Assembly: GCF_015476115.1 (NCBI RefSeq)
Contig: NZ_CP064295.1
Coordinates: 1,420,001 to 1,484,000, forward strand
Reading direction: 5' to 3'
DNA from: Aegicerativicinus sediminis
GTDB taxonomy: Bacteria > Bacteroidota > Bacteroidia > Flavobacteriales > Flavobacteriaceae
Length of the DNA: 64,000 nt
In this document: positions 1-64,000 of the stretch, one piece after another
Layout of the letters: every line of letters starts with the position of its first letter
Numbering within the stretch: the first letter of the stretch is position 1
Notes under the pieces: generated by a model
Seen by the model: only the letters and a program-made list of their open reading frames with translations
Database searches by the model: none
Told to the model about the DNA's origin: nothing
Made by a program: the position numbers and the translations under genes

Positions 1-272
1 TTATGGTTTCCATGGATTCTGGGAATGGACATTTAGCCGCTAATTTTGGCATACCAGTCTTGACATTGTGGGGGGTGACCCATCCTTATCTTGGGTTTGC
101 CCCTTATAATAAAAAAATAAATAGAGGCCTAATGGCCGATAGAAGTAGTTTTCCAAAAATCCCAACTTCTGTTTATGGCAATAGATATCCCGACGGATAC
201 GAAACAGCAATTTCTACAATTGAACCTGAGCAAATAATTGCCTCAGCGAGAGAATTGTTAGGACAGGATTAA
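1..272 (+). CDS. Glycosyltransferase family 9 (heptosyltransferase-like), C-terminal part
   Basis: This is the 3' end of a gene that begins left of the window, and about 90 residues are visible. They match the C-terminal nucleotide-binding half of family 9 glycosyltransferases: SMDSGNGHLAA followed by PVLTLWGVTHP, the usual site for the nucleotide-sugar donor. These enzymes add heptose or related sugars to the lipopolysaccharide core at the inner face of the cytoplasmic membrane. The ATG at base 3 is internal to the fold, so it is not taken as the start. The stop codon abuts the stop of the convergent reductase gene with no spacer. The family call is firm; the exact sugar cannot be told. Confidence 0.8.
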   Translation, partial: MVSMDSGNGHLAANFGIPVLTLWGVTHPYLGFAPYNKKINRGLMADRSSFPKIPTSVYGNRYPDGYETAISTIEPEQIIASARELLGQD

Positions 273-1328
273 TTAAACATCGTCGTAATTAATATAAATT
301 TTTGGAGTTACAGGGTGGGATTGACAGGTGAGTACCAATCCCTCTTCAATTTCACCATCTGTAAGAATTGAGTTTTTACGCATTTTTACCTCCCCTTCAG
401 AAATTCTAGCGATACAGCTGCTGCAAATTCCACCTTGGCAAGAGTATGGGGGGTCTAATTTCTGCTTCAACGCAGCCCCTAAGACAGATTGATCAGCATC
501 CATGATAAAAGTGGTCTCCTCATCGTCTAGCATAATGGTTACCTCCGTTTTGCCCTCTGGGATGGATGATTCCACCGTTTCTTCAGAATCTAGTTTTATA
601 GTGAATAATTCAAATTTTATCTTGTCTTTATTGATTCCTCTTTCTGTTAAAGCATCACTTATGGTATAAATCATTTGCTCTGGTCCACAGAGGTAATATA
701 AATCAGGTTCGATTCCATCTAGGGAGTTTAAAAAATAAAAAGCCTTACCCCTATCTATTCTTCCAAATAGAGCACCATCTTGATCCTCCTGACTAAAAAT
801 GAATTTCAAATTGAAGCGACCAGGAAATTGTTCAGCCAAAGAAACGAGTTCATTATAAAAAATCGTTTCAGACTTAGAGCTATTTCCAAAGAGCACATGA
901 ATTTTGCTTTGTGGTTCTTGAGTCAACACGGTTTTTATAATGCTCATTATAGGTGTAATGCCGCTGCCCGCTGTAAACGCAACAATATTTCGACTAAGGC
1001 TTGCATTGGGTTCAAAAATAAACCGTCCATTGGGGTCTGTAACTTCAATGACATCCCCAACCTTTAAATCTTGATTTATATACTTAGAAAATAAGCCGTC
1101 TTTAACTTCTTTTACCGCTACTGTTATTTCGCCACTATTGGGAGCGATGCAAATTGAATAATCCCTGCGAACCTCTTCGCCTCCCAAAATTGTTTTCAAG
1201 GTTATATACTGGCCAGCTTTAAAAGTGTAATTATCTTTTAAATCATCCGGAATTCCCATAGTAACTGTAACGGCAGTAGGGGTTTTTCTATTTATGTTTA
1301 CTACTTTTAATCGGTGAAATCTAGACAT
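273..1328 (-). CDS. Ferredoxin--NADP reductase-like flavoprotein with C-terminal 2Fe-2S domain (PaaE type)
   Basis: The 351-residue protein has three modules in order. An FAD-binding barrel (about 1-100) carries RRDYSIC. An NAD(P)-binding domain (about 105-240) carries GSGITPIMSII and YYLCGPEQM. A plant-type 2Fe-2S ferredoxin domain (about 265-350) carries CQGGICSSC and a fourth cysteine in LTCQSHP. This is the layout of PaaE, the reductase of phenylacetyl-CoA epoxidase, and of related oxygenase reductases. No paaABCD genes lie nearby, so a housekeeping redox role is as likely as phenylacetate breakdown. I chose the ATG at 1328 rather than the TTG six bases upstream, because a TAnnTTTG promoter element lies only 14 bases before it. 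Confidence 0.85.
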   Translation of the reverse strand: MSRFHRLKVVNINRKTPTAVTVTMGIPDDLKDNYTFKAGQYITLKTILGGEEVRRDYSICIAPNSGEITVAVKEVKDGLFSKYINQDLKVGDVIEVTDPNGRFIFEPNASLSRNIVAFTAGSGITPIMSIIKTVLTQEPQSKIHVLFGNSSKSETIFYNELVSLAEQFPGRFNLKFIFSQEDQDGALFGRIDRGKAFYFLNSLDGIEPDLYYLCGPEQMIYTISDALTERGINKDKIKFELFTIKLDSEETVESSIPEGKTEVTIMLDDEETTFIMDADQSVLGAALKQKLDPPYSCQGGICSSCIARISEGEVKMRKNSILTDGEIEEGLVLTCQSHPVTPKIYINYDDV

Positions 1329-1342
1329 GAACAAAATTTTGG

Positions 1343-1350
1343 CAAAAATA
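1343..1350 (-). promoter_or_regulatory. Predicted -7 promoter element of the PaaE-like reductase gene
   Basis: On the minus strand the sequence is TATTTTTG, an exact match to the Bacteroidota -7 element TAnnTTTG. No good -33 TTTG is found at the usual 19-base spacing. The implied transcript would have a leader of only about ten bases. Confidence 0.4.
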
Positions 1351-1431
1351 CTAAAGATGTTAAGAACTATTAGACTGTAACATCATTGGTTTTTTTAATA
1401 CTAATCATTGCAAAAACTATCCATCAATAAA

Positions 1432-2907
1432 ATGATAAGGCATTTTATCAACCTACAATTCAAGGAATTTTTTCGATCAGCTACATTTGGTAAAGGATTG
1501 GCCCTTAAGGCTCTAATGATATTTTTAGGCATCTACTTTATGGTGATGTTTGTGGCATTAGGAGTTTCTCTCTATCCAATACTTAAGAAACTTTATCCTT
1601 CTGAGGACCCTTTTGAGATGGCCAATAAATTCCTGTTTTATTGGATTTTGGCGGATCTTATGATGAGGTTTTTTCTTCAAAAGCTACCCGTTATGCAGGT
1701 TAAACCGTTTTTAACCCTTCCCGTAAAAAGGAAAAATGTGGTTAATTATGTTTTAGGAAAATCCATGCTGTCGTTTTTCAATTTTTTACCCCTATTTGCG
1801 GCCATACCTTTTGGGTCTGTCTTAATTTATAAAGGTTATGCTGTTACAGGTGTTGTTCTGTGGATATTATTAATTGCTCTTATTTCATTAACTATAAATT
1901 TTGTCAATTTTATAATTGAAGCATGGTCTTCTGAAATTGAATTGTCTTTTCTTCCAATTTTGGTAATAGTTGGCGTTTTATTTGCCCTTGACAATTTCAA
2001 TATTATCTCCTTTAAAAACCTAATATTTCTATCAATACAATCCATACTAGACTATCCAATTTTAATTGTGATTCCGATTTTGTTATTGGTTTTTGCATAC
2101 TATACTAATTTCAAACTTCTTTATAATAATTTGTATTTAGATGTTTCTCTTCAATCGAAAAGTCAAGAAGTAAAAACCTTGGATATGGGTTGGACTAGGC
2201 GTTTTGGTGATGTGGCGCCATTTATGCAACTTGATTTAAAGCTAATTTGGAGAAATAAAAGATCTAGATCATCTGTATTTATTTTAATTATTGGATTGCT
2301 GTATGGCCTGTTTTTCTACCCAAATCCTGCTTATGCCAATATGCCTTGGATATTTGCCTTCGTCGGCGTGTTCTGCACAGGTGTCTTTCTTATCAATTTT
2401 GGTCAATTTATTCCTGCCTGGGACAGTGCTTATTATAAATTGTTAATGAGCCAAAACATTAAGTATGAAAAATATTTAAAATCAAAATTCACCTTAATGG
2501 TTTTTAGTGTGGTTGTAATGTTTATTCTTACCATTCCATATGTTTATTTTGGGTATAAAATTTTATTAGCGCATTTTGCTGGAGCAGTCTATAACATCGG
2601 TGTTAATTCTCATGTTATCCTTTATGGCGGATCCTTCAATCGTAAGAAAATAGATTTATCACAACGAGCAGCTTTCAATTTTCAGGGAACGGGTGCGGTA
2701 CAATGGATTATTGGGCTACCACTTATGATTTTGCCGTTGGTAATATTCGGAATCGTTTATTGGCTTAGTAATTTTCTTGTATCAAGCTTAGTGTTAATTG
2801 CTTTAGGCGTTATCGGAATTGTGCTACATCCACGATTAATTAAGGGGATTACTAAAAGTTATCAAAATTCTAAATACAAAATGATTGAGGCTTTCAGCCA
2901 AGATTAA
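1432..2907 (+). CDS. DUF5687 family membrane protein (putative ABC permease)
   Basis: This is a 491-residue, very hydrophobic protein with roughly ten to twelve membrane segments. It starts with MIRHFINLQFKEFFRS, the characteristic opening of DUF5687 proteins of Bacteroidota. That opening is why I prefer the ATG at 1432 over the in-frame TTG at 1408. The gene is followed after 12 bases by an ABC ATPase, so the two probably form an ABC-2-like export system. The substrate is unknown. The charged loop around residues 240-280 probably faces the cytoplasm and could contact the ATPase. Confidence 0.8.
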   Translation: MIRHFINLQFKEFFRSATFGKGLALKALMIFLGIYFMVMFVALGVSLYPILKKLYPSEDPFEMANKFLFYWILADLMMRFFLQKLPVMQVKPFLTLPVKRKNVVNYVLGKSMLSFFNFLPLFAAIPFGSVLIYKGYAVTGVVLWILLIALISLTINFVNFIIEAWSSEIELSFLPILVIVGVLFALDNFNIISFKNLIFLSIQSILDYPILIVIPILLLVFAYYTNFKLLYNNLYLDVSLQSKSQEVKTLDMGWTRRFGDVAPFMQLDLKLIWRNKRSRSSVFILIIGLLYGLFFYPNPAYANMPWIFAFVGVFCTGVFLINFGQFIPAWDSAYYKLLMSQNIKYEKYLKSKFTLMVFSVVVMFILTIPYVYFGYKILLAHFAGAVYNIGVNSHVILYGGSFNRKKIDLSQRAAFNFQGTGAVQWIIGLPLMILPLVIFGIVYWLSNFLVSSLVLIALGVIGIVLHPRLIKGITKSYQNSKYKMIEAFSQD

Positions 2908-2919
2908 AACGCAATAAAA

Positions 2920-3627
2920 ATGATATCAGCAAAAGATCTTTCAAAATCATATGGCAAAAAGGAAGTGTTGAACATTCCGAGTCTAGAAATTCCAAAAGGT
3001 GAAAGTTTTGGATTAGTAGGCAATAATGGAGCAGGCAAAACCACCTTTTTCAGTTTATTATTAGACCTAATAAAACCAACAACTGGCTTTATTGAAAACA
3101 ATGAGATTATCGTAAACCAAACCGAAGATTGGAAGCCCTTTACTTCTGCCTTTATAGACGAAAGTTTTTTGGTTGGTTATCTTACCCCTGAAGAATATTT
3201 TTATTTCATAGGAGAACTTCGTGGGCGTAACAAAGCAGATGTTGACAATTTGGTCGGTATGTTTTCAGATTTTTTTCATGGGGAAATTCTAAATCAGAAA
3301 AAGTTTATCCGAGATTTTAGCAAAGGAAACCAGAAGAAAGTAGGTATTGTGGCTGCCTTAATTGGTGAGCCAGAAGTGGTAATTTTAGACGAACCATTTG
3401 CTAACCTAGACCCAACAACCCAGATTAGATTGAAAGGGTTGCTAAAAAATTTGGCACAACAACAAGGAACTACGGTGTTGATATCTAGTCATGATCTACT
3501 TCATGTTACGGACGTTTGTGAACGTATCGTGGTTTTAGAAAAAGGCAATGTAGTTAAAGACTTGAAAACCAATGATGCAACTTTGAGAGAATTGGAAGCA
3601 CATTTTGGTGGAACCTCAATGGTGTAA
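2920..3627 (+). CDS. ABC transporter ATP-binding protein
   Basis: The 235-residue protein is a single nucleotide-binding domain. Walker A is GNNGAGKTT (about residues 35-43), the signature is FSKGNQKKVGI, Walker B is VVILDEPFANLDP and the switch histidine is in SSHDLLH. The length is normal for a one-domain ABC-2 ATPase. It lies 12 bases after the DUF5687 permease and should be its energy-coupling partner on the inner face of the membrane. The signature reads SKGNQ instead of the canonical SGGQ, which is common in the exporter subfamily related to bacteriocin and gliding-type ATPases. The substrate cannot be inferred. Confidence 0.9.
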   Translation: MISAKDLSKSYGKKEVLNIPSLEIPKGESFGLVGNNGAGKTTFFSLLLDLIKPTTGFIENNEIIVNQTEDWKPFTSAFIDESFLVGYLTPEEYFYFIGELRGRNKADVDNLVGMFSDFFHGEILNQKKFIRDFSKGNQKKVGIVAALIGEPEVVILDEPFANLDPTTQIRLKGLLKNLAQQQGTTVLISSHDLLHVTDVCERIVVLEKGNVVKDLKTNDATLRELEAHFGGTSMV

Positions 3628-3673
3628 ATTATCCTTCGAAGCAACGTTTATCCAAAAAGATGCTTATTTTTAC

Positions 3674-3696
3674 CGCTATACATACTAATTATAGCG
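3674..3696 (+). terminator. Inverted repeat after the ABC transporter operon, weak terminator candidate
   Basis: CGCTATA and TATAGCG form a 7-bp stem around a 9-base loop, followed by TTTAT. It lies between the ABC ATPase and sprE. The stem is AT-rich and the T-run short, so termination would be inefficient; it may instead be a protein site. Confidence 0.3.
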
Positions 3697-3736
3697 TTTA
3701 TAAGTTAATAGTAAACTAAACCACCGCCATCTTTCG

Positions 3737-6280
3737 TTGTATTTGTCCAATAGACATATCGTTTGTGCCCTAATTTTATCGATCATCCTTACCGGATGCT
3801 CGCGTAAAAAGAACACTTTTATAAGTCGCAACCTACATGCGGTGGGCACAGAATATAATATTCTTTATAATGGAAATCTAGCACTAGAACGCGGGAGACA
3901 GTCAGTTGATGATGCCTTTACGGAGAATTACTGGGAATTGTTGCCTGTTGAGCGCATGCAGATTAGCGACGAAGTATTGCTTCCGGGACAGTCGCGAAAC
4001 CAAGATTTTAAATATGCCGAAGAGAAGGCCATTAAGGCTGTCCAAAAACATGGCATGAATATAAAGGGAAAGGAATACAATCCCCAAATTGATGAAGCAT
4101 ATTTGCTTTTGGGCAAGTCTAGATATTTTGACCAACGTTTTGTACCTGCCTTACAAGCGTTCAATTACATCCTTTATAAATATCCAGCCAGTGACAAAAT
4201 CAATGCAGCTAAGATTTGGCGTGAAAAAACAAACATGCGGCTGGATAATGATGTGCTTGCCATTAAAAACTTAAAACGTTTGATGGATCGAGAGGAATTG
4301 GAGGCCCAGGATCTTGCAGATGCCAACGCAACTTTAGCCCAGGCATATATTAATCTAGAATCTAAAGACAGTGCTTTGGTTCATCTTAAGCGAGCAGCGG
4401 AACTGACAAAAAATCACAAAGAAGAAGCACGCTATTGGTTTATAAGAGGACAGCTGTTCAATGAATTTGGCATGAAGGATAGTGCAAATCATGCATTTAC
4501 TCATATTATCGATTTACACAGGAAAATTCCAAGAGCCTATTATATAAATGCCCATATGGAGCGTGCGGCGAATTTCAATATGGAGACCGGTGATAAGATG
4601 GCCTACCTAGAATATTTGACCGATTTGGAAGAGAATAGGGAGAATAGACCCTTTTTAGATAAGATTTATTACCGAAAAGCTGAATATTATACACATGAAA
4701 ACCGGGATAGTTTGGCAGAAATGTATTATAATAAGTCCTTAAGAACTAATACGCAAGACCAACATCTTCGTTCCCTAGATTATAATACGTTGGGGGATAT
4801 GTATTTTGATAGAAATGAATACCGTTTGGCCGGAGCCTATTACGATAGTACCATGCTGAACCAAGTTGTAGATACAAAACCATATCGCATTATTAAAAAG
4901 AAGCGCGAAAACTTAGATGATGTTATCTTGTACGAATCTATAGCCCAAGCAAATGATAGTATTCTTCAATTGGTAGGAATGCCAGAAATTGAACGTGAGG
5001 CTTATTTTACCGCATATACAGAAAAGCTAAAAGAAATTGCAGAAGCAGAAAGAGAAAAAGCCGAGATATTGGAGCGTAACAATGCGGGCTTGGTAGTTGT
5101 AGAAAATCAATTATCTAGAAGCCTTCCTGGTCTTCCAACTCAAAACAATAGAAATTCAAGCACATTTTATTTCTACAACCCACAAACAGTAGCCTATGGT
5201 AAAAATGAATTCACAAGAATTTGGGGTAATAGGGCTCTAGCAGATAATTGGCGGTGGTCTGATCAAAGGCAAATTGCTATACAGACCCCAGAAGATATAG
5301 TTAATGATTCATTGGCAGAAATACAGAAGTTCGACCCTTCTTTTTATATTTCGCAAATACCATCCGAACCAGCCATAATTGATAGTTTAAAACAACAACG
5401 CAACTATGCCTATTACCAATTAGGAATTATTTATAAGGAGAAATTTCAGGAGTTTGCATTGGCAAGGCATCGATTGGAAAACCTTCTTAAAAGTAATCCA
5501 GAACCTCGACTTATTCTTCCGGCAAAATATAACCTTTATAAGATATATGAAGAATTAGGTGAAGCAGGTTTGGCAAATGCGATGAAAGAGGAAATTGTTA
5601 GTAATTATCCAGATTCACGTTATGCCGAGATTTTGGCGAATCCGGATTCATTATTAGCAAAAGACCAGAATAGTGCAGAAAGCATTTATGAAGAATTGTT
5701 TGCAAGGTATGAGGCCCAAGAATTTGGTGATGTTATAGAAGAAGCCGAAAAATATATAGATCAAATGCAAGGAGACCCTATTGTCCCGAAATTCGAGTTT
5801 CTAAAAGCATCAGCTAAAGGAAGACTTTATGGTTTTGAGGCTTATAAAGAAGGAATTAATTACATCGCCGTTACCTATCCTAATACTGAGGAGGGTAAAC
5901 GGGCGGAAGAGATGATGCAAAAAAACATGCCCGTATTGGCCGAAAAAACCTTTGTTGCCGACGAGGATGTAAATCACAAAGTGTTGTATCCTTTTAAAAC
6001 TGATGAATACAAGGATATACCAGAGTTTATGGCAAAACTGAATGAAATTATTAAGGACATAAAATTCTATAATTTGAAACTTTCAGTGGATACCTATGAT
6101 GAGAACACTAAATTTGTGGTCTTGCATGGTTTGCTCAATTCAATTGGAGCCGAAGGATTTGCAGAAGTCTTGAAGGAAAAGGAATACAATATTAAAAGAC
6201 CCTATTATACAATATCAACCCCAAACTACGCTATTATTTTAACGCATAAGAATTTGCAAGAGTATTTAGAATTACAATAA
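3737..6280 (+). CDS. sprE: SprE-type TPR lipoprotein of gliding motility and type IX secretion (PorW family)
   Basis: The 847-residue protein starts with a lipoprotein signal whose lipobox ILTGC puts the acylated cysteine at residue 21. The rest is mostly helical tetratricopeptide repeats with a long central linker (about 440-530) and a second TPR block. Size, lipobox and repeat layout fit SprE of Flavobacterium johnsoniae (about 870 residues), called PorW in Porphyromonas. This outer-membrane lipoprotein is needed for type IX secretion and for surface adhesin movement. The start is a TTG at 3737, with another TTG two codons on; no ATG lies before the signal peptide. gldH elsewhere in the window supports a gliding or T9SS-bearing organism. 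Confidence 0.85.
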   Translation: MYLSNRHIVCALILSIILTGCSRKKNTFISRNLHAVGTEYNILYNGNLALERGRQSVDDAFTENYWELLPVERMQISDEVLLPGQSRNQDFKYAEEKAIKAVQKHGMNIKGKEYNPQIDEAYLLLGKSRYFDQRFVPALQAFNYILYKYPASDKINAAKIWREKTNMRLDNDVLAIKNLKRLMDREELEAQDLADANATLAQAYINLESKDSALVHLKRAAELTKNHKEEARYWFIRGQLFNEFGMKDSANHAFTHIIDLHRKIPRAYYINAHMERAANFNMETGDKMAYLEYLTDLEENRENRPFLDKIYYRKAEYYTHENRDSLAEMYYNKSLRTNTQDQHLRSLDYNTLGDMYFDRNEYRLAGAYYDSTMLNQVVDTKPYRIIKKKRENLDDVILYESIAQANDSILQLVGMPEIEREAYFTAYTEKLKEIAEAEREKAEILERNNAGLVVVENQLSRSLPGLPTQNNRNSSTFYFYNPQTVAYGKNEFTRIWGNRALADNWRWSDQRQIAIQTPEDIVNDSLAEIQKFDPSFYISQIPSEPAIIDSLKQQRNYAYYQLGIIYKEKFQEFALARHRLENLLKSNPEPRLILPAKYNLYKIYEELGEAGLANAMKEEIVSNYPDSRYAEILANPDSLLAKDQNSAESIYEELFARYEAQEFGDVIEEAEKYIDQMQGDPIVPKFEFLKASAKGRLYGFEAYKEGINYIAVTYPNTEEGKRAEEMMQKNMPVLAEKTFVADEDVNHKVLYPFKTDEYKDIPEFMAKLNEIIKDIKFYNLKLSVDTYDENTKFVVLHGLLNSIGAEGFAEVLKEKEYNIKRPYYTISTPNYAIILTHKNLQEYLELQ

Positions 6281-6290
6281 ATTTTAACCT

Positions 6291-6716
6291 ATGTTTTCAG
6301 ATAAAAAACGAAATGATATGGCAGACACTACATCCCAGCAAAACACAATTGCAAAAGGAACAACTATTACCGGAGATATTATTAGTGACGGTGATTTTAG
6401 AATAGAAGGAACCGTTCAAGGAAATATTAAAACACCGGGAAAGGTTGTCATTGGTAAAACAGGTTTTATTAATGGCACCCTCAAAGGAGCCTATGCAGAT
6501 ATAGAAGGTAAGTTTGCTGGAAAACTATTGTTGTCAGAAACCCTTACATTAAGAGCAACTGCCCATGTTGAAGGTGAAGTTGAAGTTGGTAAACTTGCAG
6601 TGGAGCCAGGAGCAACTTTCAACGCTACATGCTCAATGAAGGGGGCAATTAAAGAATTGACAAATGGCGGAACAAGATCAGCCACAAGGCCAACGGAAAA
6701 AGAACAATCAGCTTAA
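6291..6716 (+). CDS. Bactofilin (polymer-forming cytoskeletal protein)
   Basis: The 141-residue protein has the DUF583/bactofilin core: a right-handed beta-helix of short repeats such as GDIISDGDFRIEGTVQGNI and KVVIGKTGFINGTLKG (about residues 25-115), with polar disordered tails. Bactofilins polymerise without nucleotide at the membrane and organise cell shape or envelope enzymes. An internal ATG at 6318 is an alternative start. The last 53 bases overlap the start of atpZ in another frame, so the basic tail of the bactofilin is encoded by bases that also encode the AtpZ N-terminus. This suggests translational coupling to the ATP synthase genes. Confidence 0.9.
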   Translation: MFSDKKRNDMADTTSQQNTIAKGTTITGDIISDGDFRIEGTVQGNIKTPGKVVIGKTGFINGTLKGAYADIEGKFAGKLLLSETLTLRATAHVEGEVEVGKLAVEPGATFNATCSMKGAIKELTNGGTRSATRPTEKEQSA

Positions 6717-6915
6717 CGCATACGCTGTTTATTCTAGCATAGCCATTCAAATGGCAGCCATTATTGCCATTGGCACTTATATTGGTGTTAAGTTAGACGA
6801 CAATTATTCTGATGGAGGAAATATATTTACAATTATATTTTCTCTTACTTCTGTAATCCTTGCAACTATTTTTGTAATTAGGCGTATTATTGCAGCATCT
6901 AAAAATGATGAATAA
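6664..6915 (+). CDS. atpZ: AtpZ/AtpI-family protein of the ATP synthase operon
   Basis: The 83-residue protein has two hydrophobic segments (about 22-42 and 55-75) around a short acidic loop, with the family pattern YIGVKLDD. AtpI/AtpZ proteins assist assembly of the c-ring or carry divalent cations for the synthase. The start lies inside the bactofilin gene. The stop overlaps the next start by one base (TAATG), which suggests coupled translation. Its position directly ahead of the F0 genes is typical. The symbol is assigned by family and position rather than by detailed comparison. Confidence 0.8.
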   Translation: MAEQDQPQGQRKKNNQLNAYAVYSSIAIQMAAIIAIGTYIGVKLDDNYSDGGNIFTIIFSLTSVILATIFVIRRIIAASKNDE

Positions 6916-7316
6916 TGTCTAAGGAATTTGCTAGGAGAGAAGCTTCATTCTTAATAACTAACCTCTTATTATCTTTAATTTTATTTGGCGCTCATTGGTA
7001 TTTGCTACAAGCATTCGCCCCAGGCATAAATTTATTCTTCCCTCTTTGGCAGATTTACCTATTTCATTTTATAGTAACCACCCTTTTTTATACTCTAATT
7101 AATTTTAAAAATAGTCAGGGCAGCGACCAAATCTTTATGCTTTTCATGATAGCCACCTTTGTTAAGATGATTCTTTCAATTGTGTTTTTGCTACCCTTAA
7201 TTCTAGGCGATTTTGAAAATAAGCAGCCTGACGTTTTTAATTTTTTCATCCCATATTTTCTTTACTTATTTTTTGAGGTGATAATGATTACAAAATTCCT
7301 TCAAAAGAAGGCCTGA
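6915..7316 (+). CDS. Small membrane protein of the ATP synthase locus (DUF6168-like)
   Basis: This 133-residue protein has four clear hydrophobic segments (about 12-32, 45-65, 74-96 and 108-128) separated by short loops. It starts with a one-base overlap to atpZ. A similar four-helix protein commonly sits here in Flavobacteriaceae ATP synthase loci and is listed, to my memory, as DUF6168. Its location matches the old uncI/atpI slot, so a role in F0 assembly or ion supply is plausible but unproven. I see no catalytic motif. Confidence 0.65.
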   Translation: MSKEFARREASFLITNLLLSLILFGAHWYLLQAFAPGINLFFPLWQIYLFHFIVTTLFYTLINFKNSQGSDQIFMLFMIATFVKMILSIVFLLPLILGDFENKQPDVFNFFIPYFLYLFFEVIMITKFLQKKA

Positions 7317-7368
7317 TTTACAAAAAATTAGCCCATAATTTTTCGTATTAATAATATTTTAAATGTTG

Positions 7369-7399
7369 TTTGCCATTTAATTTAATGTGCGTACATTTG
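7369..7399 (+). promoter_or_regulatory. Bacteroidota-type promoter in front of atpB
   Basis: TTTG at 7369-7372, a 19-base spacer and TACATTTG at 7392-7399 match the Bacteroidota housekeeping sigma consensus at both boxes and at the expected spacing. Transcription should start near 7404-7407. This means an in-frame GTG at 7387 cannot be the atpB start and the ATG at 7438 is used. It also means the F0F1 genes can be expressed apart from the bactofilin-atpZ genes. Confidence 0.7.
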
Positions 7400-7437
7400 C
7401 ACGAAATTTACAGCAAGGTATTTTTAAACGATACAAC

Positions 7438-8553
7438 ATGGGGTTAGGCTTACTTAAACGCACTGTTTTTTCTTTGGTGTTTTTGTCTTTGGCAACAACT
7501 GTTTTTGCTTCAGATCCGCAAACAGGATTAGAGAAGTTAGAGGAAGAATATAAAGAATTCGACGCTAAAGAATTAATTATGCATCACGTTAAGGATGCCT
7601 ATGGAATGCACCTAATTACCCTTAATGAAGGGCAAGAAGATGAAAAGCATATCACCATTCCACTTCCTGTAATTCTTTGGACTGATAATGGCCTTGTTAC
7701 CTTCATGTCATCAGAATTTCACCATGATTATAATGGCCATGTGGTGGTTGAGAAAAACGGGATGCGATTTGTTAACGTTCACGAAAAAGTGTATCAATTA
7801 GACCAAGGTGCATCTGAAGTGCAGTTCGATGCTGAGCATCATCCAACCAACGCCCAAAATCCAATAGACATTTCCATTACAAGAAATGTTTTTATGATGT
7901 GGGTTTCTGTGGCTGTGTTGTTATTCATCTTTATTTCTGCAGCAAAACGTTATCGCAAAGACGAGAATTATGTTCCTAAGGGTATTGCTTCTTTTGTTGA
8001 GCCTCTTATTATTTTCGTTCGAGATGAAATCGCCCGTCCAATGATTGGCGAAAAGCGTTACAGAAAATATATGCCATATCTGCTTACCATATTCTTTTTT
8101 ATATGGTTAAACAATATTTTCGGACTCATACCTATTGTAAATGGAGCCAACCTAAGTGGAAACATAGCGTTTACTTTCACATTGGCAGTATTTACTTTTA
8201 TCATTACATCATTTAGCGGCAACAAAAACTATTGGAAACATATTTTCTGGATGCCAGGTGTGCCTGTTCCGATGAAAATTTTCCTAATGCCAATAGAAAT
8301 CATCGGGATATTTACAAAGCCAATCTCATTGATGATTCGATTGTTCGCTAATATTACGGCTGGTCACATCATCATATTGGCGTTGATGTCATTGATTTTC
8401 ATATTTAAAACTGTCGCAGTTGCGCCTGTATCGGTGGCATTTGCTTTGTTCATTAGCATTATAGAAATAGTGGTTACGGCCATACAAGCATATATTTTTA
8501 CAGTTTTGTCTGCCCTTTATTTTGGCATGGCAACAGAAGAAGAGCATCATTAA
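7438..8553 (+). CDS. atpB: ATP synthase F0 subunit a
   Basis: The 371-residue subunit begins with a cleavable-looking signal peptide ending at VFAS. A periplasmic N-terminal extension of about 130 residues follows, then the five-helix subunit a core. The essential arginine is in LMIRLFANITAGHI, and the family pattern IEIIGIFTKPISLMIR is clear. Subunit a forms the two proton half-channels against the c-ring. The long N-terminal extension is a normal Bacteroidota trait (E. coli has about 270 residues). The start was chosen from the promoter position, which lies upstream of 7438. It opens the run atpB-E-F-H-A-G. Confidence 0.93.
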   Translation: MGLGLLKRTVFSLVFLSLATTVFASDPQTGLEKLEEEYKEFDAKELIMHHVKDAYGMHLITLNEGQEDEKHITIPLPVILWTDNGLVTFMSSEFHHDYNGHVVVEKNGMRFVNVHEKVYQLDQGASEVQFDAEHHPTNAQNPIDISITRNVFMMWVSVAVLLFIFISAAKRYRKDENYVPKGIASFVEPLIIFVRDEIARPMIGEKRYRKYMPYLLTIFFFIWLNNIFGLIPIVNGANLSGNIAFTFTLAVFTFIITSFSGNKNYWKHIFWMPGVPVPMKIFLMPIEIIGIFTKPISLMIRLFANITAGHIIILALMSLIFIFKTVAVAPVSVAFALFISIIEIVVTAIQAYIFTVLSALYFGMATEEEHH

Positions 8554-8557
8554 TTAA

Positions 8558-8782
<225 letters not shown>

Positions 8783-8799
8783 TAACAAAAAGCACAAAG

Positions 8800-8833
8800 C
8801 ACAGAAGTAACGGTTGGTTGCTTCTGTGTTTTT
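8800..8833 (+). terminator. Hairpin with T-run after atpE, intra-operon terminator or attenuator
   Basis: A 12-bp stem (CACAGAAGTAAC paired with GTTGCTTCTGTG, one wobble) closes a 5-base loop and is followed by TTTTT. This is a textbook intrinsic terminator, yet atpF starts only 33 bases later on the same strand and no separate TAnnTTTG promoter is visible. Partial termination would favour atpB-atpE transcripts. Confidence 0.7.
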
Positions 8834-8865
8834 AAAATTTAAATTAGTCTTTAATACATTTAGAA

Positions 8866-9360
8866 ATGGATTTAATTACACCTGGTTTTGGACTTGTTTT
8901 TTGGACGGTTATCACCTTCTTAGTCCTTTTGTTTCTTTTAAGAAAGTTCGCTTGGAAACCAATCTTAGGCGCAGTTAGCGATAGAGAAGATGGAATAAAA
9001 GAAGCTTTGGCAGCTGCCGAAAACGCAAGACTTGAGATGGAGAATCTTCAGGCGGATAATGAGCGTATCCTTAAGGAAGCACGTGCAGAGAGAGAGGCTA
9101 TGTTGAAAGAGGCTAGAGAGATTAAAAACAAAATGATCTCCGATGCTAAAGATGAGGCTCAAAACCAAGCGAATAAAATGATCGCTCAAGCACAGGCAGC
9201 TATCGAAAGCGAAAAGAAATCTGCTATGGCAGAATTAAAAAGCCACGTTGCTTCACTATCACTTGAGATTGCTGAAAAAGTAGTAAGAAAAGAATTGGCC
9301 GATAAGAATCAACAAATTGAGCTTGTTGAGTCTATGTTGGGCGAAACAACCCTAAATTAA
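8866..9360 (+). CDS. atpF: ATP synthase F0 subunit b
   Basis: The 164-residue protein has one N-terminal membrane helix (about 6-26) and a long charged coiled coil rich in Ala, Glu and Lys. This is the peripheral stalk that holds F1 to F0. The pattern ILGAVSDREDGIKEAL just after the membrane helix is typical. It lies after the atpE hairpin and seven bases before atpH. Length is normal. Confidence 0.93.
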   Translation: MDLITPGFGLVFWTVITFLVLLFLLRKFAWKPILGAVSDREDGIKEALAAAENARLEMENLQADNERILKEARAEREAMLKEAREIKNKMISDAKDEAQNQANKMIAQAQAAIESEKKSAMAELKSHVASLSLEIAEKVVRKELADKNQQIELVESMLGETTLN

Positions 9361-9366
9361 TCCTAG

Positions 9367-9903
9367 ATGGCAGGAGAAAGAGCTGCAATACGATATGCAA
9401 AAGCAACTTTGTCTTTAGCAGTTGATAAGGGGATAGAAGGCAAGATAAATGAAGATATGCTTCAAATTAATTCATTGATCAAAGAGAACAGTGAATTAAG
9501 AGCTGTTTTAGAAAGCCCTATAATTAGATCGTCTGATAAAAAGGCAATCCTTACAAAAATTGTTTCTGGCGAAACAGAATTAACGCATAATCTTATCAAT
9601 GTTTTAATTGAAAACAAACGAATTAATTTGTTGGGCGCTGTCTCCAGTTCCTTTGTTGCTCTTTATAATTCTTTGAAAGATAAAGAGATTGCAAAAGTTA
9701 CCACCGCGGTGCCTTTAACAAAAGAGTTAGAGGATAAGGTTCTAGCAAAAGTGAAGGAATTAACCGCAAAAAATGTTGAGTTAAAAAATATCGTAGACCC
9801 TGAAATCCTAGGTGGATTTATTTTGAGGGTAGGCGACCAACAATATAATGCGAGTATCGCAAACCAATTAAATAAATTAAAAAAGGAATTTTCAATAAAC
9901 TAA
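9367..9903 (+). CDS. atpH: ATP synthase F1 subunit delta
   Basis: The 178-residue protein matches delta (OSCP) subunits. The N-terminal helical bundle starts AIRYAKATLSLA, and the C-terminal part carries PEILGGFILRVGDQQYNASI. Delta caps F1 and binds the b dimer. The start follows atpF by six bases, consistent with coupled translation. Sequence and length are ordinary. Confidence 0.93.
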   Translation: MAGERAAIRYAKATLSLAVDKGIEGKINEDMLQINSLIKENSELRAVLESPIIRSSDKKAILTKIVSGETELTHNLINVLIENKRINLLGAVSSSFVALYNSLKDKEIAKVTTAVPLTKELEDKVLAKVKELTAKNVELKNIVDPEILGGFILRVGDQQYNASIANQLNKLKKEFSIN

Positions 9904-9910
9904 AAGTAAA

Positions 9911-9929
9911 CTCGCCAATTTTTGGTGAG
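9911..9929 (+). other. Stem-loop in the atpH-atpA gap
   Basis: CTCGCCAA and TTGGTGAG form an 8-bp stem with a 3-base loop, 22 bases before the atpA ATG. No T-run follows, so it is not a terminator; it may affect mRNA processing or atpA translation. Confidence 0.35.
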
Positions 9930-9950
9930 AACTTAAATATTAACTAGAAG

Positions 9951-11531
9951 ATGGCAGAAGTAAAACCGGCTGAAATTTCAGCGATTTTAAAGCAACAACT
10001 TTCCGGATTTGAAGCTTCCGCTTCATTGGACGAAGTAGGAACTGTGCTAACCGTAGGTGATGGTATTGTACGAGCTTATGGCTTATCTAATGCTCAATAT
10101 GGAGAATTGGTAGAGTTTGAAGGTGGGCTAGAAGGTATTGTATTAAACCTTGAGGAAGACAACGTAGGTATTGTATTGTTGGGCCCTTCAAAAGAAATTG
10201 AAGAAGGAGCAACTGTAAAGCGCACAAAAAGAATTGCATCAATTAAAGTAGGTGAAGGTATTGTAGGCCGTGTTGTTGATACTTTGGGTAACCCGATCGA
10301 TGGTAAAGGTGCTTTGCAAGGCGAATTATTAGAAATGCCATTAGAGCGCAAAGCTCCTGGTGTTATTTTCCGTCAGCCTGTAAATGAGCCTCTTCAAACT
10401 GGTGTTAAGGCAATCGATGCTATGATTCCTGTAGGTAGAGGACAAAGGGAGTTGGTTATTGGTGACCGTCAAACTGGTAAAACAACGGTTTGTATCGATA
10501 CCATTATCAACCAGAAGGAGTTTTATGATGCAGGTGAACCGGTATATTGTATTTATGTAGCTGTTGGACAAAAAGCTTCTACTGTTGCAAACATTGCAAA
10601 AACGTTGGAAGACAAAGGTGCAATGGCTTATACAACTATTGTAGCTGCTAACGCTTCAGATCCTGCCCCAATGCAGGTATATGCTCCAATGGCAGGTGCT
10701 GCAATTGGCGAATATTTTAGAGATACAGGTAGACCTGCTCTTATTATATATGATGATTTGTCTAAACAAGCGGTAGCTTATCGTGAAGTATCATTATTGT
10801 TAAGAAGACCACCAGGACGTGAGGCTTATCCAGGAGACGTTTTCTATCTTCACTCTCGTTTATTAGAGCGTGCTGCAAAAGTTATCAATGATGATGATAT
10901 AGCCAAGCAAATGAACGATTTACCAGAATCTCTTAAGTCTAAGGTAAAAGGAGGAGGTTCATTAACGGCTCTTCCAATCATTGAGACTCAAGCTGGTGAC
11001 GTTTCTGCATATATCCCAACCAACGTAATTTCTATTACAGACGGTCAGATTTTCTTGGAGTCAGATTTATTTAACTCAGGTGTGCGTCCTGCGATTAACG
11101 TAGGTATCTCTGTATCTCGTGTTGGTGGATCTGCTCAGATTAAATCCATGAAAAAAGTAGCAGGTACTTTGAAATTAGACCAGGCGCAATTCCGTGAATT
11201 GGAAGCTTTCGCTAAGTTTGGTTCAGACCTTGATGCTGCCACTTTGAATGTTATTGAGAAAGGACGTAGAAACGTTGAGATCCTAAAACAAGCTCAAAAC
11301 GACCCATTTACCGTAGAAGATCAAGTTGCCATTATTTATGCTGGATCTAAGAACTTATTGAGAGATGTTCCAGTTGATAAGGTTAAAGAATTTGAAAGAG
11401 ATTACTTAGAATTCCTTAACGCTAAGCACAGAGATGTACTTGATCAACTTAAGGCAGGTAAGCTAACAGACGAAATGACGGATACCTTAAGTAAGGTTGC
11501 TAAAGATTTGTCTGCAAAATATAAGAACTAA
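9951..11531 (+). CDS. atpA: ATP synthase F1 subunit alpha
   Basis: The 526-residue protein has the P-loop [10 protein letters not shown] near residue 170, an N-terminal beta-barrel and the conserved [16 protein letters not shown] and [17 protein letters not shown] patterns. Alpha subunits alternate with beta in the F1 hexamer and bind non-catalytic nucleotide. The beta gene (atpD) and epsilon gene (atpC) do not follow, as is usual in Bacteroidota, where they form a separate operon. Codon use looks highly biased, fitting strong expression. Confidence 0.97.
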
Positions 11532-11586
11532 GATTGTAGTTTGATTAAAGTTTAGCAATAAACTTTTGAAGCTTAATAATTAAAGA

Positions 11587-12447
11587 ATGGCTAATTTAAA
11601 GGAAATACGCAGTAGGATAGCATCGGTATCTTCAACCATGCAAATTACCAGTGCCATGAAAATGGTATCGGCAGCAAAGTTGAAAAAAGCCCAAGATGCA
11701 ATTACTGCGATGAGACCTTATGCTGATAAGCTTACTGAATTGCTGCAAGGATTAAGTGCGTCTTTAGATGCAGATTCTGGGAGCAAATATTCAGATCAAA
11801 GAGAGGTTAAAAAAGTATTGGTTGTTGCCATTACTTCTAATCGTGGTTTATGTGGCGCTTTCAATTCTAATATTATAAAAGAGACCAATCGTCTGGTATT
11901 TGATGAGTACAAGGATAAACAAGTTTCTGTTGTTACTATTGGAAAAAAGGGAAATGATATCCTTAAAAAGAGATGTAATATCCTTGCCAACAAGAGCCAA
12001 GTTTATGATGATTTAACTTTCGATAATATTGCTGAAATTGCCGAAATGTTGATGGAGAAATTCACTTCAATGGAAGCAGATAAAGTGATATTAGTGTATA
12101 ACAGCTTTAAAAATGCTGCTACACAACTTATTAAGACAGAGCAATTCTTGCCTATTTTACCAATGGAAAGTGACAAGAATGTAAACTTAGACTACATTTT
12201 TGAGCCTTCGAAGGAGGAGATCGTAATGCAATTAATTCCTAAATCGCTTAAAACACAATTGTACAAGGCGGTAAGAGATTCTTTTGCTAGTGAGCATGGT
12301 GCGCGAATGACTGCTATGCATAAAGCAACTGATAATGCAAAAGATCTTAAAGGTCAACTTACCTTAACTTACAACAAAGCGAGACAAGCTGCGATTACAA
12401 ATGAAATTCTTGAAATTGTTGGTGGTGCGGAAGCTTTAAACGGATAA
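11587..12447 (+). CDS. atpG: ATP synthase F1 subunit gamma
   Basis: The 286-residue protein has the gamma hallmarks: N-terminal MANLKEIRSRIASVSSTMQI, the Rossmann-like middle with SNRGLCGAFNSNI, and C-terminal RQAAITNEILEIVGGAEAL. Gamma is the rotating shaft inside the alpha-beta hexamer. It is the last gene of the operon and is followed after 18 bases by a strong terminator. Confidence 0.96.
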   Translation: MANLKEIRSRIASVSSTMQITSAMKMVSAAKLKKAQDAITAMRPYADKLTELLQGLSASLDADSGSKYSDQREVKKVLVVAITSNRGLCGAFNSNIIKETNRLVFDEYKDKQVSVVTIGKKGNDILKKRCNILANKSQVYDDLTFDNIAEIAEMLMEKFTSMEADKVILVYNSFKNAATQLIKTEQFLPILPMESDKNVNLDYIFEPSKEEIVMQLIPKSLKTQLYKAVRDSFASEHGARMTAMHKATDNAKDLKGQLTLTYNKARQAAITNEILEIVGGAEALNG

Positions 12448-12465
12448 ATTGAAAAACTATATATA

Positions 12466-12502
12466 AAGGCCTCACTGTTTCAGTGGGGCTTTTGCTTTTT
12501 TT
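12466..12502 (+). terminator. Intrinsic terminator of the ATP synthase operon
   Basis: GCCTCACTG and CAGTGGGGC (one wobble) form a 9-bp stem with a 3-base loop, followed by TTTTGCTTTTTTT. It lies 18 bases after the atpG stop. Confidence 0.85.
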
Positions 12503-12545
12503 GCTCTTAGGTTTTAATTACATTTAAACTTTCGAAAATCTTTCA

Positions 12546-14006
12546 TTGGGCGTTTTAAAAAAACTCTTTCAGCAGACTGCTATCTATGGGATTGCAACCG
12601 TACTCCCAAGGATTCTGAGTATTGTTCTTGTCCCCTTATACGTAAGTGTGTTGGGTACCGAACAATTCGGTATTTATGCTAGTCTTATGGCGTTTTTAAT
12701 TCTAGGTAATGTAGTATTGTCCTATGGCATGGAAACTGCCTTTTTCCGTTTTATAAATAAGGAGGATCAACCTAAAAAGCTTGTTCAATCCACAGCTCTT
12801 ACTTCCTTGGTGGTATCTACGTTACTCTTTGTAACCGTTGGATTGCTGTTTAAATCCCAAATTTCAAACATCCTAGAATTTCGACCTGAATATATACTTT
12901 ATGCTGTATTAATACTAGGTCTTGACGCCTTATGCGTAATACCTTTTGTGTGGTATAGAGCAAATGAAAGGCCAACAACTTATACCATCATAAAGGTTGG
13001 GAATGTACTCATTAATCTTGGTTTTAATTTATTCTTTTTTTTGTGGCTTCCTGTTTTGGTAAGAGACAATACAGACAGTATTTGGAATTCGTGGTATTTG
13101 GCAGAGAATAAAGTTGGTTATGTATTCATTGCCAATTTAATAGCAAGTGGCTTAACGTTTTTATTCCTTCTTCCTATTTATTTAAAAATAAATTTGGGTT
13201 TCAATGCCTCTGTTTGGAAACGAATGATGGCATATGGATTACCAGTTTTAGTTGCAGGAATTGCTTTTTCAATCAATGAGGCTTTCGATAAGATCCTACT
13301 GAAATATATGCTTCCGGAGGACATTGCGGAATCCGAGGTCGGGATTTATTCTGCCTGTTACAAATTAGGGGTGTTTATGACGTTGTTTGCCACTGCATTT
13401 CGTTTGGGGATAGAACCTTTTTTCTTTAACCACGCATCCTCTAAGAATGCAAAGGAAACCTATGCCTTAATTACCAAATTCTTTGTCATTTTTGGGAGTT
13501 TAATACTCTTGGTGGTAGTGGTTTTTATTGATGTGTTCAAGGTAATTTTAATTCCTGATAGTGCCTTTTGGGAAGCCCTGCATATAGTGCCCATTATCTT
13601 ATTAGCCAATTTGTGTTTAGGAATTTACCACAACCTTTCTGTATGGTACAAAGTAACCGACAGAACAAGATTTGGAGCCATTGTATCTATTGTAGGGGCA
13701 GGAATTACCCTAGTATTGAATTTGCTTTTAATTCCATTGATCAGTTATAACGGATCCGCAATTGCGACCTTGGCAGCTTACGGTGTTATGATGATCTTAT
13801 CATATACACTTGGCAAAAAATATTACCCTGTACCCTACGACATGAAGAATATTTCAGTGTTTCTGATATTATCAATTGTGTTTTCTTATCTCTCCTTTTA
13901 TACTTTTGATCGTGATATAGCTCTTGGTTCCCTATTATTATTAATATTTTTGTCCATCTTATATTTTTTGGAACGGAAAGAAATTAAACGCTACTTCAAA
14001 TTTTGA
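12546..14006 (+). CDS. Oligosaccharide flippase family protein (Wzx/MurJ-like)
   Basis: The 486-residue protein has about 14 predicted membrane helices and starts with GVLKKLFQQTAIYGIATVLP, typical of polysaccharide flippases of the MOP superfamily. Such proteins turn lipid-linked sugars across the inner membrane. I accept a TTG start at 12546 because it places the helix-1 arginine motif normally and no ATG precedes it. A TAnnTTTG-like box with one mismatch (TACATTTA, 12519-12526) lies upstream. It leads a run with dut and a sugar nucleotidyltransferase, so an envelope glycan is the likely cargo; which one is unknown. Confidence 0.8.
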   Translation: MGVLKKLFQQTAIYGIATVLPRILSIVLVPLYVSVLGTEQFGIYASLMAFLILGNVVLSYGMETAFFRFINKEDQPKKLVQSTALTSLVVSTLLFVTVGLLFKSQISNILEFRPEYILYAVLILGLDALCVIPFVWYRANERPTTYTIIKVGNVLINLGFNLFFFLWLPVLVRDNTDSIWNSWYLAENKVGYVFIANLIASGLTFLFLLPIYLKINLGFNASVWKRMMAYGLPVLVAGIAFSINEAFDKILLKYMLPEDIAESEVGIYSACYKLGVFMTLFATAFRLGIEPFFFNHASSKNAKETYALITKFFVIFGSLILLVVVVFIDVFKVILIPDSAFWEALHIVPIILLANLCLGIYHNLSVWYKVTDRTRFGAIVSIVGAGITLVLNLLLIPLISYNGSAIATLAAYGVMMILSYTLGKKYYPVPYDMKNISVFLILSIVFSYLSFYTFDRDIALGSLLLLIFLSILYFLERKEIKRYFKF

Positions 14007-14021
14007 ATTGATTAAAGAATT

Positions 14022-14468
14022 ATGGCAGAAACTGTAAAAATTAAGATTATTAACACTTCAGAGCATTCATTACCTTCATATGAAACTGAAGCATCAGCAG
14101 GAATGGATCTTAGAGCTGTATTGGACGCACCAATAATCTTAAAGCCTTTGGAAAGAGCCATTGTTAAAACAGGATTGTTTATTGAATTACCTATTGGTTA
14201 TGAGGCTCAAGTACGTCCAAGAAGTGGATTGGCTGCCAAAAAAGGAATCACTGTATTGAATGCGCCTGGAACCGTCGACGCCGATTATAGAGGTGAAATA
14301 GGAGTAATCTTAATCAACTTATCGAATGAGCCTTTTAATATTGAGTCAGGTGAGCGTATCGCACAATTGGTAATAGCCAAACACGAGAGAGCAGAATGGC
14401 TTGTAGCAGATGTTTTAACTGAAACTGCCAGAGGCAGTGGAGGTTTCGGAAGTACGGGCAGTAAATAA
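14022..14468 (+). CDS. dut: dUTP diphosphatase
   Basis: The 148-residue protein carries the trimeric dUTPase motifs: AGMDLRA (motif 1), [10 protein letters not shown] (motif 2), [14 protein letters not shown] (motif 3), ERIAQLVI (motif 4) and [10 protein letters not shown] (motif 5). It hydrolyses dUTP to dUMP, keeping uracil out of DNA and feeding dTMP synthesis. It is 15 bases after the flippase and 9 bases before the nucleotidyltransferase, hence in the same operon. It is an ordinary full-length enzyme. Confidence 0.96.
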
Positions 14469-14477
14469 TAGCATTAA

Positions 14478-15497
14478 ATGAAGATAATAGTCCCTATGGC
14501 CGGGAGAGGATCCCGATTAAGGCCACATACATTAACAATACCTAAACCTTTAATTCCAGTTGCAGGAAAACCGATAGTACATCGATTGGTTAAGGATATT
14601 GCCAAAGTATTAAATGAACCCATTGAAGAAATCGCTTTTGTATTAGGCGAACCGGCATTTTTTGGTGATGAGGTTGTAAAAAGTCTAGAGGAGTTGGCTG
14701 CTACACTAAGTGCTAAAGCTTCAATTTATAGACAAAATGAACCTTTGGGAACTGGGCATGCTATAATGTGTGCAGAGCCCTCCTTAAGTGGACCTGCGGT
14801 TGTTGCCTATGCTGATACTTTAATAAAGGCTGATTTTGATCTTGATACCGACGCAGATAGTGTAATCTGGGTTAAACAAGTGGAAAATCCAGAGGCCTAT
14901 GGCGTTGTTAAACTTAATGAGCGCAATGAAATTATTGAATTGGTTGAAAAGCCCAAGAATTTTGTAAGTGATCTGGCGGTTATAGGGATATACTACTTTA
15001 AAGATATTGGCGTTCTTAAAAATGAATTGCAGCACGTATTAGATGAAAACATCGTCAATGGTGGAGAATATCAAATTAATGATGGAATTTTGCGTATGAT
15101 GAAGGATGGGAAAGTTTTTAAAACTGGCACGGTGGACGAATGGATGGATTGCGGAAACAAGGCAGTAACGGTAGAAACTAATGGCAAAATGCTTCAAATT
15201 TTAGAAATTGAGAAGGATGAGGTTTTAGTTTCAGAAAGCATGGAGAACCACGATTCCACGATTATTCCGCCATGTTTTATTGGTGACAATGTTAAATTGG
15301 TGAATTGCAAAATCGGTCCATTTGTATCTATTGGCGAGGGTACTGTTGTTGAAAATTCAATTGTTAAAAACAGCTTAATCCAAACAAATTCAGTAATTAA
15401 AAATGCTAATTTAGATGAAGCCATGATTGGTAATTTTGTAGAATTCGATGGCGAATTCAATAAGATTAGTATTGGTGATTACAGTAGTTTGGTATAG
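14478..15497 (+). CDS. Sugar-phosphate nucleotidyltransferase with C-terminal left-handed beta-helix
   Basis: The 339-residue protein has an N-terminal nucleotidyltransferase domain (about 1-235) starting KIIVPMAGRGSRLRPHTLT, with the uridylyl/thymidylyltransferase signature and KPLIPVAGKP. A C-terminal hexapeptide beta-helix (about 250-335) follows, with IGDNVKLVNCKIGPFVSIG. This layout belongs to glucose-1-phosphate thymidylyl/uridylyl- and mannose-1-phosphate guanylyltransferase relatives. The substrate cannot be fixed from sequence alone. With the adjacent flippase it probably supplies an activated sugar for an envelope polymer. Confidence 0.85.
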   Translation: MKIIVPMAGRGSRLRPHTLTIPKPLIPVAGKPIVHRLVKDIAKVLNEPIEEIAFVLGEPAFFGDEVVKSLEELAATLSAKASIYRQNEPLGTGHAIMCAEPSLSGPAVVAYADTLIKADFDLDTDADSVIWVKQVENPEAYGVVKLNERNEIIELVEKPKNFVSDLAVIGIYYFKDIGVLKNELQHVLDENIVNGGEYQINDGILRMMKDGKVFKTGTVDEWMDCGNKAVTVETNGKMLQILEIEKDEVLVSESMENHDSTIIPPCFIGDNVKLVNCKIGPFVSIGEGTVVENSIVKNSLIQTNSVIKNANLDEAMIGNFVEFDGEFNKISIGDYSSLV

Positions 15498-15526
15498 CCT
15501 TTGCAAAATCAACATAAATCAAATTC

Positions 15527-16885
15527 TTGAAATTAATTCTTAACATAGCGGTATTTATCCTTACTCTGTGCTTTAGTTTAAATCTAAAGGCTCAGGTTGA
15601 CTTTAATAAGCGACCTGATGATGATTTGGGAAATGTTGAGGATGCTTTTCAAGAGAGTTTTTTTGAAGCTTTAAAAGAACATGGAATAGAGAACTATCAA
15701 AAATCTATTAATGCATTGTTGCATTGCAAAGACCTGGATAATTCTAAATCTGTTGTCTATTACGAACTAGGAAAAAACTACAACCAGTTAAAAAATTTTG
15801 GAGCCGCAGAAGAATCCCTTAAAAAGGCTGTAGAAATGGAGCCAGATAACGAATGGTATCTAGATGAGCTTTACCATGTGTATCTTCAGCAAAACGATTT
15901 AAATTCGGCTGTAAAGACTGTTAGGCAGCTGGTTAAATACCATCCCGATTATAAACAAGATTTGGTATCGCTTTATATTCAAGCTGAAAAGTTTAATGAT
16001 GCCATGGAATTGTTAGATGAATTAGATGCCAAATATGGGATTAGTACAGATAGGGATTACTTGAGAAATCAGATATATAATCTTACTGGCAAGGATAAGG
16101 ATCGCATAGAAAATTTAGAAGAACGGCTGAAAATGGATCCAGGTAATGAGATTAACTATCTAAACCTAATCTACCGTTATAGCGAGATGGAGCAGCCCGA
16201 TAAAGCTTTTGAAATTGCCAAACAATTGCTTGCCGTAAATCCACAATCGCAATTGGTACATTTGGCACTTTATAAGTTTTATCTTGATAAAGGGCAGACT
16301 TCAGAAGCGGTTAAGTCAATGAAAATTGTTTTGAAAAGTTCAGAAATTAAACCAGACGCTAAAACCAAGGTTTTGAGTGATTTTGTGAATTTCGTAGGGG
16401 AGAATTCAGAATATGAGCCTGAATTATTGGATGTTACTGCCGGCCTAGATTCAAATCCAAATGCTAAAACCAATAAGCAGATGGCAATGTATTATATACA
16501 GGCGAACAACAAACCAAAAGCATTGGAATATTTTCAAATGGCACTTAATGATGAGCCAAAAGATTTAGATTTATTAAAGAATACAATTTTATTACAGATA
16601 GATTTAGGAAAGTTTACAGACGCTCAAAAGGTAAGTCAGACCGCTTTAGACCTATATCCCGCTCAACCTGTATTATATTTATTGAACGGTGTGTCTCTTA
16701 ATGGATTAAAAAGTGGTAAAAAGGCGATAGAAACCTTAGAAATGGGCCTGACATATTTAATTGATGACAAACCTATGGAAATCGATTTTTACAAACAACT
16801 TTCTGTTGCTTATTCCCTAGAAAACAACACTTCTAAATCTCAATGGTATTTTAAACAAGCTGAAGCCCTTAAGAATGGAAATTAA
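15527..16885 (+). CDS. Secreted tetratricopeptide repeat protein
   Basis: The 452-residue protein has a signal peptide (about 1-22, ending LKAQ) followed by about nine TPR-like helical pairs. Clear units include ALEYFQMALNDEPKDLDLL and AAEESLKKAVEMEPDNEWYL. The start is a TTG at 15527. Its end overlaps the DUF4292 lipoprotein gene by 11 bases, and that gene overlaps the EnvC-like gene by 17. The three are therefore translated as a coupled set and probably act together in the periplasm. The TPR fold suggests a scaffolding role; the partner is not known. Confidence 0.8.
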   Translation: MKLILNIAVFILTLCFSLNLKAQVDFNKRPDDDLGNVEDAFQESFFEALKEHGIENYQKSINALLHCKDLDNSKSVVYYELGKNYNQLKNFGAAEESLKKAVEMEPDNEWYLDELYHVYLQQNDLNSAVKTVRQLVKYHPDYKQDLVSLYIQAEKFNDAMELLDELDAKYGISTDRDYLRNQIYNLTGKDKDRIENLEERLKMDPGNEINYLNLIYRYSEMEQPDKAFEIAKQLLAVNPQSQLVHLALYKFYLDKGQTSEAVKSMKIVLKSSEIKPDAKTKVLSDFVNFVGENSEYEPELLDVTAGLDSNPNAKTNKQMAMYYIQANNKPKALEYFQMALNDEPKDLDLLKNTILLQIDLGKFTDAQKVSQTALDLYPAQPVLYLLNGVSLNGLKSGKKAIETLEMGLTYLIDDKPMEIDFYKQLSVAYSLENNTSKSQWYFKQAEALKNGN

Positions 16886-17663
16886 AAAGCCATTATTTTT
16901 CATATTTATTGTTACCCTATTAATATCACCCTATTCCTGTAAATCAGTTAAGGGGTTGGATGTTGACGGAACCGTCAATGAAAATCTCACTGCGAAACAG
17001 ATAATAAAAGAAAACCAAAAACAGGAGGCTAGATTTAAAACCTTGCAGTGCAGGCTAAAAATTGACTACAGGCAGAATGAGGATAGTCAAGGGTACACGG
17101 CCAATCTTAGAATGCAAAAAGATGAAGTGATTTGGTTGAATGCAACTTTAGGATTGGCTAGAGTAATGATTACCCCAAATAAGGTGCAGTTTTATGATAA
17201 AATCAACAATCAATATTTTGAAGGTGATTATGCACTATTAAGTAAATTATTGGGAGTTGAATTAGACTTTTTTAAGGTTCAAAACATGTTGTTAGGGGAG
17301 GCCATTTTTGGTTTTGATGGTAATTATGAATCCTCGGTTAATGAAAATAAATATGTTTTACACCCAAAGGAGCAAAGTGCAGTTTTTGAATTATTTTATT
17401 TGCTGAATCCTGCTTACTTTAAAATGGATTCGCAACAATTTTATCAGCCACTAACCAAAAGAATTCTACAAGTGGATTATGCTAGTTATCAAGAAATTGA
17501 CAAGCAGAAAGTTCCATTAAACATGAAAATTATTGCCGTTGAGGACACAGACGAACTTAATATTGAATTGGAGTATAAATCCGTATCCTTAAACGAAGAA
17601 GTCCGTTTCCCATTTAATATTCCTTCTGGATTTAAAGAAATTAAGCTTGATGAAACAGATTAG
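16875..17663 (+). CDS. DUF4292 lipoprotein, LolB-like in layout
   Basis: The 262-residue protein has a short hydrophobic signal ending in SPYSC, giving an acylated Cys22. A domain of incomplete beta-barrel character follows (DUF4292). The order around residues 75-145 (a DEVIWLNATLGLARVMI stretch, NKVQFYDKINNQYFEGDY, then LLSKLLGVELDF and MLLGE) closely parallels the central part of E. coli LolB, the outer-membrane receptor for lipoproteins. This resemblance is from memory of the family and is an inference. Overlapping genes on both sides link it to a TPR protein and an EnvC-like factor, so an envelope-assembly role is likely. Confidence 0.75.
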   Translation: MEIKKPLFFIFIVTLLISPYSCKSVKGLDVDGTVNENLTAKQIIKENQKQEARFKTLQCRLKIDYRQNEDSQGYTANLRMQKDEVIWLNATLGLARVMITPNKVQFYDKINNQYFEGDYALLSKLLGVELDFFKVQNMLLGEAIFGFDGNYESSVNENKYVLHPKEQSAVFELFYLLNPAYFKMDSQQFYQPLTKRILQVDYASYQEIDKQKVPLNMKIIAVEDTDELNIELEYKSVSLNEEVRFPFNIPSGFKEIKLDETD

Positions 17664-18873
17664 GGCATTTATTCTTTTCGGGTTGCTATTTCAACTGATT
17701 TCATTCACTTCTGTTGCCCAAAGTGCGAAACAAAAGCAATTGGAGGCAAAAAGGCAACAGCTCCAGAAAGAGATTAAAGAAATGAACTCTTTACTTTTCA
17801 CGGACAAGAAGAAAGAGAAATCTGTATTAACCCAAGTTGAGGATTTAAACCGTAAAATAACGGTAATGCAAAATCTAATCAGAGTCACAAACGATCAGGC
17901 TAACCTCCTTACACGAGAAATAAATGATAACCAAAAACAAATAGGAAATTTAAGAAAACAACTTGAAGAACTGAAAGAGGCTTATGCAGCTATGATAGTT
18001 ACTTCCTATAAAAATAAGTCTCAACAAAGTAGGGTGATGTTTTTGCTTTCTTCTGAAAACTTCAAACAGGCGTATAAACGTCTTCAATACTTTAAGCAGT
18101 ATAGAGAATACCAACAAGAACAGGCTGCGGAGATAAAAAATAAAACTGAAAAATTACAAGAACTTAATACTTCCCTACTCGAACAGAAAAAACAAAAGGA
18201 TGTTTTGGTTGCGGAAAATCGTGAATCTAAAAAACAATTGGAGGTTGAACTAGCGGCACATGAAACCTTAATGGCATCCATACGCAAAAACATGGCGAGT
18301 TACGCGGCACAAATTAAAAAGAAGCAGCAGGAAGCCGATAGAATTGACCGTGAAATTGAGCGATTAATTAAAGAAGCAATTGCAGAATCAAACAAAAGTG
18401 CAGGTAAATCCTCCTCCTCAGAAACCTTTGCATTAACAGCTGAAGCAAAAAAACTTGCTGCAAATTTTGAAGCGAATAGGGGTAAATTACCCTGGCCAGT
18501 GGAAAAGGGAGTAGTGCAGTTAGGTTATGGGCAACAACCCTCTCCAATAGACAAAAAGGTGCCGATAATGAGCCATGGAGTTCGTATTGCTACCAGTTCT
18601 GGAACCAAAGCAAGAGCCGTGTTCGATGGTGTGGTAAAAGCCATTTCGGTTCCGCGAAAAGGTAACCCAGTTGTGCTTATTCAGCATGGTAACTATTTTA
18701 CAGTTTATAGCAACCTATCCAAGGTTTATGTAAAGAAGGGTGATAAAGTTACCACAAAGCAAGAAATAGGTGAAGTGTTCACGGATGTAATAGCCAAGCA
18801 AACCATATTAAGTTTTTCTGTTTGGAAAAACACAAAAACAGAAAACCCAGCACTTTGGCTTTATAACATGTAA
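17647..18873 (+). CDS. EnvC-type murein hydrolase activator with degenerate LytM domain
   Basis: The 408-residue protein has a signal peptide (about 1-25, ending SVAQS) and a long periplasmic coiled coil (about 26-250) rich in Lys, Glu and Gln. A C-terminal LytM/M23 domain follows (about 285-408). The zinc ligands of active M23 peptidases are missing: SHGVRI lacks the following Asp, and the usual HxH position reads VYSNL. It should therefore activate cell-wall amidases during division rather than cut peptidoglycan, as EnvC does. The start overlaps the DUF4292 gene by 17 bases. The gene is convergent with the thioesterase, 10 bases away. Confidence 0.88.
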   Translation: MMKQIRAFILFGLLFQLISFTSVAQSAKQKQLEAKRQQLQKEIKEMNSLLFTDKKKEKSVLTQVEDLNRKITVMQNLIRVTNDQANLLTREINDNQKQIGNLRKQLEELKEAYAAMIVTSYKNKSQQSRVMFLLSSENFKQAYKRLQYFKQYREYQQEQAAEIKNKTEKLQELNTSLLEQKKQKDVLVAENRESKKQLEVELAAHETLMASIRKNMASYAAQIKKKQQEADRIDREIERLIKEAIAESNKSAGKSSSSETFALTAEAKKLAANFEANRGKLPWPVEKGVVQLGYGQQPSPIDKKVPIMSHGVRIATSSGTKARAVFDGVVKAISVPRKGNPVVLIQHGNYFTVYSNLSKVYVKKGDKVTTKQEIGEVFTDVIAKQTILSFSVWKNTKTENPALWLYNM

Positions 18874-18883
18874 GTTTTGGTGA

Positions 18884-19393
18884 TTATTCGAAAATAGCTT
18901 TAAGTTCTGTTGCGTCTTTAGGTTTCATCTTTCCGGCTAATACCAAACTTAACTGTTTTCTCCTTAAGGCAGCTTCAAAGCGTTCTTTTTCTAAATCAGT
19001 TTCTGGTCTGAGTTCGGGGATTTCAACGGGTCTTCCCATATCATCCACCGCTACAAATGTATAAATTGCCTCATTGGCTTTAGTTCTATTGCCAGATTCC
19101 CTGTCCTCAGTCCAAACATCAATATAAACTTCCATTGAGGTTCTAAAGGCTCTACTTACCTTAGCTTCTACGGTGACTACACTTCCCAAAGGTACCGCTC
19201 TATTAAATGCCACATGGTTAACAGAAGCCGTCACTACAATTCTGCGAGAATGTCGTCGGGCGGATATACTGGCAGCCCGATCCATACGAGCTAGCAATTC
19301 TCCTCCAAAAAGATTGTTTAATGGATTAGTTTCACTTGGCAAAACCAAGTCTGTCATTATTGTTCTCGATTGTTCTGGAGTCTTTGCGGTCAT
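18884..19393 (-). CDS. Acyl-CoA thioesterase, hotdog fold (YciA/BACH type)
   Basis: The 169-residue protein is a single hotdog domain with the pattern ETNPLNNLFGGELLARMD followed by ASISARRHSRR, the active-site helix of YciA and cytosolic acyl-CoA hydrolases. It splits acyl-CoA to free acid and CoA in the cytoplasm. Its C-terminal tail (about 130-169) is basic and helical, as in related enzymes. It is monocistronic, convergent with the EnvC-like gene and 54 bases after the HU-SPOR gene. Chain-length preference cannot be predicted. Confidence 0.87.
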   Translation of the reverse strand: MTAKTPEQSRTIMTDLVLPSETNPLNNLFGGELLARMDRAASISARRHSRRIVVTASVNHVAFNRAVPLGSVVTVEAKVSRAFRTSMEVYIDVWTEDRESGNRTKANEAIYTFVAVDDMGRPVEIPELRPETDLEKERFEAALRRKQLSLVLAGKMKPKDATELKAIFE

Positions 19394-19447
19394 TCAACTG
19401 AATTTGAGCTGGCAAAGATACAGTTTAAATAGGAAATGTGGAATTAC

Positions 19448-20380
19448 TTATTCTAGGTCGCGAACCAACATCCAGGCACTGGAATTGTGATTTTTACGAA
19501 TATCTCTTAATGCTTCAATGGCTTCCATGCGATCTTCAAAACTCTCATATACTACTTCGTGCAAGCCGTATTTATTTACTCCAAGTATTCTAGCCTTAAA
19601 ACCTTCAGACCGCAATTGTTTGATGCTATTTTCTGCATTTTCTTGCACACGGAAAGCCCCTGCAACTAGGTGGTATTTACCTGATTGCTTTTCAAGCCTG
19701 ATGGTAGCGGCTGGAAGGGGATTGTCGATTACAAAAGTTGCCTCTTGTATATTATGATCGATTTTTTCATTAGCCTCCTCTTGCGCCAATTTATTATGAT
19801 CTGCAATCTGTTGGTTTATATAAGCCCCAGCGCCTACCATACCCAAGGTAAGGGCGATAATGGCCACAGCAGCATATTTCAAGAAACGATTGCCTTTTGG
19901 ATTGGAGACTGTAATTGGTATAATTTTTTCAATCTCTTCAACTTCCTTAGTATAAGTTTCCCTAAGTATTTCTGGTGTACTAAGTTGTTCAAGACCGAAA
20001 GAATCGGTTAAATAATTAATATGGTAGGCAGGCTGAAAAACAATTTTTCCTTCGTTATTCAAAACCATATCTCCTATATTTTTAAAGGTAATAGTTTCGC
20101 CTTCAATTAAATAGGATTTAATGCTTCTAACATATTTTTGAACCTTTTCTGATGCTGTGCTAAAGGGTATTTTTTCAACCTCAGAAATATAACTGACCAA
20201 TAACCCGTCACTTTGCTGTAATTGTTCATTAAAGGAAATTACCTTTTTAGGTGGGTAAAAGGTTGAACTAACTTCATCGATTATAGCAGAATGCCTTTTT
20301 GTGAGGAGGGCCCCCAATTCAGGAATTGTTACACAATCGTATCTGTATAAAAGGTCGCTAATGTATGTTTCTAGTTGCAT
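19448..20380 (-). CDS. Membrane protein with two HU-like domains and a SPOR domain
   Basis: The 310-residue protein starts MQLETYISDLLYRYDCVTIP, typical of the CCDC81-like bacterial HU domain 1 (about 1-58). A second HU-like domain follows (about 60-130), then a membrane helix (about 165-187) and a SPOR domain at the C-terminus (about 230-308, starting KYHLVAGAF). SPOR domains bind glycan strands stripped of stem peptides at division sites. The architecture therefore links a cytoplasmic HU fold to periplasmic septal peptidoglycan. I chose the ATG at 20380 over an upstream in-frame codon at 20443, because a TAnnTTTG element lies six bases ahead and the family opens at this methionine. Confidence 0.88.
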   Translation of the reverse strand: MQLETYISDLLYRYDCVTIPELGALLTKRHSAIIDEVSSTFYPPKKVISFNEQLQQSDGLLVSYISEVEKIPFSTASEKVQKYVRSIKSYLIEGETITFKNIGDMVLNNEGKIVFQPAYHINYLTDSFGLEQLSTPEILRETYTKEVEEIEKIIPITVSNPKGNRFLKYAAVAIIALTLGMVGAGAYINQQIADHNKLAQEEANEKIDHNIQEATFVIDNPLPAATIRLEKQSGKYHLVAGAFRVQENAENSIKQLRSEGFKARILGVNKYGLHEVVYESFEDRMEAIEALRDIRKNHNSSAWMLVRDLE

Positions 20381-20386
20381 TATTAA

Positions 20387-20394
20387 CAAATGTA
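20387..20394 (-). promoter_or_regulatory. Predicted -7 promoter element of the HU-SPOR gene
   Basis: The minus strand reads TACATTTG, an exact TAnnTTTG match, with an imperfect TTTC at the -33 position. Only six bases separate it from the ATG, so the mRNA may be leaderless or nearly so. Confidence 0.45.
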
Positions 20395-20479
20395 AAAGAA
20401 TTTGTGAGGCATGAAAAAGTGAATTTTTAATTTTTATTAACAAACAAAATTCGCTTTTTTTAATAAACTCATTATCTGA

Positions 20480-21583
20480 ATGAAAGACCTTGAACTTTTT
20501 TACCTACTTGCCCTTCATCACGTGCCAAAAGTTGGGGATATAACTGCTAAAAAATTAATTGCTCACTGCGGTTCCCCTCAATCCGTTTTGGAGGAAAGCA
20601 AAAAGAATCTTTTGAAAATTGAAGGTATAGGATCGGTGATGGTGGATGAAATATTAAACAAAAACCATTTAGATCTGGCTGAAAAAGAATTGCAGTATAT
20701 CCAGAATAAAAAAATTAAGGTAACCTCTTTTGAAGATGTAGATTACCCGGATAATCTTAAGCAATGTATAGATGGACCAATATTGCTTTTCTCTAAAGGG
20801 AATATCGATCTGAAGAATAAGAAACTAATAAGTATAGTGGGTACCAGAAATGCGACAAGTTATGGTGTTTCCTTTTGTGAGAAATTGGTGGAGGAATTGG
20901 CCATTTTCAATCCGGTCATCGTTTCGGGGTTTGCCTATGGTATTGATATCACTTCCCATAAGGCAGCCGTTAAACACGGCTTACAAACTATAGGTTGTTT
21001 GGCTCATGGATTCAATATCATTTATCCGAAGGTCCATAAGAAGTATATGTCAGAAATGGAGGAAAATGGAGGTTTTCTAACAGATTTTTGGAGTATTGAT
21101 GATTTCGATAGAAACAATTTTCTAAGGAGAAATCGCATTATTGCTGGTCTCAGTGAAGCCACCATTGTAATTGAATCATCGGAAAAGGGGGGAAGCTTGG
21201 TAACGGCGGATATAGCAAATTCTTATGATCGGGAGGTTTTTGCATTGCCTGGAAGATTTAACGATTCACAAAGTGTTGGATGTAATAATTTGATCAAATT
21301 TCAAAAGGCACATACCCTGACCAACCCGATGGATGTGCCATATATATTAAATTGGCAATTACAGGATGTTAAAAAGTCAACTGTTCAAAAACAATTATTT
21401 GTTGAATTGGATGAAAACGAAAAAACGATTTATAAGTATTTAAATGACAACAATCAACAAATGCTTGATGTAATAGCCATTGAATGTGGTTTACCAATCT
21501 TTAAAGTCGCAAGTTCATTGCTCAGCATGGAACTAAAAGGGGTCGTAAGACCCTTGCCAGGGAAATTGTTTGAGTTGACTTAA
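20480..21583 (+). CDS. dprA: DNA-processing protein DprA
   Basis: The 367-residue protein has an N-terminal helix-hairpin-helix region (about 1-65), the Rossmann-like DprA core (about 75-285) with SIVGTRNATSYG, SGFAYGIDITSHKAA and SSEKGGSLVTADIA, and a C-terminal winged-helix-like domain (about 300-367). DprA loads RecA on incoming single-stranded DNA during natural transformation and is also found in many non-competent bacteria. It is transcribed divergently from the HU-SPOR gene. Its stop overlaps the convergent trpS stop by four bases. Confidence 0.95.
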   Translation: MKDLELFYLLALHHVPKVGDITAKKLIAHCGSPQSVLEESKKNLLKIEGIGSVMVDEILNKNHLDLAEKELQYIQNKKIKVTSFEDVDYPDNLKQCIDGPILLFSKGNIDLKNKKLISIVGTRNATSYGVSFCEKLVEELAIFNPVIVSGFAYGIDITSHKAAVKHGLQTIGCLAHGFNIIYPKVHKKYMSEMEENGGFLTDFWSIDDFDRNNFLRRNRIIAGLSEATIVIESSEKGGSLVTADIANSYDREVFALPGRFNDSQSVGCNNLIKFQKAHTLTNPMDVPYILNWQLQDVKKSTVQKQLFVELDENEKTIYKYLNDNNQQMLDVIAIECGLPIFKVASSLLSMELKGVVRPLPGKLFELT

Positions 21584-22548
21584 TAACCCACTTTATCCCT
21601 AACACGTTTTAAAACTCCATCAGCCACAGTTTTTGCTTTGGACGCACCTATTGCTAATGCATCATCTAATTCACTTAGATTATCCATATAGTGTTGATAT
21701 AACCTTCGTGGCGTTTCATATTCTCTAAGCATTAGTTCATACAAAGCTTGCTTGGCATGTCCGTAACCATAACCGCCGGCCTCATAATTTTTCTTCATTT
21801 GCTCAACCTCCTCAATTGTAGCGATGAGTCTAAAAATGGCAAAACAATTGCAGCTAGTCCAGTCCTTTGGATCTTCTATAGGGGTGCTGTCTGTTTGGAT
21901 GGACATAATTTGTTTGCGAAGTTGTTTTTCAGGAAGAAAAATGTTTATGGTGTTTCCTTTGCTTTTACTCATTTTTTCACCATCTGTACCTGGAATAAGT
22001 TGGGTGTCTTCCTGAACATCTGCTCTAGGCATCACAAAAGTGTCGCCCATTTTAGCATGGAATCGAGAAGCCACATCTCTAGTCATTTCTATATGCTGTA
22101 ACTGATCCTTGCCGACTGGTATTATTTCAGAATCGTATAGCAATATATCAGCTGCCATCAACATAGGATAGGTGAATAAACCAGCATTAACATCTTCCAA
22201 GCGATTGGCCTTATCTTTAAAACTATGGGCCAACGTAAGTCTTTGGTAAGGGAAAAAACAACTCAGGTACCAAGTTAATTCCGTAACCTGTGGCACATCA
22301 CTTTGCCTGTAGAAAACACTGTTTTCAATATCTAGGCCAAAAGCCAACCAAGTTGCTGCAGTTGAATAAGTATTGAATTTTAACTGTTCCGCATCCTTAA
22401 TTTGGGTGAGCGAATGCATGTCTGCTATAAACAAAAAGGATTCATTATCACTTTCTGAAGCCATTTCTATTGCCGGCTTTATAGCCCCTAAGATGTTTCC
22501 TAAATGTGGAGTTCCTGTACTCTGAATACCTGTTAAAATGCGCGCCAT
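21580..22548 (-). CDS. trpS: Tryptophanyl-tRNA synthetase
   Basis: The 322-residue enzyme is a class I synthetase of normal bacterial length. It has the HIGH-type motif in TGTPHLGN (about 11-18), PVGKDQLQHIEMTRD for tryptophan-adenylate binding and the KMSKS loop in GEKMSKSKGN. It charges tRNA-Trp in the cytoplasm. A TAnnTTTG element lies about 50 bases upstream of the ATG, with a small ACCTG/CAGGT hairpin in the leader. I see no T-box or tandem-Trp leader peptide. Confidence 0.97.
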   Translation of the reverse strand: MARILTGIQSTGTPHLGNILGAIKPAIEMASESDNESFLFIADMHSLTQIKDAEQLKFNTYSTAATWLAFGLDIENSVFYRQSDVPQVTELTWYLSCFFPYQRLTLAHSFKDKANRLEDVNAGLFTYPMLMAADILLYDSEIIPVGKDQLQHIEMTRDVASRFHAKMGDTFVMPRADVQEDTQLIPGTDGEKMSKSKGNTINIFLPEKQLRKQIMSIQTDSTPIEDPKDWTSCNCFAIFRLIATIEEVEQMKKNYEAGGYGYGHAKQALYELMLREYETPRRLYQHYMDNLSELDDALAIGASKAKTVADGVLKRVRDKVGY

Positions 22549-22595
22549 TTCTTTTAATAATTAAATACCTGTTTTCAGGTTTTAAAAATAGACGT

Positions 22596-22603
22596 CAAAG
22601 GTA
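22596..22603 (-). promoter_or_regulatory. Predicted -7 promoter element of trpS
   Basis: The minus strand reads TACCTTTG, an exact TAnnTTTG match, about 47 bases before the trpS ATG. No clear -33 box is seen at 19 bases. Confidence 0.45.
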
Positions 22604-22636
22604 ATTATTTAGGCCAAATGTCTCCTTTATTTTAAG

Positions 22637-22644
22637 TAGTTTTG
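22637..22644 (+). promoter_or_regulatory. Predicted -7 promoter element of the acyltransferase gene
   Basis: TAGTTTTG matches TAnnTTTG exactly. It overlaps an in-frame TTG at 22642, so the coding start must lie further on, at the ATG at 22651. The -33 position has no TTTG. Confidence 0.35.
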
Positions 22645-22650
22645 GCCTTG

Positions 22651-23409
22651 ATGGTGGTATTTAAGTACATTTTTTGGATTCTGTACCGAATTTGGTTCTA
22701 CATCTTAGTTGCAATCCCAATAATCCTATTGTTTCCGGTTCTCATTATTGTTATTTCAAAGGAAAAGTGGTATCCACAGTTTTTTAAGTTAGCTAGACTT
22801 TGGGCAACCTTTATTTTGTTAGGGATGGGATTTCGACCTATAATATGTCGAGAACAGAAAACAAACCCAAAGGAGAGTTATATGTTTATTGCTAATCACA
22901 CTTCCATGGCGGACATTATGTTAATGTTATATGCTGTAAAAAATCCATTTGTGTTTGTTGGCAAGCAAGAATTAGCTAAAATTCCTTTGTTTGGATTCTT
23001 TTATAAACGTACTTGCATTTTAGTAGATAGAAGTGATGCAAAAAGTAGGCAAGCTGTATTCAAGAGTGCTCAAAAACGATTGAAACAGGGGTTAAGTGTT
23101 TGTATTTTTCCTGAAGGAGGAGTTCCGGACGAGCATGTAATATTAGATGAATTTAAAGATGGTGCTTTTCGCTTAGCAATTAATCACCAAATCCCTATAG
23201 TACCATTGGTGTTTCCTGATAATAAAAAGCGTTTTTCATTTTCTTTTTTTAGTGGTGGTCCGGGTGTAATGCGTGTTAAGCAAAATGAATTTTTAAGCAC
23301 TCAAAACCTCGAAATTAAAGACTCGCCCGAAATAAGGGAGCGAGCAAGAACGATAATCCTAAACGAATTACAGAATTTTAATAAAAACAAAAAGCCGCTC
23401 GGGACATGA
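22651..23409 (+). CDS. plsC: 1-acyl-sn-glycerol-3-phosphate acyltransferase
   Basis: The 252-residue protein has an N-terminal membrane helix (about 5-33) and the acyltransferase motifs NHTSMAD (His83 and Asp88), an acceptor-binding region near DRSDAKSRQ, and FPEGGVPDE. PlsC makes phosphatidic acid from lysophosphatidic acid at the inner membrane. The ATG at 22651 is preferred over TTG codons at 22642 and 22648 because of the overlapping promoter element. The last codons also form the terminator hairpin of the convergent gene on the other strand. Confidence 0.88.
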   Translation: MVVFKYIFWILYRIWFYILVAIPIILLFPVLIIVISKEKWYPQFFKLARLWATFILLGMGFRPIICREQKTNPKESYMFIANHTSMADIMLMLYAVKNPFVFVGKQELAKIPLFGFFYKRTCILVDRSDAKSRQAVFKSAQKRLKQGLSVCIFPEGGVPDEHVILDEFKDGAFRLAINHQIPIVPLVFPDNKKRFSFSFFSGGPGVMRVKQNEFLSTQNLEIKDSPEIRERARTIILNELQNFNKNKKPLGT

Positions 23410-23416
23410 ACGGCTC
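23383..23416 (-). terminator. Intrinsic terminator of the sigma-factor operon, inside the plsC 3' end
   Basis: On the minus strand AGCCGTT and AGCGGCT pair (7 bp, one wobble) around a 9-base loop and are followed by TTTTGTTTTT. The structure overlaps the last nine codons of the convergent plsC gene. Confidence 0.65.
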
Positions 23417-23467
23417 TCTATCGCTGATTAATGGGATTTAAAACAGCTAATCTAACCAACTAAAAAC

Positions 23468-24949
23468 TTAAAATTTAAACCGCACTCCACTGTAAACACC
23501 AAAAATATAGGGCTTAAAATTCCCGGAGGTATTGGTGAATGTGTTAAACTGATATTTAAATATGGGCTCTAGATTAATATCTAACAATTTGGACAAATTG
23601 TAATTAATTCCGAGGCCTATATTGGCACTGTAACTGGTATTATTCAAATTTGTTGCTTCACCGACATATTGCCTGATATTACTAATATCGGTATACACTT
23701 CATTCTTACTTAAGAAAAAGGTGCTAAAACCGCCAATAACGTTAACTCCAAATTTGCTTTGAAACAAGTTGTATTCTAGTTCTAAGGGGATTTCAATAAA
23801 GCCAAATTCCTGATCGATAGAACCTTTTTCATTACTAATAAATACATCTGGTGCCTCCGCAGTATTTATGGATGTAGCACTTAAAAATGATGTATTGTTG
23901 CTGGACCTCTCCATAGCAATGTTTCCGTTTATGTCATCGTTGCCCACGAAGGCATTAATGTCTTCATATACAATAACATCTCCTGTGGTATATCCAAGAT
24001 TTACATTATTAACACCAAGCCTTATCTTTAATTTTTCATTAATAGAATAACTTCCGGTAACACCATAGCTCATTTCAACATCCCCAGCTTTAGTATTGTC
24101 TATAAATTGTGGGTGAATTGGGGATCCTTTCCCTAAAGAATTAAAATAAACAGGGGCCACATTTGGGGAAATGGCCCATCTGTCTATTCGGGGTTTTTCT
24201 TTTTCATTAGTCGTTTCACTTTCTGCAAGCGCTTCCTCAATATTTATAAGGTCTGAGGTAGTGTTTTTATCTAATTCATTTGTAGAATTATCTTCTGCGG
24301 TATTTTCTTCAATTGAAATTTCTGTTTTCGCAACTTGTTCAGTTAAATTGTTTGATTTGCTGAAAGGATTAGAATTTAAGTCTGATGGGTCAGTTGCTTC
24401 ATTCTGATTATTTTCAGTTGCTAATCTAATATTCTCATTAATTGCCAAATTGGTATTCTCTTCTGATTTGGAAATTAATTTTTTAGCATCTGATCTAGCT
24501 ATTTTAGACTTTGAGTTTTTATCATTAGACTCGCTAGTTAATTGGGAGGCAACTTCCTCTTTAGCCAAAGTCTGTCTGCTAGGAAGCCCTGAATTATTTT
24601 CATTCTTCTCAGATTGCAAAGTATCAATAGCTGTAATAGTGATGTCTTTTTTAACATTAGTAACAGTATCTTCTATTTCGGAAGTGTTAATGATTTCACT
24701 TTCAGTAATTTGAATAGCAGGTTGCTCTGTATTTGAATTATTATCTAAAAGGAACGTACCAAGAGAGATTAACAATAAAAAGCCAGCTGCAATACCAGAA
24801 ATCTTCCACCAAAGAGGTATTACTTTTCTATCACGATCTTTTTTATGAAGTGTATTTTGGATAGAGCCCCACACCTTAGGGTCGGGAGTCTCTTCAAAAT
24901 CCTTCAGCCGTTCCTGAAAAATTCGATCTAAATGTTTTTTATCTTTCAT
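23468..24949 (-). CDS. Membrane-anchored protein with outer-membrane beta-barrel-like C-terminus, partner of ECF sigma factor
   Basis: The 493-residue protein has a cytoplasmic-type N-terminus (about 1-45, with DRIFQERLKDFEETPDPKVW) and one membrane helix (about 48-68). A long low-complexity Ser/Asn/Glu-rich stretch follows (about 70-255), then a C-terminal domain (about 260-493) of alternating beta-strands ending in GVYSGVRFKF, like small porin-family proteins. The gene overlaps the end of the ECF sigma gene by one base. That position and the N-terminus suggest an anti-sigma or sensor role. An inner-membrane anchor on a barrel-like domain is unusual, so its topology is uncertain. Confidence 0.65.
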   Translation of the reverse strand: MKDKKHLDRIFQERLKDFEETPDPKVWGSIQNTLHKKDRDRKVIPLWWKISGIAAGFLLLISLGTFLLDNNSNTEQPAIQITESEIINTSEIEDTVTNVKKDITITAIDTLQSEKNENNSGLPSRQTLAKEEVASQLTSESNDKNSKSKIARSDAKKLISKSEENTNLAINENIRLATENNQNEATDPSDLNSNPFSKSNNLTEQVAKTEISIEENTAEDNSTNELDKNTTSDLINIEEALAESETTNEKEKPRIDRWAISPNVAPVYFNSLGKGSPIHPQFIDNTKAGDVEMSYGVTGSYSINEKLKIRLGVNNVNLGYTTGDVIVYEDINAFVGNDDINGNIAMERSSNNTSFLSATSINTAEAPDVFISNEKGSIDQEFGFIEIPLELEYNLFQSKFGVNVIGGFSTFFLSKNEVYTDISNIRQYVGEATNLNNTSYSANIGLGINYNLSKLLDINLEPIFKYQFNTFTNTSGNFKPYIFGVYSGVRFKF

Positions 24950-25491
24950 TACAAAGATTGCTTTTGCTCAGAGGTCCTGAAATTTTCAATTTTCTCTCTT
25001 AGAATCATTCTGGCCCTGGCTAGGTTAGACTTTGAGCCCCCAACAGAAATTCCAACCATTTCAGAAATTTCGTTATGCGAATACCCATCTAACACATATA
25101 AATTAAAAACCAACCGGTAACGATCGGGTAATTCTTGTATTATTTGAATCAAAAACTGAAGGGGTAAGTCTTCATCTTCGATTTCTTCTTCTGCACTTTC
25201 TAGGGCCTCTTCGTTTACGATGTCATAGACACCTGCAGTTCGGTACTTTTGCAAAGCTGTGTTGATTGTTATTCGCTTCATCCAGCCCTCAAAGGAACCT
25301 TGCCCATTATATTGCCCTATTTTATTAAAAATAGTTACAAAGGCATCATGCAAATTGTCTTCTGCCTCTGCCTTGTTCCTAGAATACTTAAGGCACAAGG
25401 AAAACAATTTACTTGAATAAATCTTGTATAGTTCTCCTTGAGCCTTTGCATTATTCTTTTTACAATCAATTATGAGTTTTTCTAAACTCAA
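24949..25491 (-). CDS. RNA polymerase sigma factor, ECF (sigma-70) family
   Basis: The 180-residue protein has region 2 (about 20-90, with KYSRNKAEAEDNLHDAF) and region 4 (about 120-175, with LPDRYRLVFNLYVLDGYSHNEI). There is no region 1 or 3, which defines ECF factors. Region 4 is followed by a short basic tail. It sits between a lipoprotein gene and the barrel-like membrane protein gene, all on one strand with tight spacing. I infer a sigma/anti-sigma envelope-sensing module. Its target promoters are unknown. Confidence 0.92.
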   Translation of the reverse strand: MSLEKLIIDCKKNNAKAQGELYKIYSSKLFSLCLKYSRNKAEAEDNLHDAFVTIFNKIGQYNGQGSFEGWMKRITINTALQKYRTAGVYDIVNEEALESAEEEIEDEDLPLQFLIQIIQELPDRYRLVFNLYVLDGYSHNEISEMVGISVGGSKSNLARARMILREKIENFRTSEQKQSL

Positions 25492-25508
25492 ATTTTATCC
25501 CCCTGATT

Positions 25509-25919
25509 TTATTCCACTACCGGTACTTCAACTATATAGTAGAGGTCGTTATCATTTTCGTCTTTTCCTTGCCAAAATTTAAACACATAAGTGCCCGTAT
25601 AGATGACCCTAAAATCAAAAGACACTTCTACTAAATCATCGGTCAATTCAGTACAATTATTTTCTTCTAAAACAGAATTAATAACCGCCACAATGCGTTC
25701 ATTTCCATCACTCCTAAAATAAAACTCATTAAAACGATGGCAGGTGGAAGGTCGGTTATAGGTTAAGGTAATTTCATAAACCCCTCCATATTCGAAGGAA
25801 TCTGGTAAATCTACAGATTCAACGGGCAAAATTTCATAATGGTAGTTAGTTCCATCATCATCTAAACTACATGATGTTGCTAATAAAAATAAGACTAAAA
25901 GTGATCCGAGGTATTTCAT
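25509..25919 (-). CDS. Small lipoprotein, unknown function
   Basis: The 136-residue protein has a lipoprotein signal with lipobox LATSC (Cys17) followed by acidic residues SLDDD. The mature part is beta-rich, with aromatic strands such as GTYVFKFWQG. Two cysteines (in STCHRF and ENNCTE) could form a disulphide. I do not recognise a family beyond generic Bacteroidota lipoprotein. It is the first gene of a run with the ECF sigma factor 18 bases downstream, so it may be a sensor component or a target of the same stress response. Confidence 0.65.
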   Translation of the reverse strand: MKYLGSLLVLFLLATSCSLDDDGTNYHYEILPVESVDLPDSFEYGGVYEITLTYNRPSTCHRFNEFYFRSDGNERIVAVINSVLEENNCTELTDDLVEVSFDFRVIYTGTYVFKFWQGKDENDNDLYYIVEVPVVE

Positions 25920-26018
25920 TAGATTTTAAATTAGTTATAACCCAATTGCGGGTTGCTTTTTACTTCATATATCATTTTGTAGATGCATTTCAAATTATAT
26001 GGTTGCGTTTTAAAATCA

Positions 26019-26046
26019 AAAAATCCCGTTTTAACGGGATTTTTTA
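26019..26046 (-). terminator. Intrinsic terminator of recA
   Basis: AAAATCCCG and CGGGATTTT form a strong stem around a 6-base loop with A and T runs on both sides, directly after the recA stop. On the minus strand the T-run follows the stem; the structure would also work on the plus strand. Confidence 0.85.
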
Positions 26047-26047
26047 T

Positions 26048-27046
26048 TTAGGCTTTAATTTGTTCTCTGACTTTCAGTTCTAGTTCATCCATTAATTCTG
26101 GATTATCTTTTATTAAGGCTTTAACTGCATCTCGGCCTTGTCCTAGTTTAGTATCTTCATAACTGAACCAAGAACCACTCTTCTTTACAATATCTTTTTC
26201 CACTGCCAAATCTAGAATTTCTCCAACCTTTGAAATTCCTTCTCCATACATTATATCGAATTCCGCTGTTTTAAATGGAGGCGCGACCTTATTCTTTACA
26301 ACCTTAACACGAGTTTTATTACCAACAGTATCTCCATTACTATCCTTAATGTGGGTCGATCTTCGAATATCTAACCGGACTGAAGCATAAAATTTTAAAG
26401 CGTTACCACCTGTAGTAGTCTCGGGATTTCCGAACATTACACCAATCTTTTCCCTTAATTGGTTAATGAAAATCATCGTACAATTGGTTTTGCTAATAGA
26501 GCCAGTCAGTTTCCTTAATGCTTGAGACATTAATCGGGCATGTAGACCCATTTTAGAGTCTCCCATTTCACCTTCTATTTCACTTTTTGGTGTTAAGGCG
26601 GCAACAGAATCCACAATTATAATATCAATTGCACCAGACCGAACTAGGTTATCAGCTATTTCCAACGCTTGTTCACCGTTATCCGGTTGAGAAATAATCA
26701 GATTTTCGATATCTACTCCTAGCTTTTCTGCATAAAAACGATCAAATGCATGTTCGGCGTCTATAAACGCTGCTATGCCACCTGCCTTTTGTGCTTCTGC
26801 AATTGCATGTAAGGTCAATGTCGTTTTACCTGAAGATTCTGGCCCATATATCTCAATTACTCTCCCCCTTGGATAACCTCCCACACCTAGTGCGATATCC
26901 AAACCAAGAGAGCCTGAAGAAATAACATCTACATCTACGATAGCGGCATCGCTCATTTTCATAACAGTGCCTTTTCCGTAAGCTTTGTCTAATTTATCTA
27001 AAGTAAGTTTAAGTGCCTTTAATTTCGCTTCTTTCTCGCTGCTCAT
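26048..27046 (-). CDS. recA: Recombinase RecA
   Basis: The 332-residue protein is a full RecA. The Walker A motif is GPESSGKTT, the Walker B region is [12 protein letters not shown], the loop L1 region is [19 protein letters not shown] and the L2 region reads [20 protein letters not shown]. It forms filaments on single-stranded DNA for homologous recombination and repair. It is monocistronic with its own terminator. A perfect inverted repeat at 27103-27133 lies upstream and might be an operator. Confidence 0.98.
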
Positions 27047-27102
27047 TGGGTTTTTTTTAAATTAAAAAGGACAGCTAAATTACAATATCTTTTCATTTTT
27101 CC

Positions 27103-27133
27103 CATTGGTGACGCAACCTTTTTATCACCAATG
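27103..27133. promoter_or_regulatory. Perfect inverted repeat upstream of recA
   Basis: CATTGGTGA and TCACCAATG are perfect 9-base inverted repeats separated by 13 bases, 57 bases upstream of the recA start. No T-run follows on either strand, so it is not a terminator. It could be a dimeric-regulator operator for recA or an mRNA leader hairpin. Confidence 0.4.
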
Positions 27134-27230
27134 AATCTATATAATACAAAGGGGAAGAATTGCTATGAAAAATTCGTTTTCAACCTAAGAATTTGGCTAA
27201 TTCAAATAGTTGGTTTTTTAAAAACAAAAG

Positions 27231-27346
27231 GTTAAAACTTAGTCCCCGATTTTAACTTAAATAATGGTTGACTTACCCAAGTTGCCCCCAAAAGTTTAAG
27301 TGTTAAGTTAAGCCTTTGAAAGCACCGCAGATAGCGGTGCTTTTAA
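27231..27346 (+). ncRNA. Candidate structured small RNA with its own terminator
   Basis: This non-coding stretch holds nested inverted repeats. GTTAAAA (27231) can pair with TTTTAAC (27250). Alternatively TTAACTTAA (27252) pairs with TTAAGTTAA (27303), enclosing ACTTA/TAAGT. A terminator hairpin ends it. No exact TAnnTTTG promoter was found ahead of it and I cannot assign it to a family; the Flavobacteria-specific 6S-like RNA is one thing to test. The rest of the 358-base gap holds the inverted repeat near recA and the trhO promoter. Confidence 0.3.
27319..27346 (+). terminator. Intrinsic terminator in the recA-trhO gap
   Basis: AGCACCGC and GCGGTGCT form an 8-bp stem (10 with flanking A-T pairs) around AGATA, followed by TTTTAAATT. 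No gene on the plus strand ends just upstream, so it implies a non-coding transcript or blocks read-through into trhO. Confidence 0.65.
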
Positions 27347-27365
27347 ATTAATAACGATTAAATTG

Positions 27366-27373
27366 TATCTTTG
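27366..27373 (+). promoter_or_regulatory. Predicted -7 promoter element of trhO
   Basis: TATCTTTG matches TAnnTTTG exactly and is followed by CCGCAC; a TTTT tract lies at about the -33 position. The leader before the trhO ATG would be about 25 bases. Confidence 0.5.
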
Positions 27374-27404
27374 CCGCACTTTAACCTTAAATAGTTAGTA
27401 TAGC

Positions 27405-28478
27405 ATGCAACTGTACAATAATTTAAGCGCGAAGGAAAGAGCAGAATTAATAGAGAAAGCTGGTAAAGACCGGCTCACTATCTCTTTCTATAAATACGCG
27501 CATCTTGGTAATCCTGAACTTTTTAGAAACCACATGTTTCTAGCTTGGAACGAAATCGATGTTCTGGGTAGAATCTATATTGCACATGAAGGGATAAATG
27601 CCCAATTATCTGTACCTGCAGATAATTTTGAAAAGTTTAAACACCATCTCGATTCTATTTCCTTTTTAGAGAATGTTCGATTGAATATCGCCATTGAACA
27701 AGACAACTTTTCATTTTTAAAATTAAAGGTGAAGGTTAGAGATAAAATTTTGGCTGATGGCTTAAATGATAACACATTCGACGTTACCAATATTGGAAAA
27801 CATGTCAATGCAGAAGAATTCAATACCCTTTTAGATGATCCAAATACCGTTTTGGTAGATATGAGAAACCATTACGAAAGTGAAATAGGTCATTTTAAAA
27901 ATGCTATTACACCTGATGTTGACACTTTCAGAGACTCTCTTCCAATTATTGAGGAAGATTTAAAAGATCATAAGGAGGACAAAAACCTTGTTATGTATTG
28001 TACCGGCGGAATTCGCTGTGAAAAGGCAAGCGCATATTATAAACATAAAGGTTTTAAGAAGGTTTTTCAACTTGAAGGTGGCATTATTAATTATGTAAGA
28101 CAGGTTAATAAAGCTGGTATAGAAAATAAATTTATAGGCAAGAATTTTGTTTTCGATGATCGCAGGGCTGAGAGAGTTACAAATGATATAATAGCCCAAT
28201 GTCATCAATGCGGTAAGCCCGCTGACTCACACGTTAATTGTGCAAATGATGCCTGCCATCTTTTATTTATTCAATGTGACGAATGTGCTGAAAAAATGGA
28301 ACAATGCTGCTCAACAACTTGTCAAGAAATAATTCATTTGCCTTATGAAGAACAGAAAGCATTAAGAAAAGGTCAGGGTAATAGCAACGATATTTTCAAA
28401 AAGGGGAGAGCAGGCCATTTGCAATATCAAAAAGATTTGCGAAATATTTTTGAGTCCCTTTCTGTTACTGAATCCTAA
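27405..28478 (+). CDS. trhO: tRNA uridine(34) hydroxylase TrhO (rhodanese family)
   Basis: The 357-residue protein has the TrhO/YceA layout: an N-terminal acylphosphatase-like domain (about 20-115, with HEGINAQLS), a rhodanese domain (about 130-235) with catalytic Cys199 in MYCTGGIRCEKA, and a cysteine-rich C-terminal region (about 266-306, nine cysteines). TrhO uses oxygen to make 5-hydroxyuridine at tRNA position 34, which widens wobble decoding. Bases after the stop lead directly into trhP, the gene for the alternative route to the same modification. The start is an ATG about 30 bases after a TAnnTTTG box. Confidence 0.9.
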   Translation: MQLYNNLSAKERAELIEKAGKDRLTISFYKYAHLGNPELFRNHMFLAWNEIDVLGRIYIAHEGINAQLSVPADNFEKFKHHLDSISFLENVRLNIAIEQDNFSFLKLKVKVRDKILADGLNDNTFDVTNIGKHVNAEEFNTLLDDPNTVLVDMRNHYESEIGHFKNAITPDVDTFRDSLPIIEEDLKDHKEDKNLVMYCTGGIRCEKASAYYKHKGFKKVFQLEGGIINYVRQVNKAGIENKFIGKNFVFDDRRAERVTNDIIAQCHQCGKPADSHVNCANDACHLLFIQCDECAEKMEQCCSTTCQEIIHLPYEEQKALRKGQGNSNDIFKKGRAGHLQYQKDLRNIFESLSVTES

Positions 28479-28485
28479 ATTCTTA

Positions 28486-29733
28486 ATGATGCAGCATATT
28501 GAATTAATGGCACCAGCCGGGAATTTCGAATCTTTACAAGCGGCATTAGACAATGGTGCAGATTCTGTTTACTTCGGTGTTGAACAATTAAACATGAGGG
28601 CAAGGGCATCCATGAATTTTACAATGGAAGACCTACCAGAAATTTCGGCAAGGTGTAAACAAAAAGGTGTTAGAACCTATCTTACTCTTAATACTATTAT
28701 TTACGACCACGATTTATCGGTTGTAAAGAACTTAGTTAGAAAGGCTAAGGAAGCTGATATTACTGCCATCATTGCAATGGATCAAGCCGTAATTGCAATG
28801 GCTAGAGAGCAACAGATGGAGGTACATATTTCAACCCAAATTAATATCACCAACATAGAAACGTTGAAGTTTTATGCCATGTTTGCAGATACCATGGTGC
28901 TGAGCAGGGAGTTGAGTTTACGACAGGTAAAAAAGATAACGGAACAGATAGAAAAAGAACAAATTAAGGGTCCTTCAGGGCGATTGGTTGAAATTGAAAT
29001 TTTTGGTCATGGGGCTCTTTGTATGGCAGTTTCGGGCAAATGTTATTTAAGCCTGCATTCCCATAATTCTTCCGCGAATAGGGGAGCTTGTAAACAGAAT
29101 TGTCGAAAAAAATATACCGTAATTGACCAGGAATCTGGTTTTGAAATGGAAATTGACAATGAATATATTATGTCGCCAAAGGATCTGTGTACAATTGATT
29201 TTCTAGAGGAAGTTGCAGATGCTGGTATTAAAGTCTTAAAAATTGAAGGTAGAGGGAGATCTCCTGAATATGTGGCTAGCGTAATTAGGTGTTATCGTGA
29301 GGCTATTGATAGTCTTGCTGGAAGTACATATTCAAAAGAAAAGGTAATCACTTGGATGAAGGATTTGGAAAAAGTTTATAACAGAGGCTTTTGGAGTGGT
29401 TATTATCTAGGTCAGAAGTTGGGCGAATGGAGTAAAGGATCTGGTTCCCACGCCACTCAAAAGAAGGTTTATTTGGGTAAAGGGGTTCATTATTTTCCAA
29501 AAACAAGTATTGGAGAATTTAAAATTGAATCTTTTGATTTAGAACTTGGAGATACAATTTTAATAACCGGACCCACTACTGGCGCCAAAGAGTTAATAGT
29601 TGATAGCATGTTGGTTAATGATGAAAAGCTACATAAAGGCATTAAAGGAGACTCTGTTACCATTCCAGTGCCTTTTAGGATTAGGCCATCAGATAAGCTA
29701 TATAAACTCGTAGAAAACAAGATAGAGGCTTAA
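28486..29733 (+). CDS. trhP: U32-family protein TrhP (prephenate-dependent tRNA U34 hydroxylation)
   Basis: The 415-residue protein matches U32 peptidase-family YegQ/TrhP. It starts IELMAPAGNFESLQAALDNG and has a cysteine set for an iron-sulphur cluster in GHGALCMAVSGKCYLSLHS and GACKQNCRKKY (Cys179, 186, 202, 206). In E. coli TrhP works with prephenate to hydroxylate U34 of tRNA without oxygen. I chose the ATG at 28486; an in-frame TTG at 28450 would overlap trhO by 29 bases and precede the conserved opening. Its stop overlaps the ferredoxin start by one base. Confidence 0.85.
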   Translation: MMQHIELMAPAGNFESLQAALDNGADSVYFGVEQLNMRARASMNFTMEDLPEISARCKQKGVRTYLTLNTIIYDHDLSVVKNLVRKAKEADITAIIAMDQAVIAMAREQQMEVHISTQINITNIETLKFYAMFADTMVLSRELSLRQVKKITEQIEKEQIKGPSGRLVEIEIFGHGALCMAVSGKCYLSLHSHNSSANRGACKQNCRKKYTVIDQESGFEMEIDNEYIMSPKDLCTIDFLEEVADAGIKVLKIEGRGRSPEYVASVIRCYREAIDSLAGSTYSKEKVITWMKDLEKVYNRGFWSGYYLGQKLGEWSKGSGSHATQKKVYLGKGVHYFPKTSIGEFKIESFDLELGDTILITGPTTGAKELIVDSMLVNDEKLHKGIKGDSVTIPVPFRIRPSDKLYKLVENKIEA

Positions 29734-29963
29734 TGATTGTTGTAACGTTACAAAGAAATAAATGTATTGGTTGCAATTATTGTGTTGAATTGGCTCCTGA
29801 GCAGTTTCAAATGTCTAAAAAGGACGGTAAATCTGTATTGCTCCACAGCTTAGAGAAAAAGGGATTTTTCACTTTGAAATCACCGGATTTATCCATTTTA
29901 GAGCCTTGTGACCAAGCATCCAAGGCCTGTCCTGTGAAAATTATCACTGTAAAGAATATTTAA
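29733..29963 (+). CDS. Single-cluster 4Fe-4S ferredoxin
   Basis: The 76-residue protein has Cys11, Cys14 and Cys17 in CIGCNYC and Cys66 before Pro in KACPVKI, the ligands of one 4Fe-4S cluster; Cys59 is an extra cysteine. This is a small cytoplasmic electron carrier. Its start overlaps the trhP stop by one base (TAATG), so the two are translationally coupled. I infer that it serves TrhP or the following radical SAM protein rather than general metabolism. Confidence 0.9.
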   Translation: MIVVTLQRNKCIGCNYCVELAPEQFQMSKKDGKSVLLHSLEKKGFFTLKSPDLSILEPCDQASKACPVKIITVKNI

Positions 29964-29973
29964 CGGGAAATAG

Positions 29974-30990
29974 GTGCCTTCTGCAATAAACATATATAAA
30001 CTCTTAAGATGGAATAAAAGGATTAAGAGCCATCGCATTAAGTTTTTAGCGCTTTATTTTTTCCATAGGTTTAAAAAACGATATTTGGCGGTTAATCTAG
30101 ATCCAGTGATGGCATGTAACCTTAGGTGTAAAATGTGTTATTTTACAGATAAGGATTATGTGAAAACCTTGAAGGGTCAATTAACATCTGATGAGGTAAA
30201 ACGAATCGCGGAAGTAATTTTTACCAGAGCACTAAAGCTCCAGATAGGTTGCGGTACAGAACCCACATTATATGAAAATTTACCCGAAATCATTGGTTTG
30301 GGGAAGCAGTACAACGTGCCCTATATTTCCTTAACTACCAATGCCAATTTATTGACTGAAGATTCAATAAATGCCATGTTGCATGCTGGTTTAAACGAGT
30401 TCACTATTTCGTTGCATGGGGTGGAGAAGAGATCCTATGAGGATTTTATGGGTAAAGGAGATTATGAAAGGTTTCGGGATGTATTTCAAATCTTCATAAA
30501 ATTGAAACAGCGATTCGATTTTAAGGTGAGAGTTAATTATACCTTCAATGAAGATAATTTTTTGGAATTAAACCGTTTGTTCGAGCAATTTAATCCCGAT
30601 TCTATTGATATTTTGCAAATACGTCCTATTCAAAATTTAGGCAATACAGCATACCAAAACTTTAGTTTGGATCAGGTTAAGTCAGTTTATCCAAAAGTCT
30701 ACCAACATCTTAAAGACGAATGCAAAAATCATGGAATTGTCTTTATGGCTCCAGAGCGATTATCAGATTTGGAAAAGGTCAATGAATCAAGCGTTATTTT
30801 TGATTATACCTATTGTTATATTTCTCCAAATAAATTTTTTAGAAAAGGATTTAAATGGAAAGAAGAGTCTTTCGAAAATTATACCCATAGAATGGGATGG
30901 GGCAAACAATTACTTAAAAATGCATTTAAAAGCAAAAAGTCTTTAAAGACAGAGAGAAACCATCTTAATTATGATGTTAATTTCAATTAA
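29974..30990 (+). CDS. Radical SAM protein, unknown substrate
   Basis: The 338-residue protein carries the radical SAM cluster motif CNLRCKMC (Cys48, 52, 55) after a basic N-terminal helix, and the SAM-binding GCGTEPTLYE stretch. There is no SPASM-type cysteine cluster at the C-terminus, only one late cysteine in YTYCYIS. It resembles radical SAM proteins of the MoaA/peptide-modifying branch. The GTG at 29974 follows the ferredoxin gene by 10 bases, so reduction by that ferredoxin is plausible. The C-terminal 40 residues are strongly basic, which would suit RNA or membrane contact. Confidence 0.8.
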   Translation: MPSAINIYKLLRWNKRIKSHRIKFLALYFFHRFKKRYLAVNLDPVMACNLRCKMCYFTDKDYVKTLKGQLTSDEVKRIAEVIFTRALKLQIGCGTEPTLYENLPEIIGLGKQYNVPYISLTTNANLLTEDSINAMLHAGLNEFTISLHGVEKRSYEDFMGKGDYERFRDVFQIFIKLKQRFDFKVRVNYTFNEDNFLELNRLFEQFNPDSIDILQIRPIQNLGNTAYQNFSLDQVKSVYPKVYQHLKDECKNHGIVFMAPERLSDLEKVNESSVIFDYTYCYISPNKFFRKGFKWKEESFENYTHRMGWGKQLLKNAFKSKKSLKTERNHLNYDVNFN

Positions 30991-31094
30991 GCAGGAAATT
31001 TTCACTTAATAAATAATCTTATCTTTACGTTTGTATAAATAATAGTATTAATCGTCATTCGCTATAGAAGTTTAGCGGATTTTATATAACATAT

Positions 31095-32264
31095 ATGGGT
31101 TGTAACACCTGTTCAACAGGAAAGAGCGGCCAGCCAAGAGGGTGCAAAAATAATGGCACTTGTGGAACAGATAGTTGTAATAAACTTACTGTTTTTGATT
31201 GGCTTGCCAACATGAAGCTCCCGATGGGAGAAGAAGGATTTAAAGGTGTGGAGGTTCGTTTTAAAAACGGGCGCAAGCAGTATTACAATAATTCAGAAAA
31301 TATTCCATTAGCCATTGGCGACATTGTCGCTACTCAGGCAAAAACTGGCCATGATATCGGTATGGTAACTCTTACAGGAGAATTGGTAAGGGTTCAAATG
31401 AAACGCAAAAAAATTTCGCTAGATGATGAGGAAAATGTCCTAAAAATTTATCGCAAGGCCAACCAAAAAGACATTGATATTTGGTGTAAGGTTAGAGATA
31501 AAGAGGAGCCTATGAAAGTGAAGGCTCGGCAATTCGCCATTGACTTAAACCTTCGAATGAAAATCTCAGACATCGAATATCAAGGAGATGGTAGTAAGGC
31601 GACGTTTTATTATACCGCTGAGGAACGTGTTGATTTCAGGGAGTTGATTAAAGTCTTTGCAAGGGAATTCCGCACCCGTATAGAAATGCGCCAAGTAGGT
31701 TTCAGACAAGAAGCGTCTAGGTTAGGAGGTATAGGGTCTTGTGGAAGAGAATTATGCTGCTCCACTTGGTTGACAGATTTTAGAAGCGTTAGCACTTCGG
31801 CGGCGAGGTACCAACAATTGTCGCTTAATCCTTTAAAACTAGCTGGGCAATGCGGTAAGTTGAAGTGTTGTTTAAATTACGAGCTGGATGCTTATTTAGA
31901 TGCATTAAAGGATTTTCCAAAAACAGAAACCAAATTAGAAACTGCCAAAGGAATCGCTAGCTGCCAAAAAACAGATATTTTTAAAGGTTTTATTTGGTAT
32001 GCTTATGAGGGCGAATGGATGAATTGGCATAAACTCACCATAGAGCAGGCCAAAGAAATTATTGAGAAAAATAAGAGGAATGAAAAAGTGGCAAGTCTTG
32101 AAGAATATGCAGTTGCCCATGAACAAGATTCAAAGGCAGAATTTGAAAATGTTGTGGGTCAAGATAGCTTAACACGTTTCGATACACCTCGAAGAAATAA
32201 AAAACGAAAAAACAAAAGACATAAGCAAAAAGCCAACAAGAATAGAAAAAATGTCAAAAAGTAG
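31095..32264 (+). CDS. ricT: RicT/PSP1-domain protein with cysteine-rich N-terminus
   Basis: The 389-residue protein contains the PSP1 domain (about 55-270) with GSCGRELCCSTWLTDF and GQCGKLKCCLNYE, as in RicT (YaaT) of Bacillus. RicT acts with RicA and RicF in an iron-sulphur complex that affects RNA processing. Here an N-terminal segment has five extra cysteines (3, 6, 17, 23, 28), and the C-terminal tail (about 360-389) is extremely Lys/Arg-rich. The end overlaps gldH by 14 bases. In Flavobacteria this gene regularly sits beside gldH. The RicT name is by domain; the Bacillus function may not carry over. Confidence 0.85.
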   Translation: MGCNTCSTGKSGQPRGCKNNGTCGTDSCNKLTVFDWLANMKLPMGEEGFKGVEVRFKNGRKQYYNNSENIPLAIGDIVATQAKTGHDIGMVTLTGELVRVQMKRKKISLDDEENVLKIYRKANQKDIDIWCKVRDKEEPMKVKARQFAIDLNLRMKISDIEYQGDGSKATFYYTAEERVDFRELIKVFAREFRTRIEMRQVGFRQEASRLGGIGSCGRELCCSTWLTDFRSVSTSAARYQQLSLNPLKLAGQCGKLKCCLNYELDAYLDALKDFPKTETKLETAKGIASCQKTDIFKGFIWYAYEGEWMNWHKLTIEQAKEIIEKNKRNEKVASLEEYAVAHEQDSKAEFENVVGQDSLTRFDTPRRNKKRKNKRHKQKANKNRKNVKK

Positions 32265-32745
32265 GATACTCCCATTTCTAATCCTTTTAATGGTGATTTC
32301 GTCTTGTGATGATAATCAAATTTTCGATCAATATCAGTCTCTTCCAAAATATTGGAACAAAGATTCCGTTAAAACTTTCAGTGTTGTAGCCCCCGACACA
32401 ATAAATTCATATAATTTGTATGTTAATTTGCGAAACAATAATGACTACAAATACAGCAATTTAATGCTCATTGTTGAGATGGACTACCCAAACGGTAAGG
32501 CTGTTAAGGATACTTTAGAATATCGTATGGCTAATCCACAAGGTGAATTTTTGGGAACGGGATTTACAGATGTTAAAGAGAATAAACTTTGGTATAAGGG
32601 GTACGAAGAACCTTTTGTTTTCAGCGAAAGCGGTAAATATACGGTTGGAATCCAGCAGGCAATGAGAGAAAATGGCCAAGTAAGCGGAATTACCAATTTA
32701 GAGGGTATAACAGATGTTGGATTTAGAATCGAAAGGACAAAATAA
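32251..32745 (+). CDS. gldH: Gliding motility lipoprotein GldH
   Basis: The 164-residue protein has a lipoprotein signal with lipobox VISSC (Cys19) and the GldH opening CDDNQIFDQYQSLPKYWNKD, split here by the mature N-terminus. The remainder is a beta-rich domain of about 140 residues. GldH is needed for gliding and for type IX secretion in Flavobacterium johnsoniae and is found in gliding and non-gliding Flavobacteriia. Its start lies inside the ricT end, and the penicillin-binding protein gene starts five bases after its stop, the usual flavobacterial order. Confidence 0.92.
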   Translation: MSKSRILPFLILLMVISSCDDNQIFDQYQSLPKYWNKDSVKTFSVVAPDTINSYNLYVNLRNNNDYKYSNLMLIVEMDYPNGKAVKDTLEYRMANPQGEFLGTGFTDVKENKLWYKGYEEPFVFSESGKYTVGIQQAMRENGQVSGITNLEGITDVGFRIERTK

Positions 32746-32750
32746 ATACT

Positions 32751-35075
32751 ATGGCTAAGAAAAAGGTCGTTAAAAAAACTAAGGAAGAAAACTTTGCGAA
32801 ATATATTCGTGGGTTTTGGATTTTATTTGTAGCTGGTATTATTGGCTTTTTAGGTATTTTTCTTTTCGCAGCATGGGGTTTATTTGGTGAAATGCCAGAT
32901 CATACCATTTTGGAAAATCCTACTACAAATTTGGCTTCCCAAATTATTTCCTCTGATCAAAAATTAATAGCAAAATTCTATTACAACGATAACCGTACAC
33001 CAGTTGAATATGATGCATTGCCAGACCATTTGGTGGACGCTTTAATTGCAACTGAGGACATCCGTTATCAAGATCATTCTGGTATTGATGCTAGGGGAAC
33101 ACTAAGGGCCATTTTCACTTTAGGTAGTGGGGGTGGAGCAAGTACGATTTCCCAGCAATTGGCTAAACAATTATTTACCAAACAGGTTTCTGAAAATAAA
33201 TTAGGAAGAGCATTTCAAAAGGCCAAGGAATGGGTTATTGCTACTCGCTTAGAACGTCAATATACCAAAGAGGAAATCATAGCTATGTATTTCAATATTT
33301 ATGATTTTGGTAACAATGCCGATGGAATTAGAAGTGCGGCGAAAATTTATTTTGGTAAGGAGCCGCAAGAATTGAATCTCAAAGAATCGGCCATGTTGGT
33401 GGGGATGTTCAAAAATTCATCCTTATATAATCCTAGGCGTAATCCAATTGGTGTAAAAAATAGACGGGATGTTGTACTTGCTCAAATGGAGAAGTACGAT
33501 TTTATAACCGAAAAAATAAAGGATTCCCTCCAAAACACGGAATTAGATTTAAACTATAATCCAGAATCCCATCGCGAAGGATTGGCCACTTACTTTAGAG
33601 CTTATCTCAGTGATTTTATGAAAGATTGGATTTCAAAAAATCCTAAACCAGATGGTTCTAAATATAGTCTTTACAATGATGGTTTAAAGATTTATACGAC
33701 AATAGACTCTCGTATGCAACAGCATGCAGAAGATGCTGTGAGGCGACATATGCCAAATCTCCAGGCAGAATTTGATCATCAGAATACTCCGGATAGAAAT
33801 CCTACAGCACCTTTCTTGGAGTTAGACAAGTCTGAAATTGATCAATTGCTTAAACGCGGTATGCGCCAATCTGAACGTTGGAGGCATATGAAATATGATC
33901 TTAAAAAAGAGGATGACGAAATCATAAAATCTTTCGATGTTCCTATTGAAATGACGATTTTTTCGTGGCAAGGAGAAATTGACACTATCATGAAACCGAT
34001 GGATTCGATGAGGTATTATAAATCCTTTTTGCATCCTGGACTAATGTCAATGGATCCTCAAACAGGACATGTAAAAGCCTGGGTGGGAGGTATGGACTAC
34101 AAGCATTTTCAATATGACCATGTTAAACAAGGAAAGCGTCAAGTCGGTTCTACTTTTAAGCCTTTTGTATATGCCACAGCCATAGATCAATTGCATTTGT
34201 CGCCTTGTGATACCATCCCGATGCAACAGATAACTATTGAAGCTGGCAAATTTGGAAATCCAGAACCTTGGACGGCTAGAAATGACAATGGTGATTATGA
34301 TGGTTTTGTTAGTTTAAAAAGAGCACTGGCTAATTCTGTAAATACTGTAACGGCACGTTTAATGGATAAAGTTGGGCCAGGCCCAGTTGTTTCAATGGCT
34401 CGCAATTTGGGTATAGAATCAGATATTCCACCAGTGCCTGCTATTGCTTTGGGAACACCAGATTTAAGTGTTTTTGAAATGGTAGCGGCCTATTCCACCT
34501 TTGCTAACAAAGGAGTTTATACTAAACCTGTTATGGTTACTAGAATTGAAGATAAAAATGGTACCGTACTATATCAATTTACACCTGAAACGAGGGATGT
34601 GCTTAGCGAAGAAGTAGCCTATGTAACGGTAAATTTAATGGAAGGTGTAACTCAATTTGGTTCAGGGGGGCGTTTAAGACATGCATTTGCGGGTAACCAG
34701 GCTGTTTATAAAGAAATTATTACAGGCTATCCTTATGAGTTCGACAATCCAATTGCGGGTAAAACAGGAACAACACAGAACCAAAGTGATGGATGGTTTA
34801 TGGGGATGGTTCCAAATTTAGTTACTGGAGTTTGGGTAGGTGCTGAAGACAGAGCTGCACACTTTAGGACCATAACTTATGGACAAGGTGCCTCCATGGC
34901 TCTTCCTATTTGGGCGTTATTTATGAAAGCTTGTTACGAGGATCCTGAATTAAATGTTTCTAAAGAAGAGTTTGAAGGTCCTGCAGAACTTTCCATTAAT
35001 GTGGATTGTTCGAGGGTAGAAGGGGACATTCAACCTGACAGTGAAGAAATTCTAGATGAGGTTCTAGATTTTTAA
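32751..35075 (+). CDS. Class A penicillin-binding protein (PBP1a type)
   Basis: The 774-residue protein has an N-terminal membrane helix (about 20-45), a family 51 glycosyltransferase domain (about 60-240, with ATEDIRYQDHSGIDARG and GGASTISQQLAKQLF) and a transpeptidase domain (about 420-750). The transpeptidase motifs are GSTFKPF (SxxK), SVNTVTA (SxN) and GKTGTTQNQSDGW. It polymerises and cross-links peptidoglycan at the outer face of the inner membrane. It shares an operon with gldH, five bases downstream. A short acidic tail ends the protein. Confidence 0.95.
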   Translation: MAKKKVVKKTKEENFAKYIRGFWILFVAGIIGFLGIFLFAAWGLFGEMPDHTILENPTTNLASQIISSDQKLIAKFYYNDNRTPVEYDALPDHLVDALIATEDIRYQDHSGIDARGTLRAIFTLGSGGGASTISQQLAKQLFTKQVSENKLGRAFQKAKEWVIATRLERQYTKEEIIAMYFNIYDFGNNADGIRSAAKIYFGKEPQELNLKESAMLVGMFKNSSLYNPRRNPIGVKNRRDVVLAQMEKYDFITEKIKDSLQNTELDLNYNPESHREGLATYFRAYLSDFMKDWISKNPKPDGSKYSLYNDGLKIYTTIDSRMQQHAEDAVRRHMPNLQAEFDHQNTPDRNPTAPFLELDKSEIDQLLKRGMRQSERWRHMKYDLKKEDDEIIKSFDVPIEMTIFSWQGEIDTIMKPMDSMRYYKSFLHPGLMSMDPQTGHVKAWVGGMDYKHFQYDHVKQGKRQVGSTFKPFVYATAIDQLHLSPCDTIPMQQITIEAGKFGNPEPWTARNDNGDYDGFVSLKRALANSVNTVTARLMDKVGPGPVVSMARNLGIESDIPPVPAIALGTPDLSVFEMVAAYSTFANKGVYTKPVMVTRIEDKNGTVLYQFTPETRDVLSEEVAYVTVNLMEGVTQFGSGGRLRHAFAGNQAVYKEIITGYPYEFDNPIAGKTGTTQNQSDGWFMGMVPNLVTGVWVGAEDRAAHFRTITYGQGASMALPIWALFMKACYEDPELNVSKEEFEGPAELSINVDCSRVEGDIQPDSEEILDEVLDF

Positions 35076-35172
35076 TAAAACTTAAAATATTCAATTTTGC
35101 CATTTGAAGAGGCTCCAAAACCTTTTCGGATGGCATTATTATTTTGTAAATTATACGAACAAAAATTACTAT

Positions 35173-35874
35173 ATGATTTCAAAAACTGTAACCGATGTAT
35201 CTCAGGCTATGCGAGGTGTTTCAGACGGAATGACCTTTATGCTTGGTGGGTTTGGGTTAAGCGGAATACCTGAAAATGCGATTTCAGAATTAGTGCGTTT
35301 AAATGTTAAAGATTTAACCTGTATTTCTAATAATGCCGGTGTGGATGATTTTGGACTTGGTCTGTTATTAAAGAAACATCAAATAAAGAAAATGATCTCT
35401 TCATATGTTGGAGAGAATGAAGAATTTGAGCGGCAAATGTTAAGTGGAGAATTGGAAGTGGAGTTAATACCCCAAGGTACTTTGGCAGAGAGGTGCAGGG
35501 CAGCACAGGCAGGAATACCCGCCTTTTTTACACCAGCCGGATTTGGAACAGAAGTAGCAGAAGGAAAGGAAACTCGTAAATTCAATGGTAAGGATTATGT
35601 TTTAGAACATTCCTTCAAAGCAGATTTTGCCTTTATAAAGGCATGGAAGGGGGACCATGCTGGTAATTTGATATTTAAAGGGACAGCTAGGAATTTTAAC
35701 CCGAATATGTGTGGTGCTGCTAAAATTACAGTGGCCGAAGTTGAGGAATTAGTTCCTGTAGGTGAATTAGATCCAAATTTTATTCATATTCCTGGGATTT
35801 TCGTGCAGCGAATCTTCCAGGGCAAGAATTATGAAAAACGCATTGAACAAAGAACAGTAAGACAACGCAGTTAA
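35173..35874 (+). CDS. scoA: 3-oxoacid CoA-transferase subunit A
   Basis: The 233-residue protein has the CoA-transferase family I signature [20 protein letters not shown] and a second block [15 protein letters not shown]. With subunit B it moves CoA from succinyl-CoA to acetoacetate or similar 3-oxoacids. The ATG at 35173 gives the normal family start; an upstream in-frame TTG at 35104 would add 23 unrelated residues. Subunit B follows two bases after the stop. Whether the substrate is acetoacetate or 3-oxoadipate is not settled by sequence. Confidence 0.9.
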
Positions 35875-35876
35875 TT

Positions 35877-36536
35877 ATGGCTTTAGATAAAAATCAAATT
35901 GCTCAACGTATTGCCAAAGAAGTAAAGGATGGTTATTATGTAAATCTCGGTATTGGTATTCCCACTTTAGTGGCCAATTATGTGCGTGAGGATATCGAGG
36001 TGGAATTTCAATCTGAAAATGGGGTACTCGGTATGGGACCATTTCCGTTTGAAGGGGATGAGGATCCAGATATTATCAATGCCGGGAAACAAACTATCAC
36101 TACGCTTCCTGGGGCAAGCTTTTTTGATTCGGCTATGAGTTTTTCAATGATTCGGGGACAGCACGTAGATTTAACCATTTTAGGGGCTATGGAGGTCGCG
36201 GAGAATGGAGACATTGCAAATTGGAAAATTCCTGGGAAAATGGTAAAAGGGATGGGTGGTGCAATGGATTTGGTTTCAAGTGCAGAAAATATCATCGTTG
36301 CAATGATGCATACAAATCGTGCAGGGGAGTCTAAACTATTGAAGCGTTGTTCCTTGCCTTTAACTGGTGTGGGTTGTGTGAAAAAGATTGTTACAAATCT
36401 TGCGGTACTTGAAATTACAGAAAATGGATTTAAATTATTGGAACGTGCTCCTGGAGTAACAGTTGAAGAGATAAAACAAGCTACAGAAGGACATCTCATC
36501 GTCAGTTCCAATGATATTCCTGAAATGGAAATATAA
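35877..36536 (+). CDS. scoB: 3-oxoacid CoA-transferase subunit B
   Basis: The 219-residue protein has the catalytic glutamate motif SENGVLG, plus NLGIGIPTLVANY near the N-terminus and the KMVKGMGGAMDLVSSAE block. It is the catalytic partner of subunit A. It ends the small operon; a gap of 402 bases follows without a clear terminator hairpin. Confidence 0.92.
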   Translation: MALDKNQIAQRIAKEVKDGYYVNLGIGIPTLVANYVREDIEVEFQSENGVLGMGPFPFEGDEDPDIINAGKQTITTLPGASFFDSAMSFSMIRGQHVDLTILGAMEVAENGDIANWKIPGKMVKGMGGAMDLVSSAENIIVAMMHTNRAGESKLLKRCSLPLTGVGCVKKIVTNLAVLEITENGFKLLERAPGVTVEEIKQATEGHLIVSSNDIPEMEI

Positions 36537-36698
36537 TTTCAGCAACACTTTAAAAGTAAGAAAAATATTACTTAAATTCTGTAAAAGTTAAAAAATCATG
36601 TAATTCATCGAAAAAACATGTCATTTAACTGATTTATATGAATTTTCATCGCATATTAGCAATCCCAAATCTAAACAACATTAAAACTCAAATCTATC

Positions 36699-36872
36699 AT
36701 GAACTTAATTTATGATTTGCCCCAAATCCATCATAAATTGAAACCTATGAAAGTGTACCTAAATCTACCTAAACCTACTTTAATTGAAACCAAACTGCTA
36801 AGTGGATTTCAAAATTCTTTAAGATTAGTCAAAAGCATTTTAATGTTGACCAAAAAGTTATTCATGTTGTAG
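36699..36872 (+). CDS. Possible 57-residue small basic protein
   Basis: An open frame of 57 codons from ATG at 36699 fills much of a 402-base gap. The product would be basic and has an amphipathic C-terminal half (Leu, Ile and Met alternating with Lys and Arg) and a proline-rich first half. No TAnnTTTG promoter was found upstream. The region otherwise holds nothing I recognise. Chance occurrence in AT-rich DNA is quite possible. Confidence 0.25.
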   Translation: MNLIYDLPQIHHKLKPMKVYLNLPKPTLIETKLLSGFQNSLRLVKSILMLTKKLFML

Positions 36873-36938
36873 CCTTCGCTGCGGCATGACTAGCTTTTTT
36901 GTAGGCCATAGATTTATTCTGTATAAAATATTTTGAAT

Positions 36939-37652
36939 TTAAACCTGTTTAATTTCTTCAGGTTCTAACAAATTTTCACCCCTCAGGCGAAGCACAATTT
37001 GTGCAATAGCAATAACGTCCTTTTCACAATAATCAATGATTCTATCGATGTCATTTTCTATATAAAAGACTCGATATACATCACTCCCGTCGATATCATC
37101 CTTTGGAGAAGGTATTCCAAGAACATTGGTCAATAACTTTAGTGAGGTAAAATGTTTGTAGTCACCAAATTTCCATAATTCCATGGTGTCTAAATGAGGA
37201 ACTTCCCACGGTTTTTTGCCAAATAGGTTTAATTTGTTTGGAAGAGGAATACCATGTATTAGCATACGCCTAGCAATGTATGGAAAGTCAAATTCTTTTC
37301 CATTATGAGCACAAAGTATGTATTTAGATTCGGCAAAATGCGATGTCAATAAATTATGAAAGTCTTGAAGAAGGGACTTCTCATCCCCGTGGAAAGACGT
37401 GACCCTAAACATGCGATTAACACCTTGTAACTTAAAATACCCCACAGATATACATATAATCTTTCCGAATTCGGCCCAAATTCCAGCCTTTTCATAAAAA
37501 TCCTCCGGTGTAAATTCTTCTTTTCTTTGGTACTGGGATTTGTGTTCCCACAGCTGCTTTTTCTCTTCAGACAAATCTGTATAAAGTGGATGCTCTGGAA
37601 CGGTCTCAATATCGAGAAATAATATATTTTCTAAGTTTAATTGATTCATCAC
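36939..37652 (-). CDS. 3'-5' exonuclease, DnaQ-like RNase H fold
   Basis: The 237-residue protein has the exonuclease motifs LFLDIETVP (Exo I), CAHNGKEFDFPYI (Exo II) and DYCEKDVIAIAQI (Exo III, YX3D type). This matches the predicted PolB-like 3'-5' exonuclease family common in Bacteroidota. It should trim DNA or RNA using two metal ions. The start overlaps the stop of the serine hydrolase gene by four bases (ATGA), so they are coupled, though no functional link is obvious. Confidence 0.87.
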   Translation of the reverse strand: MMNQLNLENILFLDIETVPEHPLYTDLSEEKKQLWEHKSQYQRKEEFTPEDFYEKAGIWAEFGKIICISVGYFKLQGVNRMFRVTSFHGDEKSLLQDFHNLLTSHFAESKYILCAHNGKEFDFPYIARRMLIHGIPLPNKLNLFGKKPWEVPHLDTMELWKFGDYKHFTSLKLLTNVLGIPSPKDDIDGSDVYRVFYIENDIDRIIDYCEKDVIAIAQIVLRLRGENLLEPEEIKQV

Positions 37653-38803
37653 TTGGTTAAGATGTTATAAGCTTCATCTATATAAGAATAAATATCGGAA
37701 TTAAATGGGTGAGTATCATCAACATCATCTGAAGATTTATGCCCCAACCTTACGATAATAATGTTGTCTTTAGGATTTACTATAACGTATTGGCCCAAAT
37801 GCCCCCACATCATAAAGAACTTTTTTTGGTTGTGGTCCAATAGCCACCAGCCATAACCGTATTGAGGACTTTCCTTAAACCTTGGTGTAATAGATTTAGA
37901 GATAAAAGAAGAATCTAATAAAGATTGCCCCTTCCATTTACCGTGATCCTTGTAAAGCTTTCCGAAGCGTGCAAAGTCTCTCGCATTGCTGGCAATACAA
38001 CAATAAGCCTTTTCCATTCCGTTTTCTTCACTATCAATTTGCCAAAAAGCTTGGTGTGCCGCCCCCATTGGTTGCCAAAATGTCGCACTTAGATATTCAG
38101 ATAAGCTTTTACCAGTGGCTTTCGAAATTACCATTCCCAATAGCTCGGTATTTCCACTTAGATATTCATGCCTTTTACCCGGTTCCTCAACCACTTTAAC
38201 ACCTAGCATAAGTTCTTTTAAATTATTGTCAAAATACGCTCTGGTTGTTATAGAGAAAGGAGAATAATAAGATTCGTCCCAATTTAAGCCCGAGGCCATG
38301 GAAGACAGATCGCCTACTGTTAAATCTGCAGCTATTCCGTTGTTGAATTCGCTAAAATAGTTGCCTACTGGTTCTTCCAAACTTTTAATTTTACCTTCCA
38401 TAATTGCACGTCCAAGCATAGCCGAAACCATACTTTTTGCCATAGAAAATGAATTGGTATGAGAATCTTTAGTATATCCATCGTAATATTCTTCAAGCCA
38501 AATACTATCATTTTTAATTATCATAAAGGCAATGGTGCCAAACTTATCATTTAATTTTTGGAGGTTTTTAGTTGTGTTTTTGGAATTATATCCACTATGT
38601 ATGGGCCAGGGTTGTGCAATACCATCCTCAATGGTATGGTTATCGAATTGTTTGTAGTCGTCTAGGAACGCAGTGGTATGCCCATTAAAATAAATTGTAT
38701 TTATTGCTTTAAGTAAATAACCCAACTTGAAAGCATAAAGCAGTATAAGGAGAATAGTTATGGGTGCTATTACCCATTTAAACAATGTTCTTAGAAATTT
38801 CAT
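37649..38803 (-). CDS. Serine hydrolase of the class C beta-lactamase family
   Basis: The 384-residue protein has an N-terminal membrane helix (about 10-30) and a beta-lactamase fold with the nucleophile in FSMAKSM (Ser120, Lys123). A Tyr motif sits in EYLSGNTELLG and the late motif in WGHLGQY replaces KTG by HLG. These features fit esterases or peptidases of the family rather than true beta-lactamases. The active site should face the periplasm. It lies 8 bases after the ogt gene and overlaps the exonuclease gene. Confidence 0.83.
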   Translation of the reverse strand: MKFLRTLFKWVIAPITILLILLYAFKLGYLLKAINTIYFNGHTTAFLDDYKQFDNHTIEDGIAQPWPIHSGYNSKNTTKNLQKLNDKFGTIAFMIIKNDSIWLEEYYDGYTKDSHTNSFSMAKSMVSAMLGRAIMEGKIKSLEEPVGNYFSEFNNGIAADLTVGDLSSMASGLNWDESYYSPFSITTRAYFDNNLKELMLGVKVVEEPGKRHEYLSGNTELLGMVISKATGKSLSEYLSATFWQPMGAAHQAFWQIDSEENGMEKAYCCIASNARDFARFGKLYKDHGKWKGQSLLDSSFISKSITPRFKESPQYGYGWWLLDHNQKKFFMMWGHLGQYVIVNPKDNIIIVRLGHKSSDDVDDTHPFNSDIYSYIDEAYNILTK

Positions 38804-38811
38804 CTCAATAA

Positions 38812-39285
38812 TTAAGAAAATAAGGTTTGTTGTATTGCCCCCTCATGTCGTAATAGCCATTCTTTGCGACCTAAGCCCCCAGCATATCCAACAAGGCTAC
38901 CATCGCTACCAATTACTCTATGACAAGGTATAACAATCCAAATAGGATTTTTTCCATTGGCCGAGGCAACGGCTCTTATGGCTTTTATATCCCCTAAATC
39001 TTTAGCAAGTTTTTGATAAGAAATGGTTTTTCCGAAGGATACTTCTACGAGTTTTTTCCAAACTTTTTTTTGAAAATCGGTGCCTTGTGGATTTAGTTTT
39101 AGGTTGAAAGATCTTTGGCTACCAGAAAAGTAATTCGCCAATTGGTCAACGCAATTGTTTAAACTTTCTGGGATTTGTGTGGAAGGACTTTCATCTTCTT
39201 CAATTATTGTAATTTTTTGAATGCCAAATTTGTCGCCAAGAATTTCTGCCGAACCTAGAGGAGTGTCTATTACACAACGATCCAT
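38812..39285 (-). CDS. ogt: Methylated-DNA--protein-cysteine methyltransferase
   Basis: The 157-residue protein has the alkyl-accepting Cys121 in VIPCHRVIG, the helix-turn-helix region FQKKVWKKLVEVSFGKTISY and RAVASANGKNP. It repairs O6-methylguanine by irreversible transfer to the cysteine. The N-terminal domain is short and there is no Ada-type regulator domain. Its ATG follows the CNNM gene stop with no gap. It is a stand-alone repair enzyme. Confidence 0.94.
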   Translation of the reverse strand: MDRCVIDTPLGSAEILGDKFGIQKITIIEEDESPSTQIPESLNNCVDQLANYFSGSQRSFNLKLNPQGTDFQKKVWKKLVEVSFGKTISYQKLAKDLGDIKAIRAVASANGKNPIWIVIPCHRVIGSDGSLVGYAGGLGRKEWLLRHEGAIQQTLFS

Positions 39286-40359
39286 CTATTTCCAATCACT
39301 TTCTTCGTCAATAATCCCGAGTCTTTTAGCTCTCGTTTCCCAACTTCTTCTAGCGAGTTGTTGCAAGTCTGGCACATTATCACTTTCGTCCATTATTTCA
39401 AGGCCTAACAATGTTTCGATAACGTCTTCTTGGGTGACAATTCCGCTTATTGAACCATATTCATCTACAACTAAAGCCATATGGTTTTTGGTTTCGATAA
39501 GTTTATCAAAGAGTTGTGGGATTGGTAGATTGCGTTTCACAACGATGATTTCCCGTTTAATATCCCCCAACTTTTTATCGCCATTATCGAACGCCATTTC
39601 CTTAAACACTTCATCCTTTAAAACCAAGCCCGTAATATTATCTACTTCGTCTTTATAAACTGGAATTCTGGAATAGCGAAGATTTGTGTTTTCAAGGAAA
39701 AATTCCTCTATACTCATTTCCTCGTTTTCCGCTTTCATAACCGTTCTGGGAGTCATAACATCCTTTGCAAGCACATCCTTAAAGGTTAGTAAATTTTTGA
39801 TTACCTTAATTTCAGATTCTTTAAAAACCCCTTCCTCATGTGCGATATCGGTCATCGCCATAAAGCCTTCCCTGTTGAGAACGCTGCCGTGTGATGATCC
39901 ACCAATAAGACGGGTAACCCGCTGTAATAACCATAATATCCCTGTATATTTAAGCGGAAATATCAATGCGTTTAATGCTGTAGATGTAAAGTTCGTAAGG
40001 GATTTCCAATATTTTGCACCAATAGTCTTGGGAATTATTTCGGAGGCTACTAGTATAAGAATTGTCATTACTGCAGACACAATAAAAACACCATTTCCCT
40101 CATCCTGAAATAGCTTTTTAGCTTGGGCCCCAACTAGAATCGCACCTACGGTATGTGCGATGGTGTTAAGAGTTAGAATTGCGATTAGAGGTTGATCAAC
40201 ATCTTTCTTTAACCGTTCCAAGTTTTCTGCATAATGTTTGTCTTCCTTTTTTTTAACATTGATATAGGTAGGAGTAACACTAAGCAAAACGGCTTCTAAA
40301 ATGGAACATAAGAAAGAAAAGAATATGGATATCAATCCATAAAAGATAAGTAAGCCCAT
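39286..40359 (-). CDS. CNNM/CBS-domain membrane protein (hemolysin/CorC-related)
   Basis: The 357-residue protein has an N-terminal CNNM (DUF21) membrane domain of about four helices (1-180) followed by a CBS pair (about 195-325) with LAKDVMTPRTVM and YGSISGIVTQEDVIETLLG. The C-terminal CorC_HlyC domain of longer relatives is absent, giving a shorter protein. CNNM proteins take part in magnesium or sodium transport. The old haemolysin name is not supported by function. It is a distinct, shorter relative of GldE and is 27 bases after hemB. Confidence 0.87.
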   Translation of the reverse strand: MGLLIFYGLISIFFSFLCSILEAVLLSVTPTYINVKKKEDKHYAENLERLKKDVDQPLIAILTLNTIAHTVGAILVGAQAKKLFQDEGNGVFIVSAVMTILILVASEIIPKTIGAKYWKSLTNFTSTALNALIFPLKYTGILWLLQRVTRLIGGSSHGSVLNREGFMAMTDIAHEEGVFKESEIKVIKNLLTFKDVLAKDVMTPRTVMKAENEEMSIEEFFLENTNLRYSRIPVYKDEVDNITGLVLKDEVFKEMAFDNGDKKLGDIKREIIVVKRNLPIPQLFDKLIETKNHMALVVDEYGSISGIVTQEDVIETLLGLEIMDESDNVPDLQQLARRSWETRAKRLGIIDEESDWK

Positions 40360-40386
40360 TCAGTATTTTTTTTGGTATAGACTAAA

Positions 40387-41361
40387 TTACGAAATCAATT
40401 TAACAACATCTTTGGCAAAATATGATGCAATCAAATCAGATCCTGCTCTTTTTAGTGCTGTTACTTGTTCTAACATTACGGCATCATGGTCTAGCCAACC
40501 TTTTTCAGCTGCGGCTTTTAACATTGCGTATTCACCACTAACCTGATAAACTGCCAAAGGAACATTTATGGAGTTTTTTAATTCACGAACAATATCTAAG
40601 TAACAAAGACCCGGTTTCACCATTACGATGTCAGCCCCTTCTTCAATATCCATTATGGTTTCTTTAATAGCCTCCAAGCGATTGGATGGATCCATTTGAT
40701 AGGTTTTTTTATCACCGAAACCTGGAGCCGAATCCAACGCATCTCTAAAGGGACCATAGAAGGCTGACGCATATTTAGCTGAATAACTCATAATTCCTGT
40801 ATCGTAAAACCCTTCTTTTTCTAATAAGGATCGGATGGCTAAAATCCTACCGTCCATCATATCACTTGGCGCAACAAAATCGGCACCTGCCATAGCATGA
40901 CTCAAACTCATTTCAGCTAGTACCTTATTAGTTTCATCATTTATAATCTTTCCATCTTTCACAATCCCATCATGCCCATACGATGAATATGGATCTAAGG
41001 CCACATCTGTCATAACAATCATTCCGGGAACGGTGTCTTTAATTGTTTTTATTGCCGTTTGCATCAATCCGTTTGCATTTAAAGCCTCTGTTCCTAGATT
41101 ATCTTTTAGATTGTCAGGAACCTTAACAAATACTAAAACTGACTTCAGACCCATTCCCCAAAGCTCCTTGACTTCTTGTTTTAGTAAATCCAGACTTAAT
41201 CGATAGTAGCCAGGCATGGAAGCTATTTCCTCCTTAACGTTTTCTCCGTCTACAACAAATAGTGGTACAATAAAATCATTGGGTGTTAACCATGTTTCTC
41301 TTACCAAGCTGCGCAAGGCTTCATTTACCCTTAACCTTCTATTTCTTCTATTTGGAAACAT
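40387..41361 (-). CDS. hemB: Porphobilinogen synthase
   Basis: The 324-residue enzyme condenses two 5-aminolevulinates. The Schiff-base lysines lie in SYSAKYASAFYGPF and DIVMVKPGLCYLDI. The position that holds zinc-binding cysteines in other enzymes reads DVALDPYSSYGHDG, so this is a magnesium-type enzyme. It is the last gene of the minus-strand heme run, 49 bases after hemF. Length is normal. Confidence 0.96.
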   Translation of the reverse strand: MFPNRRNRRLRVNEALRSLVRETWLTPNDFIVPLFVVDGENVKEEIASMPGYYRLSLDLLKQEVKELWGMGLKSVLVFVKVPDNLKDNLGTEALNANGLMQTAIKTIKDTVPGMIVMTDVALDPYSSYGHDGIVKDGKIINDETNKVLAEMSLSHAMAGADFVAPSDMMDGRILAIRSLLEKEGFYDTGIMSYSAKYASAFYGPFRDALDSAPGFGDKKTYQMDPSNRLEAIKETIMDIEEGADIVMVKPGLCYLDIVRELKNSINVPLAVYQVSGEYAMLKAAAEKGWLDHDAVMLEQVTALKRAGSDLIASYFAKDVVKLIS

Positions 41362-41410
41362 AATATTTATTTTAAATTGACGTGTAGCAGGTATTTATTA
41401 AATGCAATAA

Positions 41411-42313
41411 TTAAACCCATGACCTCGGATTTTTAAGGGTGTGTAACAATATGTCCTCAGGAGAATTAGGTTGTGGTTCATAATTGTATTTCCACTGAAC
41501 TACTGGTGGCAGGCTCATTAAAATACTTTCGATTCGGCCATTTGTTTTTAATCCGAATAGCGTTCCTTTATCATGAACCAGATTAAACTCCACATACCTT
41601 CCGCGTCTAATTTCCTGCCAATTTCTTTGTTCTTCAGAATAAGATAAATCTCTTCTTGCCTTAACGATTGGAATATAAGCATCCAAAAAGCTTTCGGCAC
41701 TATCCGTAACAAAATTGAACCAATCTGTCATTGATTTAGAATCTGTTTCCCGACAGTAATCAAAAAATAATCCGCCTATACCTCTTGCCTCATTTCTGTG
41801 GTGATTATAGAAATATTCATCACATTGTTTTTTGAATTTTGGATAAAATTCGGCATCATGACGATCGCACACTCCCTTGCAAATTGTATGAAAATGAATG
41901 GCATCTTCTTCAAAAAGATAATAAGGCGTCAGATCAAGACCGCCACCGAACCAAGAATCAACTATCTCACCTTTGTTATCGTACATTTCAAAATAGCGCC
42001 AATTGGCATGTACAGTTGGAACCATTGGATTTTTTGGGTGAATAACCAAACTTAAACCGCAGGCAAAAAAATCCACATCTCCTACCTTGAAATATGTTTT
42101 CATTGCATCCGGGAGCTCCCCATGTACAGCAGAAATATTAACGCCTCCTTTTTCAAAAACCGCCCCATTTTCTATGACTCTAGATCTTCCACCTCCGCCT
42201 TCTTTTCGTTCCCAAAGATCTTCTAGGAATTTAGCTTTACCATCAACTTTTTCTAATTGGGAAGTAATCGTGTTTTGAAGGTTATCTATAAAGGAAAAAA
42301 AGGTATTTCTCAT
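41411..42313 (-). CDS. hemF: Oxygen-dependent coproporphyrinogen III oxidase
   Basis: The 300-residue protein is a typical HemF with WFGGGLDLTPYY, FHTICKGVCDRHD and EARGIGGLFFDY. It converts coproporphyrinogen III to protoporphyrinogen IX with molecular oxygen, which points to aerobic life. Its start overlaps the acetyltransferase stop by four bases (ATGA). No oxygen-independent HemN is seen in the window. Confidence 0.96.
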   Translation of the reverse strand: MRNTFFSFIDNLQNTITSQLEKVDGKAKFLEDLWERKEGGGGRSRVIENGAVFEKGGVNISAVHGELPDAMKTYFKVGDVDFFACGLSLVIHPKNPMVPTVHANWRYFEMYDNKGEIVDSWFGGGLDLTPYYLFEEDAIHFHTICKGVCDRHDAEFYPKFKKQCDEYFYNHHRNEARGIGGLFFDYCRETDSKSMTDWFNFVTDSAESFLDAYIPIVKARRDLSYSEEQRNWQEIRRGRYVEFNLVHDKGTLFGLKTNGRIESILMSLPPVVQWKYNYEPQPNSPEDILLHTLKNPRSWV

Positions 42314-42882
42314 TTGTTGCGTTGGTACAATTCCATGTCTAACATAAGGCCTCCGGGTGCCCTAAACTCATTTTCTAAAGTGCCTTTCCAATTAAAGCCA
42401 GATTTTTTGGCGACTTGGATGCTTTTGATATTACTTTTATGAATTAAGATATTGATTGTCTTTAAATTGGTTTGTAATAGGAGAAAATTTGAAAATTCAA
42501 TAACACTTTTAGTGACTAGCCCCATTCCACCATATTTTCGTCCAATACAATAGGCGAGTTCCGCCTCCTTCTTCTCCTTATTAATTTCTTTTAGGATGAT
42601 CAACCCAGCAATGGTGCCCTTATCTAATTTTTTAATTCCTAAAGTTATCGCCTCAAAATTTTCGGACTGTTTTATTTTTTTAGCAATGTAGTTTCTAGAT
42701 TTTTCCTCTGTGAGATTTTCCGCAAGAGTTACAGGTAAAAATTGTTGAAATAATCGACCATTTCTAATCATGAGTTTGTTTAAACTTCTGGCGTCAGAAA
42801 TTTTTAATGGCTCCAATCTATAATTGGGTTCCAGGTCAAAGACTAGTGTGCTAGAATTAACTATGTCGCTATTTAATGGCAA
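42310..42882 (-). CDS. GNAT family N-acetyltransferase (RimJ/RimL type)
   Basis: The 190-residue protein matches ribosomal-protein-type GNAT enzymes: LEPLKISDARSLNKLM near the N-terminus, the acetyl-CoA loop GRKYGGMGLVTKSV and NIKSIQVAKKSGF at the C-terminal end. Substrate may be a protein N-terminus or small amine. It sits between hemE (three bases upstream) and hemF (four-base overlap), so it is transcribed with heme genes. The start is probably TTG at 42882. A heme-related role is inference from position only. Confidence 0.82.
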   Translation of the reverse strand: MPLNSDIVNSSTLVFDLEPNYRLEPLKISDARSLNKLMIRNGRLFQQFLPVTLAENLTEEKSRNYIAKKIKQSENFEAITLGIKKLDKGTIAGLIILKEINKEKKEAELAYCIGRKYGGMGLVTKSVIEFSNFLLLQTNLKTINILIHKSNIKSIQVAKKSGFNWKGTLENEFRAPGGLMLDMELYQRNK

Positions 42883-42885
42883 ATA

Positions 42886-43953
42886 TTAACTATTTGGATA
42901 TGACTTTACCGCATCAATAAAGGCTTTTGCATGGTCGATTGGTATATTGGGCAGTATACCATGTCCTAAATTTACGATGTATTTATCTTTTCCAAATTCA
43001 TCAATCATTTGATGAACCATATTTTTTATCATTTCTGGTGGCGACATTAATCTTGCTGGATCAAAATTTCCTTGTAAGGTAATATTTCCACCACTTAAAT
43101 AACGCGCATTTTTTGGGGAGCAGGTCCAATCCACACCCAAAGCAGAAGCGCCTGATTTAGACATTTCATTTAACGCAAACCAACAACCTTTACCAAATAC
43201 GGTAACGGGGGCCAAAGGTTTAATTGCTTGAACAATTTGGTTTATGTAAGGCCAAGAAAAAATATTGTAATCTGTTGGAGAAAGCAGCCCTCCCCACGAA
43301 TCGAATATTTGAATTGCATCTGCCCCAGCAATCACTTTTTCTTTCAAATAATCAATAGTTGTATCTGTGATTTTTTGAAGTAAGTTATGTGCCGCCTCCG
43401 TTTCTGTAAAACAAAATTCTTTTGCCAAATCAAAGGTTTTACTTCCTTGGCCCTGAACCATATAACATAATATAGTCCATGGAGATCCAGCAAAACCAAT
43501 TAGTGGAATTTCGTCATTTAAAAGTTCTTTGGTTGCTTTTATAGCATCCATTACATACCCTAATGCTTCTTTAGTTTCAGGGATTTGTATGTCTTTAACT
43601 TGACTTTTTATACGGATGGGATTTGGGACGAAGGGACCAATATTTGCCCTCATTTCCACCTCAACTCCCATGGCTTGTGGAATTACTAAAATATCGCTGA
43701 AAAGGATTGCGGCATCCATACCAAATCGCCGAATTGGCTGAACTGTTATCTCGCTGGCTAATTCTGGAGTTTGGCAGCGTGTAAAAAAATCATATTTTTC
43801 TTTTATGGACATAAATTCAGGAAGGTATCTTCCAGCTTGACGCATCATCCATACAGGAGGACGTTCCACAATTTCTCCCCTTAGGGCCCGTAAGTATAAA
43901 TCGTTTTTTATGTGTATTTTTTTCTCTGTAGTTATGGATTCAGTCTTATTCAT
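42886..43953 (-). CDS. hemE: Uroporphyrinogen decarboxylase
   Basis: The 355-residue enzyme has the signature [17 protein letters not shown] and [16 protein letters not shown]. It removes four carboxyl groups from uroporphyrinogen III to give coproporphyrinogen III. The start overlaps the hemC-hemD stop by four bases. The first 15 residues are extra compared with many homologues but the ATGA overlap supports this start. Confidence 0.96.
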
Positions 43954-45527
43954 AAATCTGAATTGATAAGTTCGATCAAGCTTTCAGCTGATGGAAAGCT
44001 TGAAATTTTTACATCTTCAAAGTAATTTGCGGCTTCTTCTGCTGTGGTGGGCCCGATACAATACGCGGTTCCTTTAGGTTTATTAATTTGCATATAACTT
44101 GAAACTCCTGATGGGCTAAAAAACATTACACCTTTTAAGTCGTGTTCAATTTTGTCCGCATCTAATTTTGTTTCGTAGGCAATAATTTCCTCTAATACAA
44201 CACCTTGCTTAGCCAATTTATCAGGCAGTTCATCTAACCTAATGTTGCTGCAAAAATATGTCAGTTCTGTACCTGAAAAATGTTGGTCGAAATAAGCTGC
44301 CAAATCAGCGGCATTGTTTTCATAATGGGTGACATTGCCAATATTTTTTTCCACGAATCGCTTTGTCTTCCTTCCAACACAATAAATGTTGCCAAAATTC
44401 AACTCTTCTTTATTAAGGTTAAATAATATAGCTTCCGCCGCATTCTTACTTGTAATTAAAACGTTTTTCAAAGGTCTTTTTAAGGAAGCTTTAGGTATAC
44501 GGTTGAAATATATTTTAATGGCATCGGTACTTTTTACCCGAATGCCATCTCTAAATAAAAGCTCTTGTTCTGGGGTTAAAGATTTGGTGGAATAAATATG
44601 TGGTGGTTGTTCAGAAACCGAACCAGGAGTACCCATTAGCCGCTTTCCACCGCGTTCTAAAATAGAATCTGCGCAATATTTGGCTAAACCACCGTGTTTT
44701 CCCAAGGGGTCAAAACGCTTTACTTCTATTTTTTTGGTACCATCAAAGTTGAGCAGGATCCCTTGTAGATGAACTTGTTCATCTTTTATTTGGCATAGTG
44801 CACCTATCGGAGCCGTGCAACCACCTTCTAAGTAACGAAGAAATAAACGTTCAACGGTTGTGCATATTTCTGTTTCCTCATGATTGATGGCTTTGCATGC
44901 TTCAAGGATGTCATCGTCTTCTTTACGGGCGGCTATCATTATTGCTCCTTGCCCAGGGGCAGGAACCATCCAGTCTAACGGAATTGAATTTTTTTGTGAT
45001 AAGCCAATTCTACCTAAACCGGCAGCAGCAAATATGGCTCCATTCCAATCTTCGTTGTCTTGTAGCTTTTGTAGTCTTAGATTAACATTGCCCCTTAAAT
45101 CTGTAACCTTATGTGTAGGATAACGATTTAACCATTGGGCCTTGCGCCTTAAACTTCCTGTGGCAATTACTGCCTTTTCTTGCGATAGAAACTCTTCATT
45201 GTCTTTATAGACTAATATGTCTTTTACATTGCCTCTTTTAAGAACCGCTGCTTGTACAATTCCTTTTGGCAGTGCTGTAGGTACATCCTTAAGGGAATGC
45301 ACAGCAATGTCTATTTCATTGTTCAATAAGGCAACATCTAGTGTTTTGGTGAATATACCGGTAATCCCCAATTCATAAAGAGGTTTGTCTAAAACCAAGT
45401 CACCAGTGGATTTAACTTTAACTAGTCCTGTTGAATGTCCTAAATATTCTAGCTGGCCTTGAACGGCTTTGGCTTGCCAGAGCGCCAATTGACTATCTCT
45501 GGTGCCGATTCGAATGGTTCTAGACAT
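43950..45527 (-). CDS. hemC-hemD: Hydroxymethylbilane synthase fused to uroporphyrinogen-III synthase
   Basis: The 525-residue protein joins two enzymes. Residues 1 to about 305 are Hem[15 protein letters not shown], catalytic Asp in HSLKDVP, and the cofactor cysteine in [11 protein letters not shown]. After a linker of about 45 residues, a HemD domain (about 350-525) carries [24 protein letters not shown] and [10 protein letters not shown]. The product of the first site, hydroxymethylbilane, is unstable, so fusion may pass it directly to HemD. I chose the ATG at 45527, giving an 8-base overlap with the end of hemA, over a TTG five codons earlier. Confidence 0.95.
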
Positions 45528-46773
45528 GTGTGGTTCGTTCAATTTGGAAAACCCTTTTAATCAGTTCTAGGCTTTCATCGGGGGAGTCGTCATCATGTTT
45601 TAAATGATGGGCAAAATGATTGGTAATTTTCTGAATTAGGTTTTTAGTAATCAATTCGGCTTGGACCTCATCAAAATTTTTAAATTTTTTGCGCTGCGTA
45701 TCTAACTCTGCCTTTTTAAGGTCATTTAATTTTTCCTTCAAAGCCTTTATAGTAGGGGCAAACTTTCTATTAGCGACCCATTGGTTAAATTCAGTCATGA
45801 TTTCCTCAATGATTGTTTCGGCTAATGGTATTTGTAATTTTCTGCGCTCTAGAGTAGAATCCGTAATTTTTGACAGTTGATCTAGGTGAACCAATGTAAC
45901 ATTTTCTAAGTCGCATACATCCGGATTCACATTTCGAGGGATGGAAAGATCGAGGATTAAAAGTGGATTTTTAGAGGAAATGCAAAATTTGTCAACCGTG
46001 GGATTTTTGGCGCCTGTTGCAACAATTAAAATATCGGTTGCATTTATCTCTTCTCTTAGGGAGGCATAATCCTTTACGACCAAATTAAACTTACCTGCGA
46101 TCTCTTCAGCTTTTGTTTTTGTTCTGTTAATCAGGGTTATGTGCTGATTTTTAGAATGTTTTATTAAGTTTTCGCAAGTGTTTCTCCCTATTTTTCCAAT
46201 ACCGAAAAGAAGTATGTTTTTATTAGAAATATCATTGACGTTACTTAGTATATATTGAACTGAAGCAAAAGACACCGAGGTGGCTCCCGAAGATAAATCT
46301 GTTTCGGTTTTTATTCGTTTGCTAGCTTGAATAACCGCATTGATTAGGCGTTCCATAAAGGAATTGAGCAATCCTAACTTCTTAGAAAGCCGACCACTAT
46401 GTTTAAGTTGGCTTATAATTTCAAAATCTCCGAGGATCTGGCTATCCAATCCTGAGCCTACCCTAAAAACATGTGCAATGGCCTCTTTGTTTTTATAGAT
46501 ATAAGCAACTTTCTGGAATTCCTCAACGGTGCCAATGGTGTTATGGCAAAGCAATTCAATCAATTGATAAGGATGCTCTGCGAAGCCATAAAGCTCCGTT
46601 CTATTACAGGTGGAAGTAACAACAATACTCTCTATGCCTTTTTCTTTGGCTTGTTTTAGTAATAGTAGGCTAGATTCCTTATCTAAACTAAAATGGCCAC
46701 GGGTTTCTGCATCAGCTTTTTTATAGCTTAAACCGAGGGCATAAAATGTCAGTCCTTTTCTATTTTCTAGCAA
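45520..46773 (-). CDS. hemA: Glutamyl-tRNA reductase
   Basis: The 417-residue protein is the first committed enzyme of C5-route heme synthesis, reducing glutamyl-tRNA to glutamate-1-semialdehyde. Catalytic Cys56 is in VVTSTCNRTELY, the NADPH domain has LLFGIGKIGRNT and the C-terminal dimerisation helix is present. The start is TTG at 46773. The next enzyme, HemL, is not encoded in the window. Upstream lies a shared divergent control region with the AraC regulator gene, with a TAnnTTTG element 28 bases before the start. Confidence 0.94.
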   Translation of the reverse strand: MLENRKGLTFYALGLSYKKADAETRGHFSLDKESSLLLLKQAKEKGIESIVVTSTCNRTELYGFAEHPYQLIELLCHNTIGTVEEFQKVAYIYKNKEAIAHVFRVGSGLDSQILGDFEIISQLKHSGRLSKKLGLLNSFMERLINAVIQASKRIKTETDLSSGATSVSFASVQYILSNVNDISNKNILLFGIGKIGRNTCENLIKHSKNQHITLINRTKTKAEEIAGKFNLVVKDYASLREEINATDILIVATGAKNPTVDKFCISSKNPLLILDLSIPRNVNPDVCDLENVTLVHLDQLSKITDSTLERRKLQIPLAETIIEEIMTEFNQWVANRKFAPTIKALKEKLNDLKKAELDTQRKKFKNFDEVQAELITKNLIQKITNHFAHHLKHDDDSPDESLELIKRVFQIERTTHV

Positions 46774-46800
46774 TTATCGAATAAAGATTAGTTCGACCTA

Positions 46801-46808
46801 CAAAAGTA
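46801..46808 (-). promoter_or_regulatory. Predicted -7 promoter element of hemA
   Basis: The minus strand reads TACTTTTG, an exact TAnnTTTG match, 27 bases ahead of the TTG start. No -33 TTTG at 19 bases, which would fit a promoter needing an activator. Confidence 0.5.
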
Positions 46809-46830
46809 TAAGTATCAAATTTTAAAAAAT

Positions 46831-46862
46831 AACGCTCAAGGAACAATTAGTATCGTTCAAAG
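46831..46862. promoter_or_regulatory. Two direct half-sites 21 bp apart, candidate AraC-family operator
   Basis: AACGCTCAAGG (46831) and ATCGTTCAAAG (46852) match at 8 of 11 positions and start 21 bases apart, two helical turns. This is the geometry of an AraC-type activator site. They lie between the divergent -7 elements of hemA and the araC-like gene. Confidence 0.45.
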
Positions 46863-46865
46863 TTT

Positions 46866-46899
46866 TTTGATATTACAAAGCAGAATGTCCGTATTTTTG
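46866..46899 (+). promoter_or_regulatory. Predicted promoter of the heme-locus AraC gene
   Basis: TTTG at 46866-46869 and TATTTTTG at 46892-46899, 22 bases apart. The -7 box is exact; the spacer is three bases longer than the usual 19. Confidence 0.45.
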
Positions 46900-46954
46900 C
46901 CGAATATGTATAGCCTTTTGCTAAATTTAAATAGAATCATTCTAAATAAAAGAC

Positions 46955-47845
46955 ATGCCCAAAGCTGAAAAAAATATCGCTCAAAGTCCGATGGAAGAGC
47001 TTTGGGTAGATAAAGATTTCTGTATCATAACTTATAAAAATGAAGGTTCTCAAATAGAAGTTCTTGAAAAAGAAATTGATAGCTCGTTTATACAATTTCA
47101 TTTCTGTCTAAAAGGGGAGTCCAAATTCATTTTTAATGAGGGCAGGTATGCCTTAGGACTTCATTCTGAAAATTCAATCCTACTTTACAATCCTCAGAGG
47201 GATCTTCCTTTGCATTTGCAGGTAGAGCCAAATAGTTGGATTGTGTCCTTGTTAATTTCAATCAAACAGTTTCACTCCTTATTTTCTAAAGAAGCCAATT
47301 ATATCACTTTTTTGAGTGAAGAAAATCGGCACAAAAAGTATTATAAGGATGGTATGATATCACCTTCCATGGCCATAGTTTTAAACCAAATCATCAATTT
47401 TAACCTGCATGATTCTATAAAGGATATTTATTTGAAGGGGAAGGCTTATGAATTGTTGGGGCTTTACTTCAATAAAACTGAAGATGCCAACATAGAGCAA
47501 TGTCCATTTTTGGTAGATGAAACAAATGTTCAGAAAATAAGAAAGGCTAAGGACATCATTATTCATCGCATGGCTGAACCGCCAGGCTTACAAGAGTTGG
47601 CAGACGAAATAGACCTTAGTTTGAAAAAATTAAAGGACGGTTTCAAGCAATTATATGGTGATTCGGTCTATAGTTTTTTGTTTGATTATAAAATGGAAGT
47701 TGCCCGAAAAATGCTTGAGAGTGGAGATAATAATGTAAATGAGGTAGGCTTGAAAATCGGGTATAGTACAGCTAGCCACTTTATTGCGGCATTCAAGAAA
47801 AAATATGGTATCACACCTAAAAAATATATTGTTTCAAAGTCTTAA
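46955..47845 (+). CDS. AraC-family transcriptional regulator of the heme locus
   Basis: The 296-residue protein has an N-terminal sensing domain (about 1-190, cupin-like strands such as FHFCLKGESKFIFNEGRY) and a C-terminal double helix-turn-helix (about 195-296) with LQELADEIDLSLKKLKDGFKQ and VGLKIGYSTASHFIAAFKKKYG. It is transcribed divergently from hemA and nine bases ahead of hemH. This context strongly suggests it controls heme synthesis. The ligand could be heme, an intermediate or iron, none shown by sequence. A direct-repeat candidate operator lies upstream. Confidence 0.88.
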   Translation: MPKAEKNIAQSPMEELWVDKDFCIITYKNEGSQIEVLEKEIDSSFIQFHFCLKGESKFIFNEGRYALGLHSENSILLYNPQRDLPLHLQVEPNSWIVSLLISIKQFHSLFSKEANYITFLSEENRHKKYYKDGMISPSMAIVLNQIINFNLHDSIKDIYLKGKAYELLGLYFNKTEDANIEQCPFLVDETNVQKIRKAKDIIIHRMAEPPGLQELADEIDLSLKKLKDGFKQLYGDSVYSFLFDYKMEVARKMLESGDNNVNEVGLKIGYSTASHFIAAFKKKYGITPKKYIVSKS

Positions 47846-47854
47846 AAATTGCAA

Positions 47855-48889
47855 ATGAAAAAGGGAGTTTTATTGGTCAATTTAGGATCTCCAGATAGCA
47901 CAGACCCTAAGGATGTAAAAAAATACTTGGATGAGTTTTTAATGGATGAGCGGGTGATAGACGTTCCATATTGGGCGAGGACACTGTTGGTCAGAGGCAT
48001 TATTTTAAATACTCGACCAAAAGCATCAGCTGAAGCCTATAAAAAGATATGGTGGGACGAAGGTTCTCCATTAATTGTTATTTCTGAACGTGTTCAAGAG
48101 AAAGTACAGAAATTGGTGGATTACCCTGTGGTTTTAGCCATGCGATATGGCAGTCTTAGCTTAGAAAAGGGATTGAAAGAATTGGCAGACCAAGGTGTTG
48201 ATGAGGTATTTTTGATGCCGCTCTATCCTCAATTTGCTATGGCAACTACCGAAACCATTTTGGTTAAAGTGGAAGAAATTAGGAAAAAGGATTATCCAAA
48301 TATGAAAATTAAGTCATTGGAGCCATTTTATAACCATCCTCAATACATCAAAATATTAAGTGAATCCATTAAATCTTATTTAGATAGTAAATTTTACGAC
48401 CACTTATTGTTTTCCTATCATGGAGTTCCTGAAAGGCACATAAAAAAACGAGACATTACTAAAAACCATTGTAAAATTGATGGGCAATGTTGTAAAACAC
48501 CTTCGGAAGCACATAAATTTTGCTATCGCCATCAATGTTATGAAGTAACTAGATTGGTAGGTGAATATTTAGGGTTAGAACCAGGCAGTTATTCCACGTC
48601 ATTTCAATCCCGTTTAGGTTTCGATCCATGGTTGCAGCCCTACACAGATCGAACAATCGAAAGACTGGGAAAGGAAGGCCTTAAAAATCTAGCCATTGTT
48701 ACTCCAGCGTTCGTCAGCGATTGTATTGAAACTTTGGAAGAAATTGCCATGGAAGGGCAAGAAATATTTCATGAAATGGGAGGCGAAAACTTTTATACCG
48801 TACCTTGTTTGAACGATTCGGATCCATGGTGCGAATTTTTGGCAAGTTTGATAAAGGAATGGTCCCATAAAAAAGAAATGGTTAGTTAG
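47855..48889 (+). CDS. hemH: Ferrochelatase
   Basis: The 344-residue enzyme has the iron-insertion histidine in LFSYHGVPERHI and the conserved acidic site in PAFVSDCIETLEEI. Four extra cysteines in CKIDGQCCKTPSEAH and CYRHQC hint at a 2Fe-2S cluster or metal site, as in some bacterial ferrochelatases. It inserts iron into protoporphyrin IX at the membrane surface. I chose the ATG at 47855 over the TTG at 47849. Its stop overlaps the MATE gene start by one base. Confidence 0.95.
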   Translation: MKKGVLLVNLGSPDSTDPKDVKKYLDEFLMDERVIDVPYWARTLLVRGIILNTRPKASAEAYKKIWWDEGSPLIVISERVQEKVQKLVDYPVVLAMRYGSLSLEKGLKELADQGVDEVFLMPLYPQFAMATTETILVKVEEIRKKDYPNMKIKSLEPFYNHPQYIKILSESIKSYLDSKFYDHLLFSYHGVPERHIKKRDITKNHCKIDGQCCKTPSEAHKFCYRHQCYEVTRLVGEYLGLEPGSYSTSFQSRLGFDPWLQPYTDRTIERLGKEGLKNLAIVTPAFVSDCIETLEEIAMEGQEIFHEMGGENFYTVPCLNDSDPWCEFLASLIKEWSHKKEMVS

Positions 48890-50238
48890 TGGCAAAAGTT
48901 TCCGCGAAAGATTTAGGCGAACAACCCATAGGAAAATTATTGGTGAGACAGGCAGTTCCGGCATCCATTGGGATACTGGTAATGTCTTTAAACATACTTA
49001 TTGATACTATCTTCGTAGGCAACTGGATTGGGCCTATAGCTATTGCTGCAATTAATGTAGTACTACCCGTTTCCTTTTTTATTGCAGCTTTGGGTATGGC
49101 TATTGGTATTGGAGGTTCTTCCATAATTTCTAGGGCCCTTGGAGCTGATAATTATGAGAAAGCCAAAAAGGTTTTCGGCAATCAATTAACGCTCACCTTA
49201 TTATTTACCGTTACCCTTGCTTCAATTGGATTGGTATATGTCGACTCTATTATTCCGGCATTTGGTGGAAAAGGTGATATTTTCGATCCAGCCAAAATAT
49301 ATTATGTAATAGTACTATACGGGGTTCCATTCTTAGGCTTGTGTATGATGGGTAACACAGTTATTCGTGCTGAAGGGAAACCCAAATTTGCAATGTATGC
49401 AATGTTAATACCTTCTGTAGGAAATTTGATTTTAGATTATCTATTTATCAATGTATTTGATTGGGGTATGGAAGGTGCAGCCTGGGCCACAACAGGATCA
49501 TATTTGTTATGTTTTGTTTTCATTTTATGGTTTTTCCTTTCTGGTCGCTCTGAACTGAAGATCAATTCAAAACATTTTATGCTTTCTTCTGAAGTTGTAT
49601 CAGAAATAGGGTCTTTAGGTTTTGTTACTCTAGCAAGGCAGGCAGTTGTTAGTATTACATATTTGTTAGTAAATAATATACTATTTCATCTTGGAGGGGA
49701 AATCTCAGTTACGGTTTACGCGATCATTGGTCGTATGTTAATGTTTGCTCTGTTTCCTGTATTTGGTATAACACAAGGTTTTCTGCCAATTGCAGGTTTT
49801 AATTATGGAGCAGCATTATATCCGAGGGTTAGAAAAAGTATCAATACTGCCATTATTTATGCGTCTTTATTGGCGTTTATGGTATTTATATTGCTCATGA
49901 TTTTCCCTCATACAATAACACGTTTGTTTACCGATAACAAAGAGGTTCTTTCAGAAACTCCTACAGCTATGAGGTGGGTTTTTGCAGCTACCCCTATAAT
50001 TGCGCTTCAATTGATAGGTTCTGCGTATTTCCAAGCAATTGGAAAGGCCATTCCCGCTTTATTGCTAACATTGACCAGACAAGGATTTTTCTTTATACCA
50101 TTAGTGCTAATACTTCCAAGAATCTACGGGGAAATAGGTGTTTGGATCTCCTTCCCGATTTCCGATTTACTTGCTACCTTAGTGACAGCGTATTTTCTAA
50201 ACCGAGAAATTCGAAAAACCTTAAAATATTCAACTTAA
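48889..50238 (+). CDS. MATE-family efflux transporter
   Basis: The 449-residue protein has twelve hydrophobic segments and the MATE hallmarks LLVRQAVPASIGIL at the start and GFLPIAGFNYGA in the second half. MATE pumps exchange cations for sodium or protons to export drugs or metabolites. The GTG start overlaps the hemH stop by one base, so translation is coupled. A role in exporting porphyrin or heme is an inference from that link; general drug efflux is the alternative. Confidence 0.87.
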   Translation: MAKVSAKDLGEQPIGKLLVRQAVPASIGILVMSLNILIDTIFVGNWIGPIAIAAINVVLPVSFFIAALGMAIGIGGSSIISRALGADNYEKAKKVFGNQLTLTLLFTVTLASIGLVYVDSIIPAFGGKGDIFDPAKIYYVIVLYGVPFLGLCMMGNTVIRAEGKPKFAMYAMLIPSVGNLILDYLFINVFDWGMEGAAWATTGSYLLCFVFILWFFLSGRSELKINSKHFMLSSEVVSEIGSLGFVTLARQAVVSITYLLVNNILFHLGGEISVTVYAIIGRMLMFALFPVFGITQGFLPIAGFNYGAALYPRVRKSINTAIIYASLLAFMVFILLMIFPHTITRLFTDNKEVLSETPTAMRWVFAATPIIALQLIGSAYFQAIGKAIPALLLTLTRQGFFFIPLVLILPRIYGEIGVWISFPISDLLATLVTAYFLNREIRKTLKYST

Positions 50239-50271
50239 TCAATCTTGAATTACACTAAAACCAAAATTCAA

Positions 50272-53200
50272 ATGAATACCATTTTCAAAACCCTTATTCT
50301 TTGTTTTTTCATTGTTTCATTTTCCGTTGTGGGGCAATCAAGAAAGAAAACTGCGTCCCAACCCGAATCTAAAGAACCATTATATGAAGCCTTGGAATAC
50401 CGATTAATTGGTCCGTTTCGTGGTGGCCGTTCGGCAGCCGTAACTGGAGTGGAAGGAGAGTCCAATCTGTTTTATTTTGGTTCTACTGGGGGAGGTGTTT
50501 GGCGTACTACCGATGGTGGCCGTTCGTGGGATAATATTTCAGACGGATACTTTGGTGGTAGTATAGGTTCAGTGGAAGTAGCGCCTAGTGATCATAATGT
50601 TATTTATGTTGGTGGAGGCGAAAAAACAGTAAGGGGAAATGTCTCTTCTGGATATGGAATTTTTAAAACAGTTGATGCAGGTAAAACATGGACTTCAATG
50701 GGATTAGAAAATTCTAGACATATCCCAAGAATACAAGTTCACCCTAGAGATTTCAATACTGTTTATGCTGCTGTATTGGGGAATATTTACAAGCCAACAC
50801 AGGATAGAGGGGTATATAAAAGTAACGATGGAGGCAAAACCTGGAAAAAGGTATTATATGTAAACGACCAAGCAGGTGCTGTAGATTTAATACTCGATCC
50901 AAACAATCCAAGAATTATTTATGCCTCCACTTGGAGGGTTCAACGTACGCCCTATAGTTTAAGTAGTGGAGGGGATGGGTCAGCATTATGGAAAAGTACC
51001 GATTCTGGGGAAACATGGAGTGAGATTTCAAAAAATGAGGGATTTCCTAAAGATACTTTGGGGATTATTGGCGTAACTGTCTCTCCTAAAAATTCAGATA
51101 GAGTTTGGGCCATAGTAGAAAATAAGGAAAAAGGTGGCGTTTACAGAAGTGATGATGGTGGTAAAACATGGCAACATATCAATGACGACCGTAGCTTACG
51201 TCAGAGAGCATGGTATTATACTCGTATCTATGCAGATACTCAAGATGAAGATGTTGTATATGTAATGAATGTATCTTACCATAAATCTAAGGATGGTGGT
51301 AAAACATTCAGTAGAAGTAATGCGCCACATGGAGATCATCACGATTTATGGATTGCCCCAGAGAATCCTAATAGAATGATAATTGCAGATGATGGAGGGG
51401 CGCAAATTTCCTATGATGGAGGAGAAACTTGGAGTACCTACCACAATCAACCAACAGCACAATTTTATAGGGTTACAACGGACAACGCTTTCCCTTATAG
51501 GATTTATGCCGCACAACAAGACAATTCAACAATTCGAATAAATCACCGCAGTGATGGTTATGCTATTACAGAAGATGATTGGGAATCGACTGCAGGAGGA
51601 GAATCCGCCCATATTACTGTAGATCCTACAAATGACGATATTGTTTATGGAGGCAGTTATGGAGGTTTTCTAACACGTGTAAATCACAAAACTGGCTCGA
51701 CGAGAGCAGTAAATGTATGGCCAGACAACCCTATGGGTTATGGGGCAGAAGGCATGAAATATCGCTTTCAATGGAATTTCCCTATTATGTTTAGCAAGCA
51801 TGATCCTAAAAAATTATACACTTTTAGCAACCACGTGCATCTTACTACAAATGAAGGTCAAAGTTGGAAATTGCTCAGTGATGATCTTACCAGAAATGAT
51901 CCAGAAAAGCTAAAGTCATCTGGCGGTCCAATTACCCAAGATAATACTGGCGTTGAATATTATGCTACCATTTTTGCGGCCAATGAAAGTCCATTGAATG
52001 AAGGATTGTTGTGGGTAGGAAGTGATGATGGGTTAATTCATGTTACCAAAAATGGCGGTGAGACTTGGACCAATGCTACCCCTAAAGGAATGCCAGAATG
52101 GAGTATGATTAACAGTATTGAGCCAAGCGCTTTCGATGAAGGTACCTGCTATGTTGCAGCAACCCGATATAAGTTGGGTGATTTTAAGCCTTATTTATAT
52201 AAAACGACAGACTACGGCCAAAGTTGGCAATTAATTACCGATGGCATAGACAATGAACATTTTACCCGAGTTTTAAGAGAAGATCCTAACCAAAAAGGAT
52301 TGTTATATGCGGGTACCGAATCAGGTATGTACATTTCATTTAATGATGGCAAAAACTGGGACAGTTTTCAATTGAATTTGCCAATAGTCCCCATAACAGA
52401 TTTGTGTATAAAAGATAATGATCTCATAGTGGCAACTCAAGGAAGGAGCCTTTGGATTATTGATGATCTGACGGTATTGCATCAGCTTGGGAATAAAAAA
52501 ATAGGAGAGACATCTTTGTTTGTTCCTCAAAAAACCTATCGAACAAAGGGGGGTTCCGGTAGAGGTGCTTCAAATACCAATGGTCAAAATCATCCAGCTG
52601 GTGTTATGACCTATTACTATTTACCGCAGGTAAACGAAAAAGACAGCATTTCTTTAACCTATCTTACTAAGACAGGGGATACTATTAAAACCTATAGCAA
52701 TTTTTCAAAAGAGAATAAATTGGAACCAAAGAAAGGGAGTAATCGATTTGTTTGGGATACTGAATATAAAGGAGCCACGGACTTTCCAGGTATGATTTTA
52801 TGGTGGGGAAATCTTTCAGGGGCTAGGGCTGTTCCTGGTAATTACAAAGTGAGTTTGAACGTGAATGGAACTACACAGACAGAATCTTTTGAGATCGTTG
52901 CAGATCCTCGATCGGAAATGAGTGTAGCAGATATGCAAAAGCAATTCGATTTTGTTAAAGATGTCAACAATACGGTAGATAAGGCGCATAAGGCAATTAA
53001 AAAAATTAAAAATATAAATACCCAGTTGACGGAGTTTAGTAAGCAGTATAAAGACAATTCCAACACAAAAGAGCTAGTAGAAAAGGCAAAAACCTTAAAG
53101 GAAAAATTCACCGAGGTTGAGGAAGCTCTATATCAAACTAAAAATAGAAGTAACCAAGATCCATTGAATTTTCCGATTAAACTCACCAATAAGTTGGCCC

Positions 53201-53388
53201 ATTTAAATAGTCTTGTTACCATTGATGATTTTCCGCCAACGGATCAGGATATAGCCGTTAAAAATGAATTAACCGCTAAGATTAATAAACAGCTAGATGT
53301 ATTTAACGAGCTGATTTCTCAGGAGATTAAAGAGTTTAATTCTGAATTTAATAAGTTAAATCTCAATTATCTTTTTGTTGAAGATTAA
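50272..53388 (+). CDS. Large secreted beta-propeller protein with Asp-box repeats (Vps10/sortilin-like)
   Basis: The 1038-residue protein has a signal peptide (about 1-23) and many Asp-box repeats such as STDSGETW, SNDGGKTW and SYDGGETW, which form two multi-bladed propellers (about 40-730). After a beta-sandwich-like region, a helical charged C-terminus follows (about 890-1038). The layout is that of Vps10/glycosyl-hydrolase-like proteins frequent in Bacteroidota. Enzyme activity is unproven. I see no type IX secretion tail. The ATG at 50272 starts the signal peptide; an in-frame TTG at 50245 precedes it. Confidence 0.85.
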   Translation: MNTIFKTLILCFFIVSFSVVGQSRKKTASQPESKEPLYEALEYRLIGPFRGGRSAAVTGVEGESNLFYFGSTGGGVWRTTDGGRSWDNISDGYFGGSIGSVEVAPSDHNVIYVGGGEKTVRGNVSSGYGIFKTVDAGKTWTSMGLENSRHIPRIQVHPRDFNTVYAAVLGNIYKPTQDRGVYKSNDGGKTWKKVLYVNDQAGAVDLILDPNNPRIIYASTWRVQRTPYSLSSGGDGSALWKSTDSGETWSEISKNEGFPKDTLGIIGVTVSPKNSDRVWAIVENKEKGGVYRSDDGGKTWQHINDDRSLRQRAWYYTRIYADTQDEDVVYVMNVSYHKSKDGGKTFSRSNAPHGDHHDLWIAPENPNRMIIADDGGAQISYDGGETWSTYHNQPTAQFYRVTTDNAFPYRIYAAQQDNSTIRINHRSDGYAITEDDWESTAGGESAHITVDPTNDDIVYGGSYGGFLTRVNHKTGSTRAVNVWPDNPMGYGAEGMKYRFQWNFPIMFSKHDPKKLYTFSNHVHLTTNEGQSWKLLSDDLTRNDPEKLKSSGGPITQDNTGVEYYATIFAANESPLNEGLLWVGSDDGLIHVTKNGGETWTNATPKGMPEWSMINSIEPSAFDEGTCYVAATRYKLGDFKPYLYKTTDYGQSWQLITDGIDNEHFTRVLREDPNQKGLLYAGTESGMYISFNDGKNWDSFQLNLPIVPITDLCIKDNDLIVATQGRSLWIIDDLTVLHQLGNKKIGETSLFVPQKTYRTKGGSGRGASNTNGQNHPAGVMTYYYLPQVNEKDSISLTYLTKTGDTIKTYSNFSKENKLEPKKGSNRFVWDTEYKGATDFPGMILWWGNLSGARAVPGNYKVSLNVNGTTQTESFEIVADPRSEMSVADMQKQFDFVKDVNNTVDKAHKAIKKIKNINTQLTEFSKQYKDNSNTKELVEKAKTLKEKFTEVEEALYQTKNRSNQDPLNFPIKLTNKLAHLNSLVTIDDFPPTDQDIAVKNELTAKINKQLDVFNELISQEIKEFNSEFNKLNLNYLFVED

Positions 53389-53415
53389 AATTTTTAATCA
53401 GGGAAGTCACAATTC

Positions 53416-53967
53416 ATGTCGGAGTATTATAATTACATTAAAGCCATACACCTCATTTTTGTTGTAACATGGTTTGCAGGTCTATTTTATATTCCTAGAC
53501 TGTTTGTTTACCAAATAGAGGCATTTGATAAGCCATCTCCTGACAAGGAAATTTTAGGAGCACAATTAAAATTGATGGCAAGGCGTCTTTGGCATATTAT
53601 CACATGGCCATCCGCCATTTTGGCGACCGTTTTTGGTCTATGGTTGTTAGTAATAATTCCAGGTTGGCTCAATCAAGGGTGGATGCAAATAAAATTGGTC
53701 TTTGTGGTACTTCTTATTATTTATCATATTAAAACCCATATAATGTTTAAGGAACTACAACAGGATAAGGTTAACTATAGTAGTAATTTTATGCGTCTTT
53801 GGAACGAAGGCGCTACCATAGTTTTATTTGCTGTAGTATTCTTAGTGATTTTAAAAAGTACCATAGGTTGGGTTTTTGGGGTTTTTGGATTACTTGGTCT
53901 AATGGTCTTTTTGATACTTGGATTTAAACTTTATAAGCGGCTTAGAAGTAAAAATCCAAATTTGTAA
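53416..53967 (+). CDS. hemJ: Protoporphyrinogen IX oxidase HemJ
   Basis: The 183-residue membrane protein has about four to five helices and the HemJ pattern: KAIHLIFVVTWFAGLFYIP at the start with a conserved His, LWHIITWPSA, the conserved Lys in MQIKLV, and RLWNEGATIVLF. HemJ oxidises protoporphyrinogen IX to protoporphyrin IX, probably passing electrons to the respiratory chain. It replaces HemG and HemY here. Its place near hemH and hemA supports the call against the copper-resistance CopD family, to which it is distantly similar. Confidence 0.9.
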   Translation: MSEYYNYIKAIHLIFVVTWFAGLFYIPRLFVYQIEAFDKPSPDKEILGAQLKLMARRLWHIITWPSAILATVFGLWLLVIIPGWLNQGWMQIKLVFVVLLIIYHIKTHIMFKELQQDKVNYSSNFMRLWNEGATIVLFAVVFLVILKSTIGWVFGVFGLLGLMVFLILGFKLYKRLRSKNPNL

Positions 53968-54016
53968 AAGTGGTTGGCGTGATAATTGCTAGATTTAAGC
54001 AACAATAAAGCGGTAA

Positions 54017-55486
54017 ATGTTGGTCAATAAAATGTCTTTACGGGTTAGGATTTTCTTATCCATGATTTTATTGATCATTATTGCCTCAGTACTTATTGCG
54101 GGTGTCACTATTTACCAATATAATGAGGAGGCCTACGATTACCACAAAGAGCGTCTTGAGCGAAAAGAGGAAAATATTCGGCAGAGTATATACTATACCT
54201 TAAAAGAAACCACCTGGCCGCCAACCGCAGAAAATATTCCTCTAATTTTTAAGGATGAGATTTATAAAATAGCTGAAATCCATAAACTTCAAATAAATCT
54301 ATACGACTTAGATGGGGAACTTCTTAAATCTTCAAGAGCCAATATTTCTAACGACACAATAAACAAATGTTTGCCTGCTGAGGTATTAAATGCGTTGGCA
54401 AATACGGTTGAACATCGCTACGTGGAGAAAAATGAATTAAATGGAGAAACCTATCAATCCTCATATACGTATGTAACGGACAACAAGTTTAAGCGATTGG
54501 CTATTCTCAATCTGCCTTATTTGGAAAATGATAATTTCCTTCAGAAGGAATTAAACGAATTCTTAAAGAGGCTTTTTTACGCGTACATTGTAATGATAAT
54601 TGTAGCGGTAGTTACTGCCTTTTATTTATCCAAATACATTACGCTCTCTTTAAAAACTATCAGTGATAAAATAAACGCAACTAGATTGGAGAAACGAAAC
54701 CAAAAAATCACCATAAATTCTAGTAGCGAGGAGATAAATACCCTTGTTAAGTCATATAATAGCATGATCGATGAACTGGAAGAGAGTGCAATAAAACTTG
54801 CCACCAACGAAAGGGAACGGGCCTGGAGAGAAATGGCAAAACAAGTTGCGCACGAGATTAAGAATCCGTTGACGCCTATGCGGCTTAGTGTTCAGAGTTT
54901 TCAGAGAAAATTTGATCCGGAAGATCCTGAAATAGAAAATAAGGTAAATGATTTTAGTAAGACTTTAATTCAACAGATTGACACCATGAGTTCTATTGCT
55001 TCGGCTTTTTCCAATTTTGCGGAAATGCCGGCACAAAAGAATGAAACCTTAAATGTGGTGAAAATTGTGAAGTTGGCATTGGATATATTCAATGAGGATT
55101 ATATCGAATTCCTGTCAGAAAAAGAGGAAATAGTCGCCAAGTTCGATCGCACTCAACTAATAAGGGTGGTTACCAATTTGGTTAAAAATGGTATACAGGC
55201 AATACCTGCAGACCATATTCGTCCGCCAAAAATTGTTGTTCAAGTTTCAGAGCTTGGAGATAATGTGCGTATCGAAGTTTCAGATAATGGTCTTGGTATT
55301 TCAGATGAAAACAAGGAGAAGATATTCGAGCCGAAATTTACCACCAAAACCAGTGGAATGGGCCTAGGTTTGGCTATGGTAAAGAACATAGTGGAAACTT
55401 ATCAAGGCATAATATCATTTACAACACAAAAAGGGAAAGGTACCGTATTCTCTGTAATCTTCCCTAAAGCAATCCATAATACTTAA
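54017..55486 (+). CDS. NtrY-like sensor histidine kinase
   Basis: The 489-residue protein has a membrane helix (about 10-30), an extracytoplasmic segment of about 150 residues, a second helix (about 185-207) and a HAMP linker. The phosphoacceptor His279 is in [12 protein letters not shown], and the ATPase domain has [31 protein letters not shown] and [13 protein letters not shown]. The NPLTP box is typical of NtrY-type kinases. No response regulator lies next to it, so it is an orphan in the window. A second in-frame ATG at 54032 is an alternative start. Confidence 0.9.
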
Positions 55487-55489
55487 AAC

Positions 55490-56272
55490 ATGAGTTACAG
55501 TAATATTTTATTAGAAGAAGTTAATGGCATCGGCACGATTAAGATTAATCGGCCTAAAAAATTAAATGCCTTAAATGTGGAAACTATTAGGGAATTGCAT
55601 GAGGCGTTCAAGTATTGTAATGACAAAAAAAGCATTACTGTGATTATATTAATTGGGGAAGGTGAAAAGGCCTTTGTGGCGGGTGCAGATATTAGTGAGT
55701 TTGCCCATTATGATGTGGAAAAAGGAACCCAGCTTTCTGCTAAAGGACAAAAGTTGCTTTTCGATTATGTTGAGCAATTAAGTACTCCTGTTATTTGCTG
55801 TATTAATGGATTTGCACTCGGGGGTGGATTAGAGTTGGCAATGTCTTGCCACATTCGTTTGGCGAGTACAAATGCCAAAATGGGACTTCCAGAGACATCA
55901 CTTGGAGTAATACCCGGTTACGGTGGTACTCAAAGATTAACCCAGTTGGTTGGTAAGGGAAGAGCCTTAGAAATGATTTTAACTGCCGGCATGATCGATT
56001 CTAATCAGGCATTAACATATGGTTTAGTGAATCATGTAACTACTTTGGAAGAATTACAACCACTTGCTGAAAAAATTGCCTCCAAAATTCAAAATAATTC
56101 GCCATCCGCCATAGCTTCGGCAATAAGGGCAGTAAATGCTGGACAGGATAAATCGCTTAATGGTTATGAAGTGGAAATTTCTGAATTTGGTAAATGCTTT
56201 GGAACTGAAGATTTTAAGGAAGGCACCACTGCATTCTTAGAAAAGAGGAAGGCCAAATTCAATGGAAATTAA
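55490..56272 (+). CDS. Enoyl-CoA hydratase/isomerase family protein
   Basis: The 260-residue protein has the crotonase fold with oxyanion-hole segments AFVAGADISEF and INGFALGGGLELAMS, and both catalytic glutamates are in place around LPETSLGVIPGYGGTQRL. This suits hydration of short-chain enoyl-CoA in beta-oxidation or related routes. It lies three bases after the histidine kinase gene. The stop abuts the convergent YceI-like gene stop. Confidence 0.93.
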   Translation: MSYSNILLEEVNGIGTIKINRPKKLNALNVETIRELHEAFKYCNDKKSITVIILIGEGEKAFVAGADISEFAHYDVEKGTQLSAKGQKLLFDYVEQLSTPVICCINGFALGGGLELAMSCHIRLASTNAKMGLPETSLGVIPGYGGTQRLTQLVGKGRALEMILTAGMIDSNQALTYGLVNHVTTLEELQPLAEKIASKIQNNSPSAIASAIRAVNAGQDKSLNGYEVEISEFGKCFGTEDFKEGTTAFLEKRKAKFNGN

Positions 56273-56872
56273 TCAACCATAAGGAGAAAGATTAAGGATA
56301 AATTTTATATCAATAATCTTTTCAACCACAATTAAACCCAAAACCTTTTTAGGAGCTTTTAAATTAAAATCTTCAATATTTAGATTTAACAACCCTGAAA
56401 CAACTAGGTTATTTTCATTGGATGCTTTTACATTTACATTGTATGTTTTTCTAATTCCGGCAATTTCAATTTCAGCAACCGCATTAACTTTGGTTGGGTC
56501 TTCTTTCCAAAAAATTTCTTTTAGTTTAAGAGTAATCTCTGGATAATTTTCGGTTTTAAGCAGAGATAGGAAATCCTTATTAATGGGCCTGCTCCCACAA
56601 TCAAACGATTTGTTCCTTAATTTCAAGGCCGCTTTAGAAAATTTTAAGACCTGGTTGTTTTCATTATAATCTATAACTACAGGTTCAGTTAATTCAGCGA
56701 TATCAAATTTGCATTCAAAATCGTTGATATTGGTACTACCAACTATGGTTAACTTACTTCCAGGCATAATGAGATATGCCTCAGAGATAGGCCCCATAAA
56801 AGTTTCAATAGGTGCTTTTTCTTTTAAAAGAAAGCTGAAAGTTAAAAGTAAAATGAGGCTAATGGTTTTCAT
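56273..56872 (-). CDS. YceI-like domain protein, divergent
   Basis: The 199-residue protein has a short signal (about 1-17) and a lipocalin-like YceI beta-barrel: GSKLTIVGSTNINDFECKF, ITLKLKEIFW, and ISGLLNLN-type strands near FNLKAPKKVLGLIVVEK. YceI proteins bind isoprenoid or amphiphilic molecules in the periplasm. It is the downstream member of a YceI/porin/YceI group, but a terminator separates it from the porin gene, so it is probably transcribed on its own. Its sequence is far from that of the other YceI copy. Confidence 0.75.
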   Translation of the reverse strand: MKTISLILLLTFSFLLKEKAPIETFMGPISEAYLIMPGSKLTIVGSTNINDFECKFDIAELTEPVVIDYNENNQVLKFSKAALKLRNKSFDCGSRPINKDFLSLLKTENYPEITLKLKEIFWKEDPTKVNAVAEIEIAGIRKTYNVNVKASNENNLVVSGLLNLNIEDFNLKAPKKVLGLIVVEKIIDIKFILNLSPYG

Positions 56873-56903
56873 GACACCATAAAAATAGAATAAAGCTGGA
56901 TTT

Positions 56904-56947
56904 AAATAAAAAGCCTAACCAAACAATTTATATTATTTGGCTAGGCT
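56904..56947 (-). terminator. Intrinsic terminator after the porin-like gene
   Basis: On the minus strand AGCCTA and CCAAA arms pair with their complements (11 bp with one mismatch) around a 12-base loop; the T-run TTTTATTT follows. It ends the YceI-porin operon. Confidence 0.75.
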
Positions 56948-56981
56948 AACATTTAGTGGAGAAAATTCCTATGAGTTCATA

Positions 56982-58259
56982 TTAGAAACTGATAACAGCC
57001 TCAACCATAAAACCGTCAAATTTACCGTCTCTAAGAATACTTCCGGTACTGTAACCGTCATAGGTTTGTCTAACATACTCTAGTTTAGCTAGGATGTTTT
57101 TTGTCATAAACCAACCTCCACCTAAATTCCATCTTGTAATGTCTACATCATCACCATTTCTTAATTCAGAACTTACACTGTTAATTCGTGTTCCTAAATA
57201 AAAGTTTTCAGTTGCTCCAAATCTATAAAGTAATTCACCAGCTATCTGAGTTGCATTTCTTCTGTCATCATCTCCTCGGTCTTTACCGTTAACCAATTCT
57301 AAAGTTCCGAAGAATTCCAATCCACCATACTTAAGGAAAGGGTTAAACATTATGGCAGTAATAGCATTTCTCATGTCTGGGGCAAAACGACCAGATCTAA
57401 ATGGGCTAGACGCACCTGCATCGGGATCTTCCATTACGAAATAATATCTTGAACCTGCTCGGTCAGCTGTATACAAATAGTTACTATGAACATAGCCTGT
57501 GTTATAAAGAGATCCTGTTAAGCGGAATCTAAAATCATCATTAAATTGTTTGTCAAACCCTACTTTCGCCAATAAGGCTGCACCACCTGTTTTACCGGTA
57601 TTTGAATTTTCTGCTACTGATTGATTTAATTTACCGTTAGACATACCAAGCATTGCTAAAAATCCTCCTGGGGTTTGGTAATAAACTTCAGCACCGACTT
57701 CAGTTGTGAAAGAATCCATTATTAAGTTTCCTACAAATGGGTTGAACATAGCCTGAGCGTTGTCTGATCTTCTAAAATGGGCATCACCATAATTGTTTTC
57801 CATATGCCCTATTTTAATTGTGGCATATTTCATCAGGTTTTCAGCAAGACCTTCACTAATAAAGTCTAGGTTGTCAATTTGGAAATACCCACCTTTAACA
57901 TATGGCTCTGGGTGGTGTCTTGAAGACAAATAAGTTCTTAAGTGCATTCTAACACCTTTGGCAAGGGCAACATCTAAATCTAGGTTTGCAGTTGCTAAAT
58001 TGAAGTTAGAACCTATCTCCTTTAATTCAACATCACCAGCATTTTCATGGTCAAGGGCTTGAAATTGCAGTGTAGATGAGCCACCTACACGGACCTTAAC
58101 ACCGTCAAAAGTACTAATAGTGTCCTTTGGAGCTTCAAAAACGCCAACACCTCTTTGATCTGGATAACGGAAATTATCCAATTGTCTTTTTTGGGCGAAG
58201 ACACTCAAACCCGCTAGCATAAATACTATTGTAAGGGTAAATTGTTGTAAAGATTTCAT
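56982..58259 (-). CDS. Outer-membrane porin-like beta-barrel protein
   Basis: The 425-residue protein has a signal peptide (about 1-22, ending SVFAQ) and about sixteen beta-strands of alternating polar and hydrophobic residues, ending in FMVEAVISF with the C-terminal Phe of outer-membrane barrels. Residues 50-110 look like the opening strands of phosphate-selective-porin relatives. The cargo is unknown. It lies 36 bases after the first YceI gene, and they probably form one transcript. Confidence 0.8.
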   Translation of the reverse strand: MKSLQQFTLTIVFMLAGLSVFAQKRQLDNFRYPDQRGVGVFEAPKDTISTFDGVKVRVGGSSTLQFQALDHENAGDVELKEIGSNFNLATANLDLDVALAKGVRMHLRTYLSSRHHPEPYVKGGYFQIDNLDFISEGLAENLMKYATIKIGHMENNYGDAHFRRSDNAQAMFNPFVGNLIMDSFTTEVGAEVYYQTPGGFLAMLGMSNGKLNQSVAENSNTGKTGGAALLAKVGFDKQFNDDFRFRLTGSLYNTGYVHSNYLYTADRAGSRYYFVMEDPDAGASSPFRSGRFAPDMRNAITAIMFNPFLKYGGLEFFGTLELVNGKDRGDDDRRNATQIAGELLYRFGATENFYLGTRINSVSSELRNGDDVDITRWNLGGGWFMTKNILAKLEYVRQTYDGYSTGSILRDGKFDGFMVEAVISF

Positions 58260-58295
58260 GATATAAAAAATTAGATTGTTTGTAATAGTGTTATG

Positions 58296-58883
58296 TTAAT
58301 TATTTAAAATTGTTTTGAATTTAATGGTGAGTTTATCTCCAGTAGTAACGGTTCCAAACAAGGCAGTTGGTGGTTCAACTTTATATTCAGTCATGTTAAA
58401 TACTGTAGACCCGCTTAAGCTTATAGAAGTACCATTGTTTTTTAGGGTAATTGTTAAAGGAATATTTTTCTTTACTCCATTTATGGTTAAATTTCCTTTG
58501 GTTTTAAGTTCGTAAACTCCAGTTCCTTTATCAATTGCCTGATCTACAGAAGTCATTTCGAACGAAATATTCTTATGCTTATCTGTATTTAAAGCTTTGT
58601 AAGCATTTTTATCCATTCCTTTTTTACCACTTTTTAGGCTTTCTGCAGGTATTACGGCTGATAATTTTGTTACCAGGTTTGAGTTGGCTTGGTCGAATAA
58701 TAGTGTTACACTATAACTATTCGAGGTCATTTCCCAGTCGTGCAAGTTTGATGTACCTTCAATAGTAACGTTTGAACCTTGTCCGACTTTTGAATATTGT
58801 TGAGCGAGCAAATAATTACTGCTCAAAATCAATATGGCGAGGAGAAAAATTCCTTTGAGTTGTATGTTTAAAATTGGTTTCAT
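58296..58883 (-). CDS. YceI family periplasmic protein
   Basis: The 195-residue protein has a signal peptide (about 1-27, ending LLAQQ) and the YceI core: VTIEGTSNLHDWEMTSNSYS, LKTKGNLTINGVKKNIPL and MTEYKVEPPTALFGTV. YceI proteins carry polyisoprenoid-like lipids or respond to stress and acid. It is the first gene before the porin. A Crp/Fnr-like palindrome lies about 85 bases upstream. Confidence 0.88.
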   Translation of the reverse strand: MKPILNIQLKGIFLLAILILSSNYLLAQQYSKVGQGSNVTIEGTSNLHDWEMTSNSYSVTLLFDQANSNLVTKLSAVIPAESLKSGKKGMDKNAYKALNTDKHKNISFEMTSVDQAIDKGTGVYELKTKGNLTINGVKKNIPLTITLKNNGTSISLSGSTVFNMTEYKVEPPTALFGTVTTGDKLTIKFKTILNN

Positions 58884-58967
58884 GACAAATGATTTTTTAT
58901 TTACAGGACAAATTTCTATAGAATGTATATCTCAAAATATGATAAAAGTCATATTGCATTTTTGAAA

Positions 58968-58983
58968 TGTAACAGTAGTTACA
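58968..58983. promoter_or_regulatory. Palindrome TGTAAC-N4-GTTACA, Crp/Fnr-type site
   Basis: TGTAACAGTAGTTACA is a perfect 6+6 palindrome with a 4-base centre, the form bound by Crp/Fnr-family dimers. It lies 85 bases upstream of the YceI gene on the minus strand and in an otherwise AT-rich gap of 205 bases. Confidence 0.5.
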
Positions 58984-59010
58984 AATGGAACAATTTTTTT
59001 GACTTTAAGA

Positions 59011-59058
59011 CAAAAAAATTTATCTAAATCATTGCAATGCAGCAATCTAGATAAATTT
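59011..59058 (-). terminator. Intrinsic terminator of the Gfo/Idh oxidoreductase gene
   Basis: AAATTTATCTA and TAGATAAATTT form a perfect 11-bp stem with an inner ATTGC/GCAAT helix. On the minus strand it is followed by a run of seven T. It ends transcription just after the oxidoreductase stop. Confidence 0.75.
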
Positions 59059-59088
59059 AAAAAATTTTTATTGGATTAATTTTGAAGG

Positions 59089-60510
59089 TTAAGAAAGCTT
59101 CCAACCATCTCTATAATTGCCGTGTACCCATTCATTGGCTTTAGGATAATTGAGAATTTCCATCTTTTTTCCGTCCCATAAAAGTTTCTGACGGCCAGGA
59201 TATTCGTAAGGCGCCCAATCCGTGGATTTTTTGCCTTCCTGTAAAACCTTATACTGATATGCTTTTAGGGCCAAATTCCCCATCAAAACCCCCTCCGTTA
59301 ATTTTCCTGCTAACTTAAATGGAGAGGAACTAGGGGTTCCATTAATACAAGCATCTATAAAATTGGTAAAATGCCCCGATGAACCTCCGTCAATTCTCGG
59401 GTACTTTGGGTTAGGTTTTGCATAAGAATCTGCATCTTTACCAATAATTCTTGGATTACCGCTGTAACAATCTGCCACTAAAATACCTTTGTCGCCATAA
59501 AAAATACTACCACCATCCCAGTTACCTATAGTTTCACCCGGTTTCAAATTTTCAGGATAGTCTGGCATAAGTCCACCATCGTACCAATTAAGATCGATGG
59601 AATGGTTACCTACTTTTTCAAATTTAAGACGAACAATTGATGACGGTGGACAGGCTTCACTGTAATCAGCTTCAACAAAATCACCGGCCCAAACCGTTGT
59701 ACAGCTGGCTTCGGCTTCTGTAGGATATCCTAATTGCAGGGCCGTAAATGGCGTATCCATAATATGACACCCCATATCTCCTAAAGCTCCTGTGCCAAAA
59801 TCCCACCATCCACGCCATTTAAATGGTAAATAGGCAGAATTATAGGGGCGGAATTCGGCTGGTCCTAACCATAAGTTCCAATCTAATCCATCAGGGACTG
59901 CCTCACCTTCCGTAATTTTGCGCATACCTTGTGGCCACACAGGTCGGTTAGTCCAACAATCTACTTTTGAGACTTTTCCTATTAGACCAGCTTCAATCAT
60001 TTCCCTAGTTTCCCTAATTCCGTCTGAGGAGGTTCCTTGATTTCCCATTTGTGTTACTATACCTTCCTCTTCTGCAGTTTTGGTCAACATTCGTGCCTCT
60101 GCAATATTGTGTGCCAAAGGTTTTTCAACATACGCATGCTTTTTGGCTTTCATAAAGGGCAAAGCAATTGTTGCATGCAAATGGTCGGGTGTACCTACAG
60201 TAATAGCATCGATATCTTTTAAATGGGCTTCGTATAATTTTCTAAAGTCCTTAAATCTGGGCACATTCGGAAAATTTTCATAAGTGCCCGCCGCCCGTCT
60301 GTCATCAACATCGCAAAAGGCAACAAACTTAACGTGTTTAGATTTACTTAGCTCACTTACATGATTTGCCCCTCTTCCCCCAACGCCAATACTGGCTATA
60401 TATAAGGTGTCGCTTGGGGCTATATGGTTACCTCCTAAAACAAAACTGGGAACTATACTAAATGCAGTTCCCGCAGCAGCAGTTCTTTTAATAAATTTTC
60501 TTCTCTTCAT
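59089..60510 (-). CDS. Tat-exported Gfo/Idh/MocA family oxidoreductase
   Basis: The 473-residue protein starts with a twin-arginine signal (KRRKFIKR then a hydrophobic stretch to about residue 27), so it should be exported folded with its cofactor. An NAD-binding fold follows (IASIGVGGRGANHVS), with the family motif HAYVEKPLAHNI and the C-terminal dehydrogenase domain. Such proteins act on sugars, inositol or sugar acids, often by glycosidic-bond attack through oxidation. It is monocistronic with its own terminator. The substrate is unknown. Confidence 0.9.
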   Translation of the reverse strand: MKRRKFIKRTAAAGTAFSIVPSFVLGGNHIAPSDTLYIASIGVGGRGANHVSELSKSKHVKFVAFCDVDDRRAAGTYENFPNVPRFKDFRKLYEAHLKDIDAITVGTPDHLHATIALPFMKAKKHAYVEKPLAHNIAEARMLTKTAEEEGIVTQMGNQGTSSDGIRETREMIEAGLIGKVSKVDCWTNRPVWPQGMRKITEGEAVPDGLDWNLWLGPAEFRPYNSAYLPFKWRGWWDFGTGALGDMGCHIMDTPFTALQLGYPTEAEASCTTVWAGDFVEADYSEACPPSSIVRLKFEKVGNHSIDLNWYDGGLMPDYPENLKPGETIGNWDGGSIFYGDKGILVADCYSGNPRIIGKDADSYAKPNPKYPRIDGGSSGHFTNFIDACINGTPSSSPFKLAGKLTEGVLMGNLALKAYQYKVLQEGKKSTDWAPYEYPGRQKLLWDGKKMEILNYPKANEWVHGNYRDGWKLS

Positions 60511-60627
60511 TACTTATTAGATTGTAGGTTTCAAATTACAAATTTTCTTGAATAGAATTTATCATTAAAAATTTGATTCATTAGATTCTAGCTATATCTA
60601 ATAGCAAGGACACAAGAGGTTTTGAAA

Positions 60628-60635
60628 TATTTTTG
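60628..60635 (+). promoter_or_regulatory. Predicted -7 promoter element of the PA0069-type radical SAM gene
   Basis: TATTTTTG matches TAnnTTTG exactly, 18 bases before the ATG. No -33 TTTG at the right spacing. Confidence 0.4.
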
Positions 60636-60653
60636 AATTAAAGTTTTTCCTAG

Positions 60654-61727
60654 ATGTCTTCAAACGAATCAATTAAAGGTCGTGGGGCCCAAATGAATGT
60701 GGCAAATCGCTTTTTTGAACTTTCACATGAAATTAGGGACGAGTTTTTAGAATATTGCCAAAAAGAGGGAGAGCATCCAGAATCAAATAAAACCAATTAC
60801 CTAAAAATTTATCCTAAAACAATTGTAAACAAAGTTGAGAGTCCAGATGTAAGGATGATGTATTCAATGAATCCCTATCAAGGTTGTGAACATGGTTGCA
60901 TTTATTGTTATGCTAGAAATACGCATGAGTATTGGGGCTATGGCCCTGGATTGGATTTTGAGCGAACTATTTTAATAAAAGAAAATGCTCCAGCTTTGTT
61001 GGAGGATTTTCTAAAAAGGCCAAAATGGGTGGGGGATACAATTGTATTATCTGGGAATACAGATTGTTATCAACCTGCAGAAAGAAAGTTTGAAATAACC
61101 CGCAAGTGTTTGGAAATATTTCTAAAATACAAACATCCAGTTGGTATTATCACAAAGAACACGCTCTTTTTAAGAGACCTGGACATTATTAAGGAATTAG
61201 GCGAACAAAAGTTGATAGGGCTCAATATTTCTTTAACAAGCTTAAATGAAAAAACAAGACAAATTTTAGAGCCAAGAACAGCCTCAGTTTACAAACGTTT
61301 AAAAGCAATAGAAACTTTATCTAAGTTGAACATCCCTGTCAATGTCATGATGGCGCCAATTATTCCGTCCATTAACAGCCATGAAATACTTCCATTGGCA
61401 AAAAAGGTAAGTGAGGCTGGCGCAATCTCCATTGCACATACTGTGGTTAGATTAAATGGGGCAATTGGGATTATTTTTGAAGATTGGATAAGAAAAACAT
61501 TTCCAGAGCGTGCAGATAAAGTACTCAACCAAATCAGGGAATGCCATGCTGGTAATTTGAATGATAGTAGATTTGGCGAGAGAATAAGAGGAACTGGTAA
61601 GATTGCAGAGCAAATACAGCAATTAATGGCATTGGCTAAATTGAAATATTTTAAAGGGAATTCTTTTCCGGTGTTGAGCCCTGATTCCTATTTAGAACTA
61701 AAAAACCCACAAATGAGATTATTCTAA
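60654..61727 (+). CDS. PA0069-family radical SAM protein
   Basis: The 357-residue protein has the radical SAM motif CEHGCIYC (Cys78, 82, 85) and opens with IKGRGAQMNVANRF, a signature of the PA0069 family (related in fold to spore photoproduct lyase). The motif MNPYQGCEHGCIYCYARNTH is typical. The reaction is not known. The gene is alone, divergent from the oxidoreductase and ends in a terminator hairpin shared with the convergent secreted-protein gene. Confidence 0.9.
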   Translation: MSSNESIKGRGAQMNVANRFFELSHEIRDEFLEYCQKEGEHPESNKTNYLKIYPKTIVNKVESPDVRMMYSMNPYQGCEHGCIYCYARNTHEYWGYGPGLDFERTILIKENAPALLEDFLKRPKWVGDTIVLSGNTDCYQPAERKFEITRKCLEIFLKYKHPVGIITKNTLFLRDLDIIKELGEQKLIGLNISLTSLNEKTRQILEPRTASVYKRLKAIETLSKLNIPVNVMMAPIIPSINSHEILPLAKKVSEAGAISIAHTVVRLNGAIGIIFEDWIRKTFPERADKVLNQIRECHAGNLNDSRFGERIRGTGKIAEQIQQLMALAKLKYFKGNSFPVLSPDSYLELKNPQMRLF

Positions 61728-61758
61728 AAAAAATGAGCCCGAATGGGCTCACTTTTTT
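61726..61758. terminator. Bidirectional terminator hairpin
   Basis: TGAGCCC and GGGCTCA form a 7-bp stem around GAAT with eight A on the left and six T on the right. It serves the radical SAM gene on the plus strand and the secreted-protein gene on the minus strand. A close relative of this hairpin lies at 62628-62664. Confidence 0.85.
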
Positions 61759-61805
61759 CACTAACTAACTAGGCTTAATCCGTGTCAAAGATTAAATTTT
61801 AATAT
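61754..61805. repeat. 52-base direct repeat, copy 1
   Basis: These 52 bases are identical to 62660-62711. On the minus strand each copy covers the last codons and stop of a secreted-protein gene, the 3' untranslated region and the edge of its terminator. Confidence 0.95.
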
Positions 61806-62382
61806 ATTCTGTAAAGGTTCTGTCTCCAGTGGAAATGACCACTCTGTAATTTCCTTTTTCCTTTTTAGACAATTTATAAGCTCTGTCTAATACATCTTCA
61901 TTACGAAGGGTTTCGGCAAATATTAGTTCGTAATTGTTTTTTGCCATTGAATCTTCGTAATATAGTTTTACTGTCATCGGCTCATGGTCTAAACTAAGTT
62001 TAGAGACGTATACAATTTCTTCCTTTACCCGTACTACTGGTTTGTATACAATAGTAGCTTTCTCAGTTTCGAGGAGAACCTCATCATTCATTACTGTAAC
62101 AGGAATCACTTTAATTTCGAAATCTTTTTCCAATTCAAATTGGTACTTTCCTTTAGGTAAGGATGCCAAATCGAAATTCTTGACATATCTTCCTGTTTGG
62201 GTAATTTCTTCCTTATAAAGGATTTCTCCAAGGTCTGAAACCAAGGTAAGGGTCTGGCCATCTTTTACGTTTTCTAAAACGATCATGGCGCGCTTGTTAA
62301 TGTCTGCAGCAGCATAACTTTCTGTTAAAGTTGACGCTGATAATAAACAGAACATTAGAACGGTGTTGAGTACTTTTTTCAT
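61792..62382 (-). CDS. Small secreted beta-sandwich protein, full-length copy
   Basis: The 196-residue protein has a signal peptide (about 1-24) and a beta-rich mature part in two related halves. Each half has the pattern of a short sorting-domain-like sandwich: LPKGKYQFELE in the first, KKEKGNYRVVISTGD in the second. Similar secreted proteins are common in Flavobacteriaceae but have no assigned function. I chose the ATG at 62382, at the start of the signal peptide; a longer in-frame start at 62454 is less likely because the promoter lies at 62409-62416. A shortened paralogue with the same 3' end lies at 62705. Confidence 0.75.
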   Translation of the reverse strand: MKKVLNTVLMFCLLSASTLTESYAAADINKRAMIVLENVKDGQTLTLVSDLGEILYKEEITQTGRYVKNFDLASLPKGKYQFELEKDFEIKVIPVTVMNDEVLLETEKATIVYKPVVRVKEEIVYVSKLSLDHEPMTVKLYYEDSMAKNNYELIFAETLRNEDVLDRAYKLSKKEKGNYRVVISTGDRTFTEYIKI

Positions 62383-62408
62383 AATAGGTTTTTTAACGTT
62401 CGTTGGTA

Positions 62409-62416
62409 CAAATGTA
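62409..62416 (-). promoter_or_regulatory. Predicted -7 promoter element of the full-length secreted-protein gene
   Basis: The minus strand reads TACATTTG, an exact TAnnTTTG match. Thirty bases further upstream begins a conserved box (62446-62474) shared with the paralogous gene at the same distance. Confidence 0.5.
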
Positions 62417-62445
62417 TGATGGAATTCTATCTTTGGAAATACCGA

Positions 62446-62474
62446 TTTTGGCATATTTATATTCTAAATTAACA
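62446..62474 (-). promoter_or_regulatory. Conserved upstream box, copy 1
   Basis: TTTTGGCA followed, after a few differing bases, by CTAAATTAACA (plus-strand reading) is shared with 62970-62998. In both places the box begins 30 bases from the -7 element. It may hold the -33 contact and a regulator site. The remaining bases to the next terminator show nothing I recognise. Confidence 0.4.
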
Positions 62475-62627
62475 ACTAAAAGATGTCAGGTTAATACAAT
62501 GGGGTAAAAAAGTATATATTTATGTTAATTGGATATAGTGTAATTCGTACACTTAACAGTTTCAGTTTATTATGAATTTATCTAGATATTGAAAGATCTG
62601 AGCCTAATTCAATTCCTGGGTATTTTG

Positions 62628-62664
62628 AAAAAAAAAGTGAGCCCGGGGAGGGCTCACAATTTTT
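62628..62664 (-). terminator. Terminator of the shortened secreted-protein gene
   Basis: GTGAGCCC and GGGCTCAC form an 8-bp stem around GGGGA, with nine T following on the minus strand. Stem sequence and position match the terminator of the paralogous gene. Confidence 0.85.
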
Positions 62665-62711
62665 CACTAACTAACTAGGCTTAATCCGTGTCAAAGATTA
62701 AATTTTAATAT
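62660..62711. repeat. 52-base direct repeat, copy 2
   Basis: This copy is identical base for base to 61754-61805 and spans the 3' end and trailer of the shortened paralogue. Confidence 0.95.
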
Positions 62712-62911
62712 TTTTTATATCCATTAGAGGGAACTAATTGATAATTTCCTTTTTCATTATTCTGTGAAATCACCACATTTAAATTACCATTAGAGATCTG
62801 TTCGGTTAAACTCTTTCCAACTTTATTATAACCTAAACTTAAGGAGTATGCGTTTAGACTTAAAGTGAATATTAAACTGAATATGACAATGGTATTAAGG
62901 GCGTTTTTCAC
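62705..62911 (-). CDS. Short secreted protein, truncated paralogue of the neighbouring gene
   Basis: The 68-residue protein starts at a GTG and has a signal peptide (KNALNTIVIF, compare KKVLNTVLMF in the neighbour). It then goes almost straight to a C-terminal NNEKGNYQLVPSNGYKKY that mirrors the last block of the full-length paralogue. The middle 130 residues are missing. Promoter, upstream box, terminator and 3' trailer are all conserved, so the gene is probably still transcribed. It may be a decaying duplicate or a functional mini-version. Confidence 0.6.
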   Translation of the reverse strand: MKNALNTIVIFSLIFTLSLNAYSLSLGYNKVGKSLTEQISNGNLNVVISQNNEKGNYQLVPSNGYKKY

Positions 62912-62932
62912 AATCGTTTAAAATTGATAATA

Positions 62933-62940
62933 CAAATTTA
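62933..62940 (-). promoter_or_regulatory. Predicted -7 promoter element of the shortened secreted-protein gene
   Basis: The minus strand reads TAAATTTG, an exact TAnnTTTG match, 21 bases ahead of the GTG start. The shared box begins 30 bases upstream, as in the other copy. Confidence 0.5.
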
Positions 62941-62969
62941 CGGACAACACAATCGGTTTGAATTGTCTA

Positions 62970-62998
62970 TTTTGGCAATTTTGTATACTAAATTAACA
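62970..62998 (-). promoter_or_regulatory. Conserved upstream box, copy 2
   Basis: TTTTGGCA and CTAAATTAACA (plus-strand reading) match the box at 62446-62474 with a small length difference between them. Confidence 0.4.
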
Positions 62999-63082
62999 TA
63001 AGTTTGGCTATCTATGAGTCATTGGAGATAATATTGAATAGTTTTAGGTTAATTGGTTATATATGGTCTGATATCGATTGCA

Positions 63083-63090
63083 TATCTTTG
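63083..63090 (+). promoter_or_regulatory. Predicted -7 promoter element of the AraC-type gene
   Basis: TATCTTTG matches TAnnTTTG exactly, 19 bases before the ATG. The -33 region is not canonical. Confidence 0.45.
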
Positions 63091-63109
63091 CATATATTGT
63101 TAGAAACCA

Positions 63110-63982
63110 ATGAAGAAGAAACCTACTTTCGAAAAGATTAGCCCTGATTTTGGAAGTTCATTGCTTGTAAAACAACACACCTTACAGGCTCAAAATCAAC
63201 GGGCCTTTTGGCACTTCCATCCAGAAATAGAATTAGTTTACGTAAATAAAGGTCAGGGTAAAAGGCACATCGGTAACCACCTTTCTTATTTCAATAATAG
63301 CATGTTGGTTTTGATAGGATCTAACCTGCCACATAATGGTTTTGCAGATCGACTTACTACTAGTGGTAGTGAGACCATTGTGCAGTTCCTTCCAGATTTT
63401 CTTGGTGACAAGTTTATGGATATGCCAGAAATGAAGGAAATAGAAAATTTGTTTCAAAAAGCTAAAAAAGGAATTCTGTATCAGCCTGAAACAAAAAAGA
63501 TCGTTGGGCCTAAAATTGAAGCTCTTATTGAAATGGAAGGACTTCCGAGAATTTATAGTCTTTTAGAGATTTTGCATATTATGTCTGAGGCGAAAGACTA
63601 TACTTTATTAAATGTAGATGGCTTTGCATTTGAAACTGCTCCACAGGATAGCAATAAGATTGATAAAGTGTTTAATTACGTAAACAAGAATTTTAAAGAG
63701 CCTATTAGTCTAGAGGAAATTTCTGATGTTGTAAGTATGACTGTTCCTGCATTTTGCCGCTATTTTAAAAAGGCTACCGGAAAAACTTTTACTAAGCTGG
63801 TAAATGAATATAGAGTGGTACACGCAACCAAGTTACTTTCAGAAAGTAATATGAGCATCACCGATATTTGTTATGAGTGCGGATTTAATAACTTCTCACA
63901 CTTCAACAATACTTTTAATGAGTTTACAGGTAAAAGTGCTTCAGAATATAGAAACCAAATAAAATTAATCTTACAGCAGTAG
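63110..63982 (+). CDS. AraC-family transcriptional regulator with cupin domain
   Basis: The 290-residue protein has an N-terminal cupin (about 20-110, with FWHFHPEIELVYVNKGQGKR) and a C-terminal AraC DNA-binding domain (about 185-287) with LEEISDVVSMTVPAFCRYFK and ITDICYECGFNNFSHFNNTF. Such cupin-AraC regulators often respond to sugars or carbohydrate breakdown products. The gene is divergent from the duplicated secreted-protein cassettes and may control them. It is complete, and only 18 bases of the window follow its stop. Confidence 0.9.
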   Translation: MKKKPTFEKISPDFGSSLLVKQHTLQAQNQRAFWHFHPEIELVYVNKGQGKRHIGNHLSYFNNSMLVLIGSNLPHNGFADRLTTSGSETIVQFLPDFLGDKFMDMPEMKEIENLFQKAKKGILYQPETKKIVGPKIEALIEMEGLPRIYSLLEILHIMSEAKDYTLLNVDGFAFETAPQDSNKIDKVFNYVNKNFKEPISLEEISDVVSMTVPAFCRYFKKATGKTFTKLVNEYRVVHATKLLSESNMSITDICYECGFNNFSHFNNTFNEFTGKSASEYRNQIKLILQQ

Positions 63983-64000
63983 GTTAATCCTCTGCATTCC

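Follow-up and report, generated by a model that had tools for sequence, protein, structure and literature searches.

Small RNAs derived from 3′ untranslated regions (UTRs) form a general class whose members have the terminator and 3′ end in common with an mRNA; how small RNA genes originate has, to our knowledge, mostly been inferred from single cases. In Bacteroides thetaiotaomicron the FopS/GibS small RNAs were shown to pair with the translation-start regions of susC-like mRNAs, and one FopS member is classed as a 3′-UTR-derived small RNA (PMC11697453). Work on Flavobacterium psychrophilum describes Rfp18 as a strongly structured RNA whose third stem-loop is predicted to pair with protease mRNAs, and gives TAnnTTTG as the flavobacterial sigma-A consensus (PMC9723704).

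Here we examine a duplicated cassette in a window of 64,000 nucleotides (the whole stretch of DNA analysed), together with its counterparts in related genomes (G and L numbers are our handles for genomes and loci). Sequence comparison leads us to favour, with some reserve, the reading that this is an AraC-controlled unit in which the conserved product is the RNA's 3′ end – a trailer that would act as a small RNA on susC-like mRNAs.

The cassette pair and its regulator

The features of the locus are as follows.

63029..63061, minus strand: distal upstream element of the short unit; shares 76% identity with 62505-62537, at a spacing of 524
62957..62998, minus strand: upstream box of the short unit (TTAATTTAGTATACAAAATTGCCAAAAT), one of a 42-nt pair, with box-profile support in relatives
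62933..62940, minus strand: putative -7 promoter element of the short unit, TAAATTTG, a sequence reading (consensus TAnnTTTG)
62705..62911, minus strand: 68-codon remnant ORF of the short unit with GTG start (signal peptide and C-terminal block), longer than in 200 of 200 shuffles
62660..62711, minus strand: trailer of the short unit, in our proposal the body of a small RNA whose single-stranded seed is CUAGUUAGUUAGUGAAA; 52-nt identity to the long-unit trailer
62628..62657, minus strand: intrinsic terminator of the short unit (GTGAGCCCTCCCCGGGCTCAC and a T run), a sequence reading
62505..62537, minus strand: distal upstream element of the long unit, paired with 63029-63061
62433..62474, minus strand: upstream box of the long unit, supported by pair identity and box profile
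62409..62416, minus strand: putative -7 promoter element of the long unit, TACATTTG, a sequence reading
61792..62382, minus strand: gene for a 196-codon secreted protein with predicted tandem beta-sandwich domains and a weak DUF3244 match
61754..61805, minus strand: trailer of the long unit (last codons and 3′ UTR), identical to the short-unit trailer
61726..61752, minus strand: intrinsic terminator of the long unit, with a 2-base overlap with the end of the convergent radical SAM gene
60654..61727, plus strand: convergent PA0069-family radical SAM gene (NCBIfam NF033668, 450.7 bits), adjoining in many relatives
63110..63982, plus strand: AraC-family regulator with cupin-like N-terminal part, divergent from the cassette (Pfam HTH_18, 1.8e-21)

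The two minus-strand units, compared within the window, have an upstream box, promoter, signal peptide, terminator and 52-nt trailer in common, and because the whole cassette is homologous in the same order chance resemblance is ruled out: the duplication described in an earlier, sequence-only reading of this DNA is real. Self-comparison of the window gives a 60-nt repeat of 95% identity (61754-61813 / 62660-62719), 52 nt of which are fully identical (61754-61805 / 62660-62711), while the two upstream boxes (62433-62474 / 62957-62998) are 79% identical over 42 nt and a second, more distal pair of elements (62505-62537 / 63029-63061) is 76% identical. Both upstream elements and the -7 elements are alike spaced 524 between the copies, so the box-to-promoter distance is equal in both, just as that reading had it; its figure of 30 bases differs from ours, 36 nt when GCCAAAA is included in full on the way to the -7 element, by choice of anchor. 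The trailers lie 906 nt apart, which, set against the upstream spacing of 524, makes the short, AraC-proximal copy 382 nt shorter net and agrees with the internal loss that had been proposed (ORFs of 68 versus 196 codons). This length is not divisible by 3, and the short copy reads its last codons in another frame. Both units carry a GAGCCC/GGGCTC hairpin followed by a T run. Within the 4.09-Mb genome the long protein has no other match better than E 0.118, and the 21-nt trailer core has only two sites when up to 3 mismatches are allowed. The lack of further copies, which the sequence-only reading had set against its own interpretation, thus holds inside this genome, but copies are found in relatives.

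The AraC protein scores above cut-off for HTH_18 (76.6 versus 33.6 bits) and HTH_AraC (48.1 versus 26.6), with weak matches under cut-off to AraC_binding and Cupin_2. Its relation to the long protein is a general one: a conserved module joins a secreted beta-sandwich protein and a conserved box to a divergent regulator of the AraC/cupin type, the AraC gene being divergent to a DUF gene or to a unit lacking one in 75 of 80 loci (the window's own counted). The box profile was found 5′ of 112 of the 129 DUF genes at the 80 loci, a count that is not independent, since the profile was seeded from 19 of the 22 ORF-less units treated below and rebuilt once from its own matches; 11 of its 161 matches are neither 5′ of a DUF gene nor adjoin AraC. 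We presume that AraC is an activator acting via the box. The radical SAM gene is probably a conserved neighbour outside the mechanism.

The likeness of the long protein to Pfam DUF3244 (PF11589) consists in a weak profile match (5.3e-05), the difference in a score of 23.6 bits, under the gathering cut-off of 25, which the orthologue in G001 passes with 29.9 bits. A structure model (mean pLDDT 71.7, 15 strands) returned only generic Ig/FnIII-like matches in a fold search (TM <=0.33). The protein gene is present in 136 of 299 genomes.

ORF-less units and trailer conservation in relatives

Of 74 AraC loci, 22 lack a DUF gene in the unit next to AraC. The longest ORF of these units fails to exceed shuffles significantly in 20 of the 22 (5-34 codons, p >=0.07), unlike the short unit of the window with its open 68-codon ORF; L120 and L131, the two exceptions, retain a different ORF in the slot. 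The ORF-less units retain the box, the promoter and a trailer of about 75 nt, comprising a single-stranded UUAAUGUCUUAUUUAGUUUAGUU stretch and the terminator; the promoter-like -7 pattern is unmatched in the L091 unit. On a tree of the 74 AraC proteins, from which L052 (split AraC) was left out, the label ‘nc’ requires 6 changes, forced by well-supported branches; L254 (contig edge) was dropped and L331 (two stops) unused. In G003 (L159), whose protein genes lie elsewhere, an ORF-less unit beside AraC was seen by eye and has no trailer-profile match. L144 and L103 each have one further box-trailer-terminator unit elsewhere without a DUF ORF, that of L103 with no clear -7 element. At L116 a relic riddled with stops survives; the DUF profile run on the frames of 23 long gaps matched only L060 and L116, with E about 1, so ORF relics are visible by eye only. 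Comparison among these loci shows AraC, box and unit in a constant order, repeated loss of the predicted ORF with box, putative promoter, trailer and terminator kept, and a single-stranded stretch ahead of a hairpin.

Across 20 ORF-less units picked for an exact 17-nt core – a choice that left out L111 and L100 – mean trailer identity is 89%, against 55-57% in the interior, a value near the baseline of 53% beyond the terminator. The trailer of L111 matches with E 3.8e-12; that of L100 is diverged (E 0.013). In an alignment of 39 rows (A1) the consensus fold confines pairing to the terminator, whose stem has two-sided changes in 6 of 9 pairs; in relatives the single-stranded stretch that precedes it shows high conservation, the window version differing in sequence. 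In many loci the trailer starts inside an intact DUF gene, 12 nt from its end, and the ORF-less units hold a relic of those last 12 nt of DUF codons. The 3′ end is thus shared with protein-coding mRNAs, namely those of the relatives' DUF genes and of the window's long copy.

A covariance model (R1), trained on 39 sequences including the window's two trailers and L100, recognises the trailer in 53 of 299 genomes, of which by our count 45 have it at this locus; set against the 136 genomes with the protein gene, this means that many relatives have a diverged or unrecognisable trailer. We set aside R1 matches in G064, G285, G030 and G172, which fall in a different noncoding stretch, and those in G089, G111, G200 and G222 together with the second match of G271, which look spurious or are unexplained. 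A DNA search of the 94-nt long-copy trailer region against 60 relatives matched only G000, G001 (a 46-nt piece) and, in short pieces, five more (G007, G037, G038, G050, G055). Scanned against Rfam, the units of eight loci reached the gathering threshold of no family, and a scan of the window stretch gave sub-threshold matches only (CsrC, 20.7 of 61 bits, and MIR1523); FopS had no match there at E<=1, a result meaningful only if Rfam contains FopS.

The sequence-only reading had ascribed the identical trailers to gene conversion or to selection on the trailer as an RNA element. The window alone cannot separate the two. By our count a DUF copy with a strong common trailer is present at 12 of the 22 ORF-less loci, and at the other 10 no DUF copy of the locus has a strong trailer match (E <1e-5). 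The covariance model gives a single genome-wide match in 9 of those 10 genomes and three in G268, so neighbour gene conversion cannot account for the nine. The relatives, with trailers conserved where the interior is not, support selection on the trailer.

Complementarity to susC-like translation starts

The target idea was formed after antisense matches had been seen. A long antisense target was considered and rejected: a 23-nt pattern with up to 3 mismatches had 9 matches outside trailers versus 6 for the control in 19 genomes, no clear excess. Six of the nine sites were inspected, and they comprise the starts of two genes that we take to be susC-like, of a presumed DUF4212-like gene and of a presumed secreted-protein gene, a 3′ UTR, and a site upstream of a purA-like gene (in G000).

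For complementarity of the trailer to start regions, mean z at susC starts of unit-bearing genomes is -2.01, with 13 of 29 below -2; where the AraC gene is absent the values are -0.46 and 4 of 30, a contrast (p 9e-5; per genome, p 2.4e-4) that is inflated because it is drawn between clades with shared ancestry. The 18 genomes without the AraC gene comprise 13 of the family and 5 of the order only; with family genomes alone the counts are 13 of 29 versus 2 of 23, and a trailer search of the 13 family genomes found no match. Start codons are uncertain (offset >9 nt) for 9 of 29 genes in the unit-bearing set, 5 of 30 in the AraC-less set and 8 of 29 in the set from the window genome and G001; when they are dropped from the first two the contrast strengthens (13 of 20 versus 3 of 25 below -2). 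Against it stands G022 (L272), an AraC-less genome with one strong susC site. The signal is confined to the start, windows shifted by 80-240 nt giving means of -0.64 to 0.41, and 183 control starts – first ATGs of long ORFs, spurious ones included – have a mean z of 0.04 with 4% below -2. The leader class without L296 gives p 0.007 (12 versus 6 genes). Motif counts point the same way (12 of 29 versus 2 of 30 susC starts), with patterns chosen after looking.

The seeds appear to be clade-specific: the two susC sets are unlike in how far they prefer the relatives' seed to that of the window (interaction p 0.003). In the window genome the advantage of its own seed over that of the relatives at susC starts is only modest (p 0.10); there, 6 or 7 of 21 susC starts lie at z<-2 (two runs), and susC starts differ from 54 window ORF starts with p 0.004. 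G001 has a mean z near zero (-0.46 and -0.27 in two runs), yet 3 of its 8 susC starts pass. Comparison between genomes thus shows an excess of predicted trailer complementarity at susC starts, and a base-pairing small RNA is the most likely identity of the trailer.

The proposed small RNA and its relation to known systems

We propose that the cassette is an AraC-controlled transcription unit found across bacteria that we take to be Flavobacteriaceae. AraC would bind the box and switch on both copies; the long copy would encode a secreted beta-sandwich protein and also release the trailer RNA from its 3′ UTR, while the short copy, most of its ORF gone, would yield mainly the trailer RNA. This RNA – a single-stranded seed with an intrinsic terminator behind it – would most likely cover the translation-start region of susC-like TonB-dependent receptor mRNAs, so that outer-membrane uptake systems would be lowered while AraC is active. 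AraC binding, transcription, processing from the long mRNA, pairing in vivo and the direction of regulation are steps that we infer. The AraC partner gene, relatives in which the ORF is lost entirely and a likely target class go beyond the sequence-only reading.

That the short copy is instead the pseudogene of a tandem duplicate, its trailer identical through recent duplication or gene conversion, we hold to be unlikely. DUF genes do often stand in tandem (up to 7 matches per genome), G001, the only other compared genome of the genus, has one intact copy, a diverged box beside an identical trailer is what a conversion tract could leave, and 12 of the 22 ORF-less loci do have a DUF copy with a strong trailer. 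Decay does not, however, sit well with trailers nearly unchanged in the relatives' ORF-less units, with the 10 loci whose local DUF copy lacks a strong trailer (although G268 has further covariance matches), or with a trailer unit in G193, where no DUF gene was found in the 77%-complete genome, and beside AraC in G015 (L149) and G156 (L222), far from the DUF genes.

Selection on the trailer could also reflect a stability or protein-binding element of the mRNA 3′ UTR, the ORF-less units being decoys or by-products. One example would be UUAG repeats, a preferred binding sequence, bound by an RRM protein. UUAGUU repeats precede the terminator in diverged 3′ UTRs too, and occur in an unrelated noncoding stretch between response-regulator-like and nrdB-like genes; but conservation of UUUAAUGUCUU beyond the repeats and the complementarity peak at susC starts are left unexplained, and we regard this account as quite unlikely. 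We give still less credence to a 68-residue secreted peptide as the product of the short unit, with the RNA merely its messenger: the ORF is open, keeps its signal peptide and exceeds 200 shuffles, and L120, L131 and G007 have another open ORF of 79-81 codons in the slot, but the GTG start, the frame-shifted end and the 20 of 22 relatives' units without an ORF significantly above chance length speak against it.

If the trailer is a base-pairing RNA, as we favour, then it may represent – a tentative claim, for which we would not quite accept even odds – a small-RNA family repeatedly born in place by ORF loss, its seed co-evolving with susC starts, with one AraC signal both exporting a surface protein and shutting uptake, and with the window as an intermediate that holds a 68-codon remnant between promoter and RNA. 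No description of such a small-RNA family was found in open-licence PMC literature on DUF3244, flavobacterial small RNAs, Bacteroides RRM proteins and the evolution of RNAs from coding genes. With 3′-UTR-derived small RNAs the trailer has in common a terminator and 3′ end held jointly with an mRNA; it departs from that class in that the parent ORF is repeatedly lost while promoter and 3′ end are kept, giving a stand-alone RNA gene. One locus can thereby be traced over many genera through an intact gene, a half-deleted one (the window), a stop-ridden relic (L116) and a bare promoter with RNA tail. Flavobacteria are degraders of algal sugars, and the proposal is one of post-transcriptional control of their susC-type uptake with AraC as an identifiable master regulator, and is therefore directly testable.

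Rfp18 is likewise a conserved noncoding RNA of Flavobacteriaceae, set apart from the trailer RNA by its description as strongly structured and predicted to pair through a stem-loop with protease mRNAs (PMC9723704). A further likeness is to FopS/GibS: a single-stranded stretch joined to an intrinsic terminator, with pairing at susC starts shown there and predicted here (PMC11697453). FopS comprises 14 paralogues with the seed R1′ in the 5′ part (PMC11697453); the window unit differs in belonging to one AraC-tied locus, in having its putative seed directly before the terminator, and in coming from the 3′ end of a protein gene.

A duplicated cassette and the AraC-linked module

The sequence-only reading described two minus-strand units as a duplicated cassette with one copy internally deleted, and on both points the analysis agrees. 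The arrangement is:

63110-63982, divergent from the units: AraC gene
minus strand, AraC-proximal: short unit, with a 68-codon remnant ORF
minus strand: long unit, a 196-codon secreted-protein gene
60654-61727, convergent with the units: radical SAM gene

Upstream elements share a common spacing – the shared upstream box, the distal element and the -7 element each recur at 524 nt – while the trailers, the conserved 3′ ends before the terminator, lie 906 nt apart; the AraC-proximal copy thus lacks 382 nt net. The 52-nt 3′ end is indeed identical in both copies, against diverged upstream parts (box 79%, distal element 76% identity). The long protein matches DUF3244 weakly, and a model from a two-sequence alignment predicts beta-sandwich domains at moderate confidence; elsewhere in the 4.09-Mb genome its best match has E 0.118. 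We refer to its gene and the homologues in relatives as DUF genes.

Among 60 relatives (own genome counted) the long protein is present in 20 (E<=0.001) and the AraC protein in 23 (E<=1e-60), including all 20; the AraC of Polaribacter irgensii is 68% identical, and this kinship, along with the promoter type, points to the Flavobacteriaceae. AraC occurs without a long-protein match in genomes G007, G013 and G040, and in the latter two a DUF-like ORF is, by eye, still divergent to it. In genome G027 the adjoining AraC gene is split into two frames (locus L052); the AraC match counted for that genome lies at another place. In a wider draw from the family the protein occurs in 136 of 299 genomes, with at most seven matches per genome. 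Of 80 compared loci, the window's own among them, 75 have the nearest DUF gene transcribed divergently from AraC at a distance of 36 to 1500 nt (exceptions: L046, L058, L092, L114 and L127). A box profile, seeded from 19 ORF-less units (box, promoter, trailer and terminator beside AraC, with no DUF ORF) and rebuilt once from its own matches, matches upstream of 112 of 129 DUF genes; the 17 misses include genes like the window's long copy, for which the listed ORF begins upstream of the box. Comparison of these loci establishes a conserved AraC-box-unit module. In genome G015 all five DUF genes keep the box with AraC some 270 kb distant, an argument for control in trans.

Six loci (L087:2461-2583 +, L108, L138, L044, L128 and L099) encode a small protein, about 40 residues long, that has a single hydrophobic stretch (..LPIITGLLLxWF..). 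In five of the six its gene is situated beyond AraC with the same box upstream, so that it probably belongs to the same regulon; the window genome's 13-kb stretch (L060) gave no match to it.

The trailer and the ORF-less units

Besides the window, 22 loci have AraC separated from the first intact DUF gene by more than 450 nt, and these stretches comprise box, promoter, an interior devoid of a DUF ORF, trailer and terminator. The longest ORF is 5-34 codons in 20 of them, not significantly above shuffles (p 0.07 to 0.97); the exceptions, L120 (81 codons) and L131 (79 codons), have unrelated ORFs that are similar to one another, and the window keeps its 68 codons. This 79-81-codon ORF (..YWKYYTLYDVYHVNPNQIVYTN..) stands between AraC promoter and trailer in three genomes (L120, L131 and L154:2577-2822 +), and its L131 and L154 versions match nothing in Pfam, nor does that of L131 match anything in NCBIfam.

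Mean pairwise identity over 20 ORF-less units (190 pairs) is 0.89 (0.72-1.00) in the trailer, a figure somewhat raised by picking units through an exact 17-nt core inside it, as against 0.67 in the box, 0.55-0.57 in the interior and 0.53 in the sequence that follows the terminator; L111 (trailer E 3.8e-12) and L100 (E 0.013) are not among the 20. Conservation of the trailer is independent of any ORF. In a consensus fold of 39 sequences the terminator is the sole paired part, with two-sided changes at six of nine pairs.

To the sequence-only reading, identity of the window's trailers suggested recent gene conversion or selection on the trailer, perhaps as an RNA element, and a search for further copies was proposed. 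The own genome holds the trailer core at the two window places only; a covariance model, by contrast, matches 53 of 299 family genomes, 45 at an AraC or DUF locus and eight elsewhere. A strong trailer (E below 1e-5) also stands on a DUF copy in 12 of the 22 loci and on none in ten; whole-genome matches of the covariance model in those ten genomes number one each in nine and three in G268. For at least nine genomes, with a single match apiece, conversion by a neighbour therefore cannot account for the trailer's uniformity. Selection on the trailer fares better, given the ORF-independent conservation, and we infer with good support that the trailer is a functional RNA.

The direction of change, as read from the remains of the gene, is from gene to RNA: where a DUF gene is intact the trailer takes in its last 12 nt, and ORF-less units retain a relic of these, while in L116 a signal-peptide start is still recognisable by eye, interrupted by stops. 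Mapped onto a tree of 74 AraC proteins, the ORF-less state requires six changes, forced by well-supported branches; some of the six could reflect loss of the unit instead of gain. Outside the main clade it is seen in two genomes of one genus, G268 (L100) and G015 (L149), and by eye in G003 (L159); the window lineage is half-way there, its sister G001 intact. The unit persists beside AraC with DUF genes elsewhere in G015 and G156, and in G193 (genome 77% complete) with DUF genes not found. L144 and L103 carry extra units elsewhere – box, a hundred-odd nucleotides, UUAGUU trailer and terminator – that of L103 with no clear -7 element.

In L154 (G007, a genome without DUF match) the trailer stops after TTAATGTCTTA and is followed by ORFs resembling a transposase. 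A different noncoding stretch, likewise conserved and bearing TTTTAGTTAGTTTAGTTAATTATTGGG and a terminator, occurs in L224, L225, L227 and L228; a response-regulator-like gene lies nearby, as does an nrdB-like gene in three of these loci. A Flavo-1 RNA (RF01705, 53.4 bits) lies at L097:9152-9239 +, close to one compared locus.

susC-like start regions as a candidate target

A pattern search in 19 genomes for complements of the seed, the trailer's single-stranded stretch, gave no clear excess (nine matches outside trailers, six in controls); two matches (G198 and G158), identical over 23 nt, precede susC-like genes. We computed duplex energies between the 31-nt single-stranded part and susC-like start regions (-60 to +20) and expressed them as z-scores relative to shuffled seeds. 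The 29 starts from 20 genomes that have an ORF-less unit average -2.01 (13 below -2); the 30 starts from 18 genomes lacking the AraC gene average -0.46 (four below -2; p 9e-5 by gene, 2.4e-4 by genome). Restriction to well-placed starts gives 13/20 against 3/25, and limiting the side without AraC to family genomes gives 2/23. The signal is located at the start, since windows moved 80 to 240 nt on the same genes average between -0.64 and 0.41; a further 183 ORF starts from the surroundings of the loci have a mean of 0.04, with 4% below -2.

A susC leader, GAGAAGTGAAAATATA, is conserved some 35-55 nt upstream of the start codon in L242-L253, and also in L272-L277, from genomes without the AraC gene. 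Within this receptor class 12 genes of unit genomes differ from six without (p 0.007; exception L272). In the window genome 7/21 starts fall below -2 with its own seed (UUAGUUAGUUAG) and 2/21 with the relatives' seed (p 0.10; clade by seed interaction p 0.003), and its susC starts differ from 54 window ORF starts (p 0.004); in G001, with its own seed, 3/8 pass and the mean is near zero. Because these tests handle kinship by per-genome average only and followed a post hoc lead, we regard the predicted pairing of trailer and susC-like mRNAs as about evenly poised between right and wrong, with moderate support.

Comparison with known systems

Rfp18, a structured RNA (PMC9723704), can be set beside the trailer by its published description. 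An Rfam scan of the units of eight loci, which also took in two further loci with the nrdB-like stretch, gave no family match for the units. The FopS small RNAs of Bacteroides thetaiotaomicron repress susC-like starts (PMC11697453). Their anatomy is similar to that of the trailer and susC-like starts would be shared targets, as predicted here, whereas seed position and genomic setting are unlike those of the trailer unit. Given these differences and the Rfam result, the relation between FopS and the trailer is probably one of likeness in working rather than membership.
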